NCBI GenBank assembly: GCA_015065935.1
Contig: SVPI01000002.1
Coordinates: 1 to 64,000 of the forward strand
Origin: Oscillospiraceae bacterium
GTDB lineage: Bacteria > Bacillota > Clostridia > Oscillospirales > Acutalibacteraceae
DNA length: 64,000 nt
Reading direction: 5' to 3'
Shown here: piece after piece, positions 1-64,000 of the stretch
Position numbering within the stretch: the first letter of the stretch is position 1
How the letters are laid out: every line of letters starts with the position of its first letter
The notes under the pieces: model-generated
Seen by the model: the letters and a program-made list of their open reading frames with translations, nothing else
Told to the model about the DNA's origin: nothing
Databases searched by the model: none
Made by a program: the position numbers and the translations under genes

Positions 1-1
1 A

Positions 2-46
2 ATTATAATATCCGCAGTAGCGGGCATGGCGGTATACGGAATATAG
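2..46 (+). CDS. C-terminal fragment of an unidentified protein cut by the window edge
   Basis: Frame 2 is open from the left edge to a TAG at 44-46 and encodes about 14 residues, mostly hydrophobic (Ile, Ala, Val, Gly, Met). This would suit the end of a membrane protein entering from upstream. Nothing in so short a piece identifies a family. An intergenic origin cannot be excluded, because the other forward frames also close nearby. Confidence 0.25.
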   Translation: MIISAVAGMAVYGI

Positions 47-77
47 AATTAGGGTCACAAAATGAGAAAGCCCCATC

Positions 78-106
78 TTGCTTTTTTGGTCGATTTTGCG
101 TATAAT
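78..106 (+). promoter_or_regulatory. sigma-A-type promoter of the RNA candidate at 113-368
   Basis: TTGCTT at 78-83, a 17-bp spacer, then a perfect TATAAT at 101-106. Transcription would start near 113 and run into a stretch with several hairpins and an intrinsic terminator, with no credible coding frame. Confidence 0.6.
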
Positions 107-112
107 ATTATT

Positions 113-368
113 GTTAGGGTGACAACTACCCAAAACAACTGTGTTGCCCCTCCCATGGTGGTTTATCACTACTGATAAGATTTTGATAAGCATCCATCGT
201 ACAGCTAAGATAATATGGGTAATCAAAATAATCAGAACAGCAGGCGCAATATCATCTAAACAAAATTGTTTAAGATGCAAGTCCCTGCAACGAGTGGGAA
301 TAATTTTGCTGTGCAAAATCAACTATGTTTACCCTGCGAGATTTATGTCTCGCAGGGCTTTTGTTTTT
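113..368 (+). ncRNA. candidate structured non-coding RNA or regulatory leader
   Basis: Seen: about 255 nt between a good promoter (78-106) and a U-tailed terminator (332-368). It contains a series of hairpins: 117-131 (GGGT/ACCC), 163-178 (TTATC/GATAA), 253-277 (CATCTAAAC with GTTTAAGATG, one bulge) and 304-318 (TTTTGC/GCAAAA, 3-nt loop). I could not match it to tmRNA, RNase P RNA, SRP RNA, 6S RNA or the common riboswitch consensus sequences I know. It lies upstream of a two-component system, so it could be a leader that attenuates those genes. A separate -10-like TATAAT at 429-434 suggests instead that it may be a stand-alone transcript. Confidence 0.4.
332..368 (+). terminator. intrinsic terminator
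   Basis: Perfect 9-bp stem CCCTGCGAG/CTCGCAGGG (332-340 with 349-357), 8-nt loop, followed by a T-rich tract. It ends the RNA candidate and insulates the response regulator gene. Confidence 0.85.
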
Positions 369-456
369 ACATTAAAAACGTGTACCTTATTTTTAAAATT
401 TGTTCAATAATTTTTCAATCTTTTATGATATAATTAATATAAGTGGGGGTGTTTTT

Positions 457-1140
457 ATGCGACTTTTGCTTGTTGAGGATGAAAAAAGAATGGCGCAAGC
501 TTTATGCGAAATTCTGCGCCTTGAAAAATATGAGGTTGACCACTTTTCGAGCGGCATTGACGGTTTGGCCGCAATAGAGAGCAATGTTTATGATATTGTT
601 ATTTTAGATGTTATGCTGCCCGGTATGAACGGTTTTGAGGTTGCTAAAAAGGCACGCAGCAAAGGAATTACAACTCCCATCTTAATGCTAACCGCCAAGG
701 CAGAGCTTGATGATAAGGTTAACGGCCTTGACAGCGGCGCGGATGATTACCTGACAAAGCCCTTTATGACTAAGGAGCTGCTGGCCCGCCTTCGTGCGCT
801 GGGCAGGCGAAGGCTCGGTACCACCGATGGTATCCTTTCCTTTGGGGATATTGCTTTAGATACCGGCACCCTTACCCTATCCTGCACAGCAAACGGACAG
901 AATGTGCGCCTCAGTGAAAAGGAATATAGAATTCTCGAATATTTAATTGCAAACAGCAGTCAGGTTCTCACCCGCGAGCAGTTGGCGGTAAAAATTTGGG
1001 GATTTGAAAGCGAAGCGGAATATAACAACGTGGAAGTATATATGTCATTTACCCGCAAAAAGCTGGCCTTTGTAGAAGCGAAAACCGAAATTAAAGCGGT
1101 GCGGGGAATCGGATACGAATTGAGGTATGGCGATGTTTAA
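457..1140 (+). CDS. OmpR/PhoB-family response regulator
   Basis: 227 residues. An N-terminal receiver domain (about 1-115) carries the acidic pair E7/D8, the phospho-acceptor D51 in the ILDVMLPG motif and the conserved Lys of TKPF near residue 102. A C-terminal winged-helix DNA-binding domain (about 130-225) ends in the typical VRGIGYEL motif. ATG 457 is chosen because a G-rich ribosome site (AGTGGGGGTG) lies just ahead of it. The longer frame to 400 would run through the TATAAT at 429-434. The gene overlaps the histidine kinase that follows, so the two form one two-component system. Its stimulus is unknown. The VTC/DUF4956/beta-helix cassette directly downstream is a natural candidate target, but that is inferred from position only. 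Confidence 0.9.
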   Translation: MRLLLVEDEKRMAQALCEILRLEKYEVDHFSSGIDGLAAIESNVYDIVILDVMLPGMNGFEVAKKARSKGITTPILMLTAKAELDDKVNGLDSGADDYLTKPFMTKELLARLRALGRRRLGTTDGILSFGDIALDTGTLTLSCTANGQNVRLSEKEYRILEYLIANSSQVLTREQLAVKIWGFESEAEYNNVEVYMSFTRKKLAFVEAKTEIKAVRGIGYELRYGDV

Positions 1141-2383
1141 AAAATCAAGGAGAAAAATCGTTGCCGCCATTATGTCCATTTTGGTAGCTTTATGGGTTGG
1201 AACCCTGGGTGTTATTTATGCATCAAGTTATTTTGAAATGACAAAACTAAATAACCAAATGCTTGAAGCTCACGCCCAAATGTACACCTTATCGGGCTCC
1301 CTTGAAGAAATAGTGCCTCCAAACAAGCCGAAGCCCAACGAAAATCACGGATTTAACCCCGGTTTCGACCCTGAATCCCCAATGTTTCAGCTCTCCACCT
1401 TTTATACCGTTGCCGTTTCCTATGAAGGCGAGATTTTAGAAATTAGAAACAAACCGCCGACTGTACACTCCGATGCCGACTTGGAAAAATTAGCAACACA
1501 AATTATAAAAAACGGTACAAAAAGCGGCACAAAAAACAATCTTGCCTTTTATAAAACAGACAAAGGCGGCTATACCCTTGTTACATTTAAGGACAATACC
1601 GTTATTAACGAAGGCGCAATGACCCTGTTCCGCTATACGCTGATTTTCGGCGGCGCCGCACTCATAGTGTTTTTCTTCCTTTCGGTGTTTTTAGCCCGAA
1701 AGATTGTAAATCCCTTGGAGGAAAACTACCGAAAGCAAAAGCAGTTTATATCCGATGCAGGTCACGAGCTTAAAACCCCTGTCTCTGTGGTAAACGCCAA
1801 TGCCGAGCTGCTTTCCCGCGAAATCGGGGATAATCGGTGGCTTCAAAATATTCAGTATGAAAATGAGCGCATGGGAGTGCTGGTGGGTCAGCTTTTAGAC
1901 CTTGCCCGAACCGAAAACGTCACACCCCAAACGGAACGCATTGATTTCAGCCGCCTTGTTGCAGGCGAAGCGCTCCCCTTTGAAAGCGTTGCCTTTGAAA
2001 AAGGCCTAACTCTTAACAGCAACATTGCAAACGGCGGTAGTGTTGAAGGCAACAGCACACAGCTTAAGCAAATAGTATCTATTTTGCTTGATAACGCTAT
2101 TCGCCATAGTAAAGGCGAGGGCGAAGTGTGGTTGACTTTAACAAAGGAACACGGTTTTGCTAAGCTCTCCATTATTAACAAGGGGGATGAAATCCCCAAA
2201 GAGCAGCGAGAGCATATTTTTGAGCGCTTTTATCGCATAGACACCGCCCGCAATAGTGAGGGTGGGCACTATGGTTTAGGCCTTGCCATTGCAAAAGCCA
2301 TTGCCACCTCTCATAAAGGGCATATAAGCGTTAATTGCTTTAACGGCTTTGTGGAATTTAAAGTAGAATTACCCGCCCTATGA
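1133..2383 (+). CDS. membrane sensor histidine kinase
   Basis: 416 residues from ATG 1133, which has GAGG 7 nt upstream; ATG 1127 is an alternative with poorer spacing. One membrane helix lies near 9-31, an extracytoplasmic sensor region follows to about 165, and a second helix lies near 168-188. The H-box HELKTP (phospho-acceptor H211), the N-box LLDNAIRHS and the G-box GLGLAIAKA complete a standard HisKA-HATPase_c kinase core. The gene starts inside the response regulator stop region (8-nt overlap), so translation is probably coupled. The extracellular part is Pro/Asn-rich around 62-83 and matches no sensor family I know. Confidence 0.9.
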   Translation: MFKKSRRKIVAAIMSILVALWVGTLGVIYASSYFEMTKLNNQMLEAHAQMYTLSGSLEEIVPPNKPKPNENHGFNPGFDPESPMFQLSTFYTVAVSYEGEILEIRNKPPTVHSDADLEKLATQIIKNGTKSGTKNNLAFYKTDKGGYTLVTFKDNTVINEGAMTLFRYTLIFGGAALIVFFFLSVFLARKIVNPLEENYRKQKQFISDAGHELKTPVSVVNANAELLSREIGDNRWLQNIQYENERMGVLVGQLLDLARTENVTPQTERIDFSRLVAGEALPFESVAFEKGLTLNSNIANGGSVEGNSTQLKQIVSILLDNAIRHSKGEGEVWLTLTKEHGFAKLSIINKGDEIPKEQREHIFERFYRIDTARNSEGGHYGLGLAIAKAIATSHKGHISVNCFNGFVEFKVELPAL

Positions 2384-2412
2384 ATTTAATATTTCAATAA
2401 AACTTCAATATT

Positions 2413-2453
2413 CCTCCTGTACAATGCTTACAGCATTGTACAGGAGGTTTTTT
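2413..2453 (+). promoter_or_regulatory. perfect hairpin enclosing the ribosome-binding site of the VTC gene (terminator-like)
   Basis: Arms 2413-2428 and 2432-2447 are perfect 16-bp complements around a 3-nt loop. They are followed by six T (2448-2453) and directly by the ATG at 2454. The 3' arm ends in AGGAGG, which is the ribosome site of the next gene. The hairpin can therefore act as an intrinsic terminator for the two-component operon and, when read through, hide the ribosome site. Confidence 0.75.
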
Positions 2454-3197
2454 ATGGCGTTTGAAACCGTGTTTAAAAGATACGAACTAAAATATATGCT
2501 AACTACTCGGCAAAAGCAACGTGTTCTCAAAGCAATGGAGCCTTTTATGCGGCTTGATAAATACGGCCGAACCACCATTCGAAACCTTTATTTTGATACA
2601 GATTCCTATCTTCTAATTCGCCGTTCCATTGAAAAGCCCGCCTATAAAGAAAAGCTGCGCATCCGCAGTTATAGTAAAGCTAATTCCGACAGCCCCGTTT
2701 TTGTGGAGCTTAAAAAGAAATATAAGCACGTGGTTTATAAACGAAGAATGGCTTTGCCCGAAGCCGATGCAATGAAATGGCTTTCAGGCGAAAAAAACGC
2801 AGAAAATCAGACCCAAATATCAAAGGAAATTGATTATTTTATAGGGTTTTACTCCACGCTTCATCCCACCGTTTTCCTCTCCTATGAGCGGGAGGCCTAT
2901 TATGCAAAGGACGGCTCGGATTTTCGCATAACCTTTGATGATAACATCCTTTGCAGGGAAAGTGATTTGTCCTTACAGTCAGACCCTTACGGCACACCCA
3001 TTTTGCCCGAAGGCAAGGTGTTAATGGAAATTAAATGCTCAGGCGGCATTCCCCTTTGGATGACCGAAATCCTTTCAAAAGAAAGAATATTCAAAACCCC
3101 CTTTTCTAAATACGGAACGGCGTACAAAACGCTTATTTTCCCGCAAACCCATAAAATAAACTCATATAATATGTTGGAGGTAAATAAAGATGTTTGA
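2454..3197 (+). CDS. VTC-domain protein (polyphosphate polymerase-like)
   Basis: 247 residues from ATG 2454, preceded by AGGAGG; an upstream ATG at 2424 lies inside the hairpin and is rejected. The sequence follows the VTC/CYTH-like tunnel fold. It has an N-terminal ETVFKRYELKY segment, basic strands with alternating Arg/Lys (RNLYFDT, KLRIRSY, FVELKKKY) and late acidic metal ligands (LMEIKCSG). Eukaryotic VTC4 makes polyphosphate; bacterial homologues are usually found with DUF4956 and CotH or beta-helix proteins, and their role is poorly known. It overlaps the DUF4956 gene by 8 nt. A spore-coat or envelope role is possible but is not shown by the sequence. Confidence 0.85.
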   Translation: MAFETVFKRYELKYMLTTRQKQRVLKAMEPFMRLDKYGRTTIRNLYFDTDSYLLIRRSIEKPAYKEKLRIRSYSKANSDSPVFVELKKKYKHVVYKRRMALPEADAMKWLSGEKNAENQTQISKEIDYFIGFYSTLHPTVFLSYEREAYYAKDGSDFRITFDDNILCRESDLSLQSDPYGTPILPEGKVLMEIKCSGGIPLWMTEILSKERIFKTPFSKYGTAYKTLIFPQTHKINSYNMLEVNKDV

Positions 3198-3885
3198 TAA
3201 TTTATTTAAAGGATTGTTTGACACCGATTTAACGGCCGTCATCAGCGCTACCGATTTTTTACTATGCCTTGGCTTTTCTTTAGTGTTAGGCCTTGTTATG
3301 GCATTTGCCTATATGTACCGCACACGCTATACTAAAAGCTTTGTAATTACCCTTGCCCTGCTACCGGCTGTGGTTTGTGTTGTGATAATGCTTGTTAACG
3401 GAAATGTTGGAACGGGTGTTGCAGTTGCGGGCGCCTTCAGCCTTGTTCGCTTTCGCTCCGTTCCGGGAACGGCAAAGGAAATTTGCACCCTGTTTTTAGC
3501 AATGGGCACAGGTCTTATAGCAGGTATGGGTTACCTCGGCTTTGCCGTGCTCTTTACAGCGGTTATGTGCATTGTGTTCCTGCTTTATAACCGATTGGAT
3601 TTCGGCGCTAAGAAAAACGACGCCATCTTTAAAACCTTTACTATAACCATCCCCGAGGATTTGGATTATTCGGACATATTCGATGATATTTTTGCCGAGT
3701 TTACTCTTTCTCACGACCTTGTGCGCGTTAAAAGCACAAATATGGGAAGTATGTTCAAGCTAACTTATAATGTAATGCTGCGCGATGCCGCCCGCGAAAA
3801 GGAAATGATTGATAAAATCCGCTGCCGCAACGGGAATCTGGAAATTGTAGTTTCTAAGCAGGAAACTGTTGGCACAGAACTTTAA
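3190..3885 (+). CDS. DUF4956 membrane protein
   Basis: 231 residues with about four membrane helices in the N-terminal 140 residues: near 22-42, 50-70, 75-95 after the glycine-rich turn, and 100-130. The conserved AGAFSLVRFRSVPGTAKEI stretch is typical of DUF4956. A soluble C-terminal domain of mixed alpha/beta character follows. The ribosome site GGAGG lies within the end of the VTC gene, so the two are translationally coupled. DUF4956 proteins recur next to VTC-domain proteins in Firmicutes; the biochemical role is unknown. Confidence 0.85.
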   Translation: MFDNLFKGLFDTDLTAVISATDFLLCLGFSLVLGLVMAFAYMYRTRYTKSFVITLALLPAVVCVVIMLVNGNVGTGVAVAGAFSLVRFRSVPGTAKEICTLFLAMGTGLIAGMGYLGFAVLFTAVMCIVFLLYNRLDFGAKKNDAIFKTFTITIPEDLDYSDIFDDIFAEFTLSHDLVRVKSTNMGSMFKLTYNVMLRDAAREKEMIDKIRCRNGNLEIVVSKQETVGTEL

Positions 3886-3896
3886 CAGGTGTTTTT

Positions 3897-5717
3897 ATGA
3901 AGAAATTTTTATCAATTATATTAGTCCTAACACTTATCTTAAGCCTGCTTTCAGGTTGCGGAAAAAATACCGAAAATAAAACACCGAGTAAAATTCAGGA
4001 ATCTACATCCTCTACTGCTCCCCCGGAGGTTGACTTTTCTAAAACCGACGGTGATATGTTCACCGAACGTGACAGTAACACCGACTATGACGAAAGCACA
4101 GCCGTTTTCATTAAACTAAACGGAACAACGGCCTCTTCAAGCTCGAACAGTGTAAAAATTTCGGGCTCTAAAATTACAATTACTCAGGAGGCAACCTACA
4201 TTGTTTCGGGAGAGCTGACCGATGGAATGCTCATTGTCAATGCCCCCGACACTGCAAAGCTGCAGATTGTTTTAAACGGCGCCAAAATCACAAGCAAAAC
4301 CTCGGCCGCGCTTTATGTTCTCGGCGCCGATAAGGTGTTTTTAACCCTTGCAAAGGAAAGCGAGAACACCCTTATAAACGGTGGCAGTTTTGCCGCTATT
4401 GATGAAAATAATATTGATGCAGCACTCTTTTCAAAGCAAGATTTAACCCTGAACGGAGCAGGCTCACTGACAGTTACCTCCCCTGCAGGACACGGAATTG
4501 TTTGTAAGGATGATTTGGTAATTGCAGGCGGAAGCTACACAGTTAACTCCTCATCCCACGGCCTTGATGCCAACGACAGCGTAAGAATTGCGAACGCTAC
4601 CCTTAATATTGATGCAGGCAAGGACGCCATACACGCCGAGAATTCTGATGATGCTTCTCTTGGTTATATTTATATTGCAAGTGGAACAATCAAAGCGGAG
4701 GCTGAAGGTGACGGAATAGCCGCCAGTGCTTATATGCAGATTGCAAACGGCAAAATAGAGTTGCTTGTTGGCGGTGGTGCAGAGAATGGAACGAAAGCAT
4801 CATCGGGAAATTACGGCGGATTTATGGGCGGCGGTCACGGCGGAATGCGCCCCAGCGGAAATCAAAGCTTTACCTCTACCGAGGACACCGTTAGTATGAA
4901 AGGGCTGAAAGCCGCAAACAGCCTGCTGATTTCGGGCGGTAACATTACCATAAATTCGGCTGATGATTCGGTGCATTCGGATGCTTCGGTTATCATTAAC
5001 GGCGGAACCTTCTCTATAGCATCGGGCGATGATGCCATTCACGCTGAAGACACCCTAACCATAACTGCAGGCAAAATTGATATTAGTGAGAGTTATGAGG
5101 GCCTTGAAGCTCTGCATATAGCTGTGCAGGGCGGCGATATAAAACTCAAAGCCAGCGATGATGGACTAAACGCCGCAGGCGGCACCGACCAAAGCGGCAT
5201 AGAGGGCGGCCGCGACGGAATGTTCGGCGGCGGATTTGGTGGTGGCGGCAGACCCGGCGGTATGGGCGCAGGAGGTATGTCCGCCAGCTCCAACGGCAGC
5301 ATTAAAATATCGGGCGGCACGCTTTATATAAACTCTTCAGGCGATGGTATTGATGCCAACGGAACCTTAGAAATTTCGGGTGGACACACTACGGTTGTCG
5401 GCCCCACACAGGGGGACACCGCCACTCTTGACTATGATAAAAGCGCTACCATTACAGGCGGCACCTTTATCGGCACAGGCGCTCAGGGCATGGCTCAATC
5501 CTTCAGTGATTCAAGTCAAGGCGTTATAGCCATAAGCGTAGGAAGTCAAAGCGCCAACACAAAAATTGTGCTAAAGGACAAAAACTCAAAAACAGTTATT
5601 GAACATTCGCCAGAGCTTAACTTTGCAGTTGTTATTCTCTCAAGCCCTGAAATTATAAAGGGGGAGACCTATACTATTACAGTCGGCTCAAAATCTGGAG
5701 AATTTGAAGCAAATTAA
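3897..5717 (+). CDS. carbohydrate-binding beta-helix lipoprotein (Cthe_2159 family)
   Basis: 606 residues. The signal peptide ends in lipobox LLSGC (C21), so this is predicted to be a surface lipoprotein. The body is a long run of beta-helix turns rich in Asp, Asn and Gly (repeats such as GDDAIHAEDTLTI, GDGIDANGTLEI). This pattern is typical of the Cthe_2159 family, whose founding member binds polygalacturonic acid and calcium. Two very Gly/Met-rich loops interrupt the helix near residues 302-322 and 439-463. It follows the DUF4956 gene after 11 nt and ends the cassette. The likely role is cell-surface or spore-surface binding; the substrate is not shown. Confidence 0.8.
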   Translation: MKKFLSIILVLTLILSLLSGCGKNTENKTPSKIQESTSSTAPPEVDFSKTDGDMFTERDSNTDYDESTAVFIKLNGTTASSSSNSVKISGSKITITQEATYIVSGELTDGMLIVNAPDTAKLQIVLNGAKITSKTSAALYVLGADKVFLTLAKESENTLINGGSFAAIDENNIDAALFSKQDLTLNGAGSLTVTSPAGHGIVCKDDLVIAGGSYTVNSSSHGLDANDSVRIANATLNIDAGKDAIHAENSDDASLGYIYIASGTIKAEAEGDGIAASAYMQIANGKIELLVGGGAENGTKASSGNYGGFMGGGHGGMRPSGNQSFTSTEDTVSMKGLKAANSLLISGGNITINSADDSVHSDASVIINGGTFSIASGDDAIHAEDTLTITAGKIDISESYEGLEALHIAVQGGDIKLKASDDGLNAAGGTDQSGIEGGRDGMFGGGFGGGGRPGGMGAGGMSASSNGSIKISGGTLYINSSGDGIDANGTLEISGGHTTVVGPTQGDTATLDYDKSATITGGTFIGTGAQGMAQSFSDSSQGVIAISVGSQSANTKIVLKDKNSKTVIEHSPELNFAVVILSSPEIIKGETYTITVGSKSGEFEAN

Positions 5718-5730
5718 AAAGATTAAATAA

Positions 5731-5759
5731 AAACCGTACTGATAATCAGTACGGTTTTT
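5731..5759. terminator. bidirectional intrinsic terminator
   Basis: AAACCGTACTGAT (5731-5743) pairs with ATCAGTACGGTTT (5745-5757), with A runs before and T runs after. It serves both the beta-helix lipoprotein gene and the convergent GH3 gene. Confidence 0.85.
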
Positions 5760-5762
5760 GCT

Positions 5763-7958
5763 TTAGTTATTAAAAATTTCACATTCCAGGTCATTTACTT
5801 GTAGGAAATGCCTTCCCCTTAAAACCTGCGTTTTGTAATCGTTATCAATATAGGTAAAGTCCTCGTCGCCTAAAATAAATTCGACAGTGACCTTTTCGCC
5901 CTTTTTGATGTTAACCTTTTTAAACTTGCGAAGCTTTCTAACAAAGGGCGTTGTAGGACATTTGGGCGTTCTTACAAAAAGCAAAACGCTTTCAAAAATA
6001 TCGTAATCGCCAACATTTTCAACCTGAACAGTGGCCTTAATCTTGCCGTCTCCCAGATTTTCGGCGGTAAGATTTGAATAGTTAAGCTTTGTATAAGAAA
6101 GGCCATAGCCAAAGGGATACCAAGGGTCGGGGCTTGTGTTAACATAGTCTCTGCCGGGGTTTTCAAGGCTTCCGTGAACCTTATAGAAGCGGCCCCTTGC
6201 CGAGGTTTTATAGTTATAATAGCAAGGCAGATGACCAACCGACTGCGGGAAGGACATTGAAAGCTTTGCCGAGGGTGATTTGTCTCCAAAAATAAGGTTT
6301 GCCATAGCGTGACCGTTTTGGTCGCCTGCGCCGAAGCAGAACATAAAGGCGTTGGCCTTTTCCACCTCATCCTTTATAGCGAAGGGGCGGCCGCCGTAAA
6401 CAATTAAAACGGTGGGCTTGCCAACGGCGATAACGGCATCAAACAGCCTCTTTTGCGAAGGCATAAGCTTAAGCTCCGTAACATCATAGCCCTCGCCGCA
6501 GGTAACATATTTTGCAACCTTTTCATCGCCGCAAATGTCATATCTGTGAGCCGCGGCATCGCCTGCAACGCCGCCGCCAAGGGTTGAGCAATCGCCCAGC
6601 ACCAAAAGCACAGTATCGGCCTGCTTTGCAGTTTCAATCGCATCGGCTATCAGCTTATCGGTTGTGTGCATAGAGCTACAGCCCAATGAATAAAGCACAT
6701 TTTCCTCGCCTAAACGGCTTACAATGCCGTCATAAAGGTCAACACGATGGTCGGTTTTACAGGTATATCCGCCTGTGAAGCTTTCCTTAACATTGTTACC
6801 AATAAGGGCAAGCTTGCCAACCTTTTTCTCATCAAGGGGCAAAATGCCGTCGTTTTCAAGGAGCAGAATAGACTCCTCATCTAGTCTTAGGCAAAGCTTT
6901 TGTGCCTCCTCGCTGTACAAATTCTCATAATCCTCGGGAATTGTATAAGGGTCCTCAAAAAGTCCTAAACGGAATTTAAGCAACAGCACATTATAAACAG
7001 CGGCATCAAGATATTTAATATCAAACTCGCCGTTTTCAATTTCCTTTTTAAGGTCATCATTATAACCGTAAATATCGGGGGCCTCAATGTCAACGCCCGC
7101 CTTTAATGCGAGGCGACCAACATCAACCTTTTCCTCCCCAACGTTGTGGAAATAATGCATCATATCAATAGCAGAATAGTCGGAAACAATGGCGCCGTCA
7201 AAGCCCATTTCCTTTCTTAAAATATCCTGTAGGTATTTAACCGAGCCGTGAACAGGCTCACCGTCAATTTCGCCGTAGGAAGGCATAACCGACATAACGC
7301 CCGCATCAATACACTTTTGGAAGGGCTCCAGCATTACCTCGCGGATTTCCCGCTCTCCTATATGAGCGGGGGCAAGGTTAATGCCACCCTCGGGAACACC
7401 GTAAGCGATAAAATGCTTTGCTGTTGCGGCAACATTATGCTTTTGCACATTTTTAACATAAACTGCGCCCATCTCGCCTGCAAGGTAGGGGTCCTCTCCA
7501 AAGTTTTCGTGAACGCGACCCCAACGAGGCTCGCGGGAAATATCAACATTGGGAGCATAAACCTGGCGAATGCCTGCGGATCTGGCCTCCCTGCCGATTA
7601 TATCGGCCATCTGACCAAAGGCTTCAAGGTCAAAGGAGCCGCCAATGCCTGCGCACTGGGGAAATGCAGTAGCCTTTGGATGAATAAAACCGTGAACTGC
7701 CTCGTAGGCAAAAAGCATGGGGATGCCAAGACGGGTCTTGTTAATGGCATAATCCTGCAGCTTGTTTATTGTATCCTGAGATTTAGGCGTGCTGAACGTG
7801 CCGCCGCGCACCTCAAAACTGCCCGTTTCACATAATTCATCGTAAACCTCATTGATTCTAAGATAAATATGAAGCTGCGCGAATTTTTCATCCAAAGTCA
7901 TTTTAGATAAAAGGTCTTTTGCTCGCTCTTCCGGGGATAGGTTAGGGTTTTTATACAT
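5763..7958 (-). CDS. GH3-family glycosidase (beta-glucosidase/beta-xylosidase type)
   Basis: 731 residues from ATG 7958, which is preceded by GAGG with 7-nt spacing. The longer open frame to 8045 would start inside the promoter at 8017-8045. The N-terminal barrel has RWGRV (145-149), KHF (181-183) and the catalytic nucleophile D260 in GFDGAIVSDY. A GH3 C-terminal alpha/beta domain and a fibronectin-III-like tail (about 620-725) follow. No signal peptide is present, so it works in the cytoplasm on imported oligosaccharides. Exact specificity (beta-glucoside, beta-xyloside or other) cannot be read from sequence. It is monocistronic with its own promoter and a shared terminator. Confidence 0.92.
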   Translation of the reverse strand: MYKNPNLSPEERAKDLLSKMTLDEKFAQLHIYLRINEVYDELCETGSFEVRGGTFSTPKSQDTINKLQDYAINKTRLGIPMLFAYEAVHGFIHPKATAFPQCAGIGGSFDLEAFGQMADIIGREARSAGIRQVYAPNVDISREPRWGRVHENFGEDPYLAGEMGAVYVKNVQKHNVAATAKHFIAYGVPEGGINLAPAHIGEREIREVMLEPFQKCIDAGVMSVMPSYGEIDGEPVHGSVKYLQDILRKEMGFDGAIVSDYSAIDMMHYFHNVGEEKVDVGRLALKAGVDIEAPDIYGYNDDLKKEIENGEFDIKYLDAAVYNVLLLKFRLGLFEDPYTIPEDYENLYSEEAQKLCLRLDEESILLLENDGILPLDEKKVGKLALIGNNVKESFTGGYTCKTDHRVDLYDGIVSRLGEENVLYSLGCSSMHTTDKLIADAIETAKQADTVLLVLGDCSTLGGGVAGDAAAHRYDICGDEKVAKYVTCGEGYDVTELKLMPSQKRLFDAVIAVGKPTVLIVYGGRPFAIKDEVEKANAFMFCFGAGDQNGHAMANLIFGDKSPSAKLSMSFPQSVGHLPCYYNYKTSARGRFYKVHGSLENPGRDYVNTSPDPWYPFGYGLSYTKLNYSNLTAENLGDGKIKATVQVENVGDYDIFESVLLFVRTPKCPTTPFVRKLRKFKKVNIKKGEKVTVEFILGDEDFTYIDNDYKTQVLRGRHFLQVNDLECEIFNN

Positions 7959-8016
7959 AATTATACCTCTTTCCTTTAGCTTTCGGCAGTTGCAAAATTT
8001 GTTATGGTTTTTAAAA

Positions 8017-8045
8017 ATTTTAACACTACAGCAAGGCATTGTCAA
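8017..8045 (-). promoter_or_regulatory. promoter of the GH3 gene
   Basis: On the minus strand, perfect TTGACA (8040-8045), 17-bp spacer, TAAAAT (8017-8022). The transcript would start about 50 nt before ATG 7958, which supports the shorter start. Confidence 0.8.
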
Positions 8046-8211
8046 CGGATATGCCCTAATCGTACCAAATTTTAAAGGTTAAAATCAAATTTTATAGAAA
8101 TTTAATTTTATATTGTGCTTTGCCCAACAGAATAAAGTAAACCCCAAAGCCAAGAAATAATTTAATACCAAATTATAAGTAAATGCCACCGTTTTTTTAT
8201 TTTCAGCGGTA

Positions 8212-8240
8212 TTGCTTAAATTCAATATATTTGATATAAT
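8212..8240 (+). promoter_or_regulatory. promoter of the 1101-residue protein/NACHT cassette
   Basis: TTGCTT (8212-8217), 17-bp spacer, TATAAT (8235-8240), 40 nt before the ATG at 8280. A G-rich ribosome site (AAGGGGGGGA, 8261-8270) follows. The rest of 8046-8211 is AT-rich with no gene seen. Confidence 0.7.
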
Positions 8241-8279
8241 GAGTATATTATCTTAGGGTTAAGGGGGGGAATTTTACAA

Positions 8280-11200
8280 ATGGACTCTGCAATACTTAAT
8301 TTGCTTATTGAAAATGCCATTTCACCTGATGCAGATGCTTCGGATTTAACAATGACACTAAGCAGCAAAAGACTTAATGCTGAGGAAGCCGAAAAGGTTT
8401 TACTTGCCGTTTGTAAGGCAGATATTTTTAAAGCCGCAACCGCAGTTCATTCTATTTTAGGTAGTACAAAGGAAAAGTATGTAAATTTTGTTTACGAAAT
8501 ACTTTTAAGCCGTTGTGAAAACCCCGCTCTTTTAACCAAAGCCGAGCTTTTGGCAATTTTGGCATATAACGATTACAACCTTTTTTGTAGGGTTATTTCA
8601 TATGTTTCCCCCGAAAAAATTAAGGACACCTTTTATAAAATTTCAACAACCAACGCCTGCCGCTTTATGAGAATGTGTATTGACTTTGGCGATGCGCACC
8701 TTATTGAGCTTTGCGAAAACGAATTTTTTACACTTTTAGGCAGCTTTGACAGCCGCGGCTGTGATGAGTTATCAACACTTTTACCCAAGCTCACCTTCCA
8801 TGGCTGTGCAAATATTGTTTCAAGGCTCCTCGATTTTTTCACCCCCGCACAGCTTTCCCGCCTTTATGGTGAAGGCTTTGGAGATGGCCTTAGAGATTTA
8901 ATAACCTCGGGCTATGAATCCCCCGCCATTTGGGATGCCTTTTTCTATGATTTCTTTTCAAAGCCCCACAGTGCAGAGGAACTTCTCACCGAAGGACTGT
9001 GGTTTTTGCAACTGAATGCAACCGATGAATCGGCAGTAGCCTCCTGCTTTTTCCTTTATGCCATTAAAACCCTTTCGTTAAACCACCCCATTTTCCATTA
9101 TATAGAGGGTTTTGAATACCCCAAGACCTTTACAAGAAAGCACACCATTGCTTATGAGGAGGAAATTAAAAAGCTTTGGAGCACACCTAAGGATTTAGTA
9201 AAATTCCTTGATAAAACCAAACTTTGCAACCCCTTTGCAGGCGCCGATGTTGATGAGAAAGAAAAACTTCACATCAGAGAGGAAGGTATTTTCTCCCCTG
9301 CCGATTATGACCTTTTAGGCGAGCTTTTTGAAAACAATGTAAACTGTGAGGAAATTATAACCATTTTCCTTAACACCTTCCTAAAAAAGCGCCTTGTTAT
9401 GGAGGAACTGCTTTATATCAGCGAAACCTTTAACCGCCTTGATGAAATGCTCTCTTCTCTTAAAAACGTTTATTTTGAAGGATTTATTGAAAAATACAAC
9501 CTTGGCGACCTTGTTATTTCACCTAAGGAGTATTACTGCAAGCAGTTACACGTTGTTGTTGTAAATGCGCTTGAATTTAAATATTTTAATGAGAAAAACG
9601 AAAACGACCCAAAGCACTCAAAGGATACCCGCGCCGTTGCGCAGTATCATATTAACAATTTCATTTCGGGCCAGCTTTACATAACCCTAGAACTTCCCGA
9701 AAGTGTTGGCAAGGAAGCCGCCGCACAAAAAAGCTGGGAGGAAATTGTTACTAACTTTGAGGAAATTCTCACCCATCAGGAAATTGGCGAAAAGGATAAA
9801 CGCAGCCTAAAAAATGCCTTTGATTTTTCCGAAAGTCTTTTTGTTGAGGAGTATGATTTTGACCTGTTCACAGCCGCTATTTGCGGGCACAGCGAAAAGC
9901 TGACTGATATTTTGGAAATTTTAAAAACTGCAGGCTGGAACGAAACCTTCAGGCATTCCCACGTTAGAATTGACAGCCACTTTTACACCGATTTTGAAAA
10001 ATACCGTGGCCCCGCCATTAAAATGTTTAAACAGCTAATTTCCGAGGGGCAAAGCTATGATGACATTTTAACCCTGTATTTTGATAGCATTTATAAGCTC
10101 ATTGTGCCCTTGCAAATTCTTCTTATAATTTCCGAAAAGGAAAAGGTGCTCGATGCCCTCTCCCGCCGTATTATTTATTGCAATATGCCAATGAAGGATA
10201 AAAGGGTTCAGTGCCGACCTATGACCATTGCCTGCGCCCCCATTTGCACAATGATTGATGCAGATAATTTCATTTATAACAAGGTGCCTGCAAGGTGTGT
10301 TGATTACACCATGGGCGATGGCTACATTGAGCGAATTATTTTTGAAAACGCGGCAACAGGTGTGTTTGACACACGCGAGCGTGGCAACTGGTTTGGCTAC
10401 ATTGCCGCTAATATGCAGCTCCATTCAACCAAAAAAAGCTTTATTCCCCGCCTGCCCGATGCCACTGAATATGACATTCGCGAAATGGTGTTTATTCTTG
10501 ATTGTATGGAGGCCGCCATTATACTGCGCAAAAATTCAAAAGAGGATTTAAATCAGTTGATTGATGCTATGGGCGTTAAAAATCCCTTTGCCTTTAGGGA
10601 GGATACCCGCTTAGAAATCAACTACCTTTCAAAATTCCTTGATAAGAAAAAAACCGCAGGCAACAAATCGGCAATGTCGGTTGTTATTTTAAGCGCCGAT
10701 AACATTGGTGAAATTGCAAAGCTTTACCTTAACACAAACTTTAAATATTATCTCACGGTAAGCGAGCTGATTTCCCTAATTAGAAACCGCCGACAAGACC
10801 TTTTTGAGAAAATCGATGACCTTTTCTCTAGCATTTCCTTTGAATGCGCTGTGGATAACGAGGGCTACCTCTGGTCACCCTTTATAAACCAAAACACATT
10901 AAAAGTTAGCGGGGAGTATTGCGGTTATAGTGTTCTTTGCCGCATTTATTATGAGGCAGGGTCATTAAAGGCCGAGGTCACTTCGGTTCAGCGAAAAGCC
11001 TCACCCTTAAATGCCATTTTACCCGCTTTAATGATAGGCTACTCCCTAAATGACAGCATTGTGCCCATCATTAAAAACTTGCTGGTTAAAAACGCTTCTC
11101 TAACCGAGGAGGAGCTAAGAAACGTCCTTAACGATAAACGTAGCCTTATAGTTAAAGCCGTAAAGCTCATTGACCCTAACAAGAATCCCCTGCTTATTAA

Positions 11201-11585
11201 AAAAAGCAATTCCGATAGGGTTAAAACAGCACTCAGCGCCGCAGAAAATGCTATAAGCGAGTCCGATTTTGACCTGCAAAAGCTTAAGAATGCCACATTC
11301 CATATGATTAAGGACAACTGCGATTATGCCTCGGTTTATGAAATGGAAAATGCCCTCGCCTGCATTACTCAGCTTTTAATGCAACGCTTTTGCCGTGAAG
11401 AGGAGGTTGTTTTCACATTTTTAAACTATATTTTCCCAAGCTACTCCTTTTTTTACCGCGATAACGGCATTGTGGATGTATGGGAAAAGCAGTTAATCGG
11501 CTTTTTTGGCGAAGATGCCACAGCCGAGTTTGTCCAAAATATTAAATCAGGCGAAAGATACCTTAAAAATAAAAAAGTTTTCTAA
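8280..11585 (+). CDS. large protein of unknown function paired with a NACHT NTPase
   Basis: 1101 residues, starting at ATG 8280 after AAGGGGGGGA. I do not recognise a domain. No signal peptide, membrane helix, P-loop or known nuclease motif is seen. Residues about 1-650 look mostly alpha-helical with repeated short amphipathic Leu-rich helices, as in TPR/HEAT-like scaffolds. A Cys-containing stretch lies near 643-665, and a probable beta-rich module near 850-905 contains alternating hydrophobic strands and several aromatics. The C-terminal 190 residues are again helical. The HEPN-NACHT gene starts 23 nt downstream on the same transcript, so the proteins are likely partners. It may supply the ligand-sensing part that the short NACHT protein lacks (inference). 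Codon style resembles the neighbouring genes. Confidence 0.8.
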   Translation: MDSAILNLLIENAISPDADASDLTMTLSSKRLNAEEAEKVLLAVCKADIFKAATAVHSILGSTKEKYVNFVYEILLSRCENPALLTKAELLAILAYNDYNLFCRVISYVSPEKIKDTFYKISTTNACRFMRMCIDFGDAHLIELCENEFFTLLGSFDSRGCDELSTLLPKLTFHGCANIVSRLLDFFTPAQLSRLYGEGFGDGLRDLITSGYESPAIWDAFFYDFFSKPHSAEELLTEGLWFLQLNATDESAVASCFFLYAIKTLSLNHPIFHYIEGFEYPKTFTRKHTIAYEEEIKKLWSTPKDLVKFLDKTKLCNPFAGADVDEKEKLHIREEGIFSPADYDLLGELFENNVNCEEIITIFLNTFLKKRLVMEELLYISETFNRLDEMLSSLKNVYFEGFIEKYNLGDLVISPKEYYCKQLHVVVVNALEFKYFNEKNENDPKHSKDTRAVAQYHINNFISGQLYITLELPESVGKEAAAQKSWEEIVTNFEEILTHQEIGEKDKRSLKNAFDFSESLFVEEYDFDLFTAAICGHSEKLTDILEILKTAGWNETFRHSHVRIDSHFYTDFEKYRGPAIKMFKQLISEGQSYDDILTLYFDSIYKLIVPLQILLIISEKEKVLDALSRRIIYCNMPMKDKRVQCRPMTIACAPICTMIDADNFIYNKVPARCVDYTMGDGYIERIIFENAATGVFDTRERGNWFGYIAANMQLHSTKKSFIPRLPDATEYDIREMVFILDCMEAAIILRKNSKEDLNQLIDAMGVKNPFAFREDTRLEINYLSKFLDKKKTAGNKSAMSVVILSADNIGEIAKLYLNTNFKYYLTVSELISLIRNRRQDLFEKIDDLFSSISFECAVDNEGYLWSPFINQNTLKVSGEYCGYSVLCRIYYEAGSLKAEVTSVQRKASPLNAILPALMIGYSLNDSIVPIIKNLLVKNASLTEEELRNVLNDKRSLIVKAVKLIDPNKNPLLIKKSNSDRVKTALSAAENAISESDFDLQKLKNATFHMIKDNCDYASVYEMENALACITQLLMQRFCREEEVVFTFLNYIFPSYSFFYRDNGIVDVWEKQLIGFFGEDATAEFVQNIKSGERYLKNKKVF

Positions 11586-11608
11586 TTATCACGAAGGGAT
11601 GCTTTAAA

Positions 11609-13237
11609 GTGGAACAATCAATTAAAACCATAATTTCCAAGGAATTGCGACAGGTTTTTACTAATTTATCAATAGATGAAGCCCTAGACCTTTATGAAAA
11701 GGTTGCAAAAATGGACTCCACTGCCGAAACCTCTATTCGCAATACCTGGCTTGAGAACATCAGCGATTTTTACAGCTTTTCGGAAAGCATTGAAAGCAAC
11801 TACAAATTCCTTATGAACTTTGAGGGCTTCCTTAAAAAGGTTTTATACCTCGTTAACGAAACCGTATATAACAACTATAAGGGTGACAATACAAAATGCC
11901 TTTACTCTGTTATGGAATACTTGGGGCTTTTCAGAAATATTCCTCAAAATATAAATGTCAGCAACTATAATCCAAATAATTTCACAAACCCCATAAACCG
12001 CGCCGTAGTTTGGGCATACCAACAACGAAACGAAACTGTGCATAATGCAGAATCTATGTCGGTAAGTGAAATGCTTTCTGATGTAAAAAATGTTATGATT
12101 ACCACCCTTGATGCGGTTTGGCGCAACAAGGCGGCTATTGAATCCAAAATAAACAAGGTTATAGGCGAATCCCAATTTGGCATTGAAACACTTATGAAAA
12201 AGATTGTAAGTGACTATGAGGGAACACTGCACGATGGCTTTGTCTATGTTCCCCTTTTGTGGGAAAGCGATGTGAGTGATTCTGATGAGGTTCAGTCAAA
12301 ATCTATGCAAATCAGCCAGCTTCTTGAGGACCGCCATATTCTTTTAGCAGGTGATGCCGGCTGTGGAAAAACCACATCCCTTGAAAACCTTGAATACCAG
12401 GCGGCAAAAAGATATCTGTCAAATCAGTCCCCCTGCATTCCCGTTAACATTGCCCTTATAAACGAAAGCATTGATTCCTCCTTACAGGAAATGATTTGCC
12501 GCAAGCTTAACATTTCCATTTCCTTCTGCGAGCAGTTACTTGAAAAGGGCTCTATCTACCTGCTTATTGATGGTCTTAATGAATATACCACCGATATTGA
12601 GCGCAAAAAGGCGCTGGTAACCTCAATAGAAAAGCTTTTTGTGTCATATCCAAAGGTTTTTGTCGCCCTTACCGATAGGCGCTACTCCCCCTACCCCGTT
12701 CGCGTTAATAAAACCTACCATTTAAAGCGAATGGATAAGGAAAATATCCTTCAATATGCCGAATCAAAGACCGAAGCAAACAAAAATACCCTTGCATTGC
12801 TTGAGGAAATTCTCGATAGCAACGCATTCGAAAACCTTGAATTTACCCCGCTTCTTGTTAATCAGCTTATTATTGCCCTTTCCTCAAGCGGCGTAATTCC
12901 CTCTGACCTTACCGAGCTTATCGGTATGTACCTTGAGGCACTGTTTAAGCGTGAATATGTAGATAAACGCGTTGCCACCGCTGCCCCCGGTAAGCTGGAT
13001 GTAATTTTAATGGGTCTTGCCCTTGCTAAGGAGGATGAGGGCGGCGGAATTAACTACTACCGCGCGCTAAGGGTTTGTGCAGAAACTGCACATAAATACG
13101 GTATAAACCTTGAGTCCGATGCCTGTATTACCCTCGCAATTCAGTTAGGCATTTTAACCCGCATGGGCGACCAAATCGACTTTGTCCTTAAAAATTACCG
13201 CACCTATTACCTCCTTAAGGCGGCCGACAGCGAATAA
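11609..13237 (+). CDS. HEPN-NACHT NTPase (STAND class)
   Basis: 542 residues. The N-terminal helical region (about 55-180) carries RNETVH (R140-x4-H145), the R-N-x3-H signature of HEPN domains, many of which are RNases. The NACHT NTPase has Walker A GDAGCGKTT (G248-T256), Walker B IYLLIDGLNE (D321, E325) and a sensor-like LTDRR (354-358), followed by winged-helix-like segments to about 450. Only some 90 residues follow, so it lacks the long LRR/TPR/WD sensor tail usual in NACHT defence proteins. The start gives a protein with its P-loop in the expected place. It follows the 1101-residue gene by 23 nt and ends at a strong terminator. A defence or abortive-infection role is inferred from family behaviour only. 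Confidence 0.85.
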   Translation: MEQSIKTIISKELRQVFTNLSIDEALDLYEKVAKMDSTAETSIRNTWLENISDFYSFSESIESNYKFLMNFEGFLKKVLYLVNETVYNNYKGDNTKCLYSVMEYLGLFRNIPQNINVSNYNPNNFTNPINRAVVWAYQQRNETVHNAESMSVSEMLSDVKNVMITTLDAVWRNKAAIESKINKVIGESQFGIETLMKKIVSDYEGTLHDGFVYVPLLWESDVSDSDEVQSKSMQISQLLEDRHILLAGDAGCGKTTSLENLEYQAAKRYLSNQSPCIPVNIALINESIDSSLQEMICRKLNISISFCEQLLEKGSIYLLIDGLNEYTTDIERKKALVTSIEKLFVSYPKVFVALTDRRYSPYPVRVNKTYHLKRMDKENILQYAESKTEANKNTLALLEEILDSNAFENLEFTPLLVNQLIIALSSSGVIPSDLTELIGMYLEALFKREYVDKRVATAAPGKLDVILMGLALAKEDEGGGINYYRALRVCAETAHKYGINLESDACITLAIQLGILTRMGDQIDFVLKNYRTYYLLKAADSE

Positions 13238-13257
13238 ATATATTTTATCCAAAATAA

Positions 13258-13293
13258 AAAGCACCCAACCATCAGGTTGGGTGCTTTAATTTT
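13258..13293. terminator. bidirectional intrinsic terminator
   Basis: AAAGCACCCAACC (13258-13270) pairs with GGTTGGGTGCTTT (13275-13287), 4-nt loop. A-rich and T-rich flanks let it end both the NACHT cassette and the convergent esterase gene. Confidence 0.9.
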
Positions 13294-14451
13294 TTATTTT
13301 TCAGGGCAACGCCAATCGTAAATAAGCTCGGGTTTTTTAAAGGGTGTGTGATAAAAATCCTCACTCAAATTGTCGCCGTAATATTCATTTCTTATAATGT
13401 TTACAAGCATTAAAATGTCCTGCACGGTGTGATAATGATAGCCGCGCCTGAAATACCAGAAAAGATTTTCTTCGCACTCATAAAGCTTATAAACCTCACT
13501 TGCCGCCATGGTGGTCATCCAAGAGCCAACAGGGTTTGCCCAGATATCACTTGCCGCTTCGCTTACAAACAGCTTGCGCGGGGCTACCATTGCCTTTAAA
13601 AAGTGGGAATCAAAGGGCAGCTTTTCCTCGCAGAAGGCGTAGTCCCTCATCTTTTCGCCAATCCAATAGCCATACCAGTCAGATAACGTATCCAGCTTTT
13701 CGCTCTGCCAGGGGCCACCATCCTCGGTTAAGGCTTTAATGTGAATTCTGTAACAGCCACAGCTGCCTGCACAGGTTTCGTTAGGATTAACCACCTTTGC
13801 CCTTTCATCCAAAACACCTGCGAGCATTGCGGTTTTGGCGCCTCTTGAATGTCCCGTAAATGCGATGTAGTCTAGGTCTACCTTTTCGTGACCTATAACC
13901 TCCAAAGCGTCAACACACCTTGAATAACCCCACGCCCAGGCGCCTATAGCGCCAAAGGTATAATCAGGGTAAATGTCATAAAGGGGGCCCTGGCGCCTGC
14001 CCTCATTTGGCACATCGTTTGCAAGCTCGGTTCGGTTAAAAAGGACATAGCCAACGCCGTTATCAAGCATTGCACTTAAAAATTCCTTATCCCTTGCATA
14101 GTCAAAACAGCCGTCGCCATCAACAATAAAGGGCATTTTATTTTCCCCCTTGGGAACAAACACCTGCATTATAAAGGAAAGGGTTTGTTTGCCGGTTCCT
14201 GCGGTTATGCGGTAGGAACTGCTTCTGCCCTCCCCGCCTTTATAAATGGTGTCAACCCTTAAAACTTCGGGGGCAGGCGGCATAGTGCCATATTGCAGTT
14301 CAACCGCAGTTTTATAAAGCTCTTTTTTGTGCTCCTCAAATTCCGCCGCCGTTTTAACCCTTGTTCCGTCGCTCTTTAAAAATGGGTCAGGCAGCTTTCC
14401 AAGCACCTCATATTCCGTGATTTTTATAAGATTTTCATCATAGTCAACCAT
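13294..14451 (-). CDS. CE15-like alpha/beta hydrolase (glucuronoyl/acetylxylan esterase-like)
   Basis: 385 residues from ATG 14451 (AGGAG 8 nt upstream); a GTG three codons earlier lies too close to that site. The alpha/beta-hydrolase fold shows the nucleophile elbow FTGHSRGAK (S202), a probable acid E225 in NPNET, and a late His in RRGYHYHT (H339 or H341). The segment LPFDSHFLKAMVAPRKLFVSEAASDIWANP is shared with CE15-like esterases, which cut glucuronate-lignin or acetyl esters on xylan. No signal peptide is seen, so it is cytoplasmic. With the GH3 enzyme nearby this suggests hemicellulose-fragment breakdown. The exact ester substrate is unknown. Confidence 0.75.
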   Translation of the reverse strand: MVDYDENLIKITEYEVLGKLPDPFLKSDGTRVKTAAEFEEHKKELYKTAVELQYGTMPPAPEVLRVDTIYKGGEGRSSSYRITAGTGKQTLSFIMQVFVPKGENKMPFIVDGDGCFDYARDKEFLSAMLDNGVGYVLFNRTELANDVPNEGRRQGPLYDIYPDYTFGAIGAWAWGYSRCVDALEVIGHEKVDLDYIAFTGHSRGAKTAMLAGVLDERAKVVNPNETCAGSCGCYRIHIKALTEDGGPWQSEKLDTLSDWYGYWIGEKMRDYAFCEEKLPFDSHFLKAMVAPRKLFVSEAASDIWANPVGSWMTTMAASEVYKLYECEENLFWYFRRGYHYHTVQDILMLVNIIRNEYYGDNLSEDFYHTPFKKPELIYDWRCPEK

Positions 14452-14516
14452 TATTATCACTCCTATGAAAATTTACAACTTTAATATATCACAACAATTT
14501 CTTTTTTACAATAAAA

Positions 14517-14537
14517 AAACCCCGAAATTCGGGGTTT
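14517..14537 (-). terminator. intrinsic terminator after the hemolysin III-family gene
   Basis: Stem AAACCCCGAA/TTCGGGGTTT with a minimal loop, followed on the minus strand by a run of T (complement of the A run at 14511-14519). Confidence 0.85.
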
Positions 14538-14540
14538 AAT

Positions 14541-15212
14541 TTATATAACATAAAAAATAATTGAAAAATATTGAAGCAGGCTGCCGAGTACCACAAAAAT
14601 GTGGAATACCGAGTGCATATAGCGTACCTTTTTTCCCGCACCGTAAAGCACGGCGCCAACGGTGTATGCAATGCCGCCTGCAAGAAGAAAAGCTAGACCC
14701 GGCTTTTCAATTGCAGCCATTGCAACCTTTGAACCAGCAACAATGCACCAGCCCATTAAAATGTAACACACCATTGAAAATGCAGAATATTTTTTTAAAT
14801 CAATAGCTGTAAGGGTTGCCGCCAAAATTGCCAGCCCCCAAACAAAGGCAAGCAGTCCCCAAGCCCAAATGGGCGACACCGTGCGCATTGAGCACAGTAA
14901 AATTGGGGTGTAGGTTCCCGCAATTAGTAGATAAATTGTGCAGTGGTCAATAACCTGCATAACCTTTTTTGCAGTATCACAGGTAAGGCCGTGATAAACA
15001 CTGGAAACGGCATAAAGTGCCACCATTGAGCCACCGTAAATTGCCGAGGTCACAACACCCCAAGCATCTCCAAAAATTGCGGCTTTTAAAACACAGGTTA
15101 CAAGAACGATAATGCCAAGTGCTCCACCCACAATGTGGGTTACCATATTAAAAATTTCTTCACCCTTTGTGTAATCGGGCAAAACTCTGTTTTTAAGTGC
15201 AGTTCGCGTCAA
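14541..15212 (-). CDS. trhA: hemolysin III / PAQR-family membrane protein
   Basis: 223 residues with seven predicted membrane helices. The family motifs are present: SSVYHGL after the third helix, DHCTIYLLIAGTYTP in the middle, and MHSVFHIFVVLGS near the C terminus. The Ser, Asp and three His of these motifs form a zinc-dependent hydrolase-like site in PAQR proteins. Bacterial members have been linked to membrane-fluidity homeostasis as well as haemolysis. It lies 5 nt downstream of degV and shares its promoter. Gene symbol by family resemblance only. Confidence 0.88.
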   Translation of the reverse strand: MTRTALKNRVLPDYTKGEEIFNMVTHIVGGALGIIVLVTCVLKAAIFGDAWGVVTSAIYGGSMVALYAVSSVYHGLTCDTAKKVMQVIDHCTIYLLIAGTYTPILLCSMRTVSPIWAWGLLAFVWGLAILAATLTAIDLKKYSAFSMVCYILMGWCIVAGSKVAMAAIEKPGLAFLLAGGIAYTVGAVLYGAGKKVRYMHSVFHIFVVLGSLLQYFSIIFYVI

Positions 15213-15217
15213 TTAAA

Positions 15218-16084
15218 TCACCTGTTTTCGCCAATAAAGAAAACTGCCAGTGTTCCGGGGCCCGCGTGAGCACCGATAACAGGGCCAATATCGGCAATGT
15301 AGTCAACATCAACCTTATATTTTTCACCAAGCATTTTAACAAGAAGCTGTGCATCATCCATACAGTCAGCCTGGCAAAGGAACACCTTTCTGGGAGCATT
15401 CTTTTTAGCAAGCTCGCCGTATTTATCAGCCAAAGCTGCAATAGCAGCCTTTCTGCCGCGCGCCTTCCCTCGGGAAATAAGGTGACCCTCCTCATCCATA
15501 TGCAAAATAGGCTTAATGCCAAGCACACTGCCAACAAGGGCAACTGTGGGGCTAATTCTGCCGCCACGCTTTAAATAAACCAAATCATCAACAGTAAACC
15601 AGTGGCACATATTGGGAACAAGACCTTGAACATACTCGGCAACCTGCTCAATGGTGCCGCCCTTTTCCTTTTCTAAAACTGCTAGGTAAACAAGCAGTCC
15701 CTGACCGGCAGAGGCGCACAAGGTATCAATAGTAATAATTTTGCGCTCAGGATACTTTTCTTTAAGTTCCTCGGCTGCCATTCTTGCACAGTTAAATGTG
15801 GCACTAAGTCCCGAAGAAAAGCCAAGGTAAAGTAAATCCTTGCCTTCCTTTAAAATGGGCTCAAAATAGTTCAAAAAGGAATCGGTGTTAATGGCAGAGG
15901 TTTTTGCCACTGCACCACCGCGCATTTTTTCATAAAAATCGTGGGGTGCTAAATCATAGTTTGAATATTCCTTATCCTCACCTGCAATGGTGAAGGAAAG
16001 TGAACAATATGCTACCTGCCAGCTTTTAAGTTTTTGCTCATCTATATCGCAGGCGGAATCGGTAAAAATAACATACTCGCTCAT
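15218..16084 (-). CDS. DegV-family fatty-acid-binding protein
   Basis: 288 residues. The start IFTDSACDI and the loop GFSSGLSATFNCARMA are hallmarks of DegV/FakB proteins, which bind a single fatty acid between two domains and present it to the kinase FakA. The RGGRISP segment and the C-terminal GPVIGAHAGPGTLAVFF motif, which closes the lipid pocket, are intact. No fakA is in this window. AAGGAG lies upstream of the ATG. First gene of a two-gene transcript with the hemolysin III-family gene. Confidence 0.9.
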   Translation of the reverse strand: MSEYVIFTDSACDIDEQKLKSWQVAYCSLSFTIAGEDKEYSNYDLAPHDFYEKMRGGAVAKTSAINTDSFLNYFEPILKEGKDLLYLGFSSGLSATFNCARMAAEELKEKYPERKIITIDTLCASAGQGLLVYLAVLEKEKGGTIEQVAEYVQGLVPNMCHWFTVDDLVYLKRGGRISPTVALVGSVLGIKPILHMDEEGHLISRGKARGRKAAIAALADKYGELAKKNAPRKVFLCQADCMDDAQLLVKMLGEKYKVDVDYIADIGPVIGAHAGPGTLAVFFIGENR

Positions 16085-16129
16085 ACAAATTCTCCTTGTT
16101 TTGCCCTATGGGCTTTTTCTTACCAGTTC

Positions 16130-16158
16130 ATTATATTTAAAACCTAAAACACTATCAA
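16130..16158 (-). promoter_or_regulatory. promoter of degV operon
   Basis: Minus strand TTGATA (16153-16158), 17-bp spacer, TATAAT (16130-16135), about 45 nt before the start codon. Confidence 0.7.
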
Positions 16159-16230
16159 CCTACACCTGTTTTTTGCCTCTATACAGCTAGAAAGCCATTG
16201 GTAGAGAGATGGAAATAAGTTCTACCAACA

Positions 16231-16311
16231 GTAGAATTGCCTGTTTTTTGCCGCTGTAAACGCTGATTCGCGGTAGAATTTACATAAAATTCATTGATTT
16301 GCAGTAGAATT
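16231..16311. repeat. three GTAGAATT repeats upstream of the XRE regulator
   Basis: Identical octamers GTAGAATT at 16231-16238, 16273-16280 and 16304-16311. The last overlaps a weak promoter (TTGCAG 16299-16304, TATAAG 16320-16325, 15-bp spacer) of the gene at 16353. A further imperfect direct repeat, CCTGTTTTTTGCC, occurs near 16167 and 16240. These could be operator sites for the regulator itself. Confidence 0.4.
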
Positions 16312-16352
16312 TGTGTTATTATAAGAAAAAACATTAGCACGAGAGGTCCTTT

Positions 16353-16952
16353 ATGACTAATATAAAAAAAATTGTTGCAGCCAATATTTCGGCGCTTAGA
16401 CAAGATAAGGAAATGACCCAGCTTGAGCTTGCCGAAAAAATAAATTATTCCGATAAAGCGGTTTCAAAATGGGAAAGAGGCGAATCGCTACCCGACCTTG
16501 CGGTTTTAATTGAAATTGCAAATCTTTTCGGAGTTACTCTTGATTATTTGGTAAGTGAAAAACACGAAACAGCACCCGCCGTTGCCCCTATGGGAAGAAA
16601 GACAAAAAACCACGGCTTTATAACAGGAATGGCAATAATTCTCGTTTGGCTGGTCGCCGCCCTTGTTTTTATGATTTTGGACAGTATTCCCACTAATATA
16701 GAAAACCACTGGCTTACCTTTGTTTATGCCACACCTGTTACAATGATTGTTTGGCTTATTTTTAATACCATTTGGTTTAACAGGCACCGCAATTTCCTAA
16801 TTATTTCCTTTTTAATGTGGCTTACTCTCTTAAGTATTTTCCTAACCCTGCTTATTTGCGGTTACAATATTTGGTTGCTGTTCGCCTTGGGAATTCCCGG
16901 ACAGGTTATAATTATTATGTGGTCAAGACTCAAATTTAAATCAGAAAAATAA
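16353..16952 (+). CDS. XRE-family helix-turn-helix membrane regulator
   Basis: 199 residues. An N-terminal HTH_3 domain (about 6-65) contains the canonical MTQLELAEKINYSDKAVSKWERGESLPD motif. A short linker leads to four hydrophobic segments (about 88-108, 122-142, 148-168, 172-190). This HTH plus membrane-anchor layout is common in Firmicutes, but the signals sensed are mostly unknown. The ribosome site GAGAGG lies 6 nt before ATG 16353. Repeated GTAGAATT motifs upstream may be its binding sites. Confidence 0.85.
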   Translation: MTNIKKIVAANISALRQDKEMTQLELAEKINYSDKAVSKWERGESLPDLAVLIEIANLFGVTLDYLVSEKHETAPAVAPMGRKTKNHGFITGMAIILVWLVAALVFMILDSIPTNIENHWLTFVYATPVTMIVWLIFNTIWFNRHRNFLIISFLMWLTLLSIFLTLLICGYNIWLLFALGIPGQVIIIMWSRLKFKSEK

Positions 16953-16954
16953 AT

Positions 16955-16982
16955 AAAAAGCGTTCCGAGTGGAACGCTTTTT
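16955..16982. terminator. bidirectional intrinsic terminator
   Basis: AAAAAGCGTTCC (16955-16966) pairs with GGAACGCTTTTT (16971-16982). It lies between the XRE gene and the convergent MATE gene. Confidence 0.9.
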
Positions 16983-18362
16983 TTAATTTGCTTTTTTATT
17001 CATCGGGTTCCAGCGCCCGCTTATAAAGCTTATAAGGAACAGTGCACAAAGTGTTAAATTGTGCGCCACCATACAGCCCCAGGCGCTTACAAGGCCAAGC
17101 CCCAAAAGCTGTGTGCAAATAAAGGTGCCCACAATTCTGATTCCCCACATGGTTAAAATGTTATAAACAAAGGGTGGCTTTGTGTTGCCAATTCCCTGCA
17201 TCATACCCTCCACCACAATGGTAAAGCCAAAAAACGGCTCTGAAAGAGCAACCATTTTTAACACCACGGCACCTAAGTTTATTACCTCTGTACTGCTTGA
17301 AAATAGTGACACAAGTGGTCTTGCCGTAAAGAAAAGTGCCGCACCGGAAATAATCATAAGACCAATTTCAATGGGAATAAGCATTTTGCAAAGGGATTTT
17401 AACCTTTTGTTATCCCCTGCACCGTAGGCATTGCCTGCAAGGGTTGCGGCGGCAGTTTGCATTCCGTAACCGGGAATATAGAAAAGGGATTCCACCGTGT
17501 TTGCCACCGTGTGTGCCGCCATTGCTGTGGGTCCTACCGAATTGACCATTGCGGCAAAAACAACATAGCCAAGAGATGTGCCAAACCTTTGAAAGAAATT
17601 GGGTACCGAAATTTTAAAGCAGGGCGCAAGCAGTTTTAAATCGGGCTTAAAACTGTTTTTAGCGGGAGAAATCTCCTTGTGTTTAAAAAGGGCAACCGTC
17701 AGCAAAATTCCGCCAAGGGCAAAAGCAATAGCCGAAGCCGCCGCGGCACCCAAAACGCCAAAGCCAAATCCAAAAACCTTAAAGGTAGCACCAAAAAGGC
17801 TTACCTGCCGCGTTTCATAAATAAAGAAAAAGTTCAGAACAATATTTGTAAGGTTAACCGCAATTCCCACCTTCATAGGCGTTTTTGTATCCCCCGCAGA
17901 GCGAAGAACCGTTGAAAAAACGGTTGTTGCGGTGCGGAAAAGCATAGGGGTATAAAGAATAAAGAAATATTGTCCCGATAGTACCCTTATACTTTCATCA
18001 ACCTGCATAAGAGCAGGAACAACACTGCTAAATCCCAAAGTTAAAGCCGTGAAAAACAGTCCTACAATAAAGGTTACCGTCACAGCCTGTGCTGAAAGCC
18101 TTTTGGCACGCCCATTATCCTCAGCGCCAAAAGCCTGGGCGATTTGGGAAAGGAAGCCTATAGAAATTGCCGATATGCTGCTGCCTATAAGCCAGTTAAC
18201 CGAGGTTGTAGAGCCTACCGCCGCCACAGCATCGGTGCCGAGAACGCCCACCATGGCAGTATCAATATACTGAACGGCAGTTTGCATAAGCTGTTCGAGC
18301 ATAGTAGGCCAGGCCAGTGCTAAAATAACACCTGCCATAGCAAATTTACCTGTTTTTTTCAA
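16983..18362 (-). CDS. MATE-family efflux transporter
   Basis: 459 residues from TTG 18362, chosen because GGAGG sits 7 nt upstream; the open frame to 18425 has no ribosome site. Twelve membrane helices in two six-helix halves are expected. The N-terminal LAWPTMLEQLMQTAVQYIDTAMVG and the GxxxA-rich helices are typical of the NorM/DinF group, which exports cationic compounds by Na+ or H+ exchange. No own promoter was seen, and rpsT lies 107 nt upstream without an obvious terminator, so read-through from rpsT is possible. Confidence 0.92.
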   Translation of the reverse strand: MKKTGKFAMAGVILALAWPTMLEQLMQTAVQYIDTAMVGVLGTDAVAAVGSTTSVNWLIGSSISAISIGFLSQIAQAFGAEDNGRAKRLSAQAVTVTFIVGLFFTALTLGFSSVVPALMQVDESIRVLSGQYFFILYTPMLFRTATTVFSTVLRSAGDTKTPMKVGIAVNLTNIVLNFFFIYETRQVSLFGATFKVFGFGFGVLGAAAASAIAFALGGILLTVALFKHKEISPAKNSFKPDLKLLAPCFKISVPNFFQRFGTSLGYVVFAAMVNSVGPTAMAAHTVANTVESLFYIPGYGMQTAAATLAGNAYGAGDNKRLKSLCKMLIPIEIGLMIISGAALFFTARPLVSLFSSSTEVINLGAVVLKMVALSEPFFGFTIVVEGMMQGIGNTKPPFVYNILTMWGIRIVGTFICTQLLGLGLVSAWGCMVAHNLTLCALFLISFISGRWNPMNKKAN

Positions 18363-18469
18363 AGGCAGCACCTCCAAAAAACATTTAAACAGCAAAAAAC
18401 AGACCGCATTTGTGTTTTCACGCAAATAACGAGCCTGTCCTAATGCTTACCGATATTTCTGTTTAAAAT

Positions 18470-18733
18470 TTAAGCGTCTTTCTTGTTAAGACGGCAAACC
18501 AAAGCAGATTTTTTTCTTGCAGCGGTATTCTTGTGAAGAATTCCTTTGGAAGCAGCCTGGTCGATTTTCTTAACAGCGGCTTTAACTACCTCACCTGCAT
18601 TTTCAGCATTGGCGCTAACTGCAGCATCGGCTTTTTTAAGTGCGGTATGCAATGCAGAACGGTATGCTCTGTTGCGAAGATTGTTAGCCTCACTTACAAG
18701 GACACGCTTCTTTGCGGATTTAATATTGGGCAT
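18470..18733 (-). CDS. rpsT: 30S ribosomal protein S20
   Basis: 87 residues, the normal length for S20. It is Ala/Lys-rich, with the PNIKSAKKRV start and the KGILHKNTAARKKS C-terminal motif of the family. AGGAGG lies upstream of the ATG and a good promoter lies at 18768-18796. In many Clostridia rpsT lies beside gpr, as here. It binds 16S rRNA at the foot of the small subunit. Confidence 0.97.
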   Translation of the reverse strand: MPNIKSAKKRVLVSEANNLRNRAYRSALHTALKKADAAVSANAENAGEVVKAAVKKIDQAASKGILHKNTAARKKSALVCRLNKKDA

Positions 18734-18767
18734 TCTTACACCTCCTGAAATTTACTCAAGTAATAGT

Positions 18768-18796
18768 ATAATACCACTAAATTAATTTTTTTGCAA
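18768..18796 (-). promoter_or_regulatory. promoter of rpsT
   Basis: Minus strand TTGCAA (18791-18796), 17-bp spacer, TATTAT (18768-18773). Confidence 0.7.
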
Positions 18797-18851
18797 CACT
18801 TTTTTTTATATTTTTTAAAGTTTATCAAATAATAACCCTTGGTGATAGTTT

Positions 18852-19709
18852 ATGAGCATAAGAACCGACCTTGCTCTGGAAGAAAAAGAGCTTACTTTTG
18901 GCAAGCTTTCGGGCGTTGATTTTGAAGAAAAAAATGTTGGCGAGATTAAAATTACACGAATAAGGGTTTTAAATAAGGCGGGTGAAAATTCCATTGGCAA
19001 GCCGCAAGGCGATTACATTACCGTGGAAATTCCCAACCTTGAAAGCCACGGTGGTCAGTTTGACCTTGCCGCCGAAATCATTGCAAAAGAACTTAAAGAC
19101 ATTGCAGGCGGTGCTAAGAACATTCTGGTTATTGGCATTGGAAACAGCCAAATAACGCCCGATGCCCTGGGTCCAAAGGTGGCAGAGGGCATTCTTGCAA
19201 CACGCCACATTGGCTTGGAACTTAAAAAACAACTGGGTCTTGAAGCCCTAAACAGCGTTTCGGTGCTCTCCCCCGGGGTTCTTGGTCAAACAGGAATTGA
19301 GCTTTACGAACTTATTGTGGGCGCCGTTAAAACCGTAAAACCCGATTTGGTTATTGCGGTTGATGCCCTTGCCGCAAGGCGACTTTCCCGCCTAGGGTGT
19401 ACTGTCCAAATTTCAAACACAGGTATAACACCGGGCTCGGGTGTTGATAACGCGCGCAAAGAAATAAGCCTTAAAACCCTTAATATACCGGTTGTTGCCG
19501 TGGGTATCCCCACCGTTGTTGATGCCCACACCCTAATAAGTGATTTAGGCGGCACTGTTAAGAAAAATTTTAAGGAAAGCGAAAATATGATTGTTACCCC
19601 AAAGGGCATTGATTTAATGATTGACCGCGCGGCTGAGCTGCTCTCCTTTAGCCTTAACACCTTTTTACAGCCTCAGCTTGATAAGGAAACCCTTAGAGCA
19701 TTGGTATAA
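18852..19709 (+). CDS. gpr: spore germination endopeptidase GPR
   Basis: 285 residues. GPR degrades small acid-soluble spore proteins at germination. The N-terminal RTDLALE resembles the SASP cleavage site and is where GPR zymogens cut themselves. The body shows the conserved NILVIGIGNSQITPDALGPK, TGIEL, VIAVDALAARRLSRLG and QISNTGITPGSG blocks of this M63/A25-type family. It is somewhat shorter than Bacillus GPR. spoIIP follows after about 40 nt, the same order as in Bacillus, and the upstream neighbour is divergent rpsT. Expression in the forespore is expected, but I did not find a clear sigma-G promoter. This gene is good evidence for endospore formation. Confidence 0.95.
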   Translation: MSIRTDLALEEKELTFGKLSGVDFEEKNVGEIKITRIRVLNKAGENSIGKPQGDYITVEIPNLESHGGQFDLAAEIIAKELKDIAGGAKNILVIGIGNSQITPDALGPKVAEGILATRHIGLELKKQLGLEALNSVSVLSPGVLGQTGIELYELIVGAVKTVKPDLVIAVDALAARRLSRLGCTVQISNTGITPGSGVDNARKEISLKTLNIPVVAVGIPTVVDAHTLISDLGGTVKKNFKESENMIVTPKGIDLMIDRAAELLSFSLNTFLQPQLDKETLRALV

Positions 19710-19749
19710 GCACTACTTTGACCCCATATAATTTATGGGAGTGATTATT

Positions 19750-20766
19750 TTGAAGGAAAGAAGTGCCACGCTGTTTTTGTGCCTTGCAGGCATTTTTTGT
19801 TTTATAATATGTGTTTTAACAGGCTATTCCTCACTAAACGGTGGAATTTCTCAGCTTTTCTCACCCCCTGCTTTCCTTGAAAACAGCACCTCACTTAAAA
19901 ATGAAGGCTCTGAAAATGAAAAACCCGACCCTACCGGCAGTGAAAGCCAAAGTTCCTCTTTTTCTTCAGAAATTCCTGCCGCATCAAGCGGGCAGGCACT
20001 AGGTGCCATTAAAAAGACCTTCTTTTCCCCCACCGCCGCAGGGCTTAACCTAAATAATGTTCAAATTAATAATAAAACCGATACCTCCCTTAATATTTTA
20101 GAGTTTTTGAAAAACGAAATCCCCTTTAAAATTGAGGGTGATGCCCCGCAGGTACTAATTCTCCACACCCACACCACCGAAAGCTATATGCTTTATAACC
20201 GCGATTACTACACCGCCACCGATTCCTCCCACTCAAATGATGAAACCAAAAATATGGTAGCTATTGGCACAGTGTTTGAGCAAAAGCTAAACGCCGCAGG
20301 CATAAAGGTTATTCACTCAAAGGTTGTTCACGATTACCCCTCTTATTCAGGCAGCTATGATAAAAGCGCCGAAACCATAAACGCCGTTTTAAAGGAGCAT
20401 AAAAGCATTAAGGTAGTGCTTGACCTCCACCGTGACAGCATTGCCGATGGCTCGGGCGGCAAAATAAAGCCAGTCGCTTCCATCGGTGGCAAAAATGCGG
20501 CGCAGGTTATGCTTGTTATGGGCAATAATTATAGCACCTGGAAAAACAATTTTTCCCTTGCCGCCAGGTTTCACCAAACAATGCAGGTTATGTATCCCGG
20601 TTTAGCAAGACCCATCTCCCTTTACAACAAAAAATATAACCAAAATCTTTCAAACGGCGCAATGCTTATTGAAATAGGCACCGATGCAAACACCTTGGAT
20701 GAGGCTCTTTACGGCGCACAGCTTGCGGCAAATGCTCTGGTTTGCCTTCTTAATACACTAAAATAA
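19750..20766 (+). CDS. spoIIP: stage II sporulation protein P
   Basis: 338 residues from TTG 19750, which has GGGAGTG at the right distance; ATG 19735 has no ribosome site. An N-terminal membrane anchor (about 8-28) precedes a Ser/Glu-rich linker (about 45-85). The SpoIIP amidase/endopeptidase domain begins near 130, with metal ligands in LHTHTTESY and LDLHRDS and a final MLIEIGTDANT. SpoIIP cuts peptidoglycan with SpoIID and SpoIIM during engulfment. It is immediately downstream of gpr, the usual pairing. Confidence 0.93.
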   Translation: MKERSATLFLCLAGIFCFIICVLTGYSSLNGGISQLFSPPAFLENSTSLKNEGSENEKPDPTGSESQSSSFSSEIPAASSGQALGAIKKTFFSPTAAGLNLNNVQINNKTDTSLNILEFLKNEIPFKIEGDAPQVLILHTHTTESYMLYNRDYYTATDSSHSNDETKNMVAIGTVFEQKLNAAGIKVIHSKVVHDYPSYSGSYDKSAETINAVLKEHKSIKVVLDLHRDSIADGSGGKIKPVASIGGKNAAQVMLVMGNNYSTWKNNFSLAARFHQTMQVMYPGLARPISLYNKKYNQNLSNGAMLIEIGTDANTLDEALYGAQLAANALVCLLNTLK

Positions 20767-20777
20767 AAGGAAAATGT

Positions 20778-20975
20778 ATGAAAAATAAAAAACAAAGAAC
20801 CCGCTTTTTCCGAAGCCTGAAAATCTCCTCAATACTGCTTTTTTGTCTTTGCATATTGGTGGCAGGTCTTATGATAACCTATGAGCAAATGCAAATTATA
20901 AGCTTTGGGGAATATAAAAAAGCGGTGGAATTCGGCCCTAATTACTTCAGATTTTTGGATTTGGTAATTTACTAA
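20778..20975 (+). CDS. small membrane protein downstream of spoIIP, unknown
   Basis: 65 residues with a good ribosome site (AAAGGAAA) 11 nt after spoIIP, so it is probably co-transcribed. A strongly basic N terminus (about 1-15) leads into one membrane helix (about 17-37), and a short C-terminal part contains Tyr/Phe and a few acidic residues. I do not recognise a family. Position suggests a sporulation link, which is inference only. Confidence 0.6.
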   Translation: MKNKKQRTRFFRSLKISSILLFCLCILVAGLMITYEQMQIISFGEYKKAVEFGPNYFRFLDLVIY

Positions 20976-20977
20976 AG

Positions 20978-21006
20978 TTGATTTTTAGAGTGTTTTGCGG
21001 TATTAT
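20978..21006 (+). promoter_or_regulatory. promoter of the LtaS-like gene
   Basis: TTGATT (20978-20983), 17-bp spacer, TATTAT (21001-21006), 39 nt before ATG 21045. Confidence 0.65.
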
Positions 21007-21044
21007 AAAATAAATATTCTCTAAGCGATAGGGTTGTTTATTTT

Positions 21045-23024
21045 ATGGAGCTTAAAAAACTAAAATCTCACCTTGACTTGTTTTTGTTTTTCTTTGTAAG
21101 CGTTTTATATATGGAGCTTATTTTAAGGGGTGCTACCTGTGATGCCTTTTTCACCACAGGGCTTATTTTCCTGCCCCTTTTTTCGGCCTGTGCCGCCCTT
21201 ATATTTAAGGTTATCTGCTCACTTTTTGGCGAAAAGGTAAACCGCATTCTAACAGGTACTATAATAACCGTTCTATTTGTTCTCTTTGCCTCCCAGGCGG
21301 TTTATCACGACTTTTTTGGGAAATATTTAATAGTTTTTTCCCTTACCGCAGGCGGTGCCGACCAAATTATTGCCGACGGTCTTCTCTCCTCCACTATTTC
21401 GGCCATTGTCAAGGGGCTTCCCACAATTTTAATTTTGTCATTTCCCCTTGTTTTATTTTTTACCGTTGGCAAAAAGCGATTAAGCACCCAAAAAATAGGG
21501 CTTAAATTTTCGGCACTTGGTGCCGCTTTGGTCGCTGTACTGCACCTTCTAACCGTTGGATTCATCTACATAAGCCCCTCAGATAAACCCCTATATTTCG
21601 GCGCCTTTGACCCCAATTTAACCGTTTCCTCCTTTGGCCTTATGCGCACCGAGGCAATGGATTTAAAATTCAACCTTTTAGGCATTCCTCAAAAGGTTTA
21701 TTTAAACGTAGAGACCGATGTTCTAAATGGCAACGAGCAAGGCGAAGCCAATGTTCAGAACATTGATTTTTTAGCCTTAATAAATACAGAAACCGATAAA
21801 AAGGCCAATTACCTTCATCAGTATTTCAGCACCCAGTCCCCCTCTTATAAAAACGATTACACAGGCTATTTTGAGGGATATAATCTTATTTTTATGGTGG
21901 CAGAGGGCTTTTCACCCTACGCTGTAGATAAGGATTTAACCCCCAACCTTTATAAAATGAGCACCGAGGGCTTTAATTTCACCAACTTTTACACACCCCT
22001 TTGGGGCGTTTCTACCTCCGATGGTGAGTACACCGCCTGCACAGGGCTTATTCCGAAATCGGGCGTTTGGAGCTTTTATAAATCCAGTGAAAACCTTATG
22101 CCCTACTGCCTCGGTAATAAGTTTAAGGAAAGTGGCGTAGAAAACCTTTTTGCCTACCACAACAACACCCATTCCTTTTATCACCGCGATTTATCCCACC
22201 CAAATATGGGCTATACATATAAGGGTGTAGGTAACGGTCTTGAAGCCTTTATAACCGATTGCTGGCCCCAAAGCGATTTGGAAATGATAAACGGCACCGC
22301 CGATGATTTTATTGTTTCAGACAAGCCCTTCCACGCCTATTATATGACCGTTAGCGGACACCTTGAATATGATAAAACCAATGCAATGGTTAGAAAAAAC
22401 TGGGACCTTGTTAAGGATTTAGATGCCCCCGACAAGGTAAAGGCTTACTATGCGGCTAACATTGAGCTTGATAAAGCCGTTGGCGCTTTAATGGAAAAAT
22501 TAGAGGCGGCAGGCGTTGCCGATAAAACCGTTATCGCCATAACCCCCGACCACTATCCTTACGGATTAGAGGATGGCGAGGATGAAAAAACCAAGTATAA
22601 ATACTTCGATTTCCTCGCAGGACATAAAATCGACACCGATTTTGAACTTTATAAAAGCAATTTCCTACTTTACTGCCCATCTATGGCACAGCCTGTTACC
22701 GTTTCAAAATATTGCTCCTCTCTTGATGTTCTGCCAACCCTTTTAAACCTGTTTGGCTTTAACTATGACTCCCGCCTTTTAATGGGAAATGATATTTTAT
22801 CAACTGCTGAAGACCTTGTTATTTTTGCCGACCGCTCCTTTATAACCTCAAAGGGGAAATATAACGCCTCGAAAAATAAATTCACACCTAATAGCGGCAT
22901 CACCTTTAAAAATGAACATGAAAAAGAACAATATATAAAGGAAATCAGCGATATTGTTAATAACAAATTCCAAATTTCGGCGCTGATTCTTGATACCGAT
23001 TATTACAGCAAGGTTTTAAAATAA
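21045..23024 (+). CDS. LtaS-like phosphoglycerol transferase / sulfatase-fold membrane protein
   Basis: 659 residues: about five membrane helices in residues 10-180, then a sulfatase-fold catalytic domain facing outside. Residues matching the LtaS Mn2+ site are visible: E287 in FMVAEGFS, catalytic T324 in GVSTSDGEY, H439 in TVSGHLEY, and D502/H503 in ITPDHYPYG. LtaS enzymes polymerise glycerol phosphate into lipoteichoic acid; paralogues act as primases or modify other envelope glycans. The ribosome site is weak (GATAGGG). It is monocistronic with its own promoter and a hairpin after the stop. Confidence 0.88.
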   Translation: MELKKLKSHLDLFLFFFVSVLYMELILRGATCDAFFTTGLIFLPLFSACAALIFKVICSLFGEKVNRILTGTIITVLFVLFASQAVYHDFFGKYLIVFSLTAGGADQIIADGLLSSTISAIVKGLPTILILSFPLVLFFTVGKKRLSTQKIGLKFSALGAALVAVLHLLTVGFIYISPSDKPLYFGAFDPNLTVSSFGLMRTEAMDLKFNLLGIPQKVYLNVETDVLNGNEQGEANVQNIDFLALINTETDKKANYLHQYFSTQSPSYKNDYTGYFEGYNLIFMVAEGFSPYAVDKDLTPNLYKMSTEGFNFTNFYTPLWGVSTSDGEYTACTGLIPKSGVWSFYKSSENLMPYCLGNKFKESGVENLFAYHNNTHSFYHRDLSHPNMGYTYKGVGNGLEAFITDCWPQSDLEMINGTADDFIVSDKPFHAYYMTVSGHLEYDKTNAMVRKNWDLVKDLDAPDKVKAYYAANIELDKAVGALMEKLEAAGVADKTVIAITPDHYPYGLEDGEDEKTKYKYFDFLAGHKIDTDFELYKSNFLLYCPSMAQPVTVSKYCSSLDVLPTLLNLFGFNYDSRLLMGNDILSTAEDLVIFADRSFITSKGKYNASKNKFTPNSGITFKNEHEKEQYIKEISDIVNNKFQISALILDTDYYSKVLK

Positions 23025-23033
23025 ATAATTTTT

Positions 23034-23063
23034 GAGGGCAGATGATTTTTTTCCTCTGCCCTC
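23034..23063 (+). terminator. probable intrinsic terminator
   Basis: GAGGGCAGA (23034-23042) pairs with TCTGCCCTC (23055-23063), 12-nt T-rich loop. The trailing T tract is short, so efficiency is uncertain. The -35 box of the cad operon begins at the next base. Confidence 0.6.
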
Positions 23064-23091
23064 TTGACTTTAAAATTTTTCGGGGTATAAT
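23064..23091 (+). promoter_or_regulatory. promoter of the metal-efflux operon
   Basis: TTGACT (23064-23069), 16-bp spacer, TATAAT (23086-23091). The ArsR-type operator lies 9 bp downstream, over the likely start of transcription. Confidence 0.8.
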
Positions 23092-23100
23092 ATAATAAAC

Positions 23101-23120
23101 GATTGAATAATTGTTCAATC
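23101..23120. promoter_or_regulatory. SmtB/ArsR/CadC-type operator
   Basis: A 20-bp palindrome with one mismatched pair. Its core TGAATAATTGTTCA (23104-23117) is, on the other strand, TGAACAATTATTCA, the consensus 12-2-12 operator of SmtB/ArsR-family metal sensors. It lies between the -10 box and the first gene, so binding should block transcription until metal releases the repressor encoded at 25239-25592. Confidence 0.8.
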
Positions 23121-23147
23121 TTTAGAATTAAACGGAGGTGTTTTTAA

Positions 23148-23366
23148 ATGATAAAAACATATAATATTGAGGTAGATTGCCCTAATTGTGCCAACAAAAT
23201 GGAGGCCGCCGCCGCAAAGGTTTCGGGGGTTAAATCGGTTTCCATTGCCTTTATGACCCTTAAAATAACGGTTGAATTTTGCGATGGCGCAGATGAAAAG
23301 GCCGTTATGAAGGATGTTTTAAAGGCCTGCCGTAGAATTGACAGCGATTGTGAGATTCAGTTATGA
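23148..23366 (+). CDS. stand-alone heavy-metal-associated (HMA) domain protein
   Basis: 72 residues forming one HMA ferredoxin-like domain with the metal-binding pair C11/C14 in VDCPNCANKM. AGGAGG-like GGAGGTG lies upstream. Its stop overlaps the ATPase start by 4 nt. The following ATPase has no N-terminal HMA domain, so this looks like that domain carried as a separate protein that hands metal to the pump. It could also act as a small metallochaperone. Confidence 0.88.
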   Translation: MIKTYNIEVDCPNCANKMEAAAAKVSGVKSVSIAFMTLKITVEFCDGADEKAVMKDVLKACRRIDSDCEIQL

Positions 23367-25237
23367 CAAAAAAGCAAAAGAAAACCCTTTTTAGAATTAT
23401 AATTTCAGCCGCCCTGTTTTTCGGCGGCCTTTTGCTGCCGCTAAAGGAAATTTTCAGCCTTTGCCTTTTTATTGCGGCTTACCTTATTATCGGCTATGAT
23501 ATTTTAATTAAATCGGTAAAAGGCATTATAAGCCTTCAGCCCTTTGATGAAAATTTTCTTATGGCAGTGGCAACCCTTGGCGCCTTTGCACTCGGCGAAT
23601 ACCACGAGGGCGTTGCCGTTATGCTTCTATACCAAATTGGCGAGCTGTTCCAAAGCTATGCCATTGGCAAAAGCCGCAAAAGCATTTCCTCCCTTATGGA
23701 TATCCGCACCGATTTTGCGAGGATAGAGCAAGAGGGAGATTATAAGCTTGTTTCCCCCGAGGAGGTAGCCGTAGGACAAATAATAACCGTTTTTGCGGGA
23801 GAAAAAATCCCTCTTGATGGCGTTATTATTTCGGGCAGTGCCGATATTGACAGCAGTGCCTTAACAGGAGAAAGCGCGCCTCAGCCCATGAGTGAAAACG
23901 ATAATGTTTTTGGCGGCAGCGTTAATTTAAACGGTGTTATTAAAATTAAAACCACCGCCGCTTTTGGGGATTCTGCCGTTTCAAAAATTCTATCTCTGGT
24001 GGAAAGCGCCGCATCAAAAAAATCCAAATCGGAAAACTTTATTTCTCGCTTTTCCAGAATTTACACCCCTGTTGTTTGCTTTTGCGCACTTTTTATCGGC
24101 GGTGTCCTTCCCCTGCTTTTTGCCCTTTTCACAAAGTCAGCGCCAAATTTTGCCCCCTTCGTTTACAGAGCCCTTACCTTCCTTGTTATAAGCTGTCCCT
24201 GCGCCTTTGTTATCAGCATTCCGTTAAGCTTTTTTGCAGGTATCGGCGGCGCAGGCAAAGCCGGTATCCTTATTAAAGGCGCTAATCATCTTGAAGCCCT
24301 TTCAAAGGTTAAACACATTGTTTTTGATAAAACAGGCACCGTTACAAAGGGTGTTTTTAAGGTTGTTGGTGTCCACCACTCACCACTTGATGAGGCCGAG
24401 CTTTTAAACCTTGCGGCACTTGCCGAAAGCGGCTCAAATCATCCTATTGCCACCTGTATTAAGGAGGCGGCAGAAGCGCACCTTGATACCTCTAGGGTCA
24501 GCGAAATTAAGGAACTTGGCGGCCTTGGAATTTCCTGCATTATTGATGGAGAAAACGTGCTTGTGGGCAACACAAAGCTTATGAACGAAAAAGGCATCTC
24601 CTTTTGTGAATGCCGCCATTTTGGCACAACGGTTCACGTTGCTAAAAGCGGAGAGTATCTCGGCCATATTTTAATCAGAGATACGGTTAAAAAAGAGGCC
24701 CAAAAGGCTGTTTTGTCCCTTAAAAAGCTGGGGGTTAAAACCACCGCAATGCTAACGGGAGATAGCGAAACCGCCGCAAAGGATATAGCCGATGCACTGG
24801 GCTTTGATAAGGCCTGCTACAGCCTTCTCCCCCATAACAAGGTAGCCGCAGTTGAGGAAATGCTAACAGAAATTCCCAAAAACGAAAAGCTGGCCTTTGT
24901 GGGCGACGGAATTAACGATGCCCCTGTTTTAACGCGAGCCGATGTGGGCATTGCAATGGGTGCCCTGGGCTCCGATGCCGCCATTGAGGCCGCCGACATC
25001 GTTTTAATGGATGACAACCTTTTAAAGCTTTCAAAGGCTATTAGAATTTCGAAAAAATGTATGGGTATAGTAATGCAAAATACCTGGTTTGCAATCATAA
25101 TAAAATTCCTGTTTCTTATTTTAAGCGCCCTCGGCTATTCCAATATGTGGTTTGCGGTTTTTGCCGACGTAGGCGTAATGATTTTAGCGGTGCTCAATGC
25201 CATAAGAGCGCTGCGCGTGAGTTCGAGGGAAAACTAA
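23363..25237 (+). CDS. cadA: heavy-metal-exporting P1B-type ATPase (Cd2+/Zn2+/Pb2+ type)
   Basis: 624 residues. Membrane helices flank the actuator motif LTGESAP, the ion-site motif SCPCAF, the phosphorylation motif DKTGTVTKG, the nucleotide-domain ESGSNHPIA, the TGDS loop and the hinge GDGINDAPVL. A final GIAMGALGSDAAIEAADIVLM is typical of CadA/ZntA. It pumps divalent soft metals out of the cytoplasm. It has no fused HMA domain; that domain is the separate gene just upstream. The 4-nt overlap implies coupled translation. The regulator gene follows after 1 nt. Confidence 0.93.
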   Translation: MTKKQKKTLFRIIISAALFFGGLLLPLKEIFSLCLFIAAYLIIGYDILIKSVKGIISLQPFDENFLMAVATLGAFALGEYHEGVAVMLLYQIGELFQSYAIGKSRKSISSLMDIRTDFARIEQEGDYKLVSPEEVAVGQIITVFAGEKIPLDGVIISGSADIDSSALTGESAPQPMSENDNVFGGSVNLNGVIKIKTTAAFGDSAVSKILSLVESAASKKSKSENFISRFSRIYTPVVCFCALFIGGVLPLLFALFTKSAPNFAPFVYRALTFLVISCPCAFVISIPLSFFAGIGGAGKAGILIKGANHLEALSKVKHIVFDKTGTVTKGVFKVVGVHHSPLDEAELLNLAALAESGSNHPIATCIKEAAEAHLDTSRVSEIKELGGLGISCIIDGENVLVGNTKLMNEKGISFCECRHFGTTVHVAKSGEYLGHILIRDTVKKEAQKAVLSLKKLGVKTTAMLTGDSETAAKDIADALGFDKACYSLLPHNKVAAVEEMLTEIPKNEKLAFVGDGINDAPVLTRADVGIAMGALGSDAAIEAADIVLMDDNLLKLSKAIRISKKCMGIVMQNTWFAIIIKFLFLILSALGYSNMWFAVFADVGVMILAVLNAIRALRVSSREN

Positions 25238-25238
25238 A

Positions 25239-25592
25239 ATGAAAAATTCTGCAATTTGTGAAGAAAGAGTGCTCCACACCGAGGTTTTAAAGGCCGTAAG
25301 GTCCAAAATGCCCAAGGATGAAAGGTTGTTTGATTTAGCAGAGCTTTTCAAGATTTTCGGCGATTCAACCAGAATGAAAATCCTTTTCGTGCTTTTCGAG
25401 GCAGAGGTTTGCACCTGCGATTTAGCCGCCACACTTAATATGACAGCCTCCGCCGTTTCTCATCAGCTAAACTCCCTAAAAAGAGCAAAGCTGATTAAAA
25501 GTCGGCGTGACGGTAAATCAGTTTTCTACTCCCTTGCCGATGACCACGTTAAAACAATAATCGAAATGGCAACCGAACATTTGGATGAATAA
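25239..25592 (+). CDS. cadC: ArsR/SmtB-family metal-responsive repressor (CadC type)
   Basis: 117 residues with a winged-helix domain (ELFKIFGDSTRMKIL, then SAVSHQLNSLKRAKLI). Both known metal sites are visible. The alpha3N site has C58 and C60 in EVCTCDL plus C7 near the N terminus, the same residue numbers as in Staphylococcus CadC. The alpha5 zinc site has D101-x-H103-x10-H114-x2-E117, matching SmtB. It is the last gene of the operon it should repress and presumably binds the operator at 23101-23120. Likely inducers are Cd, Pb or Zn. Confidence 0.93.
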   Translation: MKNSAICEERVLHTEVLKAVRSKMPKDERLFDLAELFKIFGDSTRMKILFVLFEAEVCTCDLAATLNMTASAVSHQLNSLKRAKLIKSRRDGKSVFYSLADDHVKTIIEMATEHLDE

Positions 25593-25600
25593 CAACAAAG

Positions 25601-25628
25601 CCCTGAAAGAATTTAATTTCTTTCAGGG
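25601..25628. terminator. intrinsic terminator shared by cadC and the ClC gene
   Basis: CCCTGAAAGAA (25601-25611) pairs with TTCTTTCAGGG (25618-25628), then a T-rich tract. The stop codon of the convergent ClC gene lies in the loop and 3' arm. Confidence 0.85.
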
Positions 25629-26929
25629 TTTTTATTTTTTTCATAAAGCTCTTCACATATAACTTCGGTTAAATCCTTCTGCCGTGCTAAATAAAATATC
25701 AAATAGGAAACCGAAACAGCCAGCGCAACGGGAAGTATGTTTTTAAACCCGCAAATTATCTCGGCCGTAAAAAGCGTAACGGTTAGCGGCATTTTATTTG
25801 CCGAGGCAATAAACGCCGCAAGACCTGTAAGAATAAAGTACACTGAGTATTCCCCCACCTGCCCTCCTGCAAGATTAAAAAACGCCAGACAAACCGCACC
25901 CAGAAGCGCTCCAAGGGTTAAAAGAGGCACAAAAAGTCCGCCTGTAACACCAATAGAGTTTGAGAAAATAAGCATTGCCGCTCTTACAGCAATTAAAATT
26001 AGTAAAGCATACCAAATCGGCTCTGCCGAAAACAGTGTCTCGATTAAATCGTGTCCCGAAAATGCGGCATCCTCAAAAAATATCGCTAACAAAAACGCGC
26101 CTGCAAAGATAAGTAAAACCTGTGCTAAAATCGGCATTTTTGCTTTACTGCCGAATCGCCTTACGGCTATGGCCGCCTTTGAAAAAAGGATTGCGGCGGC
26201 TCCGCAAACAGCGCCCACTAAAACGGGTATAAAATAATATTTAAAGGGCAACGGCTTTATAGGCAGGCTGTGGAAAAGATTGAAATCAGTTTTAAAAACA
26301 CCGCAAAGAAAGGTGCCCGTGCAGTATGCCGTAATCACCGAAATAAAGGAGCCGACAAGTTGTATGGGTCTGATCTTTCCGTGCATTTCTTCAATAGAAA
26401 AGGCAAGACCGCCAAGAAACGAGCCTGTAGCCGCACAAAAGCCTGCCCCCGCGCCCGCTTTAATAATACAATCGGCATTCTCACAGTTTTCTTTTTTTAA
26501 GGTCTTAAGAACACCAAAACTCGTTAATGCGCCAATTTGTACGCTAGGCCCCTCGTTACCAAGGGGAATTCCAACAAAAAAGGTTATAAGGGATGAAATA
26601 AATGTGGCAATAAGTGTAAAAAACCAATTAAATTTTATTTTCGCTCTTGCCAAAAAAACGGAAAATGGAATTCCGCCGCCTTTTGAAAAGGGCGCCGCCT
26701 TCATAATGGATTTTGCGCCGATGCCAAGCCCAATTATAAGGGCAAAAACAAGGATGCCTTGCCAAATTCCGTTTCCTGCGAAATCATAGCAAAAACGCGA
26801 AAGTCTTATAACAAACTCTCCCGCACACCTGAAAAGGAAAATAATCACGCCTATTAAAAATCCCGAAATCGCCGAAGCAGTCAAAAGAGGCAAAAAAGCC
26901 TTTTTAAAATTTTTTACGCGTTCCTTCAA
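25613..26929 (-). CDS. ClC-family chloride/proton antiporter or channel
   Basis: 438 residues from TTG 26929, which has a GGGG ribosome site 7 nt upstream; another TTG at 26950 lacks one. Typical ClC signatures are present: GGGIP (for GSGIP), GNEGP carrying the gating glutamate, and GSFLGGLAFSIEEMHG carrying the internal proton glutamate, which points to an exchanger more than a passive channel. About ten membrane helices are expected. The upstream YwaF-like gene overlaps the region of this start, so the two form one transcript. Confidence 0.9.
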   Translation of the reverse strand: MKERVKNFKKAFLPLLTASAISGFLIGVIIFLFRCAGEFVIRLSRFCYDFAGNGIWQGILVFALIIGLGIGAKSIMKAAPFSKGGGIPFSVFLARAKIKFNWFFTLIATFISSLITFFVGIPLGNEGPSVQIGALTSFGVLKTLKKENCENADCIIKAGAGAGFCAATGSFLGGLAFSIEEMHGKIRPIQLVGSFISVITAYCTGTFLCGVFKTDFNLFHSLPIKPLPFKYYFIPVLVGAVCGAAAILFSKAAIAVRRFGSKAKMPILAQVLLIFAGAFLLAIFFEDAAFSGHDLIETLFSAEPIWYALLILIAVRAAMLIFSNSIGVTGGLFVPLLTLGALLGAVCLAFFNLAGGQVGEYSVYFILTGLAAFIASANKMPLTVTLFTAEIICGFKNILPVALAVSVSYLIFYLARQKDLTEVICEELYEKNKNPERN

Positions 26930-26946
26930 AGGCTCATCCCCTTCTT

Positions 26947-27780
26947 TCAAGTTACATTCAGTATATCACGGGGTTTCTTTTTCTTCAAGAAAAAGTGTGT
27001 TAAAAATTCAGCAACGGATAAAACCGCATACGCCCCAAGGGTAAAGAAAAGGACATAACCCATAATACCGATGGGGAATGGCAGCCACTGAAAAATTTCG
27101 GCATAAACAGGCAGGCTCGCCTTAAAATAGGGGCTTATAAAAAACATATTAAAGGTTTGGCCGCCCAGTATCCCACTTTTAAAAACAATTTCATTCAATG
27201 TCGCCGCCGATAAAACCAAAATAATGAAAACAGGCATTGCCCTTAAAACCGTTTTTCCGCTTGCGGGAACATAGTGTGAAAAAAGGAGATAAATCCCCAC
27301 GGTTATCATCGAGCCGTGGCAAACCATAGTCTGAATATTAACGCCTATAATATCCGTGAAAACCTCCTGTGGAAACAGCATAACCCCAAGCCCGGCCGCA
27401 AGGGAGTAGGTTGCTAAAAAGGAGCACAGCGCTGTGTGGAGTTTCGTTTTCTTAGTAGCCACCGCAATAAGCCCCGCATACATTGGCGTTGAGCAAAACT
27501 GAAAAGGGAAAAACCGCCAGGCATAGCTAAAGCGAAGCTCCCCGTCAGAATAAGTAAAGCTGAAAACAATCTGCTTATAAATTTCAAAAACAATTACAAT
27601 CAGCGAAGCGATAAGCAGTACCTTTTTTACAAATTTTTCACCGGGCGCCGACTCTTTCCTTAAAAGAAAAATCCCCAGCATAACAGATAACGCAAAAAAA
27701 CTTAAATGGAAAAGCCCGAAAGCCCTGGGCACCTGCATTTTTGCATTAAAAATTTTCAGAACATATACGAAAAAGTCCAC
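26947..27780 (-). CDS. YwaF/TIGR02206-family integral membrane protein
   Basis: 277 residues from GTG 27780 with GGGAGG 7 nt upstream; ATG 27795 itself overlaps that site. Seven or so membrane helices, with AWRFFPFQFCSTPMY, QTMVCHGSM and a long C-terminal helix pair resembling the YwaF/TP0381 family (related to TMEM164). Function is unknown; a lipid-related activity has been proposed for the wider fold, and the His in VCHGS would suit a catalytic role (inference). Translation is coupled to the ClC gene that follows. Confidence 0.7.
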   Translation of the reverse strand: MDFFVYVLKIFNAKMQVPRAFGLFHLSFFALSVMLGIFLLRKESAPGEKFVKKVLLIASLIVIVFEIYKQIVFSFTYSDGELRFSYAWRFFPFQFCSTPMYAGLIAVATKKTKLHTALCSFLATYSLAAGLGVMLFPQEVFTDIIGVNIQTMVCHGSMITVGIYLLFSHYVPASGKTVLRAMPVFIILVLSAATLNEIVFKSGILGGQTFNMFFISPYFKASLPVYAEIFQWLPFPIGIMGYVLFFTLGAYAVLSVAEFLTHFFLKKKKPRDILNVT

Positions 27781-27891
27781 CCTTTTACCTCCCATAAATA
27801 GTATTTATACTTATGGGAATTTTATAGGGTGGCAAAGATTGGGGAGAATTTTTAGCAACAATAAAAATTAAATTTAAGGGGGTAACCTATA

Positions 27892-28050
27892 GGTTCGACC
27901 ACTCGTTAGAGTGGCAAAAATAAAAACCCCCAACCGAAAGGTTGAGAAATGGTTTTTATAAAACTGACAAATGCAAAATTTCTACCTGGACGGGATACTC
28001 TGCGCCAACATTTTTTTGACCGCTGCGGGCGGTTTCCAAAAAAATTTGTT
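27892..28050 (-). pseudogene. duplicated terminator and decayed tRNA-Glu 3' end
   Basis: A copy of the unit at 28116-28199, shifted by 224 bp. GGTTCGACCACTCGTTAGAG (27892-27911) matches 28116-28135 with one change, and AAAAACCCCCAACC (27922-27935) matches 28146-28159. GGACGGGAT (27988-27996) matches the 3' end of tRNA-Glu at 28191-28199. A weak hairpin near 28018-28036 (GACCGC with GCGGTT) may be a decayed anticodon stem. The copy cannot encode a working tRNA. Confidence 0.55.
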
Positions 28051-28053
28051 GTG

Positions 28054-28106
28054 CTCGAGACTCCACAGCTTCAAAACGCTATCGCGCGTTTTGAACTGCT
28101 CCGACG
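28054..28106. repeat. inverted repeats between the duplicated tRNA units
   Basis: TTCAAAACGC and GCGTTTTGAA form a perfect 10-bp stem (about 28070-28095). A larger imperfect hairpin with T7/A7 arms lies just before it (about 28008-28053). No coding frame is credible here. Confidence 0.45.
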
Positions 28107-28145
28107 AACCCTACGGGTTCGACCACTCGCTAGAGTGGCCAAATT

Positions 28146-28179
28146 AAAAACCCCCAACCTTTCGGTTGAGGGTTTTTAA
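28146..28179 (-). terminator. intrinsic terminator of the tRNA-Met/tRNA-Glu transcript
   Basis: AAAAACCCCCAACC pairs with GGTTGAGGGTTTTT, 4-nt loop. On the minus strand it follows the CCA end of tRNA-Glu by a few bases and runs into T-rich sequence. Confidence 0.85.
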
Positions 28180-28181
28180 TT

Positions 28182-28257
28182 TGGTGACCCGGACGGGATT
28201 CGAACCCGTGTTACCGCCGTGAAAGGGCGGTGTCTTAGGCCTCTTGACCACCGGGCC
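28182..28257 (-). tRNA. tRNA-Glu (anticodon TTC)
   Basis: 76 nt including an encoded CCA (28182-28184). The acceptor stem GGCCCGG pairs with CCGGGTC (one G-T pair). Anticodon arm ACCGCC/GGCGGT has loop CTTTCAC and anticodon TTC. The T arm ACGGG-TTCGAAT-CCCGT is intact. It lies 4 nt after tRNA-Met on one transcript. Confidence 0.97.
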
Positions 28258-28261
28258 GAGG

Positions 28262-28338
28262 TGGTGGCTGTAGTGGGACTTGAACCTACGACACTTCGGG
28301 TATGAACCGAATGCTCTAGCCAACTGAGCTATACAGCC
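28262..28338 (-). tRNA. tRNA-Met (anticodon CAT)
   Basis: 77 nt including CCA (28262-28264). Acceptor GGCTGTA/TACAGCC, D arm AGCTCAGTTGGCTAGAGC, and anticodon stem TTCGG/CCGAA with loop TTCATAC. The Watson-Crick first acceptor pair (G-C) indicates an elongator rather than an initiator tRNA. A tRNA-Ile with lysidine-modified CAT is the alternative, but the overall sequence fits Met better. Confidence 0.93.
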
Positions 28339-28369
28339 ATTTATCCCGCTCTAAAGCGGCGACTGATTT

Positions 28370-28398
28370 ATTATATATGAGGAAAGCGGTTTTGTCAA
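28370..28398 (-). promoter_or_regulatory. promoter of the tRNA-Met/tRNA-Glu transcript
   Basis: Minus strand perfect TTGACA (28393-28398), 17-bp spacer, perfect TATAAT (28370-28375). Confidence 0.9.
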
Positions 28399-28421
28399 TA
28401 GTTATTTTAAAATTTTTCCAT

Positions 28422-28449
28422 AAAGGACCGAGTTTAACCTCGGTCCTTT
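28422..28449 (-). terminator. probable terminator overlapping the end of eno
   Basis: AAAGGACCGAG pairs with CTCGGTCCTTT, 6-nt loop. The stop codon of eno (28448-28450) forms part of one arm. The T tract after it is modest. Confidence 0.7.
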
Positions 28450-29692
28450 ATCCGCGCTTTATTTCTTGTTCTATCTTTAAAAGACGATTATATTTAGCCA
28501 CCCTATCACTGCGGCAGGGTGCGCCTGTTTTAATTTGTCCAACACCTGTAGCTACAGCCAAATCGGCAATAAAGGTGTCCTCGGTTTCCCCTGAACGGTG
28601 GGAAAGAATACAGTTATAGCCGTTTTCCTTGGCAAGAGAAATAACATCAAGGGTTTCGGTTAAAGTTCCGATTTGGTTTGGTTTTATAAGAATCGCATTT
28701 GCCGCACCCGATTTTATTCCCGCCTCAAGCCGCTTAACATTGGTAACGAACAGGTCATCCCCCACAAGCTGAATTTTTTCTCCCAGCTTTTTTGTAAGCT
28801 TGCCCCAGGCGTGCCAGTCATCCTCGCCGAGGCCATCCTCAATGGAAATTACAGGGTATTTATCAATTAAGGTTTCGTAATACTGGATAAGATTATCGGC
28901 GCTCATTTTAAGGTTTCTTTTGGGTAGCAGATAATCGCTTCGACCCCTATTCCACTCGCCCGATGCCACATCAAGGGCAATGTTTATATCACTTTCACTG
29001 TAGCCCGCTGTATTTACCGCCTTCATAATAAGCTCCAACGCCTTTTCATCACTTTGAAGGTTGGGAGCAAAGCCACCCTCATCACCAACGCCGCAGGAAA
29101 GCCCCTCGGCTTTTAGAATTTTATTAAGACTATGATAAACCTCGCTACACATTTTAAGACCCTCGGCAAAGCTTTTGCAGGAAACAGGAACAATCATAAA
29201 CTCCTGCATATCAATGTTATTTGCCGCGTGGGCGCCGCCGTTTAAAATATTCATCATCGGTCTCGGCATTTTATCACAAATTGCGCCGCCCAAATACCTG
29301 TAAAGCGGCATTTTAAGGCTTTCTGCCGCCGCCCTTGCCGCCGCTAGTGACACCGCTAGAATTGCATTGGCACCAAGGTTTGATTTATTGTCGCTACCAT
29401 CAAGGTCGCACATTATTTTATCAATTTCTCTTTGCTTTAAAACATCAACACCCAAAAGACTTGGAGCAATTGCCCTTTCAACATTTGCAACCGCCTTTAA
29501 AACACCCTTGCCAAAATATCTTTTTTCATCCCCATCACGAAGCTCCACCGCCTCATAAATTCCTGTTGATGCACCCGAGGGACAAAGTGCAAAGCCCCTG
29601 GCGCCACAGTCGGTTATAACCTCGGCACCAAGGGTTGGATTACCCCTTGAATCAAGCATTTCATAGGCATTAATTGCAGTAATTTTAGTCAC
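28448..29692 (-). CDS. eno: enolase
   Basis: 414 residues, near the usual 420-430. It interconverts 2-phosphoglycerate and phosphoenolpyruvate. Key blocks are intact: [16 protein letters not shown], the metal and catalytic region [18 protein letters not shown], and the signature [16 protein letters not shown] followed by [12 protein letters not shown] start at 29692 with GGAG 8 nt upstream. It stands alone rather than in a glycolytic operon. No clear promoter was identified in 29693-29830, which otherwise holds no gene. Confidence 0.97.
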
Positions 29693-29837
29693 TTTTAAAA
29701 CTCCTTTACTTTAGTGTAGAGCGAATAATCCAAACTCCGTTTTTAAAAAGCGGATTTTCGCTCATACTTTGTTAAAATACTCGTTAATCTTTAGCAAAAA
29801 TTTCTTCTACTTTGCTCTTTTATTTTGTGATAATGTA

Positions 29838-29846
29838 TGCTATAAT
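29838..29846 (+). promoter_or_regulatory. extended -10 promoter of the rlmB operon
   Basis: TGCTATAAT is an extended -10 (TGnTATAAT). No good -35 box is visible at the right distance. The transcript would start about 40 nt before ATG 29892. Confidence 0.5.
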
Positions 29847-29891
29847 ATACTTTGTATAAATATTATTTAATAAAGAAAGGTTTTGTTCTAA

Positions 29892-30659
29892 ATGGAAGAA
29901 AGACAAATTAATAAAGCCGAAGAACAAGACATGAACATAATTGTAGGCCGCAATTCGGTTATGGAGGCGGTGCGCTCGGGTAGAGAAATTGACCGCTTGT
30001 TGGTTGTTAAAGGGTCGGCAGGTGGCTCGGTGGCTTCAATAATTGCCAAATGCTCCGCCCGCGGCATTCCCATTAAGGAGGTGCCCGCCCAAAAGCTTGA
30101 TTTCCTCTGTGGTCACACAAACCACCAGGGCGTTGGCGTTATGATTGCGCAGCAGGCCTATTCCACGGTTGAGGATATTTTAAACCTTGCAAAGGAAAGA
30201 AACGAGGCTCCCTTCATCATTATTTGCGATGAAATTGAGGACCCCCACAATCTTGGCGCAATAATAAGAACGGCCGAGTGCTGTGGCGCACACGGAATAA
30301 TAATTCCCAAAAGGCGCAGCGCTTCGCTTAATGCAACGGTTGCAAAATCGGCAAGCGGCGCACTTGAATATGTGCCTGTTGCCAGGGTTACAAACCTTGT
30401 AAATGAAATTGAAAAATTAAAAAAGCAGGGTGTTTGGGTTTTCGGCGCCGATATGGATGGTGACGACTACACAAAAACCGACTTCTCCTCCCCTACCGCC
30501 ATTGTTATCGGCAATGAGGGCAAGGGAATCGGAAGGCTGGTTAGGGAAAGCTGTGATGGCATTATTTCCCTGCCAATGTTTGGAAAAATTAATTCTCTTA
30601 ACGCTTCGGTTGCCGCAGGTGTACTAATGTACCAGGTGGTTAAGAGCCGAAACAAATAA
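29892..30659 (+). CDS. rlmB: 23S rRNA ribose methyltransferase, TrmH/RlmB family
   Basis: 255 residues. A substrate-binding N-terminal domain (about 15-90, IIVGRNSVMEAVRSGREI) is followed by a SPOUT knot domain with its three motifs: EDPHNLGAIIRTAECCGAHG, VIGNEGKGIGRLV and ISLPMFGKINSLNASVAAGVLMY. The predicted role is 2'-O-methylation of 23S rRNA G2251 or a related site. It is the first gene of a long plus-strand run and the next gene starts 25 nt later. Confidence 0.9.
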   Translation: MEERQINKAEEQDMNIIVGRNSVMEAVRSGREIDRLLVVKGSAGGSVASIIAKCSARGIPIKEVPAQKLDFLCGHTNHQGVGVMIAQQAYSTVEDILNLAKERNEAPFIIICDEIEDPHNLGAIIRTAECCGAHGIIIPKRRSASLNATVAKSASGALEYVPVARVTNLVNEIEKLKKQGVWVFGADMDGDDYTKTDFSSPTAIVIGNEGKGIGRLVRESCDGIISLPMFGKINSLNASVAAGVLMYQVVKSRNK

Positions 30660-30684
30660 AAAACTTTTTGGGTGGATAAAAACT

Positions 30685-33237
30685 ATGGGTTGGTTTTCAA
30701 GAAAAAAAGACCTTGATTTTTGTGAAAATTATAATGCAAGTGAGGAAGCCGAGGATTTTTATGCCGAGGCTCAAAAAAACGCCAAGGTAACTGCTCCAAA
30801 GGCGCCAAAGCACGCTTTAACTGTAACCGAGGTAGAAACAGGTGAAAGCAGCACCTCTATTCCTATGGCGGGAGAAGCCTCAATGAGCCCTATCGATGCC
30901 CTTCGCGCCCGCGTTTTAAAGCAGGCAGAGACCGAGGCAAAAAAAGAGCAGGAACGGATTTTAAAGGAAAAAGAGGAAGAGGAAAGAAGGCTTGCCGAAG
31001 AAAAGGCAAAGGAAAAAGCCAGAAAAACCACAAACCTTTTAGAAAAGTGCTCACCCTTCATTCTTGATGGTGGCGGTAGCGCCGATATTAAGGCCGAGCC
31101 TACCTATATTCTGGAAAGCATTGACAGCATTCTCGGTGCTAAAAAAACAAAAAAGCTGGAAACCGAAGTTCCTGCAGTGAAAACCGAACTTAAAAAGGAA
31201 CCTGAAAAAACTGTAGTGTCCGAAATGCCAAAAAAGACTGTTCCCACGGTGCAGTCTGAAACCATTGTTATGGAGCGTGCGGATTTTGCAAAAATTCCTG
31301 TGCTTTCCGACATTGATAATGCCCCCGCTACACAAGAGGACTCAAAGGACAGCGAAGATATTTTTTCGACCACTCAGTTCACCCAGCGTTTTGACATTGC
31401 CTCGGATTCAGGCAAAAGCACCATGACCTTTACTCGTGTGACCGATTTAAAATCAAGCATTGCCGAAACCGATAATTCACAAAACGAGGAAAAAATTCTT
31501 GCAGACATTTTCGGAACTGACCCTAAAAAGGATAAATTTGTTCCCGATGATGAATATTCGAGCGTTGCCGATGCCAAGCGCATTGGTGTAAAACTTAAAA
31601 AAGATAAGAGAAGCAATTTTTACGCTTCAATAATTTCCGTACTGGGGCTTATTCTTTCGGGAATTTTTTGTATTCCATCGGTAGAAATTGCCCTTGCGGC
31701 AACACCAAATCTTTTCATTGGCCTGCAGTTTGCATTTTTGACCCTTTGCCTAATTGCAAACTGGAAAATGTTTTATCACGCATTTAAGGGTCTTTTATCC
31801 AAAACGATAACACCCGATTTAGCCACCATTATAACCCTTATTGTAGGCGTTATTTCGGCCTGCCTTTCTTTAAACAGTCAGGCAACCTTTGGATACACTA
31901 TTTTGCTTTGTTGTTTTATTCTTGCTTCACGAAGCATCCTTTATTTTAAAAAGGCTTCCTACATTGTTAATAATTTCAGAATTATAGCTAATTCAAAAAA
32001 GAAGAATGCCGTCACCCTGATTGGTGACCGCCCCACAACCTTTGCAATGGCAAGAAACTCCATTGAAGGTGATGTGCTCGTAACAGCCGCAAAGGAAACT
32101 AAAAATGTAACCGACTATATGAAAAATGCCACTGCACCAATGCAGTTTGAAGGCGGCTTCTTTATTTTGGCAATTATCTTTGCCGCAGCCGCAATTCTCG
32201 GTGGTTTATCGGTTGGAATGTCCCAAACCGCCGAAAGCGGAATGCTCACCGCATTTATTATTATGTCCCTGCTGGTTGCCCCAACAGCCCTTGCCTGCGA
32301 TATTGTTCCCCTTTGCTCAGCTTCAAAAAAGCTTAATCGCCTTGGCGCAATGATTTCGGGTAAAAAAGCAATTAACCGCATTGACAGCGCCAATGCCTGC
32401 GTTCTTCATTCCACCGATTTCTTTCCCCGCGGCACCGTAACCCTTCACAGCCTACAGGTTTTATCCGATAATTCCATTGATGAAACACTGCTTGATGCCG
32501 CCGCAATAACCTCACACCTTAACTCTCCCCTTGCCCATATTTTTGCAGATATTGCCGCTACCGATTTAAGTAAAGAGTTACCCGAGGCCGATTCGGTTAA
32601 ATATGAAAATCAGCTTGGTATCACAGGTTGGGTTAAGGACCGCCATCTGTTTATTGGCAACCGCACCCTGCTTGAGGCGCACGGAATTAAACTGCCGAGT
32701 TTAGAGGTGGATAAAAAAATTATGCGCCAAGGCTTTTTCCCGGTTTACGTTGCCAGCGGTCAAAAAGCCTGTGCACTGCTTGTTATAAAGTATAATGTTA
32801 GCGAGCGCGTTGCAAAAGAGCTTTCTAAGCTGTGCAGTATTGGTGTTACAATTCTTGTTAACAACTGTGATTCCAACATTAGCGAGCAAATGCTTTGCGA
32901 TTATTTCTCTCTTGACCCCGACTGCATTAGAATTATGACCGATTCGGGAATTCATATGTATAAAACTCAGGTTAATTATACAAAATCCTCCTCGGCGCCT
33001 GCCGTTTTCCTAAAGCGTTCAGCGGTGCTCCCTTCCATAATTTTAACCGCTATTAAAACTAAAAAGTCAATATCCCTTTTGCGAGTTTTACATATCGTTG
33101 CCGCATCCCTTGCCGTGCTTGCCACTGTTTCTTTAGGTGTTACAGGCAGTGAAATTTCGGTTAACGGTTTTTATGCAATAATTTTCGAAACTGCACTTCT
33201 TATTTTAAGCAGTATTCTAAATCTTTTTTATAAATAA
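30685..33237 (+). CDS. P-type-ATPase-like membrane protein with all catalytic motifs lost
   Basis: 850 residues. A soluble N terminus (1-310) contains a charged coiled coil (about 75-115, Glu/Lys/Ala-rich) and a low-complexity stretch. From 311 on the layout follows P1B-type ATPases: paired helices near 313-333, 343-361, 376-396 and 400-420; a helix pair near 490-540; then a cytoplasmic domain and two final helices. The catalytic sites are changed: CPC is APT (532-534), DKTGT is HSTDF (575-579) so the phospho-Asp is His575, HP is SP near 614, and no TGES, TGD or GDGxND motif remains. ITGWVKDRHLFIGNRTLLEAHG (646-667) still resembles the nucleotide domain. It cannot pump ions by the normal cycle; a binding, scaffold or envelope role is inferred. 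Confidence 0.75.
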   Translation: MGWFSRKKDLDFCENYNASEEAEDFYAEAQKNAKVTAPKAPKHALTVTEVETGESSTSIPMAGEASMSPIDALRARVLKQAETEAKKEQERILKEKEEEERRLAEEKAKEKARKTTNLLEKCSPFILDGGGSADIKAEPTYILESIDSILGAKKTKKLETEVPAVKTELKKEPEKTVVSEMPKKTVPTVQSETIVMERADFAKIPVLSDIDNAPATQEDSKDSEDIFSTTQFTQRFDIASDSGKSTMTFTRVTDLKSSIAETDNSQNEEKILADIFGTDPKKDKFVPDDEYSSVADAKRIGVKLKKDKRSNFYASIISVLGLILSGIFCIPSVEIALAATPNLFIGLQFAFLTLCLIANWKMFYHAFKGLLSKTITPDLATIITLIVGVISACLSLNSQATFGYTILLCCFILASRSILYFKKASYIVNNFRIIANSKKKNAVTLIGDRPTTFAMARNSIEGDVLVTAAKETKNVTDYMKNATAPMQFEGGFFILAIIFAAAAILGGLSVGMSQTAESGMLTAFIIMSLLVAPTALACDIVPLCSASKKLNRLGAMISGKKAINRIDSANACVLHSTDFFPRGTVTLHSLQVLSDNSIDETLLDAAAITSHLNSPLAHIFADIAATDLSKELPEADSVKYENQLGITGWVKDRHLFIGNRTLLEAHGIKLPSLEVDKKIMRQGFFPVYVASGQKACALLVIKYNVSERVAKELSKLCSIGVTILVNNCDSNISEQMLCDYFSLDPDCIRIMTDSGIHMYKTQVNYTKSSSAPAVFLKRSAVLPSIILTAIKTKKSISLLRVLHIVAASLAVLATVSLGVTGSEISVNGFYAIIFETALLILSSILNLFYK

Positions 33238-33261
33238 ACAATAAAAAGTAGGTGACTATGG

Positions 33262-34425
33262 GTGCCTGAGAAAATTAAAAGTTTATTTTCATCTAAAAAT
33301 TTTGGACAGGGTGAAATTCTACTTTATGTCCTTGTTATAAGCATTTTTATTCACTATGTTTTAGCCGCAGCTGTGCTTATATTCATCGCTTTGGCAGTGC
33401 TTATAACTAATAAATATCGCCGAGCTCTAAAAAGCCTTAAGTTCCGCTTTGTAGGCTATGCCTTTTGTGCTTTAACCGCCCTTGTTGCGGCCATAAACAA
33501 CAACTGGATTGGTCTGCTTTGCTCCTTTGGGGCCTTTGTAATTTTTATCACAGGTCACTTTGCACACTCGGTAATGACCACAAAAGTTTACGAAACCTGT
33601 CTTAACCTTTGCTGTGTTTGCTCCTATTTCGTATCGGTTTACGCTATTATTGAGCGCATTTGCTTTTGGAAAATCCCAACCTATCGTTGCTTTGGGCTTT
33701 TCTTTAACCCAAATTACCTTGCAACGGTGATGGCCACTGTTATTATAATTTGCGCCTACAAGGTTATCGCAAGGCAAGGAAATCAACTTTTCTATTACAT
33801 AACAGCAGCCGTTTGTGTTTTGCCCCTTTATTTTAGCGGTAGTATGTTTATTTGGGTAGAAATGTTTATAGCCGTTGCCGTGCTTTTATCCCTTACCAAC
33901 AAGCATAACGTTTTAAGCATTTTTCTTATTTTTGTTTCCTTCTGCTGTGCAATTATTTATTTGGCACCCGATATTATCCCCCGTTTCAGCGAATCATCTG
34001 AAACCCTGCAGAACAGACTGCGTATTTGGGAGCTCAGCATTGAAACAATAAAACTAAATCCCATTTTCGGAAAGGGATTTTTAACCTATTACTATATGTT
34101 TAGTGATTTCTCCCCGGCATATCCCACAACCCACGCGCACAACATAATCTTAGAGCCTATTTTAAGTTTTGGAATTTTAGGCACACTTACCCTTATTACA
34201 TTTTTTGTGCTTTATTACAGGCGCCTGCTTTACTGCAGGTCGAATCTCGGCCGTTCACACATAAGCGCCCTTATTTTGGCCCTCACGGCAGGTGTTTTTG
34301 TTCATAGTCTTGTTGATATGACAATGCTTTGGATTCAAACCGCGGCGCTTTACGCCATTATTATGGCAGGCGTGGGTGCCGATGAAAAAAAGCTCAATGA
34401 ACTCATAGCCCAAAATAACAATTAA
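33262..34425 (+). CDS. Wzy/O-antigen-ligase-like membrane protein
   Basis: 387 residues from GTG 33262 with AGGTGA upstream. About ten membrane helices and one large extracytoplasmic loop near 245-290 containing RLRIWELSIETIKLNPIFGKG and TTHAHNIILE, the hallmark of Wzy_C/WaaL-type polymerases and ligases (the Arg and His of this loop are the usual active residues). It likely polymerises or transfers an envelope glycan. It starts 24 nt after the degenerate P-type-ATPase-like gene, so the two are probably made together. Confidence 0.82.
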   Translation: MPEKIKSLFSSKNFGQGEILLYVLVISIFIHYVLAAAVLIFIALAVLITNKYRRALKSLKFRFVGYAFCALTALVAAINNNWIGLLCSFGAFVIFITGHFAHSVMTTKVYETCLNLCCVCSYFVSVYAIIERICFWKIPTYRCFGLFFNPNYLATVMATVIIICAYKVIARQGNQLFYYITAAVCVLPLYFSGSMFIWVEMFIAVAVLLSLTNKHNVLSIFLIFVSFCCAIIYLAPDIIPRFSESSETLQNRLRIWELSIETIKLNPIFGKGFLTYYYMFSDFSPAYPTTHAHNIILEPILSFGILGTLTLITFFVLYYRRLLYCRSNLGRSHISALILALTAGVFVHSLVDMTMLWIQTAALYAIIMAGVGADEKKLNELIAQNNN

Positions 34426-34450
34426 GTTCTCAAAGGAGACGTTAAATATT

Positions 34451-36388
34451 ATGGAAAAAAAGACATTTTACATCACAACAGCTATAGCCTATGCTTCGCG
34501 CAAGCCCCATATCGGCAATGTTTATGACATTGTTCTTGCCGATATGATTGCACGTTATAAGAGAATGCAAGGTTTTGATGTTCATTTTCTCACAGGCTCT
34601 GATGAGCACGGCCAAAAAATTGAGGAATATGCCAAGGAGCAGGGCATTTCTCCAAAGGCTTATGTTGATGGCATTTCGGATGAAATTAAGGCAGTATGGA
34701 ACAGTATGAATGTAACCTATGACCGCTTTATCCGCACTACCGATGGCGACCACGAGGAGGCCGTTAAGAAAATCTTTAAAAAACTTTACGACCAGGGTGA
34801 TATTTACAAAAGTGAATACTCGGGAAAATATTGTGTTCCATGCGAATCATTCTTTACAGAATCCCAGCTGGTTGATGGCAAATGCCCCGACTGCGGCCGA
34901 GAGGTTATTGATTCAAAGGAAGAGGCATACTTTTTAAAACTAAGCAAATATCAGGATGCCCTTTTAAAATATATTGAGGAGCACCCCGATTTCATCCAGC
35001 CCGAATCAAGAAAAAATGAAATGATAAACAACTTCTTAAAACCCGGTCTTTCCGACCTTTGCGTTTCCCGCTCATCCTTTAAGTGGGGTGTTCCTGTTGA
35101 GTTTGATGAGAAGCACGTTATCTATGTTTGGATTGATGCTCTTTCTAACTACATCACCGGTCTTGGCTACCACCCCTATAATGAATGTGGCGAGCTTTAT
35201 AAAAAGTTCTGGCCTGCCGATTTGCACGTTATCGGTAAGGACATTGTTCGTTTCCACACAATTTATTGGCCCATTGTTTTAATGGCACTTGGTGAGCCTC
35301 TGCCCAAACAGGTATTGGGTCACCCCTGGGTACTTTTCGGCGAGGATAAAATGAGCAAATCAAAGGGCAATGTTATTTATGCCGATGAGCTTGCCGCCCG
35401 CTTTGGCGCCGATGCCGTTCGTTACTATCTGTTAAGCCAAATCCCCTTTGCACAGGATGGCAATATTACAAACGATGCCTTTGTCACTGTTTATAACACC
35501 GACCTTGCAAATAACCTTGGTAACCTTGTTAATCGCTCTATTGCAATGACCAATAAATATTTCGGCGGCAGTGTTACAAAAAAGAGCCTTGACAATGAAT
35601 TTGATAACGATTTAAGAGACTGCGCAAATGTTGCCGTTGCGGATTATTTAAAGGCAATGGATAATTTTAGAAATGCCGAGGCCGCCGCCGCTATTATGAC
35701 CTTTGCAAAACGCCTTAATAAATATATTGATGAAACCGCTCCCTGGGTGCTTGCTAAGGATGAAAGCAATAAGGAACGCCTTGAAGCCGTTATGTATAAC
35801 CTCCTTGAAGGCATTCGCCTGCTGGGTCTTTTCCTTTGTCCCATTATGCCCGAAAGCAGCGAAAAAATCGCAAAATTCATTTGCAGTGATGATAAAACCC
35901 TTGAATTTGGTGTAGTTGATGGTTATACCGTAGGCTCTGCAGAGCCTCTCTTTGCCCGCCTTGACACCGACAAGGTTTTAGCCGAGCTTGAAAACGAGAG
36001 ACTTGCCAAGGCTGCCGCCGCAAAGAAGGAAAATGAAGAAAAAGCGGCCCCCGAGGGCATTGCCCAAATCGGCATTGAGGATTTTGCCAAGGTAGAGCTT
36101 AAAACTGCAAAGGTGGTTGCCTGTGAGCCTATTCCAAAGGCTAAAAAGCTTTTAAAGCTGACCCTTGATGACGGCAGCGACACACCGAGAATCGTAGCTT
36201 CCGGTATTGCTAAATGGTATACCCCCGATGATTTAATCGGCCACACAGTTATTGTTGTTTCCAACCTTAAGCCCGCTGTTCTTTGCGGCGTAGAATCCAA
36301 TGGAATGATTCTTGCCGCCGATGCTGGCACAGATGATGTTAAGGTTATTTTCGCCGATGGCATTAAGCCCGGCAGCAAGGTAAGATAA
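34451..36388 (+). CDS. metG: methionyl-tRNA synthetase
   Basis: 645 residues. Class I signature ASRKPHIGN stands for HIGH, and KMSKSKGN is the second ATP motif. A zinc knuckle has CVPC (about 126-129) and CPDC (about 144-147). A Lys/Ala/Glu-rich linker (about 515-535) leads to a C-terminal tRNA-binding OB domain (FAKVELKTAKVVACEPI), which mediates dimerisation in this subtype. AAGGAG lies upstream of ATG 34451. The stop overlaps tatD by 1 nt. Confidence 0.97.
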   Translation: MEKKTFYITTAIAYASRKPHIGNVYDIVLADMIARYKRMQGFDVHFLTGSDEHGQKIEEYAKEQGISPKAYVDGISDEIKAVWNSMNVTYDRFIRTTDGDHEEAVKKIFKKLYDQGDIYKSEYSGKYCVPCESFFTESQLVDGKCPDCGREVIDSKEEAYFLKLSKYQDALLKYIEEHPDFIQPESRKNEMINNFLKPGLSDLCVSRSSFKWGVPVEFDEKHVIYVWIDALSNYITGLGYHPYNECGELYKKFWPADLHVIGKDIVRFHTIYWPIVLMALGEPLPKQVLGHPWVLFGEDKMSKSKGNVIYADELAARFGADAVRYYLLSQIPFAQDGNITNDAFVTVYNTDLANNLGNLVNRSIAMTNKYFGGSVTKKSLDNEFDNDLRDCANVAVADYLKAMDNFRNAEAAAAIMTFAKRLNKYIDETAPWVLAKDESNKERLEAVMYNLLEGIRLLGLFLCPIMPESSEKIAKFICSDDKTLEFGVVDGYTVGSAEPLFARLDTDKVLAELENERLAKAAAAKKENEEKAAPEGIAQIGIEDFAKVELKTAKVVACEPIPKAKKLLKLTLDDGSDTPRIVASGIAKWYTPDDLIGHTVIVVSNLKPAVLCGVESNGMILAADAGTDDVKVIFADGIKPGSKVR

Positions 36389-37173
36389 TGACGCCCCTTT
36401 GTGAAAATCTCATCTTTGACTCCCACGCCCATTTCGATGATTCCCGCTTTGAAAATCCTATGGGGTTTTTAACCGAGCTTCACGAAAAATGGTGGGTAAG
36501 TGACATTATTAACTGTGCTGTTGACCTTGAATCGGTAAAGAAATGCCTTTCTTTTTCAAAGGCTCTCCCCTTTTGCCACACCGCCGCAGGCTTTCATCCC
36601 CAAAATTTGCCCGAAGGCGAAATGGCACCTAACATTGATGCCCTTGCCAATATTTTAAGAGAAGAAAAAATTGTGGCAGTTGGCGAAATCGGTCTTGATT
36701 ACTATTGGGACGTTTCCAGAAAAGAGGAACAAATAGCCTATTTCAGAGAGCAGCTTCGCCTTGCAAATGAATTTAATTTGCCTGTAAGTGTTCACGACCG
36801 CGAGGCCCATGGTGACACCCTGCAAATTTTAAAGGAATTAAAGCCAAAGGGCGTTGTACATTGCTTTTCGGGAAGTTGTGAAATGGCAAGGGAAATTTTA
36901 AAACTGGGTATGTTTTTAGGTGTTGGCGGCGTTGTTACCTTTAAAAACTCCAAAACCGTTAAAGCGGTTGTGGAAGAAACGCCCATTGAGAAAATTTTAC
37001 TCGAAACCGATGCACCCTACCTCGCTCCCGAGCCCTTCAGAGGTAAAACCTGCCATTCGGGACTGATTTATTTTACAGCGCAAAAAATTGCCGAAATTAA
37101 AAATATGAGCACCGAAGAGGTTCTTAAAATTACAAACGAAAATGCCCGTTCCCTGTTTTTAAAAGAGGTTTAA
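36388..37173 (+). CDS. tatD: TatD-family metal-dependent DNase
   Basis: 261 residues, the family length. A TIM-barrel hydrolase with metal ligands in FDSHAHFDD, the E of VGEIGLDYYWD, SVHDREAH, HCFSGS and the final ETDAPYLAPEP. TatD enzymes are 3'-5' DNases, and in Firmicutes the gene almost always follows metG, as here. It starts at the A of the metG stop (TAATG), so translation is coupled. Confidence 0.94.
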   Translation: MTPLCENLIFDSHAHFDDSRFENPMGFLTELHEKWWVSDIINCAVDLESVKKCLSFSKALPFCHTAAGFHPQNLPEGEMAPNIDALANILREEKIVAVGEIGLDYYWDVSRKEEQIAYFREQLRLANEFNLPVSVHDREAHGDTLQILKELKPKGVVHCFSGSCEMAREILKLGMFLGVGGVVTFKNSKTVKAVVEETPIEKILLETDAPYLAPEPFRGKTCHSGLIYFTAQKIAEIKNMSTEEVLKITNENARSLFLKEV

Positions 37174-37174
37174 A

Positions 37175-37894
37175 ATGAACAATTCTTATGAACAAATCTT
37201 TCCCCTTCGCACCTGTGATTTTGACCGTTATTCAAGGCTTTTACCCTCCGCAATTCTTGATGTTTTCCAGGAGGTTGCAGGCGCCCACGCGAATGACCTT
37301 GGTATCGGATTTGAGGAAATGCTTAAAAGGAATTTAATGTGGGTTATAACAAAGGTTAAATTTGAAATTCTCAAGAACCCCGAAACCCACACAAATGTAA
37401 GGGTCGTAACATGGCCGCTTAAGCCCTCAAGAGTAACCCTTCAAAGGGAATATGAGGTTTATTCCGAAGATGGTGAGCTGCTTATTAAAGGCAGCAGCGA
37501 ATGGGTGTTTATGCACTCGGTTTTGCGCAAATTTATGCCGGCAGCAGATGTTTACCCACCTATTCAATTCATTGACAAAAAATCATTTGAAGGAAAATTT
37601 GCAAAAATTCCCAAATGCGATTTCAATGAAAATTTTGTGTTTATAAAACCGCAATTTTGTGACATTGATTTAAACGGTCACGTTAACAACACAAAGTATG
37701 CAAATTTTGTGTTAAATCAGCTTTGTCCAAACGAAAACCGCGAAATTTGCGCAATGCAAATTGATTATCACCGTGAGGTAAAATTCGGCGAAGAATTGCG
37801 CCTTTTCTTAAAGGATGAAACCTCAACGGTTTTCGCTAAAGGTGAAAATGAAAACGAAACGCTGTTTTCCTGTAAAATTGATTTCAAAAATTAA
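37175..37894 (+). CDS. acyl-ACP thioesterase
   Basis: 239 residues forming a double hot-dog fold, the size of bacterial FatA/FatB-like enzymes. The first half has LPSAILDVFQEVAGAHA; the second has the catalytic block DIDLNGHVNNTKYANFV with the Asn and His used in catalysis. It releases fatty acids from acyl carrier protein. AAAGAGG precedes the ATG, and the gene begins 1 nt after the tatD stop. The chain-length preference cannot be read. A FakB-type protein (DegV, 15218-16084) elsewhere in the window could use its product. Confidence 0.88.
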   Translation: MNNSYEQIFPLRTCDFDRYSRLLPSAILDVFQEVAGAHANDLGIGFEEMLKRNLMWVITKVKFEILKNPETHTNVRVVTWPLKPSRVTLQREYEVYSEDGELLIKGSSEWVFMHSVLRKFMPAADVYPPIQFIDKKSFEGKFAKIPKCDFNENFVFIKPQFCDIDLNGHVNNTKYANFVLNQLCPNENREICAMQIDYHREVKFGEELRLFLKDETSTVFAKGENENETLFSCKIDFKN

Positions 37895-37904
37895 CCGCGA
37901 ATAA

Positions 37905-37946
37905 ACCCCGCTTTAGCACAAAAACTAACTGTGTAGAAAGCGGGGT
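37905..37946 (+). promoter_or_regulatory. hairpin enclosing the ribosome site of the 41-residue gene
   Basis: ACCCCGCTTT (37905-37914) pairs with AAAGCGGGGT (37937-37946), with inner CACA/TGTG (37917-37920 with 37930-37933). The 3' arm contains the GCGGGGTGA ribosome site of the gene at 37955, so folding should limit its translation. It may also act as a weak terminator for the thioesterase gene. Confidence 0.6.
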
Positions 37947-37954
37947 GAATTTTA

Positions 37955-38080
37955 ATGAACGATAAAAACAAAAACTACGAGCAAAATCAAAACAAAAATA
38001 AAAACGAGCAAAACAAGAATAATCAGAACAAAAACGATAACAATAAGTTTGATAACAAAAAGGACAATAACAACCGATAA
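37955..38080 (+). CDS. 41-residue Asn/Lys-rich hydrophilic peptide, unknown
   Basis: ATG 37955 after GGGGTGA, ending TAA 38078-38080. Almost every residue is Asn, Lys, Gln, Asp or Glu in short repeats such as KNKNEQNKNN; there is no hydrophobic core. Such disordered peptides recall small spore or desiccation-related proteins of Firmicutes, but I cannot assign a family. It ends just before a strong terminator, which supports a real gene. A run of AT-rich non-coding sequence that stays open by chance is the alternative. Confidence 0.55.
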   Translation: MNDKNKNYEQNQNKNKNEQNKNNQNKNDNNKFDNKKDNNNR

Positions 38081-38085
38081 AAAAT

Positions 38086-38118
38086 GCGGATTACCGATTT
38101 TGGTAATCCGCTTGTTTT
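38086..38118. terminator. intrinsic terminator
   Basis: GCGGATTACC pairs with GGTAATCCGC (38102-38111), then TTGTTTTTT. It ends the long rlmB-to-thioesterase run and faces the convergent glycosidase gene. Confidence 0.85.
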
Positions 38119-39021
38119 TTATTTTACAAATTTAACCTCATCTTCGCCATATTCAATGAAATAAGGACCGATAATTCCGCGGGGGATGTCGTTGGCTAAA
38201 ACAACCTCTTTCCCCTGCTTGTCATAAATCATCTTGGCGATATAAAAGTTTTCGTCCGTGTTGATTTCGCAAAGTCTTTTAAAGCCCTCGTCGCATTTAT
38301 CAGAAACATAAATTATATTTTTTGAAATCTGATTACTGTAATCAAGGCCGTTTGGATAGGTCACCGCGCCGCCATACATATACCATTTATCCCCGTGGGG
38401 CCAGATTTGGCTTGTTTCAATGCGATTGCAGGCATCTCTGCAGGCAATTTTATGGGGTTCCCAATTTATCAAATCCTTCGATTTCATAATTGCCTGAACA
38501 GCGCTGTCGTTAATGTCGCAGCCGTCTATAACAGCGTTTATGTAGGCGTAAAAATATCCGTCAAAGGTTTCGGGATAAATGTAGGGGTCAGCCAGCATTT
38601 TAACCTTTACATTCTGACGTTTAAGTTCAAAATCATAAAGAACATTTCGGTCAATAACGGGGGCATCTCCAACGCGCTGCCAATTTTGCAGGTCAAAACT
38701 TACCGCAAGGCCCAAGCCGCCTGCATCCTTTGTGGAATTGCCGGAATAAAGCATAAACCATCTGCCGTCAAATTTAACAACGCTGCCCGTTGCAATACCC
38801 TTGTCGTTCCAGCAATTTTTATCGGCAGTTAAAACGGTGCCTTTATATTCCCAATGAATAAGATCATCTGACACGGCGTGGCCCACCGTTTGCTCGCTCC
38901 AGTGCCTTCCATCAAGAGGCGCGTTTTCGGGATACTCTAAAAAATAAGTGTGATAAACGCCATTATCCTCACAATACCAGTTGTCGTTAAGCCTTAAACC
39001 TTTAACCTCAAAAAGCAACAT
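38119..39021 (-). CDS. GH43/GH32-like five-bladed propeller glycosidase
   Basis: 300 residues from ATG 39021, with AGGGGG 7 nt upstream; the open frame further up has no ribosome site. Blade motifs GHAVSDDLIHWEYKGTVL, GSVVKFDGRWFMLYSGN and ADPYIYPETFDGYFYAY are those of the GH43/GH32/GH68 propellers. It is shorter than typical GH32 enzymes and has no C-terminal beta-sandwich. Acidic residues in each blade are present but I cannot fix the catalytic set. No signal peptide. It follows aroF by about 65 nt and may be read with it, though the functions are unrelated. Confidence 0.75.
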   Translation of the reverse strand: MLLFEVKGLRLNDNWYCEDNGVYHTYFLEYPENAPLDGRHWSEQTVGHAVSDDLIHWEYKGTVLTADKNCWNDKGIATGSVVKFDGRWFMLYSGNSTKDAGGLGLAVSFDLQNWQRVGDAPVIDRNVLYDFELKRQNVKVKMLADPYIYPETFDGYFYAYINAVIDGCDINDSAVQAIMKSKDLINWEPHKIACRDACNRIETSQIWPHGDKWYMYGGAVTYPNGLDYSNQISKNIIYVSDKCDEGFKRLCEINTDENFYIAKMIYDKQGKEVVLANDIPRGIIGPYFIEYGEDEVKFVK

Positions 39022-39087
39022 TGTAAATCCCCCTTTTGGTTTTAATATATCATAGAAAAAATGCCGTGTCAACCACGACATTTTAGT

Positions 39088-40104
39088 TTACATAATATTT
39101 TTGCCAACACACCGTGCCAAGGGAGCAAGCTTGTTTTTCAGTTCCTCAAACTGTTTCGGTGTTATAGACTGTGCACCATCGCAAAGGGCGTGGGCAGGGT
39201 CGTTGTGCACCTCAATAATAAGTCCGTCAGCCCCGGAAGCCACCGCAGCCATCGCCATTCTCTCAACCATCCAGGATTTTCCGCAGGCGTGGGAAGGGTC
39301 AACTACAACGGGCAGGTGGGAAAGATTTTTAACCGCCAAAACGGCGCTTAAATCCAAGGTATTGCGGGTAAAAGTCTCAAAGGTGCGAATTCCTCTTTCG
39401 CAAAGGATAACGTTGTTGTTGCCCCCTGCCATAATGTATTCCGCCGACATAAGCCATTCTTCAATGGTTGAGGAAAGGCCGCGCTTTAAGAGAATGGGCT
39501 TTTTGGACCTTCCTAAATGTTTTAACAGGTCAAAGTTTTGCATATTTCGGGCGCCCACCTGAATAACATCAACCTTTTCTTCAAAAAGGTCAAGATTATC
39601 GGTTGACATAATCTCGGTAACAATGGGCAGTCCCGTCGCCTCCTTGGCCTCAATTAAAAGCTCAATTCCGTTTTCTTTAAGCCCCTGAAAGGCATAAGGT
39701 GAGGTACGCGGCTTATATGCGCCACCTCTCAGTGCCGTGGCACCCATTCTTTTAACATCTCGGGCGATACCTACAATTTGTTCCTCGCTTTCAACCGAAC
39801 AGGGTCCCGCAATAAGCGAAATATCCTTACCGCCCATAAAAACCTCACCTATTTTAATTTCGGTGTTATCGGGATGATATTTTCGGTTTGCCTTTTTAAA
39901 GGGCTCACTTACCCGCATAACCTTTTCAACACCCGGTAAAACGGTAAGACGTTCGATATCAATATAATCAGCATTACCCTCTGCGCCAAGAATGGTGGTT
40001 TCGGCGCCCTTTGAAATCATAACATTAACGCCGCCATCCTCCATAATTTTTCTGGCATTCAAAATATCCTTTTCGGTGTGGGTGTGCTTCATTATAACTA
40101 TCAT
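39088..40104 (-). CDS. aroF: 3-deoxy-7-phosphoheptulonate (DAHP) synthase
   Basis: 338 residues. It joins phosphoenolpyruvate and erythrose 4-phosphate, the first step of the shikimate pathway. A regulatory-type ferredoxin-like N-terminal domain (about 1-70) precedes the barrel, which shows IAGPCSVES, RGGAYKPRTSPYAFQG, KRGLSSTIEEWL, ILCERGIRTFE and VVDPSHACGKS. This is the AroA(I-beta) subtype. GAGGT precedes the ATG by 7 nt. Its promoter overlaps a perfect 16-bp palindrome. A split transketolase that makes erythrose 4-phosphate is encoded at 61202-63003. Confidence 0.95.
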   Translation of the reverse strand: MIVIMKHTHTEKDILNARKIMEDGGVNVMISKGAETTILGAEGNADYIDIERLTVLPGVEKVMRVSEPFKKANRKYHPDNTEIKIGEVFMGGKDISLIAGPCSVESEEQIVGIARDVKRMGATALRGGAYKPRTSPYAFQGLKENGIELLIEAKEATGLPIVTEIMSTDNLDLFEEKVDVIQVGARNMQNFDLLKHLGRSKKPILLKRGLSSTIEEWLMSAEYIMAGGNNNVILCERGIRTFETFTRNTLDLSAVLAVKNLSHLPVVVDPSHACGKSWMVERMAMAAVASGADGLIIEVHNDPAHALCDGAQSITPKQFEELKNKLAPLARCVGKNIM

Positions 40105-40134
40105 AAAAATTACCTCGCTAAAATGATATACTCT

Positions 40135-40177
40135 ATTTTAACACTCTTTTTTTAATTTGTCAACGCTTTAAAGCGTT
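40135..40177 (-). promoter_or_regulatory. promoter of aroF with overlapping palindrome
   Basis: Minus strand TTGACA (40158-40163), 17-bp spacer, TAAAAT (40135-40140). AACGCTTTAAAGCGTT (40162-40177) is a perfect 16-bp palindrome that overlaps the -35 box and is a candidate operator. Confidence 0.75.
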
Positions 40178-40193
40178 AAATTATTTCATTTAT

Positions 40194-40224
40194 AAAAATT
40201 CCGCGCAGGAATGCTCCCGCGCGG
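40194..40224 (-). terminator. intrinsic terminator of glnN
   Basis: On the minus strand CCGCGCGGGA pairs with TCCTGCGCGG (40201-40224, 4-nt loop), followed by AATTTTT. Confidence 0.85.
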
Positions 40225-40234
40225 TAGGTTTTTA

Positions 40235-42325
40235 TTAAATTCCAAAAAGCAACTCGCTGTATTTGGGGAAGGGCCAGGCCCTTGCATCGCAAAGGGCTTC
40301 GGCGTTGTCAACGCTGTATCTGAGTGCCTCCATTGCGGTAAACACCTGCTCGCGGTAAACCTTAGCTGTGGCGAGGGCGTTTTCTCCCCCTTCTGCCAAT
40401 GCAACAGCAGCTTGGAGCACATTAACGCCAACATAAATTTCATCAAGCAGCTTTGCCAGCTTATTAACGGTTTTCAGCTGACCCACACAGGGTGCATCGG
40501 GAGCAATGTCGCGAAGAGCCTTAATGTTGCGGCTTAGGGTTCCAATGTAATCGCTGATTGCGGGAATAATTGAGCAGCGTACCATTTCCAGCATTGTAAG
40601 GGCTTCAATATGTAAAATTTTGCTGTAATTTTCCAGCATAATTTCACAGCGGGAATGAACCTCGGTTTCATTAAAAACGTGGTTGCGAACAAATAAAGCC
40701 ACATTTTTCTCGCTTTCAAAAAGCGGGATTGCATCAACGGTGCTCTTAAGGTTTAAGAGTCCCCTCTTTTCAGCTTCTTTTTCCCATTCCTTTGAATAAC
40801 CATCACCGTTAAAGATAATGCGGCTGTGGTTGTTAACAACGCTTCTGATAAGCTCCTTTGCTGTATTAACCTTATCCTCACTTGCTTCAAGAGCGTCGGC
40901 GAATTCACGAAGAACATGAGCAACGCCTGTGTTAATTGCCACATTGGCATCAGCAATAGATGCCGAGGAGCCAAGCATACGGAATTCGAATTTATTACCT
41001 GTAAAGGCAAAGGGTGATGTTCTGTTGCGGTCGGAGTTATCCTTTGAGAACTGTGGCAGAATTTTTGCACCCATTCCCATTTTGGTAAGCTCGTGCTCGG
41101 TGTAATGTTCACCTGTTGCCACGGCATTTAAAATTTCGGTAAGCTCATCACCTAAATACATTGAAACAATGGCAGGCGGGGCTTCAGCGGCACCTAAACG
41201 GTGGTCATTACCTGCAGATGCAACCGAAATGCGAAGTAAATCCTGATGCTCATCAACAGCCTTAATAACTGCTGATAAAAATAGCAGGAACTGAATGTTT
41301 TCACTGGGGGTTTTGCCCGGCTCTAAAAGGTTAACACCTGTGTCGGTAGAAAGTGACCAGTTGTTGTGCTTGCCCGAGCCGTTAACACCCGCAAAGGGCT
41401 TTTCGTGGAGTATGCACACCATACCGTGCTTGTCCGCAACCTTTTTCATAATCTCCATTGTCAGCTGATTATGGTCGGTTGCAATGTTGGTGGTTGTAAA
41501 AATGGGGGCAAGCTCGTGCTGTGCGGGAGCCGCCTCGTTATGCTTGGTTTTGGAAAGAATGCCAAGCTTCCAAAGCTCGTGGTCCAAATCCTTCATATAA
41601 GCGGCAACACGGGGCTTAATAACACCAAAATAATGGTCCTCAAGCTCCTGACCCTTAGGCGGCTTTGTGCCAAAAAGTGTTCTGCCGCAGAAAATAAGGT
41701 CGGGGCGCTTTTCATAAAGCTTTTTATCAACCAAAAAATATTCCTGTTCGGGGCCAACGGTGGTAATAACGCGGTTAACACCCTCCATACCCATTGCCTT
41801 TACAACGCGTAAAGCGTGGCGGCTTACAACCTGCATTGAACGAAGCAGGGGTGTCTTTTTATCAAGAGCCTCGCCACCATAGGAACAAAATGCAGTAGGA
41901 ATACAAAGGGTACCCTCCTTAACAAAGGCGGGTGATGTAGGGTCCCACGCGGTGTAGCCGCGGGCCTCAAAGGTGGCACGAATTCCGCCCGAGGGAAAGG
42001 AGGATGCATCGGACTCGCCCTTAATAAGCTCCTTGCCCGAAAATTCCATAATAACTCTGCCGTTCTCAGCAGGGGTAATAAAACCGTCATGTTTTTCGGC
42101 GGTTATACCTGTTAAGGGCTGGAACCAATGTGTAAAATGGGTTGCCCCCATTTCCAGCGCCCAATCCTTCATTGCGGCGGCAACGGGGTTGGCAACACTT
42201 AAATCAAGGGTCTTGCCGGATTTAATTGTTCTTTGCAAGGCTTCGTAGGTTTCCTTGGGAAGTCTTTCACGCATACGGTCATCGTTAAAAACGACACTTC
42301 CGAAAATCTTTGTTACCTCATCCAT
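40235..42325 (-). CDS. glnN: type III glutamine synthetase
   Basis: 696 residues, the length of GSIII (about 700) and much longer than GSI or GSII. N-terminal [16 protein letters not shown] and [10 protein letters not shown], then [26 protein letters not shown], the ATP-site [34 protein letters not shown] and [16 protein letters not shown] are GSIII signatures. It makes glutamine from glutamate and ammonia. GGAGG precedes the ATG. It is monocistronic, with promoter at 42363-42392 and terminator at 40201. No nitrogen-regulator site was recognised. Confidence 0.96.
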
Positions 42326-42362
42326 TTTTTGCCTCCAAGAGAAAATAATATTACATTTTAAT

Positions 42363-42392
42363 ATTATATAATATTATAGCAAGTTTTGTCAA
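42363..42392 (-). promoter_or_regulatory. promoter of glnN
   Basis: Minus strand TTGACA (42387-42392), 18-bp spacer, TATAAT (42363-42368). A second TATAAT-like box occurs inside the spacer. Confidence 0.75.
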
Positions 42393-42397
42393 TAAAT

Positions 42398-42431
42398 AAA
42401 AGACACAGTCAGTTAACTGACTGTGTCTTTT
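42398..42431. terminator. 34-bp perfect palindrome acting as terminator and encoding the end of a protein
   Basis: AAAAGACACAGTCAGTT (42398-42414) is the exact complement of 42415-42431. The stop codon and last residues of the transglutaminase-like lipoprotein lie inside it. A and T runs on both sides suit termination in either direction. Confidence 0.85.
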
Positions 42432-43773
42432 CGTTCCATTCAATGTACAATGTATTACCCGTGTTGGTAAAAAAAACATCCTTTTGTGATAAATCGACCT
42501 CATCCGATACCAAATAAATATTGGATATAAGTGCCGAAATAAATGCCACCTTGTCCTTTTCATAATTTTGCAGTTGTTTATCATTTAATGCAAGTTCAAT
42601 GAAATTTTGACTTTCATAAATGGAAACTATTTTTCTTGCGGCATATAGCATATCGGAAAAATTAAGTTCATTATAATCGTAATAGTCATACTTTTTGCCC
42701 TTTGCCTCGGGGAGCCCAAAATTAAAGCCCACCGAGCCAAGGTTGGCACCACTGCCTTCAACCTTGGTAATATCAGGGTCAATAGTGTGGTCTTTGAGAA
42801 TAACCTCATCGGTCACATTAAAGTATGGGTGAAGCGGTGCTTTGGGGTTACCATCCCCATCAAGACCGGGGTCGTTCCAGGTTAAATCAATGTGATACCA
42901 TTCATTATCAAGGCGCACCATATTCCACATGTGCTGTTCATTTTTTGAGGTTCCTGTAATAATCAGGCATTCTATTCCCAGTTCCTTGCAGAGATATTTC
43001 ATGGTACGTGCATAGCCCTCGCAAACGGTGTAGCCCCAAACGAGTGCACCATAAACCGTGTAAATAAGGTCCTGAGTTATAGGCGCATCGTAATAGGTTA
43101 CCGTATTACAAAGCTTATCGTGAAGGAGGGTAAGCATTTCCATTTTATCGTTTGTCTTATCCTTGATTTCTGTAACTATTTTAGAGGTAATCTCATCAAT
43201 TTCCTCTTGCATTTCCTTTTTATTGGCAAGGGGAACTATGTAACTGGTTTCAATATCGTTATCCTTATCAACGAGAGAAAATGCAACCTTAACGCCAAGG
43301 CCATCAAGCTTAACAACATATTCATAGGGCACCCAAAAAAGCTCGGGATAATCATAGGTAAATGCGCGGTAGGCAATGGCAATATCCTCATTATAGGTTT
43401 CGGTGTTGCATTTGCCTAAATCAATCCAGCCATAAGCCATTCGGTTAACCGAGGAAAGCAGAATTTTATAAATTCGCTGTTGCTCCTTCGAAATTCTATC
43501 ATAGCACCAGGTGTCGGTTTCAAGGGGATGTGCACCACTGGGAAGTTTTGAGCCGCTTACCGTGTTTTCGGTGCCAACGCTTGCGGGTGAGCTGACAATT
43601 GTTATGTTTTCAGAGGAGGAGCCCGATGAGGATGTGCCGCTTGGCGATGACTGAATGTGGGAGGAGCTGTTTTGAGATACGCCGGAGGATGTGCCGGGTA
43701 AAATTATGTTTGGCACAGCACAGCCCGATAAAACCAGCAAAAGCACCAGCACTACTGCTATTATTCTTTTCAT
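42409..43773 (-). CDS. transglutaminase-like lipoprotein
   Basis: 454 residues from ATG 43773 with AAAGGAGGGG upstream. The signal peptide ends in lipobox VLSGC (C18). A Ser/Gly-rich linker (about 28-75) leads to a transglutaminase-like domain whose triad is visible: Cys in TVCEGYARTMKYL, His in EQHMWNMV and Asp in HIDLTWND. Such secreted domains act as peptidases or amide-bond enzymes on envelope material. A C-terminal tail of about 110 residues follows. The LCP-like gene ends 16 nt upstream and dinB precedes that. Confidence 0.85.
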   Translation of the reverse strand: MKRIIAVVLVLLLVLSGCAVPNIILPGTSSGVSQNSSSHIQSSPSGTSSSGSSSENITIVSSPASVGTENTVSGSKLPSGAHPLETDTWCYDRISKEQQRIYKILLSSVNRMAYGWIDLGKCNTETYNEDIAIAYRAFTYDYPELFWVPYEYVVKLDGLGVKVAFSLVDKDNDIETSYIVPLANKKEMQEEIDEITSKIVTEIKDKTNDKMEMLTLLHDKLCNTVTYYDAPITQDLIYTVYGALVWGYTVCEGYARTMKYLCKELGIECLIITGTSKNEQHMWNMVRLDNEWYHIDLTWNDPGLDGDGNPKAPLHPYFNVTDEVILKDHTIDPDITKVEGSGANLGSVGFNFGLPEAKGKKYDYYDYNELNFSDMLYAARKIVSIYESQNFIELALNDKQLQNYEKDKVAFISALISNIYLVSDEVDLSQKDVFFTNTGNTLYIEWNEKTQSVN

Positions 43774-43789
43774 CTTTGCCCCTCCTTTT

Positions 43790-44431
43790 TTAGTTAATAA
43801 TCTTAGTGTTTTTTGCCATTTCGGCAATTTTTTCATCCCAGCCGTAGCAATCGGGGAAGGAAAGTGTTGTATTGCTGTTATTTATTATAAACATAAAATC
43901 ATTGTTTGAAAAGCCCGAAATTGCAATTTTCTCGAATATGGCTGAAATTACCTCTCTTTTAGCGGCAAAATCCTCACTTTTCCCCACAAAGGATGCAATT
44001 TGTGCACCTGTAAGGCGCAGTGCCTCGCCATCCCTAATAACCTCAATTCCGCCAAGGCGGTCAACGAGACTGACAATAAGCAGATAGTTCGCCTTAACAG
44101 CCTCAAAATCACGGTACCCATAAACAAGCGCGGCATTTTCATCACAATTTTGGGGTAAAATTGTCACCACAATTTCACATTGCTCAAAATCAAGGTAAAC
44201 AATTTCTCCGCCGCCCTCCTCCCATAAAAACATTATGGGCGTATTTTTCGGTGGTGGCGGAAAATAGGGCTCACTCACCTGATTTTTCTCGGTTTGCGTG
44301 CTGCCTTCCTGCCATAAAACACCGAGAGATGTTAGAAAAAACGCCAAACCGCACAAAAAGGCAGTTAGGGTAAATGCGCCAACCTGCCGCCATTTTGCCC
44401 TGTTTTTAATTTTCATTAAATCACCCGCCAT
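43790..44431 (-). CDS. short LytR-CpsA-Psr-like membrane-anchored protein
   Basis: 213 residues: a membrane helix near 18-38, a Pro-rich linker, then a compact extracellular domain. VDRLGGIEV and LRLTGAQIASFVGKSEDFAAKREVISAIFEKI line up with the core of LCP domains, which attach glycopolymers to peptidoglycan. The catalytic Arg cluster and about 60 residues are missing. It may be a diverged or inactive LCP-like protein. Start at 44431 has AAGGTG upstream; M6 at 44416 is an alternative. Gene order dinB, this gene, transglutaminase lipoprotein suggests co-transcription. Confidence 0.6.
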   Translation of the reverse strand: MAGDLMKIKNRAKWRQVGAFTLTAFLCGLAFFLTSLGVLWQEGSTQTEKNQVSEPYFPPPPKNTPIMFLWEEGGGEIVYLDFEQCEIVVTILPQNCDENAALVYGYRDFEAVKANYLLIVSLVDRLGGIEVIRDGEALRLTGAQIASFVGKSEDFAAKREVISAIFEKIAISGFSNNDFMFIINNSNTTLSFPDCYGWDEKIAEMAKNTKIIN

Positions 44432-44477
44432 TAAAGATTCACACCTTATTATTGGCGCGGTGATTTATTTCTATTCC

Positions 44478-45686
44478 TTAGTTTTGCTTTTTCTTGTTTT
44501 CAGTATGTGTGTTTAAAATAGTGCCTCTGACAATGCTGGCATCCCCAAATTTTTTCCTTATATTATAAACCTTTTTATCAATTTCCTCGGTTTTTTTAAC
44601 TTCCTCCCACTCACCGAACATATCACACTGGGTAGCGGTTTCAAGGGGGACTAAATGAATAGCCCTAATTCCCACAGAGCGCAGAGGCAGGTGCCAAAAA
44701 TAGTTTTTTTCAAAAATCTCCATTCCCCTTTTTGCAAGTGTCATTGCCACCGCCGTTGGGGTAGAAAAGCTGTAACTAAATTCCTTAACCTCTAAGGTGT
44801 TTGTCCTTGTGTGCACAGCAATCCCGTTTGCCGCAAGATTATTATCCTTAAGTGTACCTGCAATATCCTCAGCCAAATCTAAAAACACACGCCAAACCTC
44901 CTCAGGGGTTGTCACATCCTGAGGCAATGTAACGCTTCTGCCCACACTTTTGGGAACACCCTGAGCGTTATCAGATTGCACAGGAGAATCATCAAGTCCC
45001 ATGGCGTAATTTTTAATTTCTCTGCCGTTCTTACCAAGCATTCTAACAAGGGTGCGCTCATCGGCTGCCGCCAAATCACCAACGGTGAAAATTCCGCAAG
45101 AGGCAAGGCGAGCCGCCGTTTGTTTGCCTACAAAAAGCAGGTCAGAAACAGGCATAGGCCACACAATATCCTTAAAATTTTCGCGGCTTATAACGGTAAC
45201 GGCATCGGGCTTTTTATAATCGGAACCCAGCTTTGCAAAAACCTTGTTAAAGCTTACCCCCACCGAAACAGTTATGCCAAGTTCCGCCTTAATCTCCTTC
45301 CTTATTCTTTGGGCAATAGTTTCACCATCGCCAAAAAGAAGGCGACTGCCTGTAACATCAAGCCAACACTCATCAATGCCAAAGGGCTCAATTAAGTCGG
45401 TGTAACGCCTGTAAATGTTTCTCGCTTTTTCGGAATAAAGGTTATATTCCTTATAGTTAGGCTTTAAAATAACAAGGTCGGGGCATTTGGAAACGGCCTC
45501 GTGAATGGGCTCAGCGGTTTTAACACCGAACTTTTTGGCAATTTCATTTTTAGCCAGAATAATACCGTGGCGGTTTTCCTTGCTGCCGCCTACAGCCACA
45601 GGCAAATTTTTAAGTGTTTCGTTTGACAGCAGAGTAACCGATGCAAAAAAATTGTTTAGGTCACAGTGCAAAATAACTCTATCCAT
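44478..45686 (-). CDS. dinB: Y-family DNA polymerase IV
   Basis: 402 residues. Catalytic motif HCDLNNFFASVTLL at the N terminus gives the first metal Asp, and FGIDECWLDVTGS gives the Asp/Glu pair of the active site. The helix-hairpin-helix VGKQTAARLASCGIFTVGDL and a little-finger domain follow. The second residue pair NF in place of the usual DAFYA or DSFF is notable, and it may belong to the UvrX/YqjW-like branch. It copies damaged DNA. Strong promoter at 45713-45741; no LexA box was recognised there. Confidence 0.9.
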   Translation of the reverse strand: MDRVILHCDLNNFFASVTLLSNETLKNLPVAVGGSKENRHGIILAKNEIAKKFGVKTAEPIHEAVSKCPDLVILKPNYKEYNLYSEKARNIYRRYTDLIEPFGIDECWLDVTGSRLLFGDGETIAQRIRKEIKAELGITVSVGVSFNKVFAKLGSDYKKPDAVTVISRENFKDIVWPMPVSDLLFVGKQTAARLASCGIFTVGDLAAADERTLVRMLGKNGREIKNYAMGLDDSPVQSDNAQGVPKSVGRSVTLPQDVTTPEEVWRVFLDLAEDIAGTLKDNNLAANGIAVHTRTNTLEVKEFSYSFSTPTAVAMTLAKRGMEIFEKNYFWHLPLRSVGIRAIHLVPLETATQCDMFGEWEEVKKTEEIDKKVYNIRKKFGDASIVRGTILNTHTENKKKQN

Positions 45687-45712
45687 CGGTTTACCCCCCT
45701 TTTTTCTTTATT

Positions 45713-45741
45713 ATTATACCAAAGTTAAAATTTATTGTAAA
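45713..45741 (-). promoter_or_regulatory. promoter of dinB
   Basis: Minus strand TTTACA (45736-45741), 17-bp spacer, TATAAT (45713-45718), just after the terminator of the RNA candidate. AAAAGGGGGG lies before the ATG as ribosome site. Confidence 0.8.
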
Positions 45742-45754
45742 GGCAGATACAAAA

Positions 45755-45779
45755 ACACGGCGCCTTTAAAGCGCCGTGT
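45755..45779 (-). terminator. intrinsic terminator of the RNA candidate
   Basis: ACACGGCGC pairs with GCGCCGTGT (9 GC-rich pairs, short TTTAA-type loop), followed on the minus strand by TTTTTGT. Confidence 0.9.
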
Positions 45780-45794
45780 CGATTTTATTTAAGT

Positions 45795-45975
45795 CATTGG
45801 ACTCACCAAAAAATTTGTATTATAAATTTTTTAGTTTATTAGTACATTGGTCTCACCAAATAATAATTTATTTTTTGTCGGGTTTAAGGCTTAACTCTTT
45901 TTTGGACTCACCCCTTAGAAAATTTTGCTGGCTGAATAAACCGGTTCATTTTCCTTGTTCATTGGTATCAGCCAC
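45795..45975. repeat. array of imperfect direct repeats, CATTGG(A/T)CTCACCAAA
   Basis: Plus-strand copies at 45795-45810 and 45845-45860 differ at one base and are exactly 50 bp apart. A shorter copy TTTGGACTCACC lies at 45901-45912, and a weak one (ATTGGTATCAGCC) begins near 45961. All lie inside the RNA candidate. Confidence 0.7.
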
Positions 45976-46019
45976 CTTTCTGTTCCAAGAGTTTCTTTTT
46001 ATCCCTTCTTGTTGTCTTT

Positions 46020-46048
46020 ATTATAAGGCATAATGCACCATTTGTCAA
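46020..46048 (-). promoter_or_regulatory. perfect consensus promoter of the RNA candidate
   Basis: Minus strand TTGACA (46043-46048), 17-bp spacer, TATAAT (46020-46025). One of only two promoters in this window with both boxes and spacing ideal, the other serving tRNA-Met/tRNA-Glu, so strong transcription is expected. Confidence 0.9.
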
Positions 46049-46092
46049 GCAATTGTTTAAAACTTTTGTGCAAATTGCTTAAATTTTACGTT

Positions 46093-46124
46093 TTTTACAA
46101 AAAGGAACTTATCCCTTTGTAAAA
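46093..46124 (-). terminator. possible terminator of the NSS transporter gene
   Basis: TTTTACAAA pairs with TTTGTAAAA, with inner GG/CC pairs. The T tract on the minus strand lies within the arm rather than after it, so the call is moderate. Confidence 0.5.
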
Positions 46125-46137
46125 TTTTTATAAATCA

Positions 46138-47505
46138 TCAGGCAAATTTCGCCCAAATTCGGGAGACCGCCAAAATTATAATTACAATGGGCAAAACATA
46201 TTTAAGATAACCGTAAAGCGCCTTCGGCAGTTTTATTCCCTTGCCTGTGTTAACCTCGTTTAAGAAGTTATCAAAACCCCAGCCCTTTTTGGTAATGCAG
46301 AAAAGCAGGAAAATAAGGGAGCCCACAGGCAAAAGAATATCGCTTACAATAAAGTCCTCAAGGTCAAGCACGGCGCTTCCCTCACCAAAGGGCTTAAAGC
46401 CTGCAAGCAGGCTGCTTCCCAGTGCGCAAGGCAGGGATAAAAGGAACATTGAAACAATGTTTATAAGGGATGCTTTTTTCCTTGACCAACCAAACAGCTC
46501 CATTGTGCAGGCGATAATATTTTCGAAAACCGCAAGAATGGTGGAAAATGCGGCAAAGGTCATAAAAAGGAAGAATAGACTTCCCCAAAGGCGACCCAGC
46601 GGCATATTGTTAAAGATATTGGGCAGGGTTATAAAAATTAGCGAGGGTCCTGCATCAACCTCAATACCATAAGCAAAGGCGGCAGGGAAAATAATAAGGC
46701 CCGAAACAAAAGCAACAAATGTATCAAGAACGCCAACATTTACAGCTTCACCAAGTAGCGAGCGCTCTTTTCCAATGTAGCTGCCGAAAATTGCCATTGC
46801 GCCACAGCCAAGGCTTAATGTGAAAAATGCCTGGGTCATTGCGGCAGTTATAACTTTTCCGATTCCTATTTCCTTAACCCTTTGAAGGCTCGGAGTAAGA
46901 TAAAAGGCAAGGCCTTTATCGCCACCCTTTAAAAAGATGCTGTTAACCGCCAAAATAAGCATTATTGCAAGCAAGGCGAGCATCATAACCTTGGTTACCT
47001 TTTCCAGCCCCTTTTGAACACCTATGGAGCAGATAAGAAAGCCCGAAACAACAATTATTGCCATAAATAAAATTTGCTCAAATGGGTTTGCCAGCATATT
47101 ATCAAAGGCAGCGGCCACCTCATTTGCCGCCATACCTTCGAATTTGCCCAGTGCGGTGGAAAAGAAATAGTTAAGCATCCAACCCGAAACACAGGTGTAA
47201 AACATCATTAAAATATAATTTCCAATAAGGCAAACATAGCCGTGGAGATGCCATTTTGTGCCCTTTGGTTCAAGCGCCTGATACATTTTAACAGGGCTTT
47301 TCTGAGAAGCACGACCTACTGCAAATTCCATAACCATAATGGGAATGCCGAAAATGGCTAAAAACAGAAGATAAATCAGCACAAAAATTGCGCCGCCGTT
47401 TTGTCCCACCATCCAGGGAAATTTCCAAACATTTCCAATTCCAATAGCACAGCCTGCGCTAAGCAGAATAAACCCCAAGCGGCTGCCTAATCTTTCTCTT
47501 TCCAA
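46138..47505 (-). CDS. sodium-dependent transporter, NSS/SNF family
   Basis: 455 residues, TTG start with AAGGTG 7 nt upstream. It starts with RLGSRLGFILLSAGCAIGIGNVWKFPW, the helix-1 sodium and substrate site of LeuT-type proteins, and has about 11 membrane helices, as in the shorter bacterial NSS group. These import amino acids or related compounds with Na+. It lies 46 nt downstream of the GltS-like gene with a hairpin between, so it may be partly read from the same transcript. Confidence 0.92.
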   Translation of the reverse strand: MERERLGSRLGFILLSAGCAIGIGNVWKFPWMVGQNGGAIFVLIYLLFLAIFGIPIMVMEFAVGRASQKSPVKMYQALEPKGTKWHLHGYVCLIGNYILMMFYTCVSGWMLNYFFSTALGKFEGMAANEVAAAFDNMLANPFEQILFMAIIVVSGFLICSIGVQKGLEKVTKVMMLALLAIMLILAVNSIFLKGGDKGLAFYLTPSLQRVKEIGIGKVITAAMTQAFFTLSLGCGAMAIFGSYIGKERSLLGEAVNVGVLDTFVAFVSGLIIFPAAFAYGIEVDAGPSLIFITLPNIFNNMPLGRLWGSLFFLFMTFAAFSTILAVFENIIACTMELFGWSRKKASLINIVSMFLLSLPCALGSSLLAGFKPFGEGSAVLDLEDFIVSDILLPVGSLIFLLFCITKKGWGFDNFLNEVNTGKGIKLPKALYGYLKYVLPIVIIILAVSRIWAKFA

Positions 47506-47528
47506 GAAAACACACCTTCAAACTTTTA

Positions 47529-47546
47529 GAGCCCCAAAAGGGGCTC
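47529..47546. terminator. hairpin between the GltS-like and NSS genes
   Basis: GAGCCCC pairs with GGGGCTC, AAAA loop. On the minus strand only TAAAAG follows, so it may attenuate rather than end transcription. On the plus strand a T-rich tract follows. Confidence 0.55.
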
Positions 47547-47551
47547 GGCTT

Positions 47552-48934
47552 TTATTTTTTCTTTCCCTTAAATATTTTGCTGCGGAACAGAATAATATTC
47601 ATAACAACAAAGAATACCGCTAAAATTATAAGGGTTAAAATAGGCTTAACAGGGGCAAGGGTAGCAAGCAGCATAATGGGGAAACCAAAAACAATAGCGG
47701 GGAAATTCTGATAAACCAGGTTATCAGAGGCAGGTGTTTTAAACTCGCCATCTATTTCACGCAGCAGAATAATTCCTGTGCTGGCAGTGCCTGTAAGCAT
47801 TCCGTACATTGCTAAAAACTGCTCCTCAGAGTAGTTTTTAAACAGTGTTTTTGCAACAAAATAGTTATAAACATAGGTAATAACAAGGCCAGTAGCGCCG
47901 AGAATAAGCATAATTCCCCAATATTTTTCCAAAACGCCCAAACGAATTGCGGCAATGCCTGCCACAACCATAATATCATAGAAAAAGTTGCTGGCCCGTG
48001 TCATTAGAAAATCGTTAGTGTATTCCTTTTTAACAATATTTTTCTTTTTTAAGAATTTAAGCACCGCTTTAACAAGGGTTGCCGCTAAAACGCCTAAGAG
48101 GAAGTTAAAACCGTAAATTACCGATTTCATTCCGGGAAGCAGTTTGCCAAGCAGCACCATAAGACCATAAGCTACAATATAAGCCACGGCAATAAGGGCA
48201 ATTTGAATGGTTAATTTATCAATGCTTTCCTGCATGGGAATTTCGTTTGCCGACTGAATTTTATCGGCAGTGATTTCCTCTTTCTCGGTTTTTTTGCCGC
48301 TGAATTTACCCTTTCTTTTAAGAATAGCAAGGTGGATAACACCGCCGATGCTGGCGCTTAAAAAGCCAAGGGCAGCAATGGTAAGGCCAAAGCTTTTTCC
48401 GCCCACAAAGCCGAAATCGTTTTCGTAAATTCCGCCATAGTTTAGCGCCTGACCTGTTCCCTGCCCAAAACCAAATGGAAGTAAAATTCCCGCCGCGGCA
48501 AAGAAATCCTTAATAATAAGGCTGGCGACAATGGTAATTCCAAAGCCAACAACTGCCTGTAAAAGGTAGGTTGCAACGGTGGTAACGCCGGTATTGAAAA
48601 TTTCGGTTGTTCTCTCTTTTGTCAGCTTCGCATCAGATGATTTGAAGGTTGAAGCAATAAAACCAAGCGCCAAGGTGTGATATGTAATAATTTCAAGCAT
48701 TTGGGTGCCGTTAGAGCCGAAAAACGCGGTATCAAACATAGCGTCGCCCGTAATAAGCTTGTAAATTCCCTCAACAATAATAAGAATTCCGCCGCCCAAA
48801 ACAGAAACAGGGATAAGAGATTCCCTTAAAGGCTTAATTCCCTTTTTAACAATGTTTGCCGCCAGCAGGCTCATAAGCAAAACAGCCAGCAGGTTAAAAA
48901 AGCCCCAAACGCTAGAGTCCCAAAAATTGTTCAT
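47552..48934 (-). CDS. GltS-like sodium/glutamate symporter family protein
   Basis: 460 residues from ATG 48934 with AAGGTG upstream; a GTG at 48943 overlaps that site. About ten to twelve membrane helices, including a glycine-rich hairpin PFGFGQGTGQALNYGGIYE and GGKSFGLTIAALGF that recalls the re-entrant loops of GltS. The second half repeats a similar pattern. Substrate is not certain. Its first 23 bases overlap the end of the acyltransferase gene upstream, so the two are co-transcribed. Confidence 0.8.
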   Translation of the reverse strand: MNNFWDSSVWGFFNLLAVLLMSLLAANIVKKGIKPLRESLIPVSVLGGGILIIVEGIYKLITGDAMFDTAFFGSNGTQMLEIITYHTLALGFIASTFKSSDAKLTKERTTEIFNTGVTTVATYLLQAVVGFGITIVASLIIKDFFAAAGILLPFGFGQGTGQALNYGGIYENDFGFVGGKSFGLTIAALGFLSASIGGVIHLAILKRKGKFSGKKTEKEEITADKIQSANEIPMQESIDKLTIQIALIAVAYIVAYGLMVLLGKLLPGMKSVIYGFNFLLGVLAATLVKAVLKFLKKKNIVKKEYTNDFLMTRASNFFYDIMVVAGIAAIRLGVLEKYWGIMLILGATGLVITYVYNYFVAKTLFKNYSEEQFLAMYGMLTGTASTGIILLREIDGEFKTPASDNLVYQNFPAIVFGFPIMLLATLAPVKPILTLIILAVFFVVMNIILFRSKIFKGKKK

Positions 48935-50129
48935 TTTCTTCACCTTTCAGAATATTTTTACAGCGGTTATAAATGTTTACATATTTAAGCGCATTAAATC
49001 GCTTGTCGCCTTTAAGCTGGTAAACCCTGCCGCCAAAATAAATGTTACACTTATTTCGGCCAAGCACCGTTACCGCATCGGCTTTTTCAAAGGGGAAAAT
49101 TATTTTCTCCTTGCCACCGTTAATTTCAATTCGGTCGCCAAACAGCAAAATTTCGGCATTTTCAAGCATTTTCTCTTTACGCTTAAACACAATAACCTCG
49201 CTGACGTTTGCCTTATCGGCAAACATAGGCTCAGTCTTATAAGCCATAATATCAAGGCTGTTTACAAAATCCTTTTGATAGTTATACCAATCTAGAACAA
49301 ATGTAAAGGGAAAATCGCCATTTTCACATTTTAACATTTTGTTTTCGCAGTAGGTTATCTCCTTACCGCATTTGGTGCAGCGAAATTTATTGCCGCTGCT
49401 CTCCCACTTTGCAAGGCCGCAATGGGGACAAACATAAATTGCCCGTTCGAGATATTCCGCTCTTTTTTTGGATTTAAACTCGCAGTCTGCCACCGCTTCG
49501 TTAACATAAAGGCCCTTTTCAATTCGCTCAAAAAGCTCCTCGTTTGTCATTTCCTTAATTTCCTCGGGTTCAATAATTTCGCTGACAAAGGCGCGCATTT
49601 TACCCTTTCTCACACAGTCGCTCCACCTGGGCTCGGCGCCGTATCCGCCCTCTATGCGATAAATCGCAACGGGTAAATTAAGCTTTTTGGCCAAAGCCGC
49701 AATGGAGGGGTTCATATATTCGGTTTGCCCGCTGTATGTTCTGTTGCCCTCGGGAGCAATGCAAATTGAGCCGCCTTCCTTGGCAACGCGAATGCAGTTC
49801 ATAACCGCGGTTATATCGGTTGTCTGCTTTCTAATAGGAATAGGCGCCACAACCCACCTGATAAGACTTGATACAAAGCCCATTGAAAAAAGGTCCTCGG
49901 TGGCCAAATAATAAATTGCCTTTTTAAATGTCATTCCAACGAAAAACTGGTCAAAAGGGGTTTGATGGTTTAGAAGAATAAGGTAAGCCCTTTTCCTATC
50001 TCCACTGAATTTTTCAATTTTAATGTTATACTTTAATTTCGCAATGGGATAAAGCACAATATAGGCAAGGGCTGTTACCACCCTGTGGCGAAATTTTATC
50101 CACTTTTTAGGTTTTTTCTTCTTACTCAT
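48912..50129 (-). CDS. PlsC-like acyltransferase fused to a zinc ribbon and a PH-like C-terminal domain
   Basis: 405 residues. The acyltransferase domain (about 40-215) has NHQTPFD (H55-x4-D60) and PEGNRTYSG, the 1-acylglycerol-3-phosphate acyltransferase motifs. A zinc ribbon follows near 232-262 (CPHC then CTKC). The last 120 residues, starting near KCENGDFPFTFVLDWYNYQK, look like a beta-rich PH/GRAM-type domain. The fusion is unusual for PlsC. It may acylate lysophosphatidate or another lipid, with the tail targeting it. Own promoter at 50160-50188. Confidence 0.82.
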   Translation of the reverse strand: MSKKKKPKKWIKFRHRVVTALAYIVLYPIAKLKYNIKIEKFSGDRKRAYLILLNHQTPFDQFFVGMTFKKAIYYLATEDLFSMGFVSSLIRWVVAPIPIRKQTTDITAVMNCIRVAKEGGSICIAPEGNRTYSGQTEYMNPSIAALAKKLNLPVAIYRIEGGYGAEPRWSDCVRKGKMRAFVSEIIEPEEIKEMTNEELFERIEKGLYVNEAVADCEFKSKKRAEYLERAIYVCPHCGLAKWESSGNKFRCTKCGKEITYCENKMLKCENGDFPFTFVLDWYNYQKDFVNSLDIMAYKTEPMFADKANVSEVIVFKRKEKMLENAEILLFGDRIEINGGKEKIIFPFEKADAVTVLGRNKCNIYFGGRVYQLKGDKRFNALKYVNIYNRCKNILKGEENEQFLGL

Positions 50130-50159
50130 AGGCTTCTCCCAAACAAAATTATCAAAAAT

Positions 50160-50188
50160 ATTCTACCACAAACGCCCACCCTTTGCAA
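50160..50188 (-). promoter_or_regulatory. promoter of the acyltransferase/GltS-like operon
   Basis: Minus strand TTGCAA (50183-50188), 17-bp spacer, TAGAAT (50160-50165). Confidence 0.65.
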
Positions 50189-50191
50189 GAA

Positions 50192-50222
50192 AAAGAAGCG
50201 TATATAATATATACGCTTCTTT
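50192..50222 (-). terminator. intrinsic terminator of the GH32/kinase operon
   Basis: AAAGAAGCGTATAT (50192-50205) pairs with ATATACGCTTCTTT (50209-50222), just after the kinase stop. Confidence 0.8.
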
Positions 50223-50226
50223 AATC

Positions 50227-51507
50227 TCAACTATATCTTATACAGCGTTTGGCTTCCGCTTCGTTTTTAAAAATGCCTGCGCTGATAAGTGAAAACAGTG
50301 CCGCTCCAACAGCAGCCTCTTCCAGATGTGTGGGAATTTTAACCTGCGCCCCAAACTTTTCACTTAAAATCTTAACAAAATAAGGATTTTTCCTTATTCC
50401 GTTGCCAGAAGCCACAAGGCCGCTTCGCCTTTGCCCCATTTCGCTATACAAATCATAAAGCTCTGTGCTCATTCCGCAAAGGGTCGCTCTGGTAAGCTCG
50501 CCGCAATTAAAATTCTCGGTGGTAATGTTTCTTATGCTTCCGCAAAGTGCGGGATTTTTTCTTGTTCCCGCAAAGCGGGTATCAACCGAAAGAGTGGTGC
50601 TTTTGGCCTTCTCAATCATTTTGCCCATTATTTCATAAATCTTTTCATCGGAAAAATCCTTTGTAAAACAAAGCACCTCTTTGTAAAAATTTTTAAGCAT
50701 AGAATATGCCCTGCCACCGCAAAGAGCGGCTCCGACAATCAGAAATTTGTTTTCAAAATAAGGCCTCGTTTCAAGATTTTCTCCCGACACCACCTTATCG
50801 CTTATAATAGAAACCTGACTGCCCGTTCCAACATTTATCAGCAAATCATTTTCATCTTTAAGGGTTGAAAAAACACTGGCCTGATTATCTCCGATAGCAA
50901 CGCTTACTCGAATCCCTTTATAGGTCCCCGCAATGCGGTAATCGGTGGTTATTTCATCGCTGAACGGATAGTTAAAAACATTCTTGGTTATATCATAAAG
51001 CCCTAAACTTGCAGCGTCGCTCGAATGAATTATGGGACGCTTTAAGCCGCAAAGCTTCATAACAAGATAATCGTGAATGGTACAGTAGCCAACCGCTGTT
51101 TTTGGCACCAGGCCGTTTTCCCTGTTATAAAAATCTGTTACATTGCCATAGCCCGAAAAGCTGCCTAAATGCTTGGCATAGGTCGTATTTTTATAAAGCT
51201 CGTTGCCTCTGCCGTCCTGCCAGGTGTAAAGCGGACTTACGGCAGCCCCTTCTTTATCAAAATAAACAATGCCGTGCATTTGTCCCGTAACACCAATTGA
51301 AGCAACCTCGCCGTCAATAAGGCTATTTAAAATTTCCAAAGCAAGACAAATAATTTTTTTGGGGTCCTGAATTTTTTCATAAGCCTTATCACTGCACACA
51401 AAAGCGTTACTGCTTTCGGTACGAGATTTTAAAACCTCACCTGTGTTGACATCAATCACAGCACCGCAAACACTGGTGGTGCCTAAATCAATTCCAATTG
51501 CTTTCAT
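50227..51507 (-). CDS. FGGY-family carbohydrate kinase, sedoheptulokinase-like
   Basis: 426 residues. N-terminal phosphate loop IGIDLGTTSVCGAVID, then IGVTGQMHGIVYFD and TWQDGRG, typical of FGGY kinases and closest by eye to sedoheptulokinase. The C-terminal ATPase half has LINVGTGSQVSI and VASGNGIRKNPYFVKILSEKFG. It is shorter than xylulo- or glycerol kinases (about 500). It follows GH32 by 29 nt, so it may phosphorylate a sugar released by that pathway. Whether the substrate is sedoheptulose, fructose or another ketose is open. Confidence 0.82.
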   Translation of the reverse strand: MKAIGIDLGTTSVCGAVIDVNTGEVLKSRTESSNAFVCSDKAYEKIQDPKKIICLALEILNSLIDGEVASIGVTGQMHGIVYFDKEGAAVSPLYTWQDGRGNELYKNTTYAKHLGSFSGYGNVTDFYNRENGLVPKTAVGYCTIHDYLVMKLCGLKRPIIHSSDAASLGLYDITKNVFNYPFSDEITTDYRIAGTYKGIRVSVAIGDNQASVFSTLKDENDLLINVGTGSQVSIISDKVVSGENLETRPYFENKFLIVGAALCGGRAYSMLKNFYKEVLCFTKDFSDEKIYEIMGKMIEKAKSTTLSVDTRFAGTRKNPALCGSIRNITTENFNCGELTRATLCGMSTELYDLYSEMGQRRSGLVASGNGIRKNPYFVKILSEKFGAQVKIPTHLEEAAVGAALFSLISAGIFKNEAEAKRCIRYS

Positions 51508-51536
51508 TCTTTAACTCCTTAAAAACGTTCAATAAT

Positions 51537-53165
51537 TTAAATATTTTCCCAAATACTTTTAAGCGGATAATATTCCCCTTTAAGCTCATAGTCGGCTTGA
51601 ACTGTAACATTTTCCTTTTTGCCGTTAAAGCTTAAAACCATTTCATTTGCAACATAAATCTCGGTGGTACGATTATCAACTATAATTCTCACTTCAATTT
51701 CGCCATCAGAAATAATTTCTCCTTGGCGGGAAGTGGTAGAGATAATTTTATGTTCATCGCCTATGTAGTCAAATCCCACAGAATCTACCCTTATCTTGGC
51801 ATCAATTCCCTTTTTTAGGGTAAAGGCGATTTCACAGGGCGCTTCTGCCTTTACATTTTGAAGGCCGACCTCCCTTTTATCACCCCTTAAAGTTTTAAGG
51901 GCTTCAATGGGGGCTCGCAGCAGTTTATAGCCGCTCTCGGTTTTAACAATTGTAAATTCAGTGAAAATTGCCATACTTTGAGAAAAACCAAATTTTCTAT
52001 GCGGTTCATTTTCATCAAATTTCCAGCCATCGTGTTCCCAGTCGCAAAGCCAGGCGGTGTAAATTCGTTTTTCGTTATCGCCAAAGTTATTAAAGGTCTG
52101 CCCTGCATAAACGCAAATGCCGTAATCCACAAAGCAACTCTCCCCAACGGGTTTAAAAACAAAATTATCAAAGGTGCCAATATAGCAAACACCGTTGGCT
52201 CCGTAAAGCGCCCAAACCTCTTCATCAGAATTTTTAACCTTCAATTTGAAAAGGTCGGGACACTCATAGAAATCGAAATTCCTTGAACAAAATTCCCAGT
52301 TTTTGGCATCGTATGATTTATAAATACTAATGCAGTTTTTATCCTCAAAGGTTTCGTAAACCGCAATGCCTAAGGTTTTTTCATCAAGCTGTAAAATTTT
52401 AGGGTCGCGCCACTCCATTTTTTCGGGAACAGGAATAACAGGGTTATTCTCATAAGGAGTAAAGGTCATTCCGCCATCAAGGCTGTAATAAAGGTTTTGT
52501 CCGCCGCCGCTTGTAGCATTTTGCCTGCCTTTAAACTGACGACAATAAAGCTTGCTGCAATATGCAAGAATAGCATTTTTTCCAAAGCCTGCAATATTAT
52601 TTTTATCAATAATTGCACTGCCCGAGGCGATGCTGAATTTTGTGTCATCGGTTAAAATCTTGTCACCATATTCCTTAAAATGAATGCCGTCCTTGGTTTT
52701 GGCAAGTCCCCAACCAATGTTCGGATAGCCGAAACTATGGTTAGAAAATGCGTTGTGCTGGAAATACATATTAAATTCATTGTTTACAAAGACAAGGCCG
52801 TTGGGGTCGTTCATCCAACCGCGAGCCGGTGAAAAATGCACCTGCTGGCGAATTTCCTCCTTATATAAATCGGGGTAAAGCTCTTTTTCTTCAAAAACGC
52901 TACCGCCCTCGATAACTAAATCAAAAAGATTTTCGGTTGCGTCCTCATCATCACAAATAAGAGTAATCTTTTCTGTGCCATAACGCTTAATATCAAGAGG
53001 AGCATAAAAGGTTGTTTGCGCCCTGTTTTTCGCAATATTTATCGCAAAAATGTTTTTAACTTCCCCCGAAACCGCAACCTTAATGTAGTTTGCCTCCTCA
53101 GGCAGGCTTGCAAAAATCGGAAAATGTAAAAAACCGCTTTTTGTACTGAATTCCTTTTTTACCAT
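51537..53165 (-). CDS. GH32 beta-fructosidase (levanase/inulinase/sucrase type)
   Basis: 542 residues from ATG 53165 with GGGAG 8 nt upstream. An N-terminal beta-rich extension of about 100 residues precedes the propeller. Catalytic motifs are WMNDPNG (nucleophile Asp), MEWRDPKI (transition-state Asp) and FDFYECPDLF (acid/base Glu). The C-terminal beta-sandwich is present, with TSRQGEIISDGEIEVRIIVDNRTTEIYV. No signal peptide, so the substrate is an imported fructo-oligosaccharide or sucrose. It is the first gene of an operon with the kinase, controlled from the region shared with the AraC regulator. Confidence 0.92.
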   Translation of the reverse strand: MVKKEFSTKSGFLHFPIFASLPEEANYIKVAVSGEVKNIFAINIAKNRAQTTFYAPLDIKRYGTEKITLICDDEDATENLFDLVIEGGSVFEEKELYPDLYKEEIRQQVHFSPARGWMNDPNGLVFVNNEFNMYFQHNAFSNHSFGYPNIGWGLAKTKDGIHFKEYGDKILTDDTKFSIASGSAIIDKNNIAGFGKNAILAYCSKLYCRQFKGRQNATSGGGQNLYYSLDGGMTFTPYENNPVIPVPEKMEWRDPKILQLDEKTLGIAVYETFEDKNCISIYKSYDAKNWEFCSRNFDFYECPDLFKLKVKNSDEEVWALYGANGVCYIGTFDNFVFKPVGESCFVDYGICVYAGQTFNNFGDNEKRIYTAWLCDWEHDGWKFDENEPHRKFGFSQSMAIFTEFTIVKTESGYKLLRAPIEALKTLRGDKREVGLQNVKAEAPCEIAFTLKKGIDAKIRVDSVGFDYIGDEHKIISTTSRQGEIISDGEIEVRIIVDNRTTEIYVANEMVLSFNGKKENVTVQADYELKGEYYPLKSIWENI

Positions 53166-53189
53166 AGGAGTCACTCCCTTCATAATTAT

Positions 53190-53218
53190 ATAATAAAACT
53201 TTTGTTAGCCTTTTACAA
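53190..53218 (-). promoter_or_regulatory. promoter of the GH32/kinase operon
   Basis: Minus strand TTGTAA (53213-53218), 17-bp spacer, TATTAT (53190-53195). Its -35 box abuts the -35 box of the divergent AraC promoter. Confidence 0.6.
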
Positions 53219-53247
53219 TTGACAAAGGGGAAAAATGGAGTTAAAAT
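53219..53247 (+). promoter_or_regulatory. promoter of the AraC-family regulator gene
   Basis: TTGACA (53219-53224), 17-bp spacer, TAAAAT (53242-53247). Directly back-to-back with the GH32 promoter, so a regulator bound here can affect both. Confidence 0.7.
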
Positions 53248-53279
53248 AATGTAAAAAAGCGAAACGAGGAATAATACAG

Positions 53280-54062
53280 ATGAAATATTTTTTTAATCCT
53301 CACGCAATTCATTCGGTAACAAAGGCGGATATTTTATTTTATAAGGCGCCTTTTTTGCATCCCAGCCGCAAAATGAACGAGCACGACTTTATTTACCTTT
53401 TGCAGGGTGAATGGAAATTAGGGCAAAATGATGAGACCTATCACCTTCAAAAGAATAACCTTTTAATCCTTGGCGCAAACGAAAAACACTTTGGTGTTGA
53501 ACCCTGTCTTGAAGATACAAAAATAATGTATTTTCACGTTTCAGCCGAGGATGGAGATATCTCCTTTTATGAGGGCGATGGCATTGAAGGCTTTATTGAT
53601 GCCTCAAACAACAAGAATATAAAACGCCTTTTTTCCCACATTGTAACCAACAAATTATCGGGCAACCATCGCAAGGCGGATTTGTATTTTGAGTTGCTGC
53701 TGTGCGAACTTCGGGACAGCAATTTAGAAAGCGGTCATAACGATATCGCCGTTAAAATCAGGCATATAATTCAGAATAACCCTGAAATATTCTTTACAAA
53801 CGATGAGCTTGCCGAAAAATGCAATGTTTCGGTTAAAACTGCCGAAACAAAGTTTAAGGAAAAGTATGGTGTTACAATCCACCGCTTTATTTTGGAATTT
53901 AAGGTCCATGAGGCTATTTCCTATTTTGAGTCCTTCCCGAAAATGACAATAAAAGAAATTTCCCGAAATTTAGGTTTTTATGATGAATACCATTTCAGCA
54001 GGCAGTTCAAAAAAATAACGGGAATTTCTCCCCGCGCATTTAAAAAACAAACCCTTGATTAG
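53280..54062 (+). CDS. AraC-family transcriptional regulator
   Basis: 260 residues. An N-terminal cupin-like sensing domain (about 10-130, with EHDFIYLLQGEWKLGQNDETYHLQKNN) is followed by two helix-turn-helix units (about 165-258), ending in DEYHFSRQFKKITGISPRAFKK. It is divergent from the GH32/kinase operon and likely activates it in response to a sugar. The cohesion of divergent promoters with abutting -35 boxes supports local control. Confidence 0.9.
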   Translation: MKYFFNPHAIHSVTKADILFYKAPFLHPSRKMNEHDFIYLLQGEWKLGQNDETYHLQKNNLLILGANEKHFGVEPCLEDTKIMYFHVSAEDGDISFYEGDGIEGFIDASNNKNIKRLFSHIVTNKLSGNHRKADLYFELLLCELRDSNLESGHNDIAVKIRHIIQNNPEIFFTNDELAEKCNVSVKTAETKFKEKYGVTIHRFILEFKVHEAISYFESFPKMTIKEISRNLGFYDEYHFSRQFKKITGISPRAFKKQTLD

Positions 54063-54085
54063 AGTTCTAATCAAGGGTTTGTTTT
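54044..54085. terminator. 42-bp palindrome serving as terminator and containing the AraC stop codon
   Basis: AAAACAAACCCTTGATTAGA (54044-54063) is the exact complement of 54066-54085, with a 2-nt centre. The regulator's stop TAG (54060-54062) lies in the 5' arm. T and A runs on both sides suit both convergent genes. Confidence 0.85.
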
Positions 54086-54093
54086 TATTACAC

Positions 54094-54819
54094 TTAAATT
54101 TCGTTTACCACTTTGATAATTTTCTTTAAAATTTCGGGGTTTAAATTCTCAGCCTCAGTCACATTAACTCTTTTTCCTGTCAGCGTGCGAAGCCAAACTG
54201 CAGCAGCAATAAATCGGCCGTAATCAAGGGTTAAATGAAAGCCATCGCGGCAAAGGGATAACCCGCCGTTTGCATAGTCAAACTCTCCGATTTTTTCGCG
54301 AACTGCCTGAACAGCCCTGCCCACAGGAATAATTTGGGCGCTTATTTTTTCCGCGGCTTGCTGTGAAGTCTTTTCAATGCAAGTGTACATTTTTCTTTGG
54401 TCGTTATCATAGTTTGCAAAGCCGCCGTGTGTGGTGTCGGTTTCATAAGCCCAGGTCTCGTGAAAATAGATTTTTGCCTCTGGTCTTTCTTTTCTCACAA
54501 AATCTGCAAGTGCCGAAAGATACGGCTCATAGGTCTCCCACATTCCGCTGAACTGGCTCACCTGTTGAATCGTAATAATGTCCCAGTTTTCTGCCCTTAA
54601 AGCATCAAGAATGCTAATTTTGCGGCTTGCTTCGCCGCCGTTTATCTCGTAATCATAAAAGGCATTATTTTCCGTTACATTCTGCCAGTGGGTTTCCAAA
54701 CTGCAACCACCGATAAAAAGATTGTATGTATCAATGTTTATACCGCTTGAAGCAGCAATGGAATGAAGCCACCGGTGAGCATCTTGCGAAAAACTGTTAC
54801 CAATGGATAAAATTTTCAA
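54094..54819 (-). CDS. DUF4886/SGNH-like hydrolase
   Basis: 241 residues, TTG start with GGGGGT upstream. The N-terminal ILSIGNSFSQDAHRWLH gives the SGNH block I serine, GGCSLETHW lies in block II position, ITIQQVSQFSG in block III, and CRDGFHLTLDYGRF carries the late Asp and His. This matches DUF4886 proteins, presumed esterases or deacetylases. No signal peptide. It is the last gene of an operon with an alpha/beta hydrolase and a SemiSWEET-like protein. Confidence 0.8.
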   Translation of the reverse strand: MKILSIGNSFSQDAHRWLHSIAASSGINIDTYNLFIGGCSLETHWQNVTENNAFYDYEINGGEASRKISILDALRAENWDIITIQQVSQFSGMWETYEPYLSALADFVRKERPEAKIYFHETWAYETDTTHGGFANYDNDQRKMYTCIEKTSQQAAEKISAQIIPVGRAVQAVREKIGEFDYANGGLSLCRDGFHLTLDYGRFIAAAVWLRTLTGKRVNVTEAENLNPEILKKIIKVVNEI

Positions 54820-54821
54820 AA

Positions 54822-55562
54822 TTATACCCCCTTAATATATTCTAACACAATTTTTGCAAAAATATTATCGCCGTTTTCGTCTTTATTAAACACATACTGA
54901 CAGTGGCTGCCGTGCATTTCCTTTACAGTTACGTTTTCGGTATGACCAAAATGCTTTAAGGTTGAAACCAGAAGCCTTGTCTGCTCGGGCCTGTTTTCCA
55001 TATCGTTATCAGAATAAAGAATAAGCATTGGCGGATATTTTTCATCTAAACCAACGAAATAGAGCGGCGCCGTTTCATCAACAATAATTCTTCTTGTATC
55101 AAGGCCCTTTTCCCGCAAAACATTATAGTGGCAGGTAGGTTGACCTGCATCAAGAACAAATCCGTCAAAATCCAGGGGTGAAATGCCGTATTTTTTAAGC
55201 CAACTGTTATCAAAGCAAAGCATTTGGGAAATGTAGCCGCCTGCCGAACTGCCGCCCACGTAAATCCCCTTAATTTTACCGTAATTTTTAATGTTATTAA
55301 AAACCCAGGCCGCAGCCTTTGCGCTATCCTCTAAAAATTCAGGAAATTTTGCTGTCGGGTACATTCTATAATCTGCACTAACGGTGCAAACGCCGTTTTT
55401 CGCCAAATATTCAAAAACTTCCATTTGGTCGGCTTTAGTGCCTGATTCTAAACCACCACCGTGAAAATAAAGGAAAACCGGAAACTCATCGCAACAGGGC
55501 AGATGAATATCAAGGCAAAGTCCGTTTTCCTCGCAAAAACAAATATCCTTTATGCTTCGCAT
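54822..55562 (-). CDS. alpha/beta hydrolase, HSL-type esterase
   Basis: 246 residues. Oxyanion motif FHGGG near 33-37, nucleophile elbow GGSSAGG, Asp in ILYSDNDMENR and His in MHGSHCQY complete the triad. It resembles small acetyl-ester hydrolases of the hormone-sensitive-lipase group. GGGAGG lies 7 nt before the ATG, inside the end of the SemiSWEET-like gene, and the DUF4886 gene starts 2 nt after its stop. Two esterases in one operon suggest removal of acyl decorations from an imported sugar (inference). Confidence 0.88.
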   Translation of the reverse strand: MRSIKDICFCEENGLCLDIHLPCCDEFPVFLYFHGGGLESGTKADQMEVFEYLAKNGVCTVSADYRMYPTAKFPEFLEDSAKAAAWVFNNIKNYGKIKGIYVGGSSAGGYISQMLCFDNSWLKKYGISPLDFDGFVLDAGQPTCHYNVLREKGLDTRRIIVDETAPLYFVGLDEKYPPMLILYSDNDMENRPEQTRLLVSTLKHFGHTENVTVKEMHGSHCQYVFNKDENGDNIFAKIVLEYIKGV

Positions 55563-55855
55563 TTTTCTGCCTCCCTATCGAGTCTTTTGTTTCTTATGTA
55601 AAGGCACAAATCAGCGCCAACCATAATTAAATTTAAAACATAAAAGAAAAGAACATACCATTTTGAAGCAAAGCTTTGCATATATGCCTCGTTTATAAGC
55701 TTTGAGGTGATGCCTGCAATGTAGCCAAAAAAGATAAGGCACAAAAAGCCCAGGCTTTTGCCCTTTGCCGTTCTTGCCCTATAGGATTTAACAACATTCA
55801 TAGGCCAGGAGGCACCGAAGGAAACAATCATTAAAATTTCAAAAAAATCTGCCAT
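55550..55855 (-). CDS. SemiSWEET/PQ-loop-like small membrane transporter
   Basis: 101 residues from ATG 55855 with AAAGGGGA upstream; the longer frame to 55897 lacks a ribosome site and would overlap the -10 box. Three membrane helices with SFGASWPMNVVKSYRARTAKGKSLGF, which carries the conserved Pro and Asn of SemiSWEET, and GYIAGITSK in the second helix. SemiSWEETs dimerise to move sugars. The Trp-Pro in place of Pro-Gln is a variant seen in this subgroup. Its stop overlaps the hydrolase start by 13 nt. Confidence 0.75.
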   Translation of the reverse strand: MADFFEILMIVSFGASWPMNVVKSYRARTAKGKSLGFLCLIFFGYIAGITSKLINEAYMQSFASKWYVLFFYVLNLIMVGADLCLYIRNKRLDREAEKCEA

Positions 55856-55877
55856 TTTTATTTCCCCTTTCAGCTTA

Positions 55878-55906
55878 ATTATATTCCTTTTCACCATTAT
55901 TGTAAA
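55878..55906 (-). promoter_or_regulatory. promoter of the SemiSWEET/hydrolase/DUF4886 operon
   Basis: Minus strand TTTACA (55901-55906), 17-bp spacer, TATAAT (55878-55883). Its position supports ATG 55855 as the start. Confidence 0.75.
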
Positions 55907-55933
55907 GAATATCTTATAATATGATAGAATAAC

Positions 55934-55962
55934 TTGAAAGTTATGCTAAATGTTGCTATAAT
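55934..55962 (+). promoter_or_regulatory. promoter of the LysR-family regulator gene
   Basis: TTGAAA (55934-55939), 17-bp spacer, TATAAT (55957-55962). The two divergent promoters are about 28 bp apart, room for one LysR operator. Confidence 0.75.
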
Positions 55963-55984
55963 AATAAAAAAGGAGTGAGTAAAT

Positions 55985-56839
55985 ATGGAACTTTTACAGC
56001 TTAAATATTTTTGTAAGGTTGCCAAAATCGGCAGCATTTCGGCCGTTGCAAAGGAATTTAGTGTACCCGCTTCAAGCGTTTCACAAAGTATAAAGCGCCT
56101 TGAAAGGGAGCTGAATGTAAAACTGTTCAATCGCAAAGCAAATGCAGTTTCTTTAAGCGAAAAGGGCGTTGTTTTTTTAGAATATGTGGAAAAATCCCTA
56201 AACAGCTTAGAAAATGGTATTGCCGCCACCACAGATGATATAAACTCGGGTGAAATCAGCATTTGCATTAACACAAACCGCCGCATTGTTATGGAAACCG
56301 TGGAAAAGTTTAAAAAGGTTTTCCCCGATGTAAGCGTTAAAACCCGCTTTATTTGTAATGATAATTTTGATGATTTTAATATCGTTATTGACAAAGAGGG
56401 TTTATGCCTTAACGGTTACACATCTGAAAAACTAATCAGTGAAGAACTTGCTGTTGCAATGAGCAAAAATTTCTCCCTTTCAGAAAAAAGAGATTTTAAA
56501 ATGAGTGATTTAAAGGATGCTCCTTTTATAATAATGGGTGAGAAAACCAGCCTTTATGAAAGCACCCTTTCGGTTTGTGAAAAATTTGGTTTTACTCCGA
56601 AAATCGCTATTCAAAGCGATGACCCCTTCTACATTAGAAAATGTGTAGAACTTGGTCTTGGCGTGGCTATTGTCCCGCTTTTCTCGTGGAAAGGGCAGTT
56701 TAAAGACTCCGTTGTTTTAAAGCCCATAAAAAACTGCACCCGAACAACCTTTGTTTATATAAACAATAAAAAATTCCTCTCTTTAAAAACAAAAGAATTT
56801 TTAAAAATGCTCAAAGTTAACTGCAAGGAAAGCGAATAA
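55985..56839 (+). CDS. LysR-family transcriptional regulator
   Basis: 284 residues. N-terminal winged helix MELLQLKYFCKVAKIGSISAVAKEFSVPASSVSQSIKRLERELN, linker helix, then a periplasmic-binding-like effector domain (about 90-280). AAGGAG lies upstream of the ATG. It is divergent from the SemiSWEET/esterase operon, the classical arrangement for its target. The effector is unknown. Confidence 0.92.
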   Translation: MELLQLKYFCKVAKIGSISAVAKEFSVPASSVSQSIKRLERELNVKLFNRKANAVSLSEKGVVFLEYVEKSLNSLENGIAATTDDINSGEISICINTNRRIVMETVEKFKKVFPDVSVKTRFICNDNFDDFNIVIDKEGLCLNGYTSEKLISEELAVAMSKNFSLSEKRDFKMSDLKDAPFIIMGEKTSLYESTLSVCEKFGFTPKIAIQSDDPFYIRKCVELGLGVAIVPLFSWKGQFKDSVVLKPIKNCTRTTFVYINNKKFLSLKTKEFLKMLKVNCKESE

Positions 56840-56843
56840 AAAC

Positions 56844-56880
56844 AAAAGCGACAATTTTCTTAAAGAAAATTGTCGCTTTT
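56844..56880. terminator. intrinsic terminator
   Basis: AAAAGCGACAATTTTCTT (56844-56861) is complementary to 56863-56880 with T-rich sequence beyond. Shared by the LysR gene and the convergent small membrane gene. Confidence 0.85.
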
Positions 56881-56894
56881 TAATATTTGCATAG

Positions 56895-57095
56895 TTACTT
56901 TTTAATAATGCAATAAATTATAATTTCGGTTAAAAGAACTGCATAAAAAATTATTCCGGGATAAAGAAGCGGAACATACCAGGGTGCGCTGTTTGTAAGT
57001 GGATTTGCTATAAGAAAAGCTATGTTATAACCAACGATTACCACAAATAAAACTACAGTTATCAGTATAATAGCGAGTAATATCTTTTTAATCAT
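56895..57095 (-). CDS. small membrane protein, unknown
   Basis: 66 residues from ATG 57095, with GGAGGTG upstream. Two hydrophobic helices (about 4-27 and 41-62) joined by a loop NPLTNSAPWYVPL. I do not recognise a family. It is monocistronic, with a promoter at 57114-57142 and a shared terminator, which supports it as a real gene. Confidence 0.7.
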   Translation of the reverse strand: MIKKILLAIILITVVLFVVIVGYNIAFLIANPLTNSAPWYVPLLYPGIIFYAVLLTEIIIYCIIKK

Positions 57096-57113
57096 AAAGG
57101 CACCTCCAAGCAA

Positions 57114-57142
57114 ACTATATCATATTTGAATTATATAATCAA
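57114..57142 (-). promoter_or_regulatory. promoter of the small membrane protein gene
   Basis: Minus strand TTGATT (57137-57142), 17-bp spacer, TATAGT (57114-57119). Confidence 0.65.
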
Positions 57143-57148
57143 GGCTTT

Positions 57149-57279
57149 GCGCTGAAAGGGACTTTATCGCAGTCGCTTCGCTCCTTCGGAGGAATTTCGT
57201 AACAGTCCACTGGACTGTTACTTTGTCGTTCCTTACCTTGCTCTGCTCGGTGTTCACTCCAATTCCTGGTTCGAGTCCC
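57149..57279. repeat. partial duplication of the tRNA-Arg 3' end with inverted repeats
   Basis: GCGCTGAAAGGGACT (57149-57163) is identical to the tRNA-Arg 3' half at 57337-57351. GGTTCGAGTCCC (57268-57279) is an inverted copy of its T arm (57346-57357). Between them lies a perfect stem GTAACAGTCC/GGACTGTTAC near 57199-57221. No frame or recombinase is present. Confidence 0.65.
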
Positions 57280-57293
57280 AAAACATAACCACT

Positions 57294-57333
57294 AAAACTA
57301 AAAGGCCAACCCTTTGGTTGACCTTTTAGTTTT
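57294..57333 (-). terminator. intrinsic terminator of the tRNA-Gly/tRNA-Arg transcript
   Basis: AAAACTAAAAGGCCAACC (57294-57311) pairs with GGTTGACCTTTTAGTTTT (57316-57333), one mismatch. It begins at the CCA end of tRNA-Arg. Confidence 0.85.
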
Positions 57334-57409
57334 GGCGCGCTGAAAGGGACTCGAACCCCCGACCCTCTGCTTAGAAGGCAGATGCTCTATCCGGCTGAGC
57401 TATCAGCGC
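57333..57409 (-). tRNA. tRNA-Arg (anticodon TCT)
   Basis: 77 nt with encoded CCA (57333-57335) and discriminator G. Acceptor GCGCTGA/TCAGCGC, anticodon stem TCTGC/GCAGA with loop CTTCTAA. T arm GGGGG-TTCGAGT-CCCTT with ordinary pairing. Downstream of tRNA-Gly by 24 nt. Confidence 0.96.
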
Positions 57410-57433
57410 ATATTCAATTTTTGGGCAAAAAAA

Positions 57434-57508
57434 TGGAGCGGGTGATGGGAATCGAACCCACACAGCCAGCTTGGAAGGCTGGAATTCTAGCCATTGAACT
57501 ACACCCGC
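57434..57508 (-). tRNA. tRNA-Gly (anticodon TCC)
   Basis: 75 nt with encoded CCA (57434-57436). Acceptor GCGGGTG/CACCCGC, anticodon stem CCAGC/GCTGG with loop CTTCCAA. T arm GTGGG-TTCGATT-CCCAT. Confidence 0.96.
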
Positions 57509-57525
57509 ATACACTATCTGCCTCA

Positions 57526-57567
57526 AACGGCAAGTTATATCTTACCACATAACTTGCCGTTAGTCAA
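57526..57567 (-). promoter_or_regulatory. tRNA promoter overlapping a 13-bp hairpin after clpE
   Basis: Minus strand TTGACT (57562-57567), 17-bp spacer, TAAGAT (57539-57544) upstream of tRNA-Gly. AACGGCAAGTTAT (57526-57538) pairs with ATAACTTGCCGTT (57549-57561). The hairpin probably ends the clpE transcript but lacks a long T tract. Confidence 0.65.
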
Positions 57568-57591
57568 GTGTTTTTATTCGGTTTTTAAGGG

Positions 57592-59868
57592 CTATTTAGC
57601 TTTGATTACAAGTGAATCGGCAAAGTCAACCTTAATTTCTTTTATACCGTTTTCGCCCTTATCAATTATTATATTAACAATTTCGTTTTCAATTTCACGC
57701 CTTATCATATTGCGGAGAATTCTGGCACCCTCTTTTGCGCCGTCACCCTTTTCGGCAAGGTATTCGCAAACACCTTCGGTGTAGCTTACCTTAATATCCT
57801 TTTGAAGCATTGCCTCTTTAAGCTCATCAAGCATAAGGCTCGCTATTTTCTTAAGGGAATCCTTTTTAAGGGGTGCGAAAACAACAACCTCATCAACTCT
57901 ACCTAAAAACTCGGGGCGCAGAAAATCCTCAAGGGCTTTAATGGCCTTTTCCTTTGAGGCATCCTCCCTGGTTTTGCCAAAGCCCATAAGAGTATCGGTT
58001 CTGTCACTGCCCGCATTTGAGGTCATAACAATTATGGTGTTTTCAAAGTTAACGGTACGACCCTGAGAATCGGTAATGCGGCCATCATCAAGAATTTGCA
58101 GGAGAATGTTCAGCACATCGGGATGTGCCTTTTCGATTTCATCGAAAAGAATTACGCTGTACGGCTTTCTCCTAACCTTCTCGGTAAGCTGACCTGCATC
58201 ATCATAGCCAACATATCCCGGAGGGGCACCAATAAGACGGGAAACCGAGTGCTTTTCCATAAATTCCGACATATCAAAGCGGAGCATTGTTTCGGGGGTT
58301 GAGAAAAGCTGCTCGGAGAGTACCTTAACAAGCTGTGTTTTACCAACGCCTGTAGGGCCTACAAAGATAAAGGAAGCAGGGCGCTTAACGGCAGAGGTTT
58401 GCACCCTTGAACGCTTAACGGCGGCAGTAACAAGGGCTGCTGCCTCATCCTGACCGATAATTTTTTTCTTGATTTCGTTTTCAAGATTTGAAAGCTTTTT
58501 AAGGTCGCTTTCCTCAACCTTAACAGCGGGAATACCGGTCCAAAGCTCAATAACCTTTGCTACATCGGAAAAGGTAACGGTATTATTTGCGGCAGGCTCA
58601 TAAAGGCCCTGTGCTGTTGCCTTGTATTTTTCCAAATTTGCCTTTAGTTTAGCGATTTTTTCATAATCGGGATTTTCTACCTCTTGCTCTAAATTCTCAA
58701 GCTGGAGTGAATAATCCTTAATTTTTTTGTTTGTTACATAAAGCTCATCAATAGCAGGGTTAGCAAGGGCTGCGCAGGCGCAGGCCTCATCAAGCAGGTC
58801 AATAGCCTTATCGGGTAAAAACCTGTCGGTTACATAGCGTTCAGAAAGGGAAACGATTTTTCCAATCATTTCCTCGGGAATTTTTACATTGTGATAGCCC
58901 TCGTAGTAGCCCTTAACACCGAGCAGGATTTTTTCGGCTTCGGCGGTTGAAGGTTCCTCAATTTTAACAGGCTGGAAGCGGCGCTCTAAAGCGGCATCCT
59001 TTTCAATATATTTTCTGTATTCCTTAAATGTGGTTGCGCCAATAACCTGAATTTGACCGCGGGAAAGGGCAGGCTTTAAAATATTTGCGGCATTCATTGA
59101 ACCTTCGGTGGCATCGCCTGCGCCAACAAGGTTGTGAATTTCATCAATGAACAAAATAATGTTGCCGGCCTCTTTAATCTCCTCAACAAGTCCCTTAACG
59201 CGGCTTTCAAACTGGCCTCTGAACTGGGTGCCGGCCACAAGACCTGTCATATCTAAAAGGTAAATTTCCTTATCAAGAAGCCTTGCAGGGGCGGTGCCAT
59301 CGGCAATTTTCATGGCAAGACCCTCGGCAATAGCGGTTTTACCAACGCCCGGCTCGCCAATAAGGCAGGGATTATTTTTAGTGCGGCGAGAAAGAATTTG
59401 AATGGTGCGATAAAGCTCATCATCGCGGCCAACAATAACATCAAGCTCCCCGCGTTTAGCACGGTCGTTTAAATTGGTGCAATAGGTTTCAAGGTGGCGC
59501 TTGCGCTTTTTATCGTTTCCTTTTTTGGCATCCTTACCCTTTTCGCCCTTTGCAGAATCTCCCGATTCGCTTTTGGGCGCCGAGCCGCCGAAAATGTTAT
59601 TAAGAAACGGAAAAGCGGGGGCTGTGCCTAAATCAAAGCCCTCATCATCACCATTTTCACCCATAGACATAATATCACTGAATTGCTCGCTTAATTGCTC
59701 AATGTCATCATCGGTGATATTCATTTTTTCAAGCATATCGTTAATGGGCTTAACACCCATTTCTTTAGCGCAAACAAGACAAAGTCCCTGAGGCTGGGCA
59801 TTTGGCTGACTTGGGTCAGAAATAAACACCATTGCAGGGCGCTTTTTGCACTTGGAACATAAATTCAT
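57592..59868 (-). CDS. clpE: ClpE-like AAA+ protease ATPase subunit
   Basis: 758 residues. The N terminus has a zinc finger C4-x2-C7 and C30-x2-C33 in place of the Clp_N repeats of ClpC, the feature of ClpE. Two AAA+ modules follow: [15 protein letters not shown] with [14 protein letters not shown], and [16 protein letters not shown] with [15 protein letters not shown] coiled middle domain (about 395-435) lies between. LMGFG near residue 620 is a ClpP-docking loop. It unfolds proteins for ClpP, usually under stress. Here it is the last gene of a long operon, without a separate promoter or CtsR box seen. Distinction from ClpC rests on the zinc finger. Confidence 0.88.
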
Positions 59869-59875
59869 TTATTTT

Positions 59876-60457
59876 TTACTCCTTAGTTTCCTCTTGGGCA
59901 TTTTTAGTTGTGGTTTTAAGAACAATCTGCATATAACCAAGCATAGATAAAATCATGCAGGCAATGGAAATAACCATAAGAATTGTAGACACAATTTCGG
60001 GAAGAACAGGGATAAACTCCATTAAAACAACATAAATAATGGTTGAATAAATGGCAACGGTTGAAAGCTTACCCCACCACCTTGCCGACATAGGCTTAAC
60101 AAACTTGTTTTTAAGCAGATAAGCCGCGGCAATGGCTGTAAGCAACTCCTTAACAAACAGAACAACAAACATTGGAAGAAGCGCCTTATGGTTAATAAGC
60201 AGGCAGAAAAGCACCGCCGCCTGGGTAAGTTTATCGGCAATGGGGTCAAGAATTTTTCCAAGCTCCGAAACCATATTAAAATGGCGGGCAATAAATCCAT
60301 CAACCACATCACTAAGGCCCGACAGCACAATAATGCCAAAGGCAATCATTTCATTATTTTTTATATTATTTGCAAAATACACCGGAACAAACGCAATAAT
60401 CAGCGCAATTCTGAAAAATGAGATTATGTTCGGTATTGTAAAGATTTTATTATTCAT
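59876..60457 (-). CDS. pgsA: CDP-diacylglycerol-glycerol-3-phosphate 3-phosphatidyltransferase
   Basis: 193 residues. The CDP-alcohol phosphotransferase motif is complete: DVVDGFIARHFNMVSELGKILDPIADK. Five to six membrane helices. It makes phosphatidylglycerol phosphate, the first step to phosphatidylglycerol, the donor for LtaS-type enzymes such as the one at 21045-23024. The clpE start lies 7 nt after its stop. Confidence 0.94.
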   Translation of the reverse strand: MNNKIFTIPNIISFFRIALIIAFVPVYFANNIKNNEMIAFGIIVLSGLSDVVDGFIARHFNMVSELGKILDPIADKLTQAAVLFCLLINHKALLPMFVVLFVKELLTAIAAAYLLKNKFVKPMSARWWGKLSTVAIYSTIIYVVLMEFIPVLPEIVSTILMVISIACMILSMLGYMQIVLKTTTKNAQEETKE

Positions 60458-60487
60458 TGTTCTTTCCCGATTCTTAAAATTAAAGTT

Positions 60488-61177
60488 TTAAATTCCTAAA
60501 AAGTTAACACCAAGAAGCGTATTTAAAAAGCTGCAAATATAGGAGCTATCAACGGCCTCTAAAATTTTACCACCTGCAAGGGCGCCCACAAAAATCATAG
60601 CGGCGCAGAAGACAGCGGCAAAAATTACGCCCTTAACTGCACCCAGCACACCGCCCAGCACCTTGTTCAGCGTTCCTACAAGGGAGAAGGAGAACAGCTT
60701 ATTGAGCATTTTTGCCAAAATTCTTACAACAAAAAGCAAAACGGCAAAAATCAGCACACTAACAAGGGTTTTAACAACCGAAACAACAATGGGCTCTACC
60801 ACATTTTCGCTAACCGTTTGGGCAACGTTGGCGGCACCGCCACCAATGCTTGAATTAACGTGACCTGTCAGCTCCTCATCGCTCACGCCAAAAATTTCAA
60901 GGTTGTTTTTTATAAACTTAGGCAGTTTTTCGTAAACCGACTTTGTGGCATCGGCTGTGGTGTCCTCAATGCCCTGTTCAATGGCGGTCATAACGGTTGG
61001 TTCTACGGCCTTGTCATAAACAAAGTTTGCAACAGGGGTGCTAAAGGTGAAGGAAAGGTAAATAGCAAGCACAAAGCCCACAACCTCTATCACTGTTTTA
61101 ACAAAGCCCTGCTTTGCAGAAATAATTGCAGTAACCGCAATTATGGCAACAATAATTAAATCAAGGATGATACCCAT
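60488..61177 (-). CDS. CvpA-family membrane protein
   Basis: 229 residues from ATG 61177 with GGAGG 8 nt upstream. Helix 1 IILDLIIVAIIAVTAIISAKQGFVKTVIEVVGF matches the CvpA/colicin V production family; two or three more helices lie near 125-150 and 165-195. A long soluble segment with many Val and Glu residues separates them. CvpA proteins are needed for colicin V release and envelope stress resistance; the mechanism is unknown. It lies between transketolase and pgsA genes in one operon. Confidence 0.82.
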   Translation of the reverse strand: MGIILDLIIVAIIAVTAIISAKQGFVKTVIEVVGFVLAIYLSFTFSTPVANFVYDKAVEPTVMTAIEQGIEDTTADATKSVYEKLPKFIKNNLEIFGVSDEELTGHVNSSIGGGAANVAQTVSENVVEPIVVSVVKTLVSVLIFAVLLFVVRILAKMLNKLFSFSLVGTLNKVLGGVLGAVKGVIFAAVFCAAMIFVGALAGGKILEAVDSSYICSFLNTLLGVNFLGI

Positions 61178-61201
61178 TCCCTTTTCCTCCACAAAAATTT
61201 T

Positions 61202-62149
61202 TTATTTTTTAAGGGAAATTGCCTTCTTTGCCATTTCGGCAATGTTAATACCGCGAAGGCCAAACTTATCAAGAAGCTCGGCAGCAGGTGCAGACCTTCC
61301 GAAAACATCGTTAACACCGAGTTTTAAAACAGGAACAGGATATTCCTCTGTAATAACATCGGCAACGGCACTGCCAAGGCCACCGATAACCGAATGCTCC
61401 TCAGCGGTAACAATAGCACCTGTTTCCTTGGCGGCTTTAATAATAATTTCCTTATCTAAAGGTTTAATAGTAGCGATATTTATAATTCTTGCACTGATTC
61501 CCTCAGCCTTTAAAAGCTCGTAGGCTTCCAGTGCCTCGGCAACCATAAGACCGGTTGCAACGATTGTGACATCGCTTCCCTCTTTAAGCTCTACGCCCTT
61601 GCCGATTTCAAAGGTGTAATCATCATCAAAAACAACGGGAACAGCAAGGCGACCGAAACGCATATAAACAGGGCCCTCGTGCTCCATAGCGGCGAGAACT
61701 GCCTTTCTTGCTTCAACAGCATCGGCAGGGTTAATAACGGTCATTCCGGGTATGGTGCGCATTAAGGCAATATCCTCACAGCACTGGTGTGTTGCGCCAT
61801 CCTCACCAACAGAAATACCTGCGTGGGTTGCACCGATAATAACATTTAAATGGGGGTAGCCTACCGAGTTTCTAACCTGCTCAAAGGCTCTGCCGGCGGC
61901 AAACATTGCAAAGGAGCTAACAAAAACTCTTTTGCCTGTTGCGGCAATACCTGCAGCAATACTTACCATATTCTGCTCTGCAATACCGCAGTTGTAAAAG
62001 CGCTCGGGATAAGCCTTTTTAAACATACCGGTTTTGGTTGCTGCAGCAAGGTCAGCATCCATAACAATAAAATCTTTATTGGTCTCAGCAAGTTCAACAA
62101 GTGCGGCGCCGTAAGCGTCTCTTGTAGCAATTTTTTTAACGTCAGCCAT
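61202..62149 (-). CDS. transketolase, C-terminal subunit
   Basis: 315 residues: the pyrimidine-binding and C-terminal domains of transketolase. It shows the catalytic Glu region YNCGIAEQNMVSIAAGIA, then GATHAGISVGEDGATHQ and a C-terminal domain with EEHSVIGGLGSAV. It pairs with the N-terminal subunit encoded 17 nt upstream. Together they carry out ketol transfer between sugar phosphates. The split form is frequent in Clostridia and archaea. Confidence 0.94.
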   Translation of the reverse strand: MADVKKIATRDAYGAALVELAETNKDFIVMDADLAAATKTGMFKKAYPERFYNCGIAEQNMVSIAAGIAATGKRVFVSSFAMFAAGRAFEQVRNSVGYPHLNVIIGATHAGISVGEDGATHQCCEDIALMRTIPGMTVINPADAVEARKAVLAAMEHEGPVYMRFGRLAVPVVFDDDYTFEIGKGVELKEGSDVTIVATGLMVAEALEAYELLKAEGISARIINIATIKPLDKEIIIKAAKETGAIVTAEEHSVIGGLGSAVADVITEEYPVPVLKLGVNDVFGRSAPAAELLDKFGLRGINIAEMAKKAISLKK

Positions 62150-62166
62150 TTTCTTTTTCCTCCCTA

Positions 62167-63003
62167 TTAAAGTGCCTTAAGTGCATTCTCTAACTCTTCC
62201 AGAGCAACCTGTGCCTGTTCATCATTTGGTGCACTACCATGCCAATTAACGGCATTTTCCATAAAGGATACACCCTTGCCCTTAACTGTTTTTGCAACAA
62301 TGGCGGTGGGCTTGCCTTTAACCTGTTTAGCCTCGTTTATAGCGGCTTCAATCTGGTCAAAATCGTGACCATCAATGGTTATAACATTCCAACCAAAGGC
62401 CTCAAATTTCTTATCTATAGGAGAAGGAGAGTTAACCTCATCGCAGGTGCCATCGATTTGGAGGTTGTTAAAGTCAACAAATGCAATAAGATTGTCAAGC
62501 TTTTTATTGCCTGCAAACATTGCAGCCTCCCAAACCTGACCCTCTTCAATTTCGCCGTCACCAAGCACAGCATAAACGCGGAAACCGCTTTCAAAATGCT
62601 TTGAGGAAAGTGCCATACCAACTGCAGTGGAAATACCCTGACCGAGAGAGCCTGACGACATATCAACACCGGGAATGTTCTTCATATCGGGGTGACCCTG
62701 AAGGCGGGAATCATACTTACGAAGGGTTATGAGCTCCTCAACAGGGAAAAAGCCGCGGTGGGCCAAAACAGAATAAAGGGCAGGTGCTGCATGACCCTTT
62801 GAAAGAACAAAGCGGTCTCTGGTAGCTTTTTTAGGATTTGCAGGGTCAATATTCATCTCTTTAAAATAGAGATATGTAAGAATATCTGCACAGGAAAGTG
62901 AGCCACCGGGATGACCTGCCTTTGCGGCGTGAACCCCTTTAATAATGCCGATTCGCACTTTAGTGGCAGTTTTTTGCAGTTCTAATTTTGTTTGTGCATT
63001 CAT
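62167..63003 (-). CDS. transketolase, N-terminal subunit
   Basis: 278 residues: the thiamine-diphosphate-binding domain. [43 protein letters not shown], the metal-binding [33 protein letters not shown] (GDG...N) and the late Lys/His-rich [13 protein letters not shown] are intact. ATG 63003 has GGAG upstream. It lies 7 nt after the HAD hydrolase gene. Confidence 0.95.
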
Positions 63004-63010
63004 TTTGATT

Positions 63011-63841
63011 TTACTCTCCTTTTACTTTAGTTAAATAATCTATAAAATCTGCAACTGCACCATCGGCACAGGGGCAGGTTATGTACCTTGCTTTTTTCTT
63101 AATATCATCGGGAGATTCCTCTGTTGCGGCACCAATATCGGCGGCGCAAATCATTTCAAGGTCGTTATAATAATCCCCAATGGCGAAAACATTGCCATCG
63201 CTTATGTTATAAATTTCCTTAAGGTCAGCAAGAGCAGACGCCTTGGAAACGCCGTTTGGCAACTGTTCGTAGTAGTGGCGCATTCTGCCGTAAACAAAGG
63301 CGTTTGTTCTCACAAAACGGCTGTTGTGCTTTTCGGGGGTAAGGGCTACCACCTTTTCATAGGTCTCGCTATCAGGTGGGAAGAAAATTGCCTTACACCA
63401 CTTAATGTCCTTAATATCGTTATATGTTACATCAATGGGTCTTAATTCCTCATAGGTTTCGTGGTCGATAACCTCCCCATTACGATTAAGGGTGTAGGAA
63501 ACATCGCCAACATGCACCTTGATGCCAACATTTTTAAAATTTTCGCTGATGTGTTTAACAAAGCACTTATCTGCTTCCTCTAAAAAATTTTGTTTTAAAA
63601 CCTTTTTTTCGGTGGAATCATAAATAACCGCGCCGTTTTGAACAATGCTTGCGGAAATATCACAAAGCTGCCTTACTGCCGGCATAATTCCCTCAGCCGA
63701 GCGACCGGAGGATAAACAAAACTTGCCGCCCTCGCTTATAAAATATTTAATTTTTTCAACATTTTTTGGTGGCAAAACGCCGTTGCTAATGAGCGTGCCA
63801 TCAATATCGCAGGCCAGCAGACAGCCATCAAAAATCCCCAT
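63011..63841 (-). CDS. HAD-IIB (Cof-type) sugar-phosphatase-like hydrolase
   Basis: 276 residues. Motif [12 protein letters not shown] (nucleophile Asp), motif II CLSSGRS, the Lys of motif III and motif [16 protein letters not shown] are present. The C2B cap domain lies between. Cof-type enzymes act on small phosphates such as sugar phosphates, FMN or PLP. The start codon overlaps the end of the pseudouridine-synthase gene by 14 nt, so it is coupled to that gene. Confidence 0.9.
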
Positions 63842-63998
63842 TATTTAATTTCCTTTCTAAAAACGCGGTGAAATATTCAGGCAAATCACTTGTAAATTCC
63901 ATATACTGCCTTGTTGCAGGGTGGATAAACCCAATTTTTCTTGCATGCAGGCACTGTCCGTTTAGTTCTGTTATAACCTTTTTGGGACCGTAAACCGC
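63828..63998 (-). CDS. C terminus of an RluA-family pseudouridine synthase (truncated by window edge)
   Basis: The last 56 residues of a protein entering from the right edge, ending at TGA 63828-63830. The segment ELNGQCLHARKIGFIHPATRQYMEFTSDLPEYF is the typical end of RluA/RluD-type pseudouridine synthases (QCLHA, HP-T, MEF, LP-F). It modifies uridines in rRNA or tRNA. The catalytic part lies outside the window. Confidence 0.8.
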   Translation of the reverse strand, partial: AVYGPKKVITELNGQCLHARKIGFIHPATRQYMEFTSDLPEYFTAFLERKLNNGDF

Positions 63999-64000
63999 AT

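Follow-up and report, generated by a model that had tools for sequence, protein, structure and literature searches.

A conserved gene pair of a compact, probably HEPN-bearing NACHT protein and a large three-motif partner: a possible split NLR-like unit in bacteria

In the usual description of bacterial NACHT proteins, a single chain combines effector, switch, and sensor; where, then, does sensing take place when such a protein ends with its NTPase module? The locus considered here poses this question. In the window (the whole 64,000-nt stretch of DNA analyzed), a large gene, ORF A, and a compact NACHT gene, ORF B, lie on one strand with a gap of 23 nt, as a first-pass annotation of this DNA had reported (Table 1). 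Stretches resembling ribosome-binding sites, read by eye, precede both (AAGGGGGGG for ORF A and GAAGGGA for ORF B). If the sensor sits in another gene, sensing and switching can be tested one by one. The two parts would then be exchangeable and could evolve apart, as in animal paired receptors, giving bacteria a counterpart to the NAIP/NLRC4 division of labor.

Table 1. Features of the ORF A–ORF B locus, in window coordinates
Feature	Position	Strand	Description or basis
Possible sigma-70 promoter	8212..8240	+	TTGCTT-17-TATAAT; read from sequence; weak
ORF A	8280..11585	+	ATG start, 1101 aa; large partner of a likely new family, probably the sensor or a licensing subunit
ORF A motif copy 1	9348..9431	+	residues 357-384, EEIITIFLNTFLKKRLVMEELLYISETF; PSSM score 13.1
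ORF A motif copy 2	10059..10142	+	residues 594-621, DDILTLYFDSIYKLIVPLQILLIISEKE; PSSM score 12.2
ORF A motif copy 3	10707..10790	+	residues 810-837, GEIAKLYLNTNFKYYLTVSELISLIRNR; PSSM score 18.3
ORF B	11609..13237	+	GTG start, 542 aa; compact, likely HEPN-NACHT protein
N-terminal helical domain of ORF B, likely HEPN type	11609..12304	+	profile of four homologues against ApeA HEPN
HEPN catalytic-type motif RNx3H	12026..12043	+	R140-N-E-T-V-H145; invariant in four homologues
NACHT NTPase module of ORF B	12305..12943	+	residues 233-445; PF05729, model, Foldseek
Walker A	12350..12376	+	GDAGCGKTT, residues 248-256; invariant positions in four B homologues
Walker B	12569..12583	+	DGLNE, residues 321-325; invariant positions in four B homologues
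C-terminal winged-helix-like segment of ORF B	12944..13234	+	aligned end with NACHT proteins, three homologues
Intrinsic terminator	13258..13287	.	13 pairs; usable from both strands

The compact NACHT protein and its N-terminal domain

The NTPase is the clearest part of ORF B. The Pfam NACHT family (PF05729) scores 41.4 bits over residues 243–386 (E = 1.7e-10; cutoff, 26.7 bits), and a structure model built from an alignment of fourteen sequences has a pLDDT of mostly 70–92 over about residues 233–445 and is poor elsewhere. Foldseek pairs the modeled NACHT module with NOD2, NLRC4, and NLRP3 at a probability of 1.0. In an alignment of four B homologues (ORF B and three proteins from other genomes, described below), invariant positions are found in both Walker A (G248, A250, G251, G253, K254, and T256) and Walker B (D321, G322, N324, and E325), and the two motifs lie where the first-pass annotation had placed them.

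That annotation had also remarked that little follows the NTPase module, and the alignment agrees. ORF B ends at the position occupied in other NACHT proteins by an F-x-H-x2-[FY]-x-E-Y-F helix, so that nothing comes after the NTPase/winged-helix module, and all four homologues stop just past the winged helix. With its Walker motifs, winged helix, and NACHT profile match, ORF B has the hallmarks of NACHT/STAND proteins; judged by length and alignment, it carries neither a C-terminal sensor nor a SNaCT/NCH domain. These comparisons support reading ORF B as a NACHT protein without a C-terminal sensor.

The N terminus of ORF B is likely of HEPN type, an assignment drawn from profile matches with weak E-values together with an invariant motif. 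R140, N141, and H145, the first and last of which form the signature noted at first pass, are invariant in all four homologues, whose N-terminal identity is as low as 17–19%; the motif has the form Rx4-6H and lies in a domain that is all-helical in a low-confidence model (pLDDT about 45 over this region). A profile of the four N termini matches the HEPN domain of the antiviral protein ApeA (PDB 9hxb, residues 456–518, E = 0.03; E = 0.03–0.05 across this and two further ApeA entries) with Y-x2-RNxxxH aligned in register, and one homologue, L082, matches the HEPN families PF18737 (E = 0.029) and PF18739 (E = 0.19), all of these matches being weak and below curated cutoffs. The likeness to ApeA, whose 593-aa chain includes other domains, is limited to the HEPN part, and no NACHT module was matched. 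A MotA/ExbB-type match of the same profile (E = 0.006) falls on another helical stretch and was taken as general helical similarity.

A large adjacent partner at four loci

ORF A has no significant match in Pfam, NCBIfam, PHROGs, PADLOC, or the PDB. Direct searches with it returned only its own genome from overlapping sets of 98 relatives, 398 same-family, 391 class, and 329 phylum genomes, and it has no match in plasmids, phages, IMG/VR, or GTDB-220 contigs; the window protein as sole query has low sensitivity and reveals close relatives only. A single-sequence structure model was uninformative (pLDDT 36). Several candidate identities were set aside: matches to Glycyl-tRNA synthetase, Cbl_N2, and Sta1 were sub-threshold and without support, and two weak matches, L058 (RmuC-like coiled coil) and L056 (extracellular solute-binding protein), both named from their sequences, were inspected and judged to be chance. 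One segment resembles the end of CspA by eye, the origin of the idea that ORF A represents a TPR/cold-shock tail separated from a HEPN-STAND protein; no TPR, S1, or CSD profile matches ORF A or its units, and the idea is only a lead.

The relatives of ORF B were more informative about its neighbor. A Walker-A-based scan of GTDB genomes found L061, a locus in an Oscillospiraceae MAG from water deer cecum. The 559-aa protein encoded there aligns with ORF B over residues 14–524 (E = 1.6e-39 by phmmer within a set of five proteins; E = 2e-35 by tblastn among the candidates). A profile of ORF B and this protein, run over 178 genomes of the family of L061, then led to L081 (549 aa) and L082 (553 aa). 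These three full-length homologues from outside the window genome are 23–27% identical to ORF B. The distribution is very sparse, with homologues in 3 of the 178 genomes from one family and 1 of the 35 from one genus; beyond the window's own, no further full-length homologue appeared in 89 genomes of the order and 35 of the genus.

Each of the four full-length B homologues (4/4) has a large partner gene beside it, separated by 8–23 nt, which supports the first-pass pairing of the two proteins. The order is A-B in the window and B-A at L061, L081, and L082. The L061 partner begins 16 nt downstream of B and extends for at least 499 aa before running off the contig, and those of L081 (975 aa) and L082 (977 aa) have a likely ATG 8 nt after the B stop, the ORF-lister lengths of 979 and 981 aa reflecting upstream TTG starts. 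A 979-aa plus-strand ORF at L081 is an antisense artifact, the true partner lying on the minus strand. L081 and L082 are 66% identical in B and 58% in A, so that the sample of four loci, all in draft assemblies and with one partner cut by a contig end, represents three well-separated branches, not four.

The flanking genes differ at all four loci, which indicates that the pair itself is the conserved unit. It lies between a GH3 glycosidase (5763–7961) and a glucuronoyl-esterase-like gene (13294–14460) in the window; its neighbors are a Crp-type regulator and an eCIS-core protein at L061, a transglutaminase-like protein and a nitrite/sulphite-reductase-type oxidoreductase near L081, and an ABC transporter and a TPR protein at L082. 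In 35 genomes searched with a profile of the L081 and L082 partners, no partner turned up in the absence of B; within this scope, ORF A-alone searches being insensitive, the outcomes that the first-pass annotation would have held against its proposal, among them the occurrence of the large protein mainly without a NACHT gene, were not seen.

The partners carry a motif, hYhNTxFK-x5-ELI, in three copies per complete protein, about 215–250 residues apart (at 363/600/816 in the window, 395/645/883 in L081, and 400/650/888 in L082); in L061 the first copy is at 379, and the contig end follows. We first spotted the motif by eye in the match between L061 and the window, and the test with a position-specific scoring matrix (PSSM) built solely from the non-window copies is accordingly a left-out check rather than blind discovery. 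This matrix picks out exactly three sites in ORF A, scoring 18.3, 13.1, and 12.2, with the next site at 3.5. The highest score was equaled by the best site in 1 of 2,000 shuffles, the observed second and third scores were equaled in none of the 2,000, and none of about 427 background ORFs matched the score of the weakest copy. A window-only matrix ranks the three sites of L081 and L082 top within those proteins, gives low scores to the first copy of each, and scores some background ORFs up to 15. In ORF A, an N-terminal region of about 360 residues precedes the three motif-bearing units. The recurrence of the HEPN and Walker motifs of ORF B and of the pairing in three further genomes argues that neither is due to chance.

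Whole-length identity between ORF A and the other partners is too low for ordinary tools (21% across 290 residues by blastp, with E = 2.6e-4 against a database of four sequences; E = 0.005–0.03 at low probability by hhalign). The partners nevertheless likely form one new family, with the membership of the L061 protein resting on one motif copy and its position. This family, in which no domain is recognized, stands beside the switch in both gene orders.

A possible division of sensing and switching

Because ORF A is the only other constant component, it is the candidate for the missing sensor. NTP-driven oligomerization is established for NLRs and bNACHT proteins, and by analogy the NACHT module of ORF B would bind and hydrolyze NTP and oligomerize once licensed. 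ORF A would recognize a trigger and engage the bare NACHT/winged-helix face of ORF B in a physical complex; oligomerization would gather the HEPN domains, which we infer to be RNases, and thereby lead to RNA cleavage and growth arrest, probably during phage infection. We see an even chance that the two proteins form a split NLR-like unit of this kind, with ORF A as sensor or licensing subunit, ORF B as NTPase switch and HEPN RNase, and a probably anti-phage role. The more specific proposal of a split-receptor bacterial NLR, in which a minimal HEPN-NACHT switch-effector is served by a separately encoded sensor from a three-unit family, is tentative, and we place it somewhat below even. ORF A has neither a confident fold nor a recognizable ligand-binding domain, which counts against a split receptor.

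HEPN-MNT is a known case of a HEPN toxin with an antitoxin partner, and the tight pairing of ORF A and ORF B could be read in the same way, with ORF B as an NTP-gated HEPN toxin restrained by ORF A as inhibitor until the latter is lost or changed. ORF A even comes first in the window, like many antitoxins. We regard this as unlikely, though the strongest of the alternatives: ORF A is twice the size of ORF B and far above a typical antitoxin, its 1101 residues give no nucleotidyltransferase match, ORF B carries a full NACHT switch, which sets it apart from HEPN-MNT, and B precedes A at three loci. This toxin–neutralizer reading keeps ORF A as the trigger-responsive part; its main difference from the split unit is that ORF A's control of ORF B has the opposite sign.

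The two complete counterparts of ORF A are near it in length and equal in motif copy number, as might also be expected if ORF A were itself an effector or enzyme, or served as a scaffold, such as a repeat protein that binds nucleic acid, and were regulated by NTP hydrolysis in ORF B. The HEPN domain of ORF B may then serve solely for dimerization, and some HEPN domains are indeed noncatalytic (PMC3710099). The invariant R, N, and H of the B proteins suggest catalysis, however, and no catalytic family was found in ORF A, making such an arrangement improbable.

A compact HEPN-NACHT protein with such a partner is not described in the databases and open papers that we searched, and the first-pass statement that no described system has this pairing held to that extent. 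In PADLOC-DB, no partner matches a system model (the L061 partner gives a weak, short Cas11a match, E = 0.018), and ORF B and its homologues give short or partial matches only, nearly all around the P-loop. bNACHT25 joins an N-terminal PD-(D/E)XK nuclease effector to a NACHT switch, and the SNaCT proteins of clade 14 have NACHT with a short C-terminal domain alone (PMC12169576). ORF B has the NACHT switch in common with these proteins, but described bNACHT proteins bear a C-terminal domain on the NACHT chain, whereas ORF B ends at its winged helix with a separate partner adjacent, and its effector is likely of HEPN type where that of bNACHT25 is a DNase. Bacterial HEPN-STAND proteins, including those with TPR and S1/cold-shock parts, are single chains (Anantharaman 2013, PMC3710099); they too join HEPN to a STAND-class NTPase, but their repeat or RNA-binding part is fused, whereas here a separate gene encodes a protein of another, unrecognized family. 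The nSTAND2 systems likewise consist of two genes; their effector is HEPN or GT4, HEPN can be carried by a STAND protein, and both proteins are STAND NTPases (PMC8195603). There the HEPN domain is on the inactive STAND protein, whereas here the likely HEPN domain is on ORF B, with Walker motifs intact, and no P-loop family was found in ORF A or its counterparts, leaving one STAND protein where nSTAND2 systems have two.

Expression signals and genomic context

The locus is bounded by two predicted expression signals of unequal quality. The terminator proposed at first pass is strong (13 pairs, folding z = −6.9, none of 200 shuffles equally stable), and, being symmetric, can also serve the convergent gene that follows ORF B. 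The promoter proposal stood in part: it has a perfect −10 box, TATAAT at 8235–8240, and a 17-nt spacer, but the −35 box has 3 of 6 consensus matches and the site is absent from the list of a promoter scan, making it the weakest part of the locus observation.

Sparse distribution is usual for defense genes, and that of the pair counts in favor of a defense role. On the other side stand its ordinary neighbors in the window, carbohydrate-related and other genes with no phage-defense context, searches of phage, plasmid, and viral collections that found no relative, and a codon usage in ORF A and ORF B that equals that of the surrounding host genes. Few relatives have the pair, yet this host-like codon usage implies that any gain was not recent or that the donor was similar. 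The same codon usage and the metabolic neighbors would suit a non-defense regulatory pair of gut Clostridia-type bacteria, acting for instance in RNA turnover under stress, which we nonetheless rank as the least probable reading because the pair is missing from nearly all relatives, same-genus and same-family genomes included, and its loci have no neighborhood in common.

We made several further observations on the surroundings. The glucuronoyl-esterase-like gene is patchy among relatives (8 of 45 genomes), and upstream, at 2424–5717 of the window, genes for VTC-domain, DUF4956, and Cthe_2159-type carbohydrate-binding proteins lie in a row. At L061, the eCIS_core protein (PF13699, E = 1.3e-20; L061:1290–2480) adjoins the B homologue on the opposite strand, a neighbor not seen at the other three loci. 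The plasmid NACHT matches inspected (H1 and H5–H7) have no partner of the ORF A kind, and none with similarity to the window ORF A, a measure that partners as diverged as those of L081 and L082 would escape, adjoins L037–L055, other NACHT genes from the window's bacterial family. Among these, L037–L040 form a compact NACHT group within the bacterial family of the window, with proteins of 614–631 aa where complete that have a different short N terminus and, beyond the NACHT module, a longer tail than ORF B.
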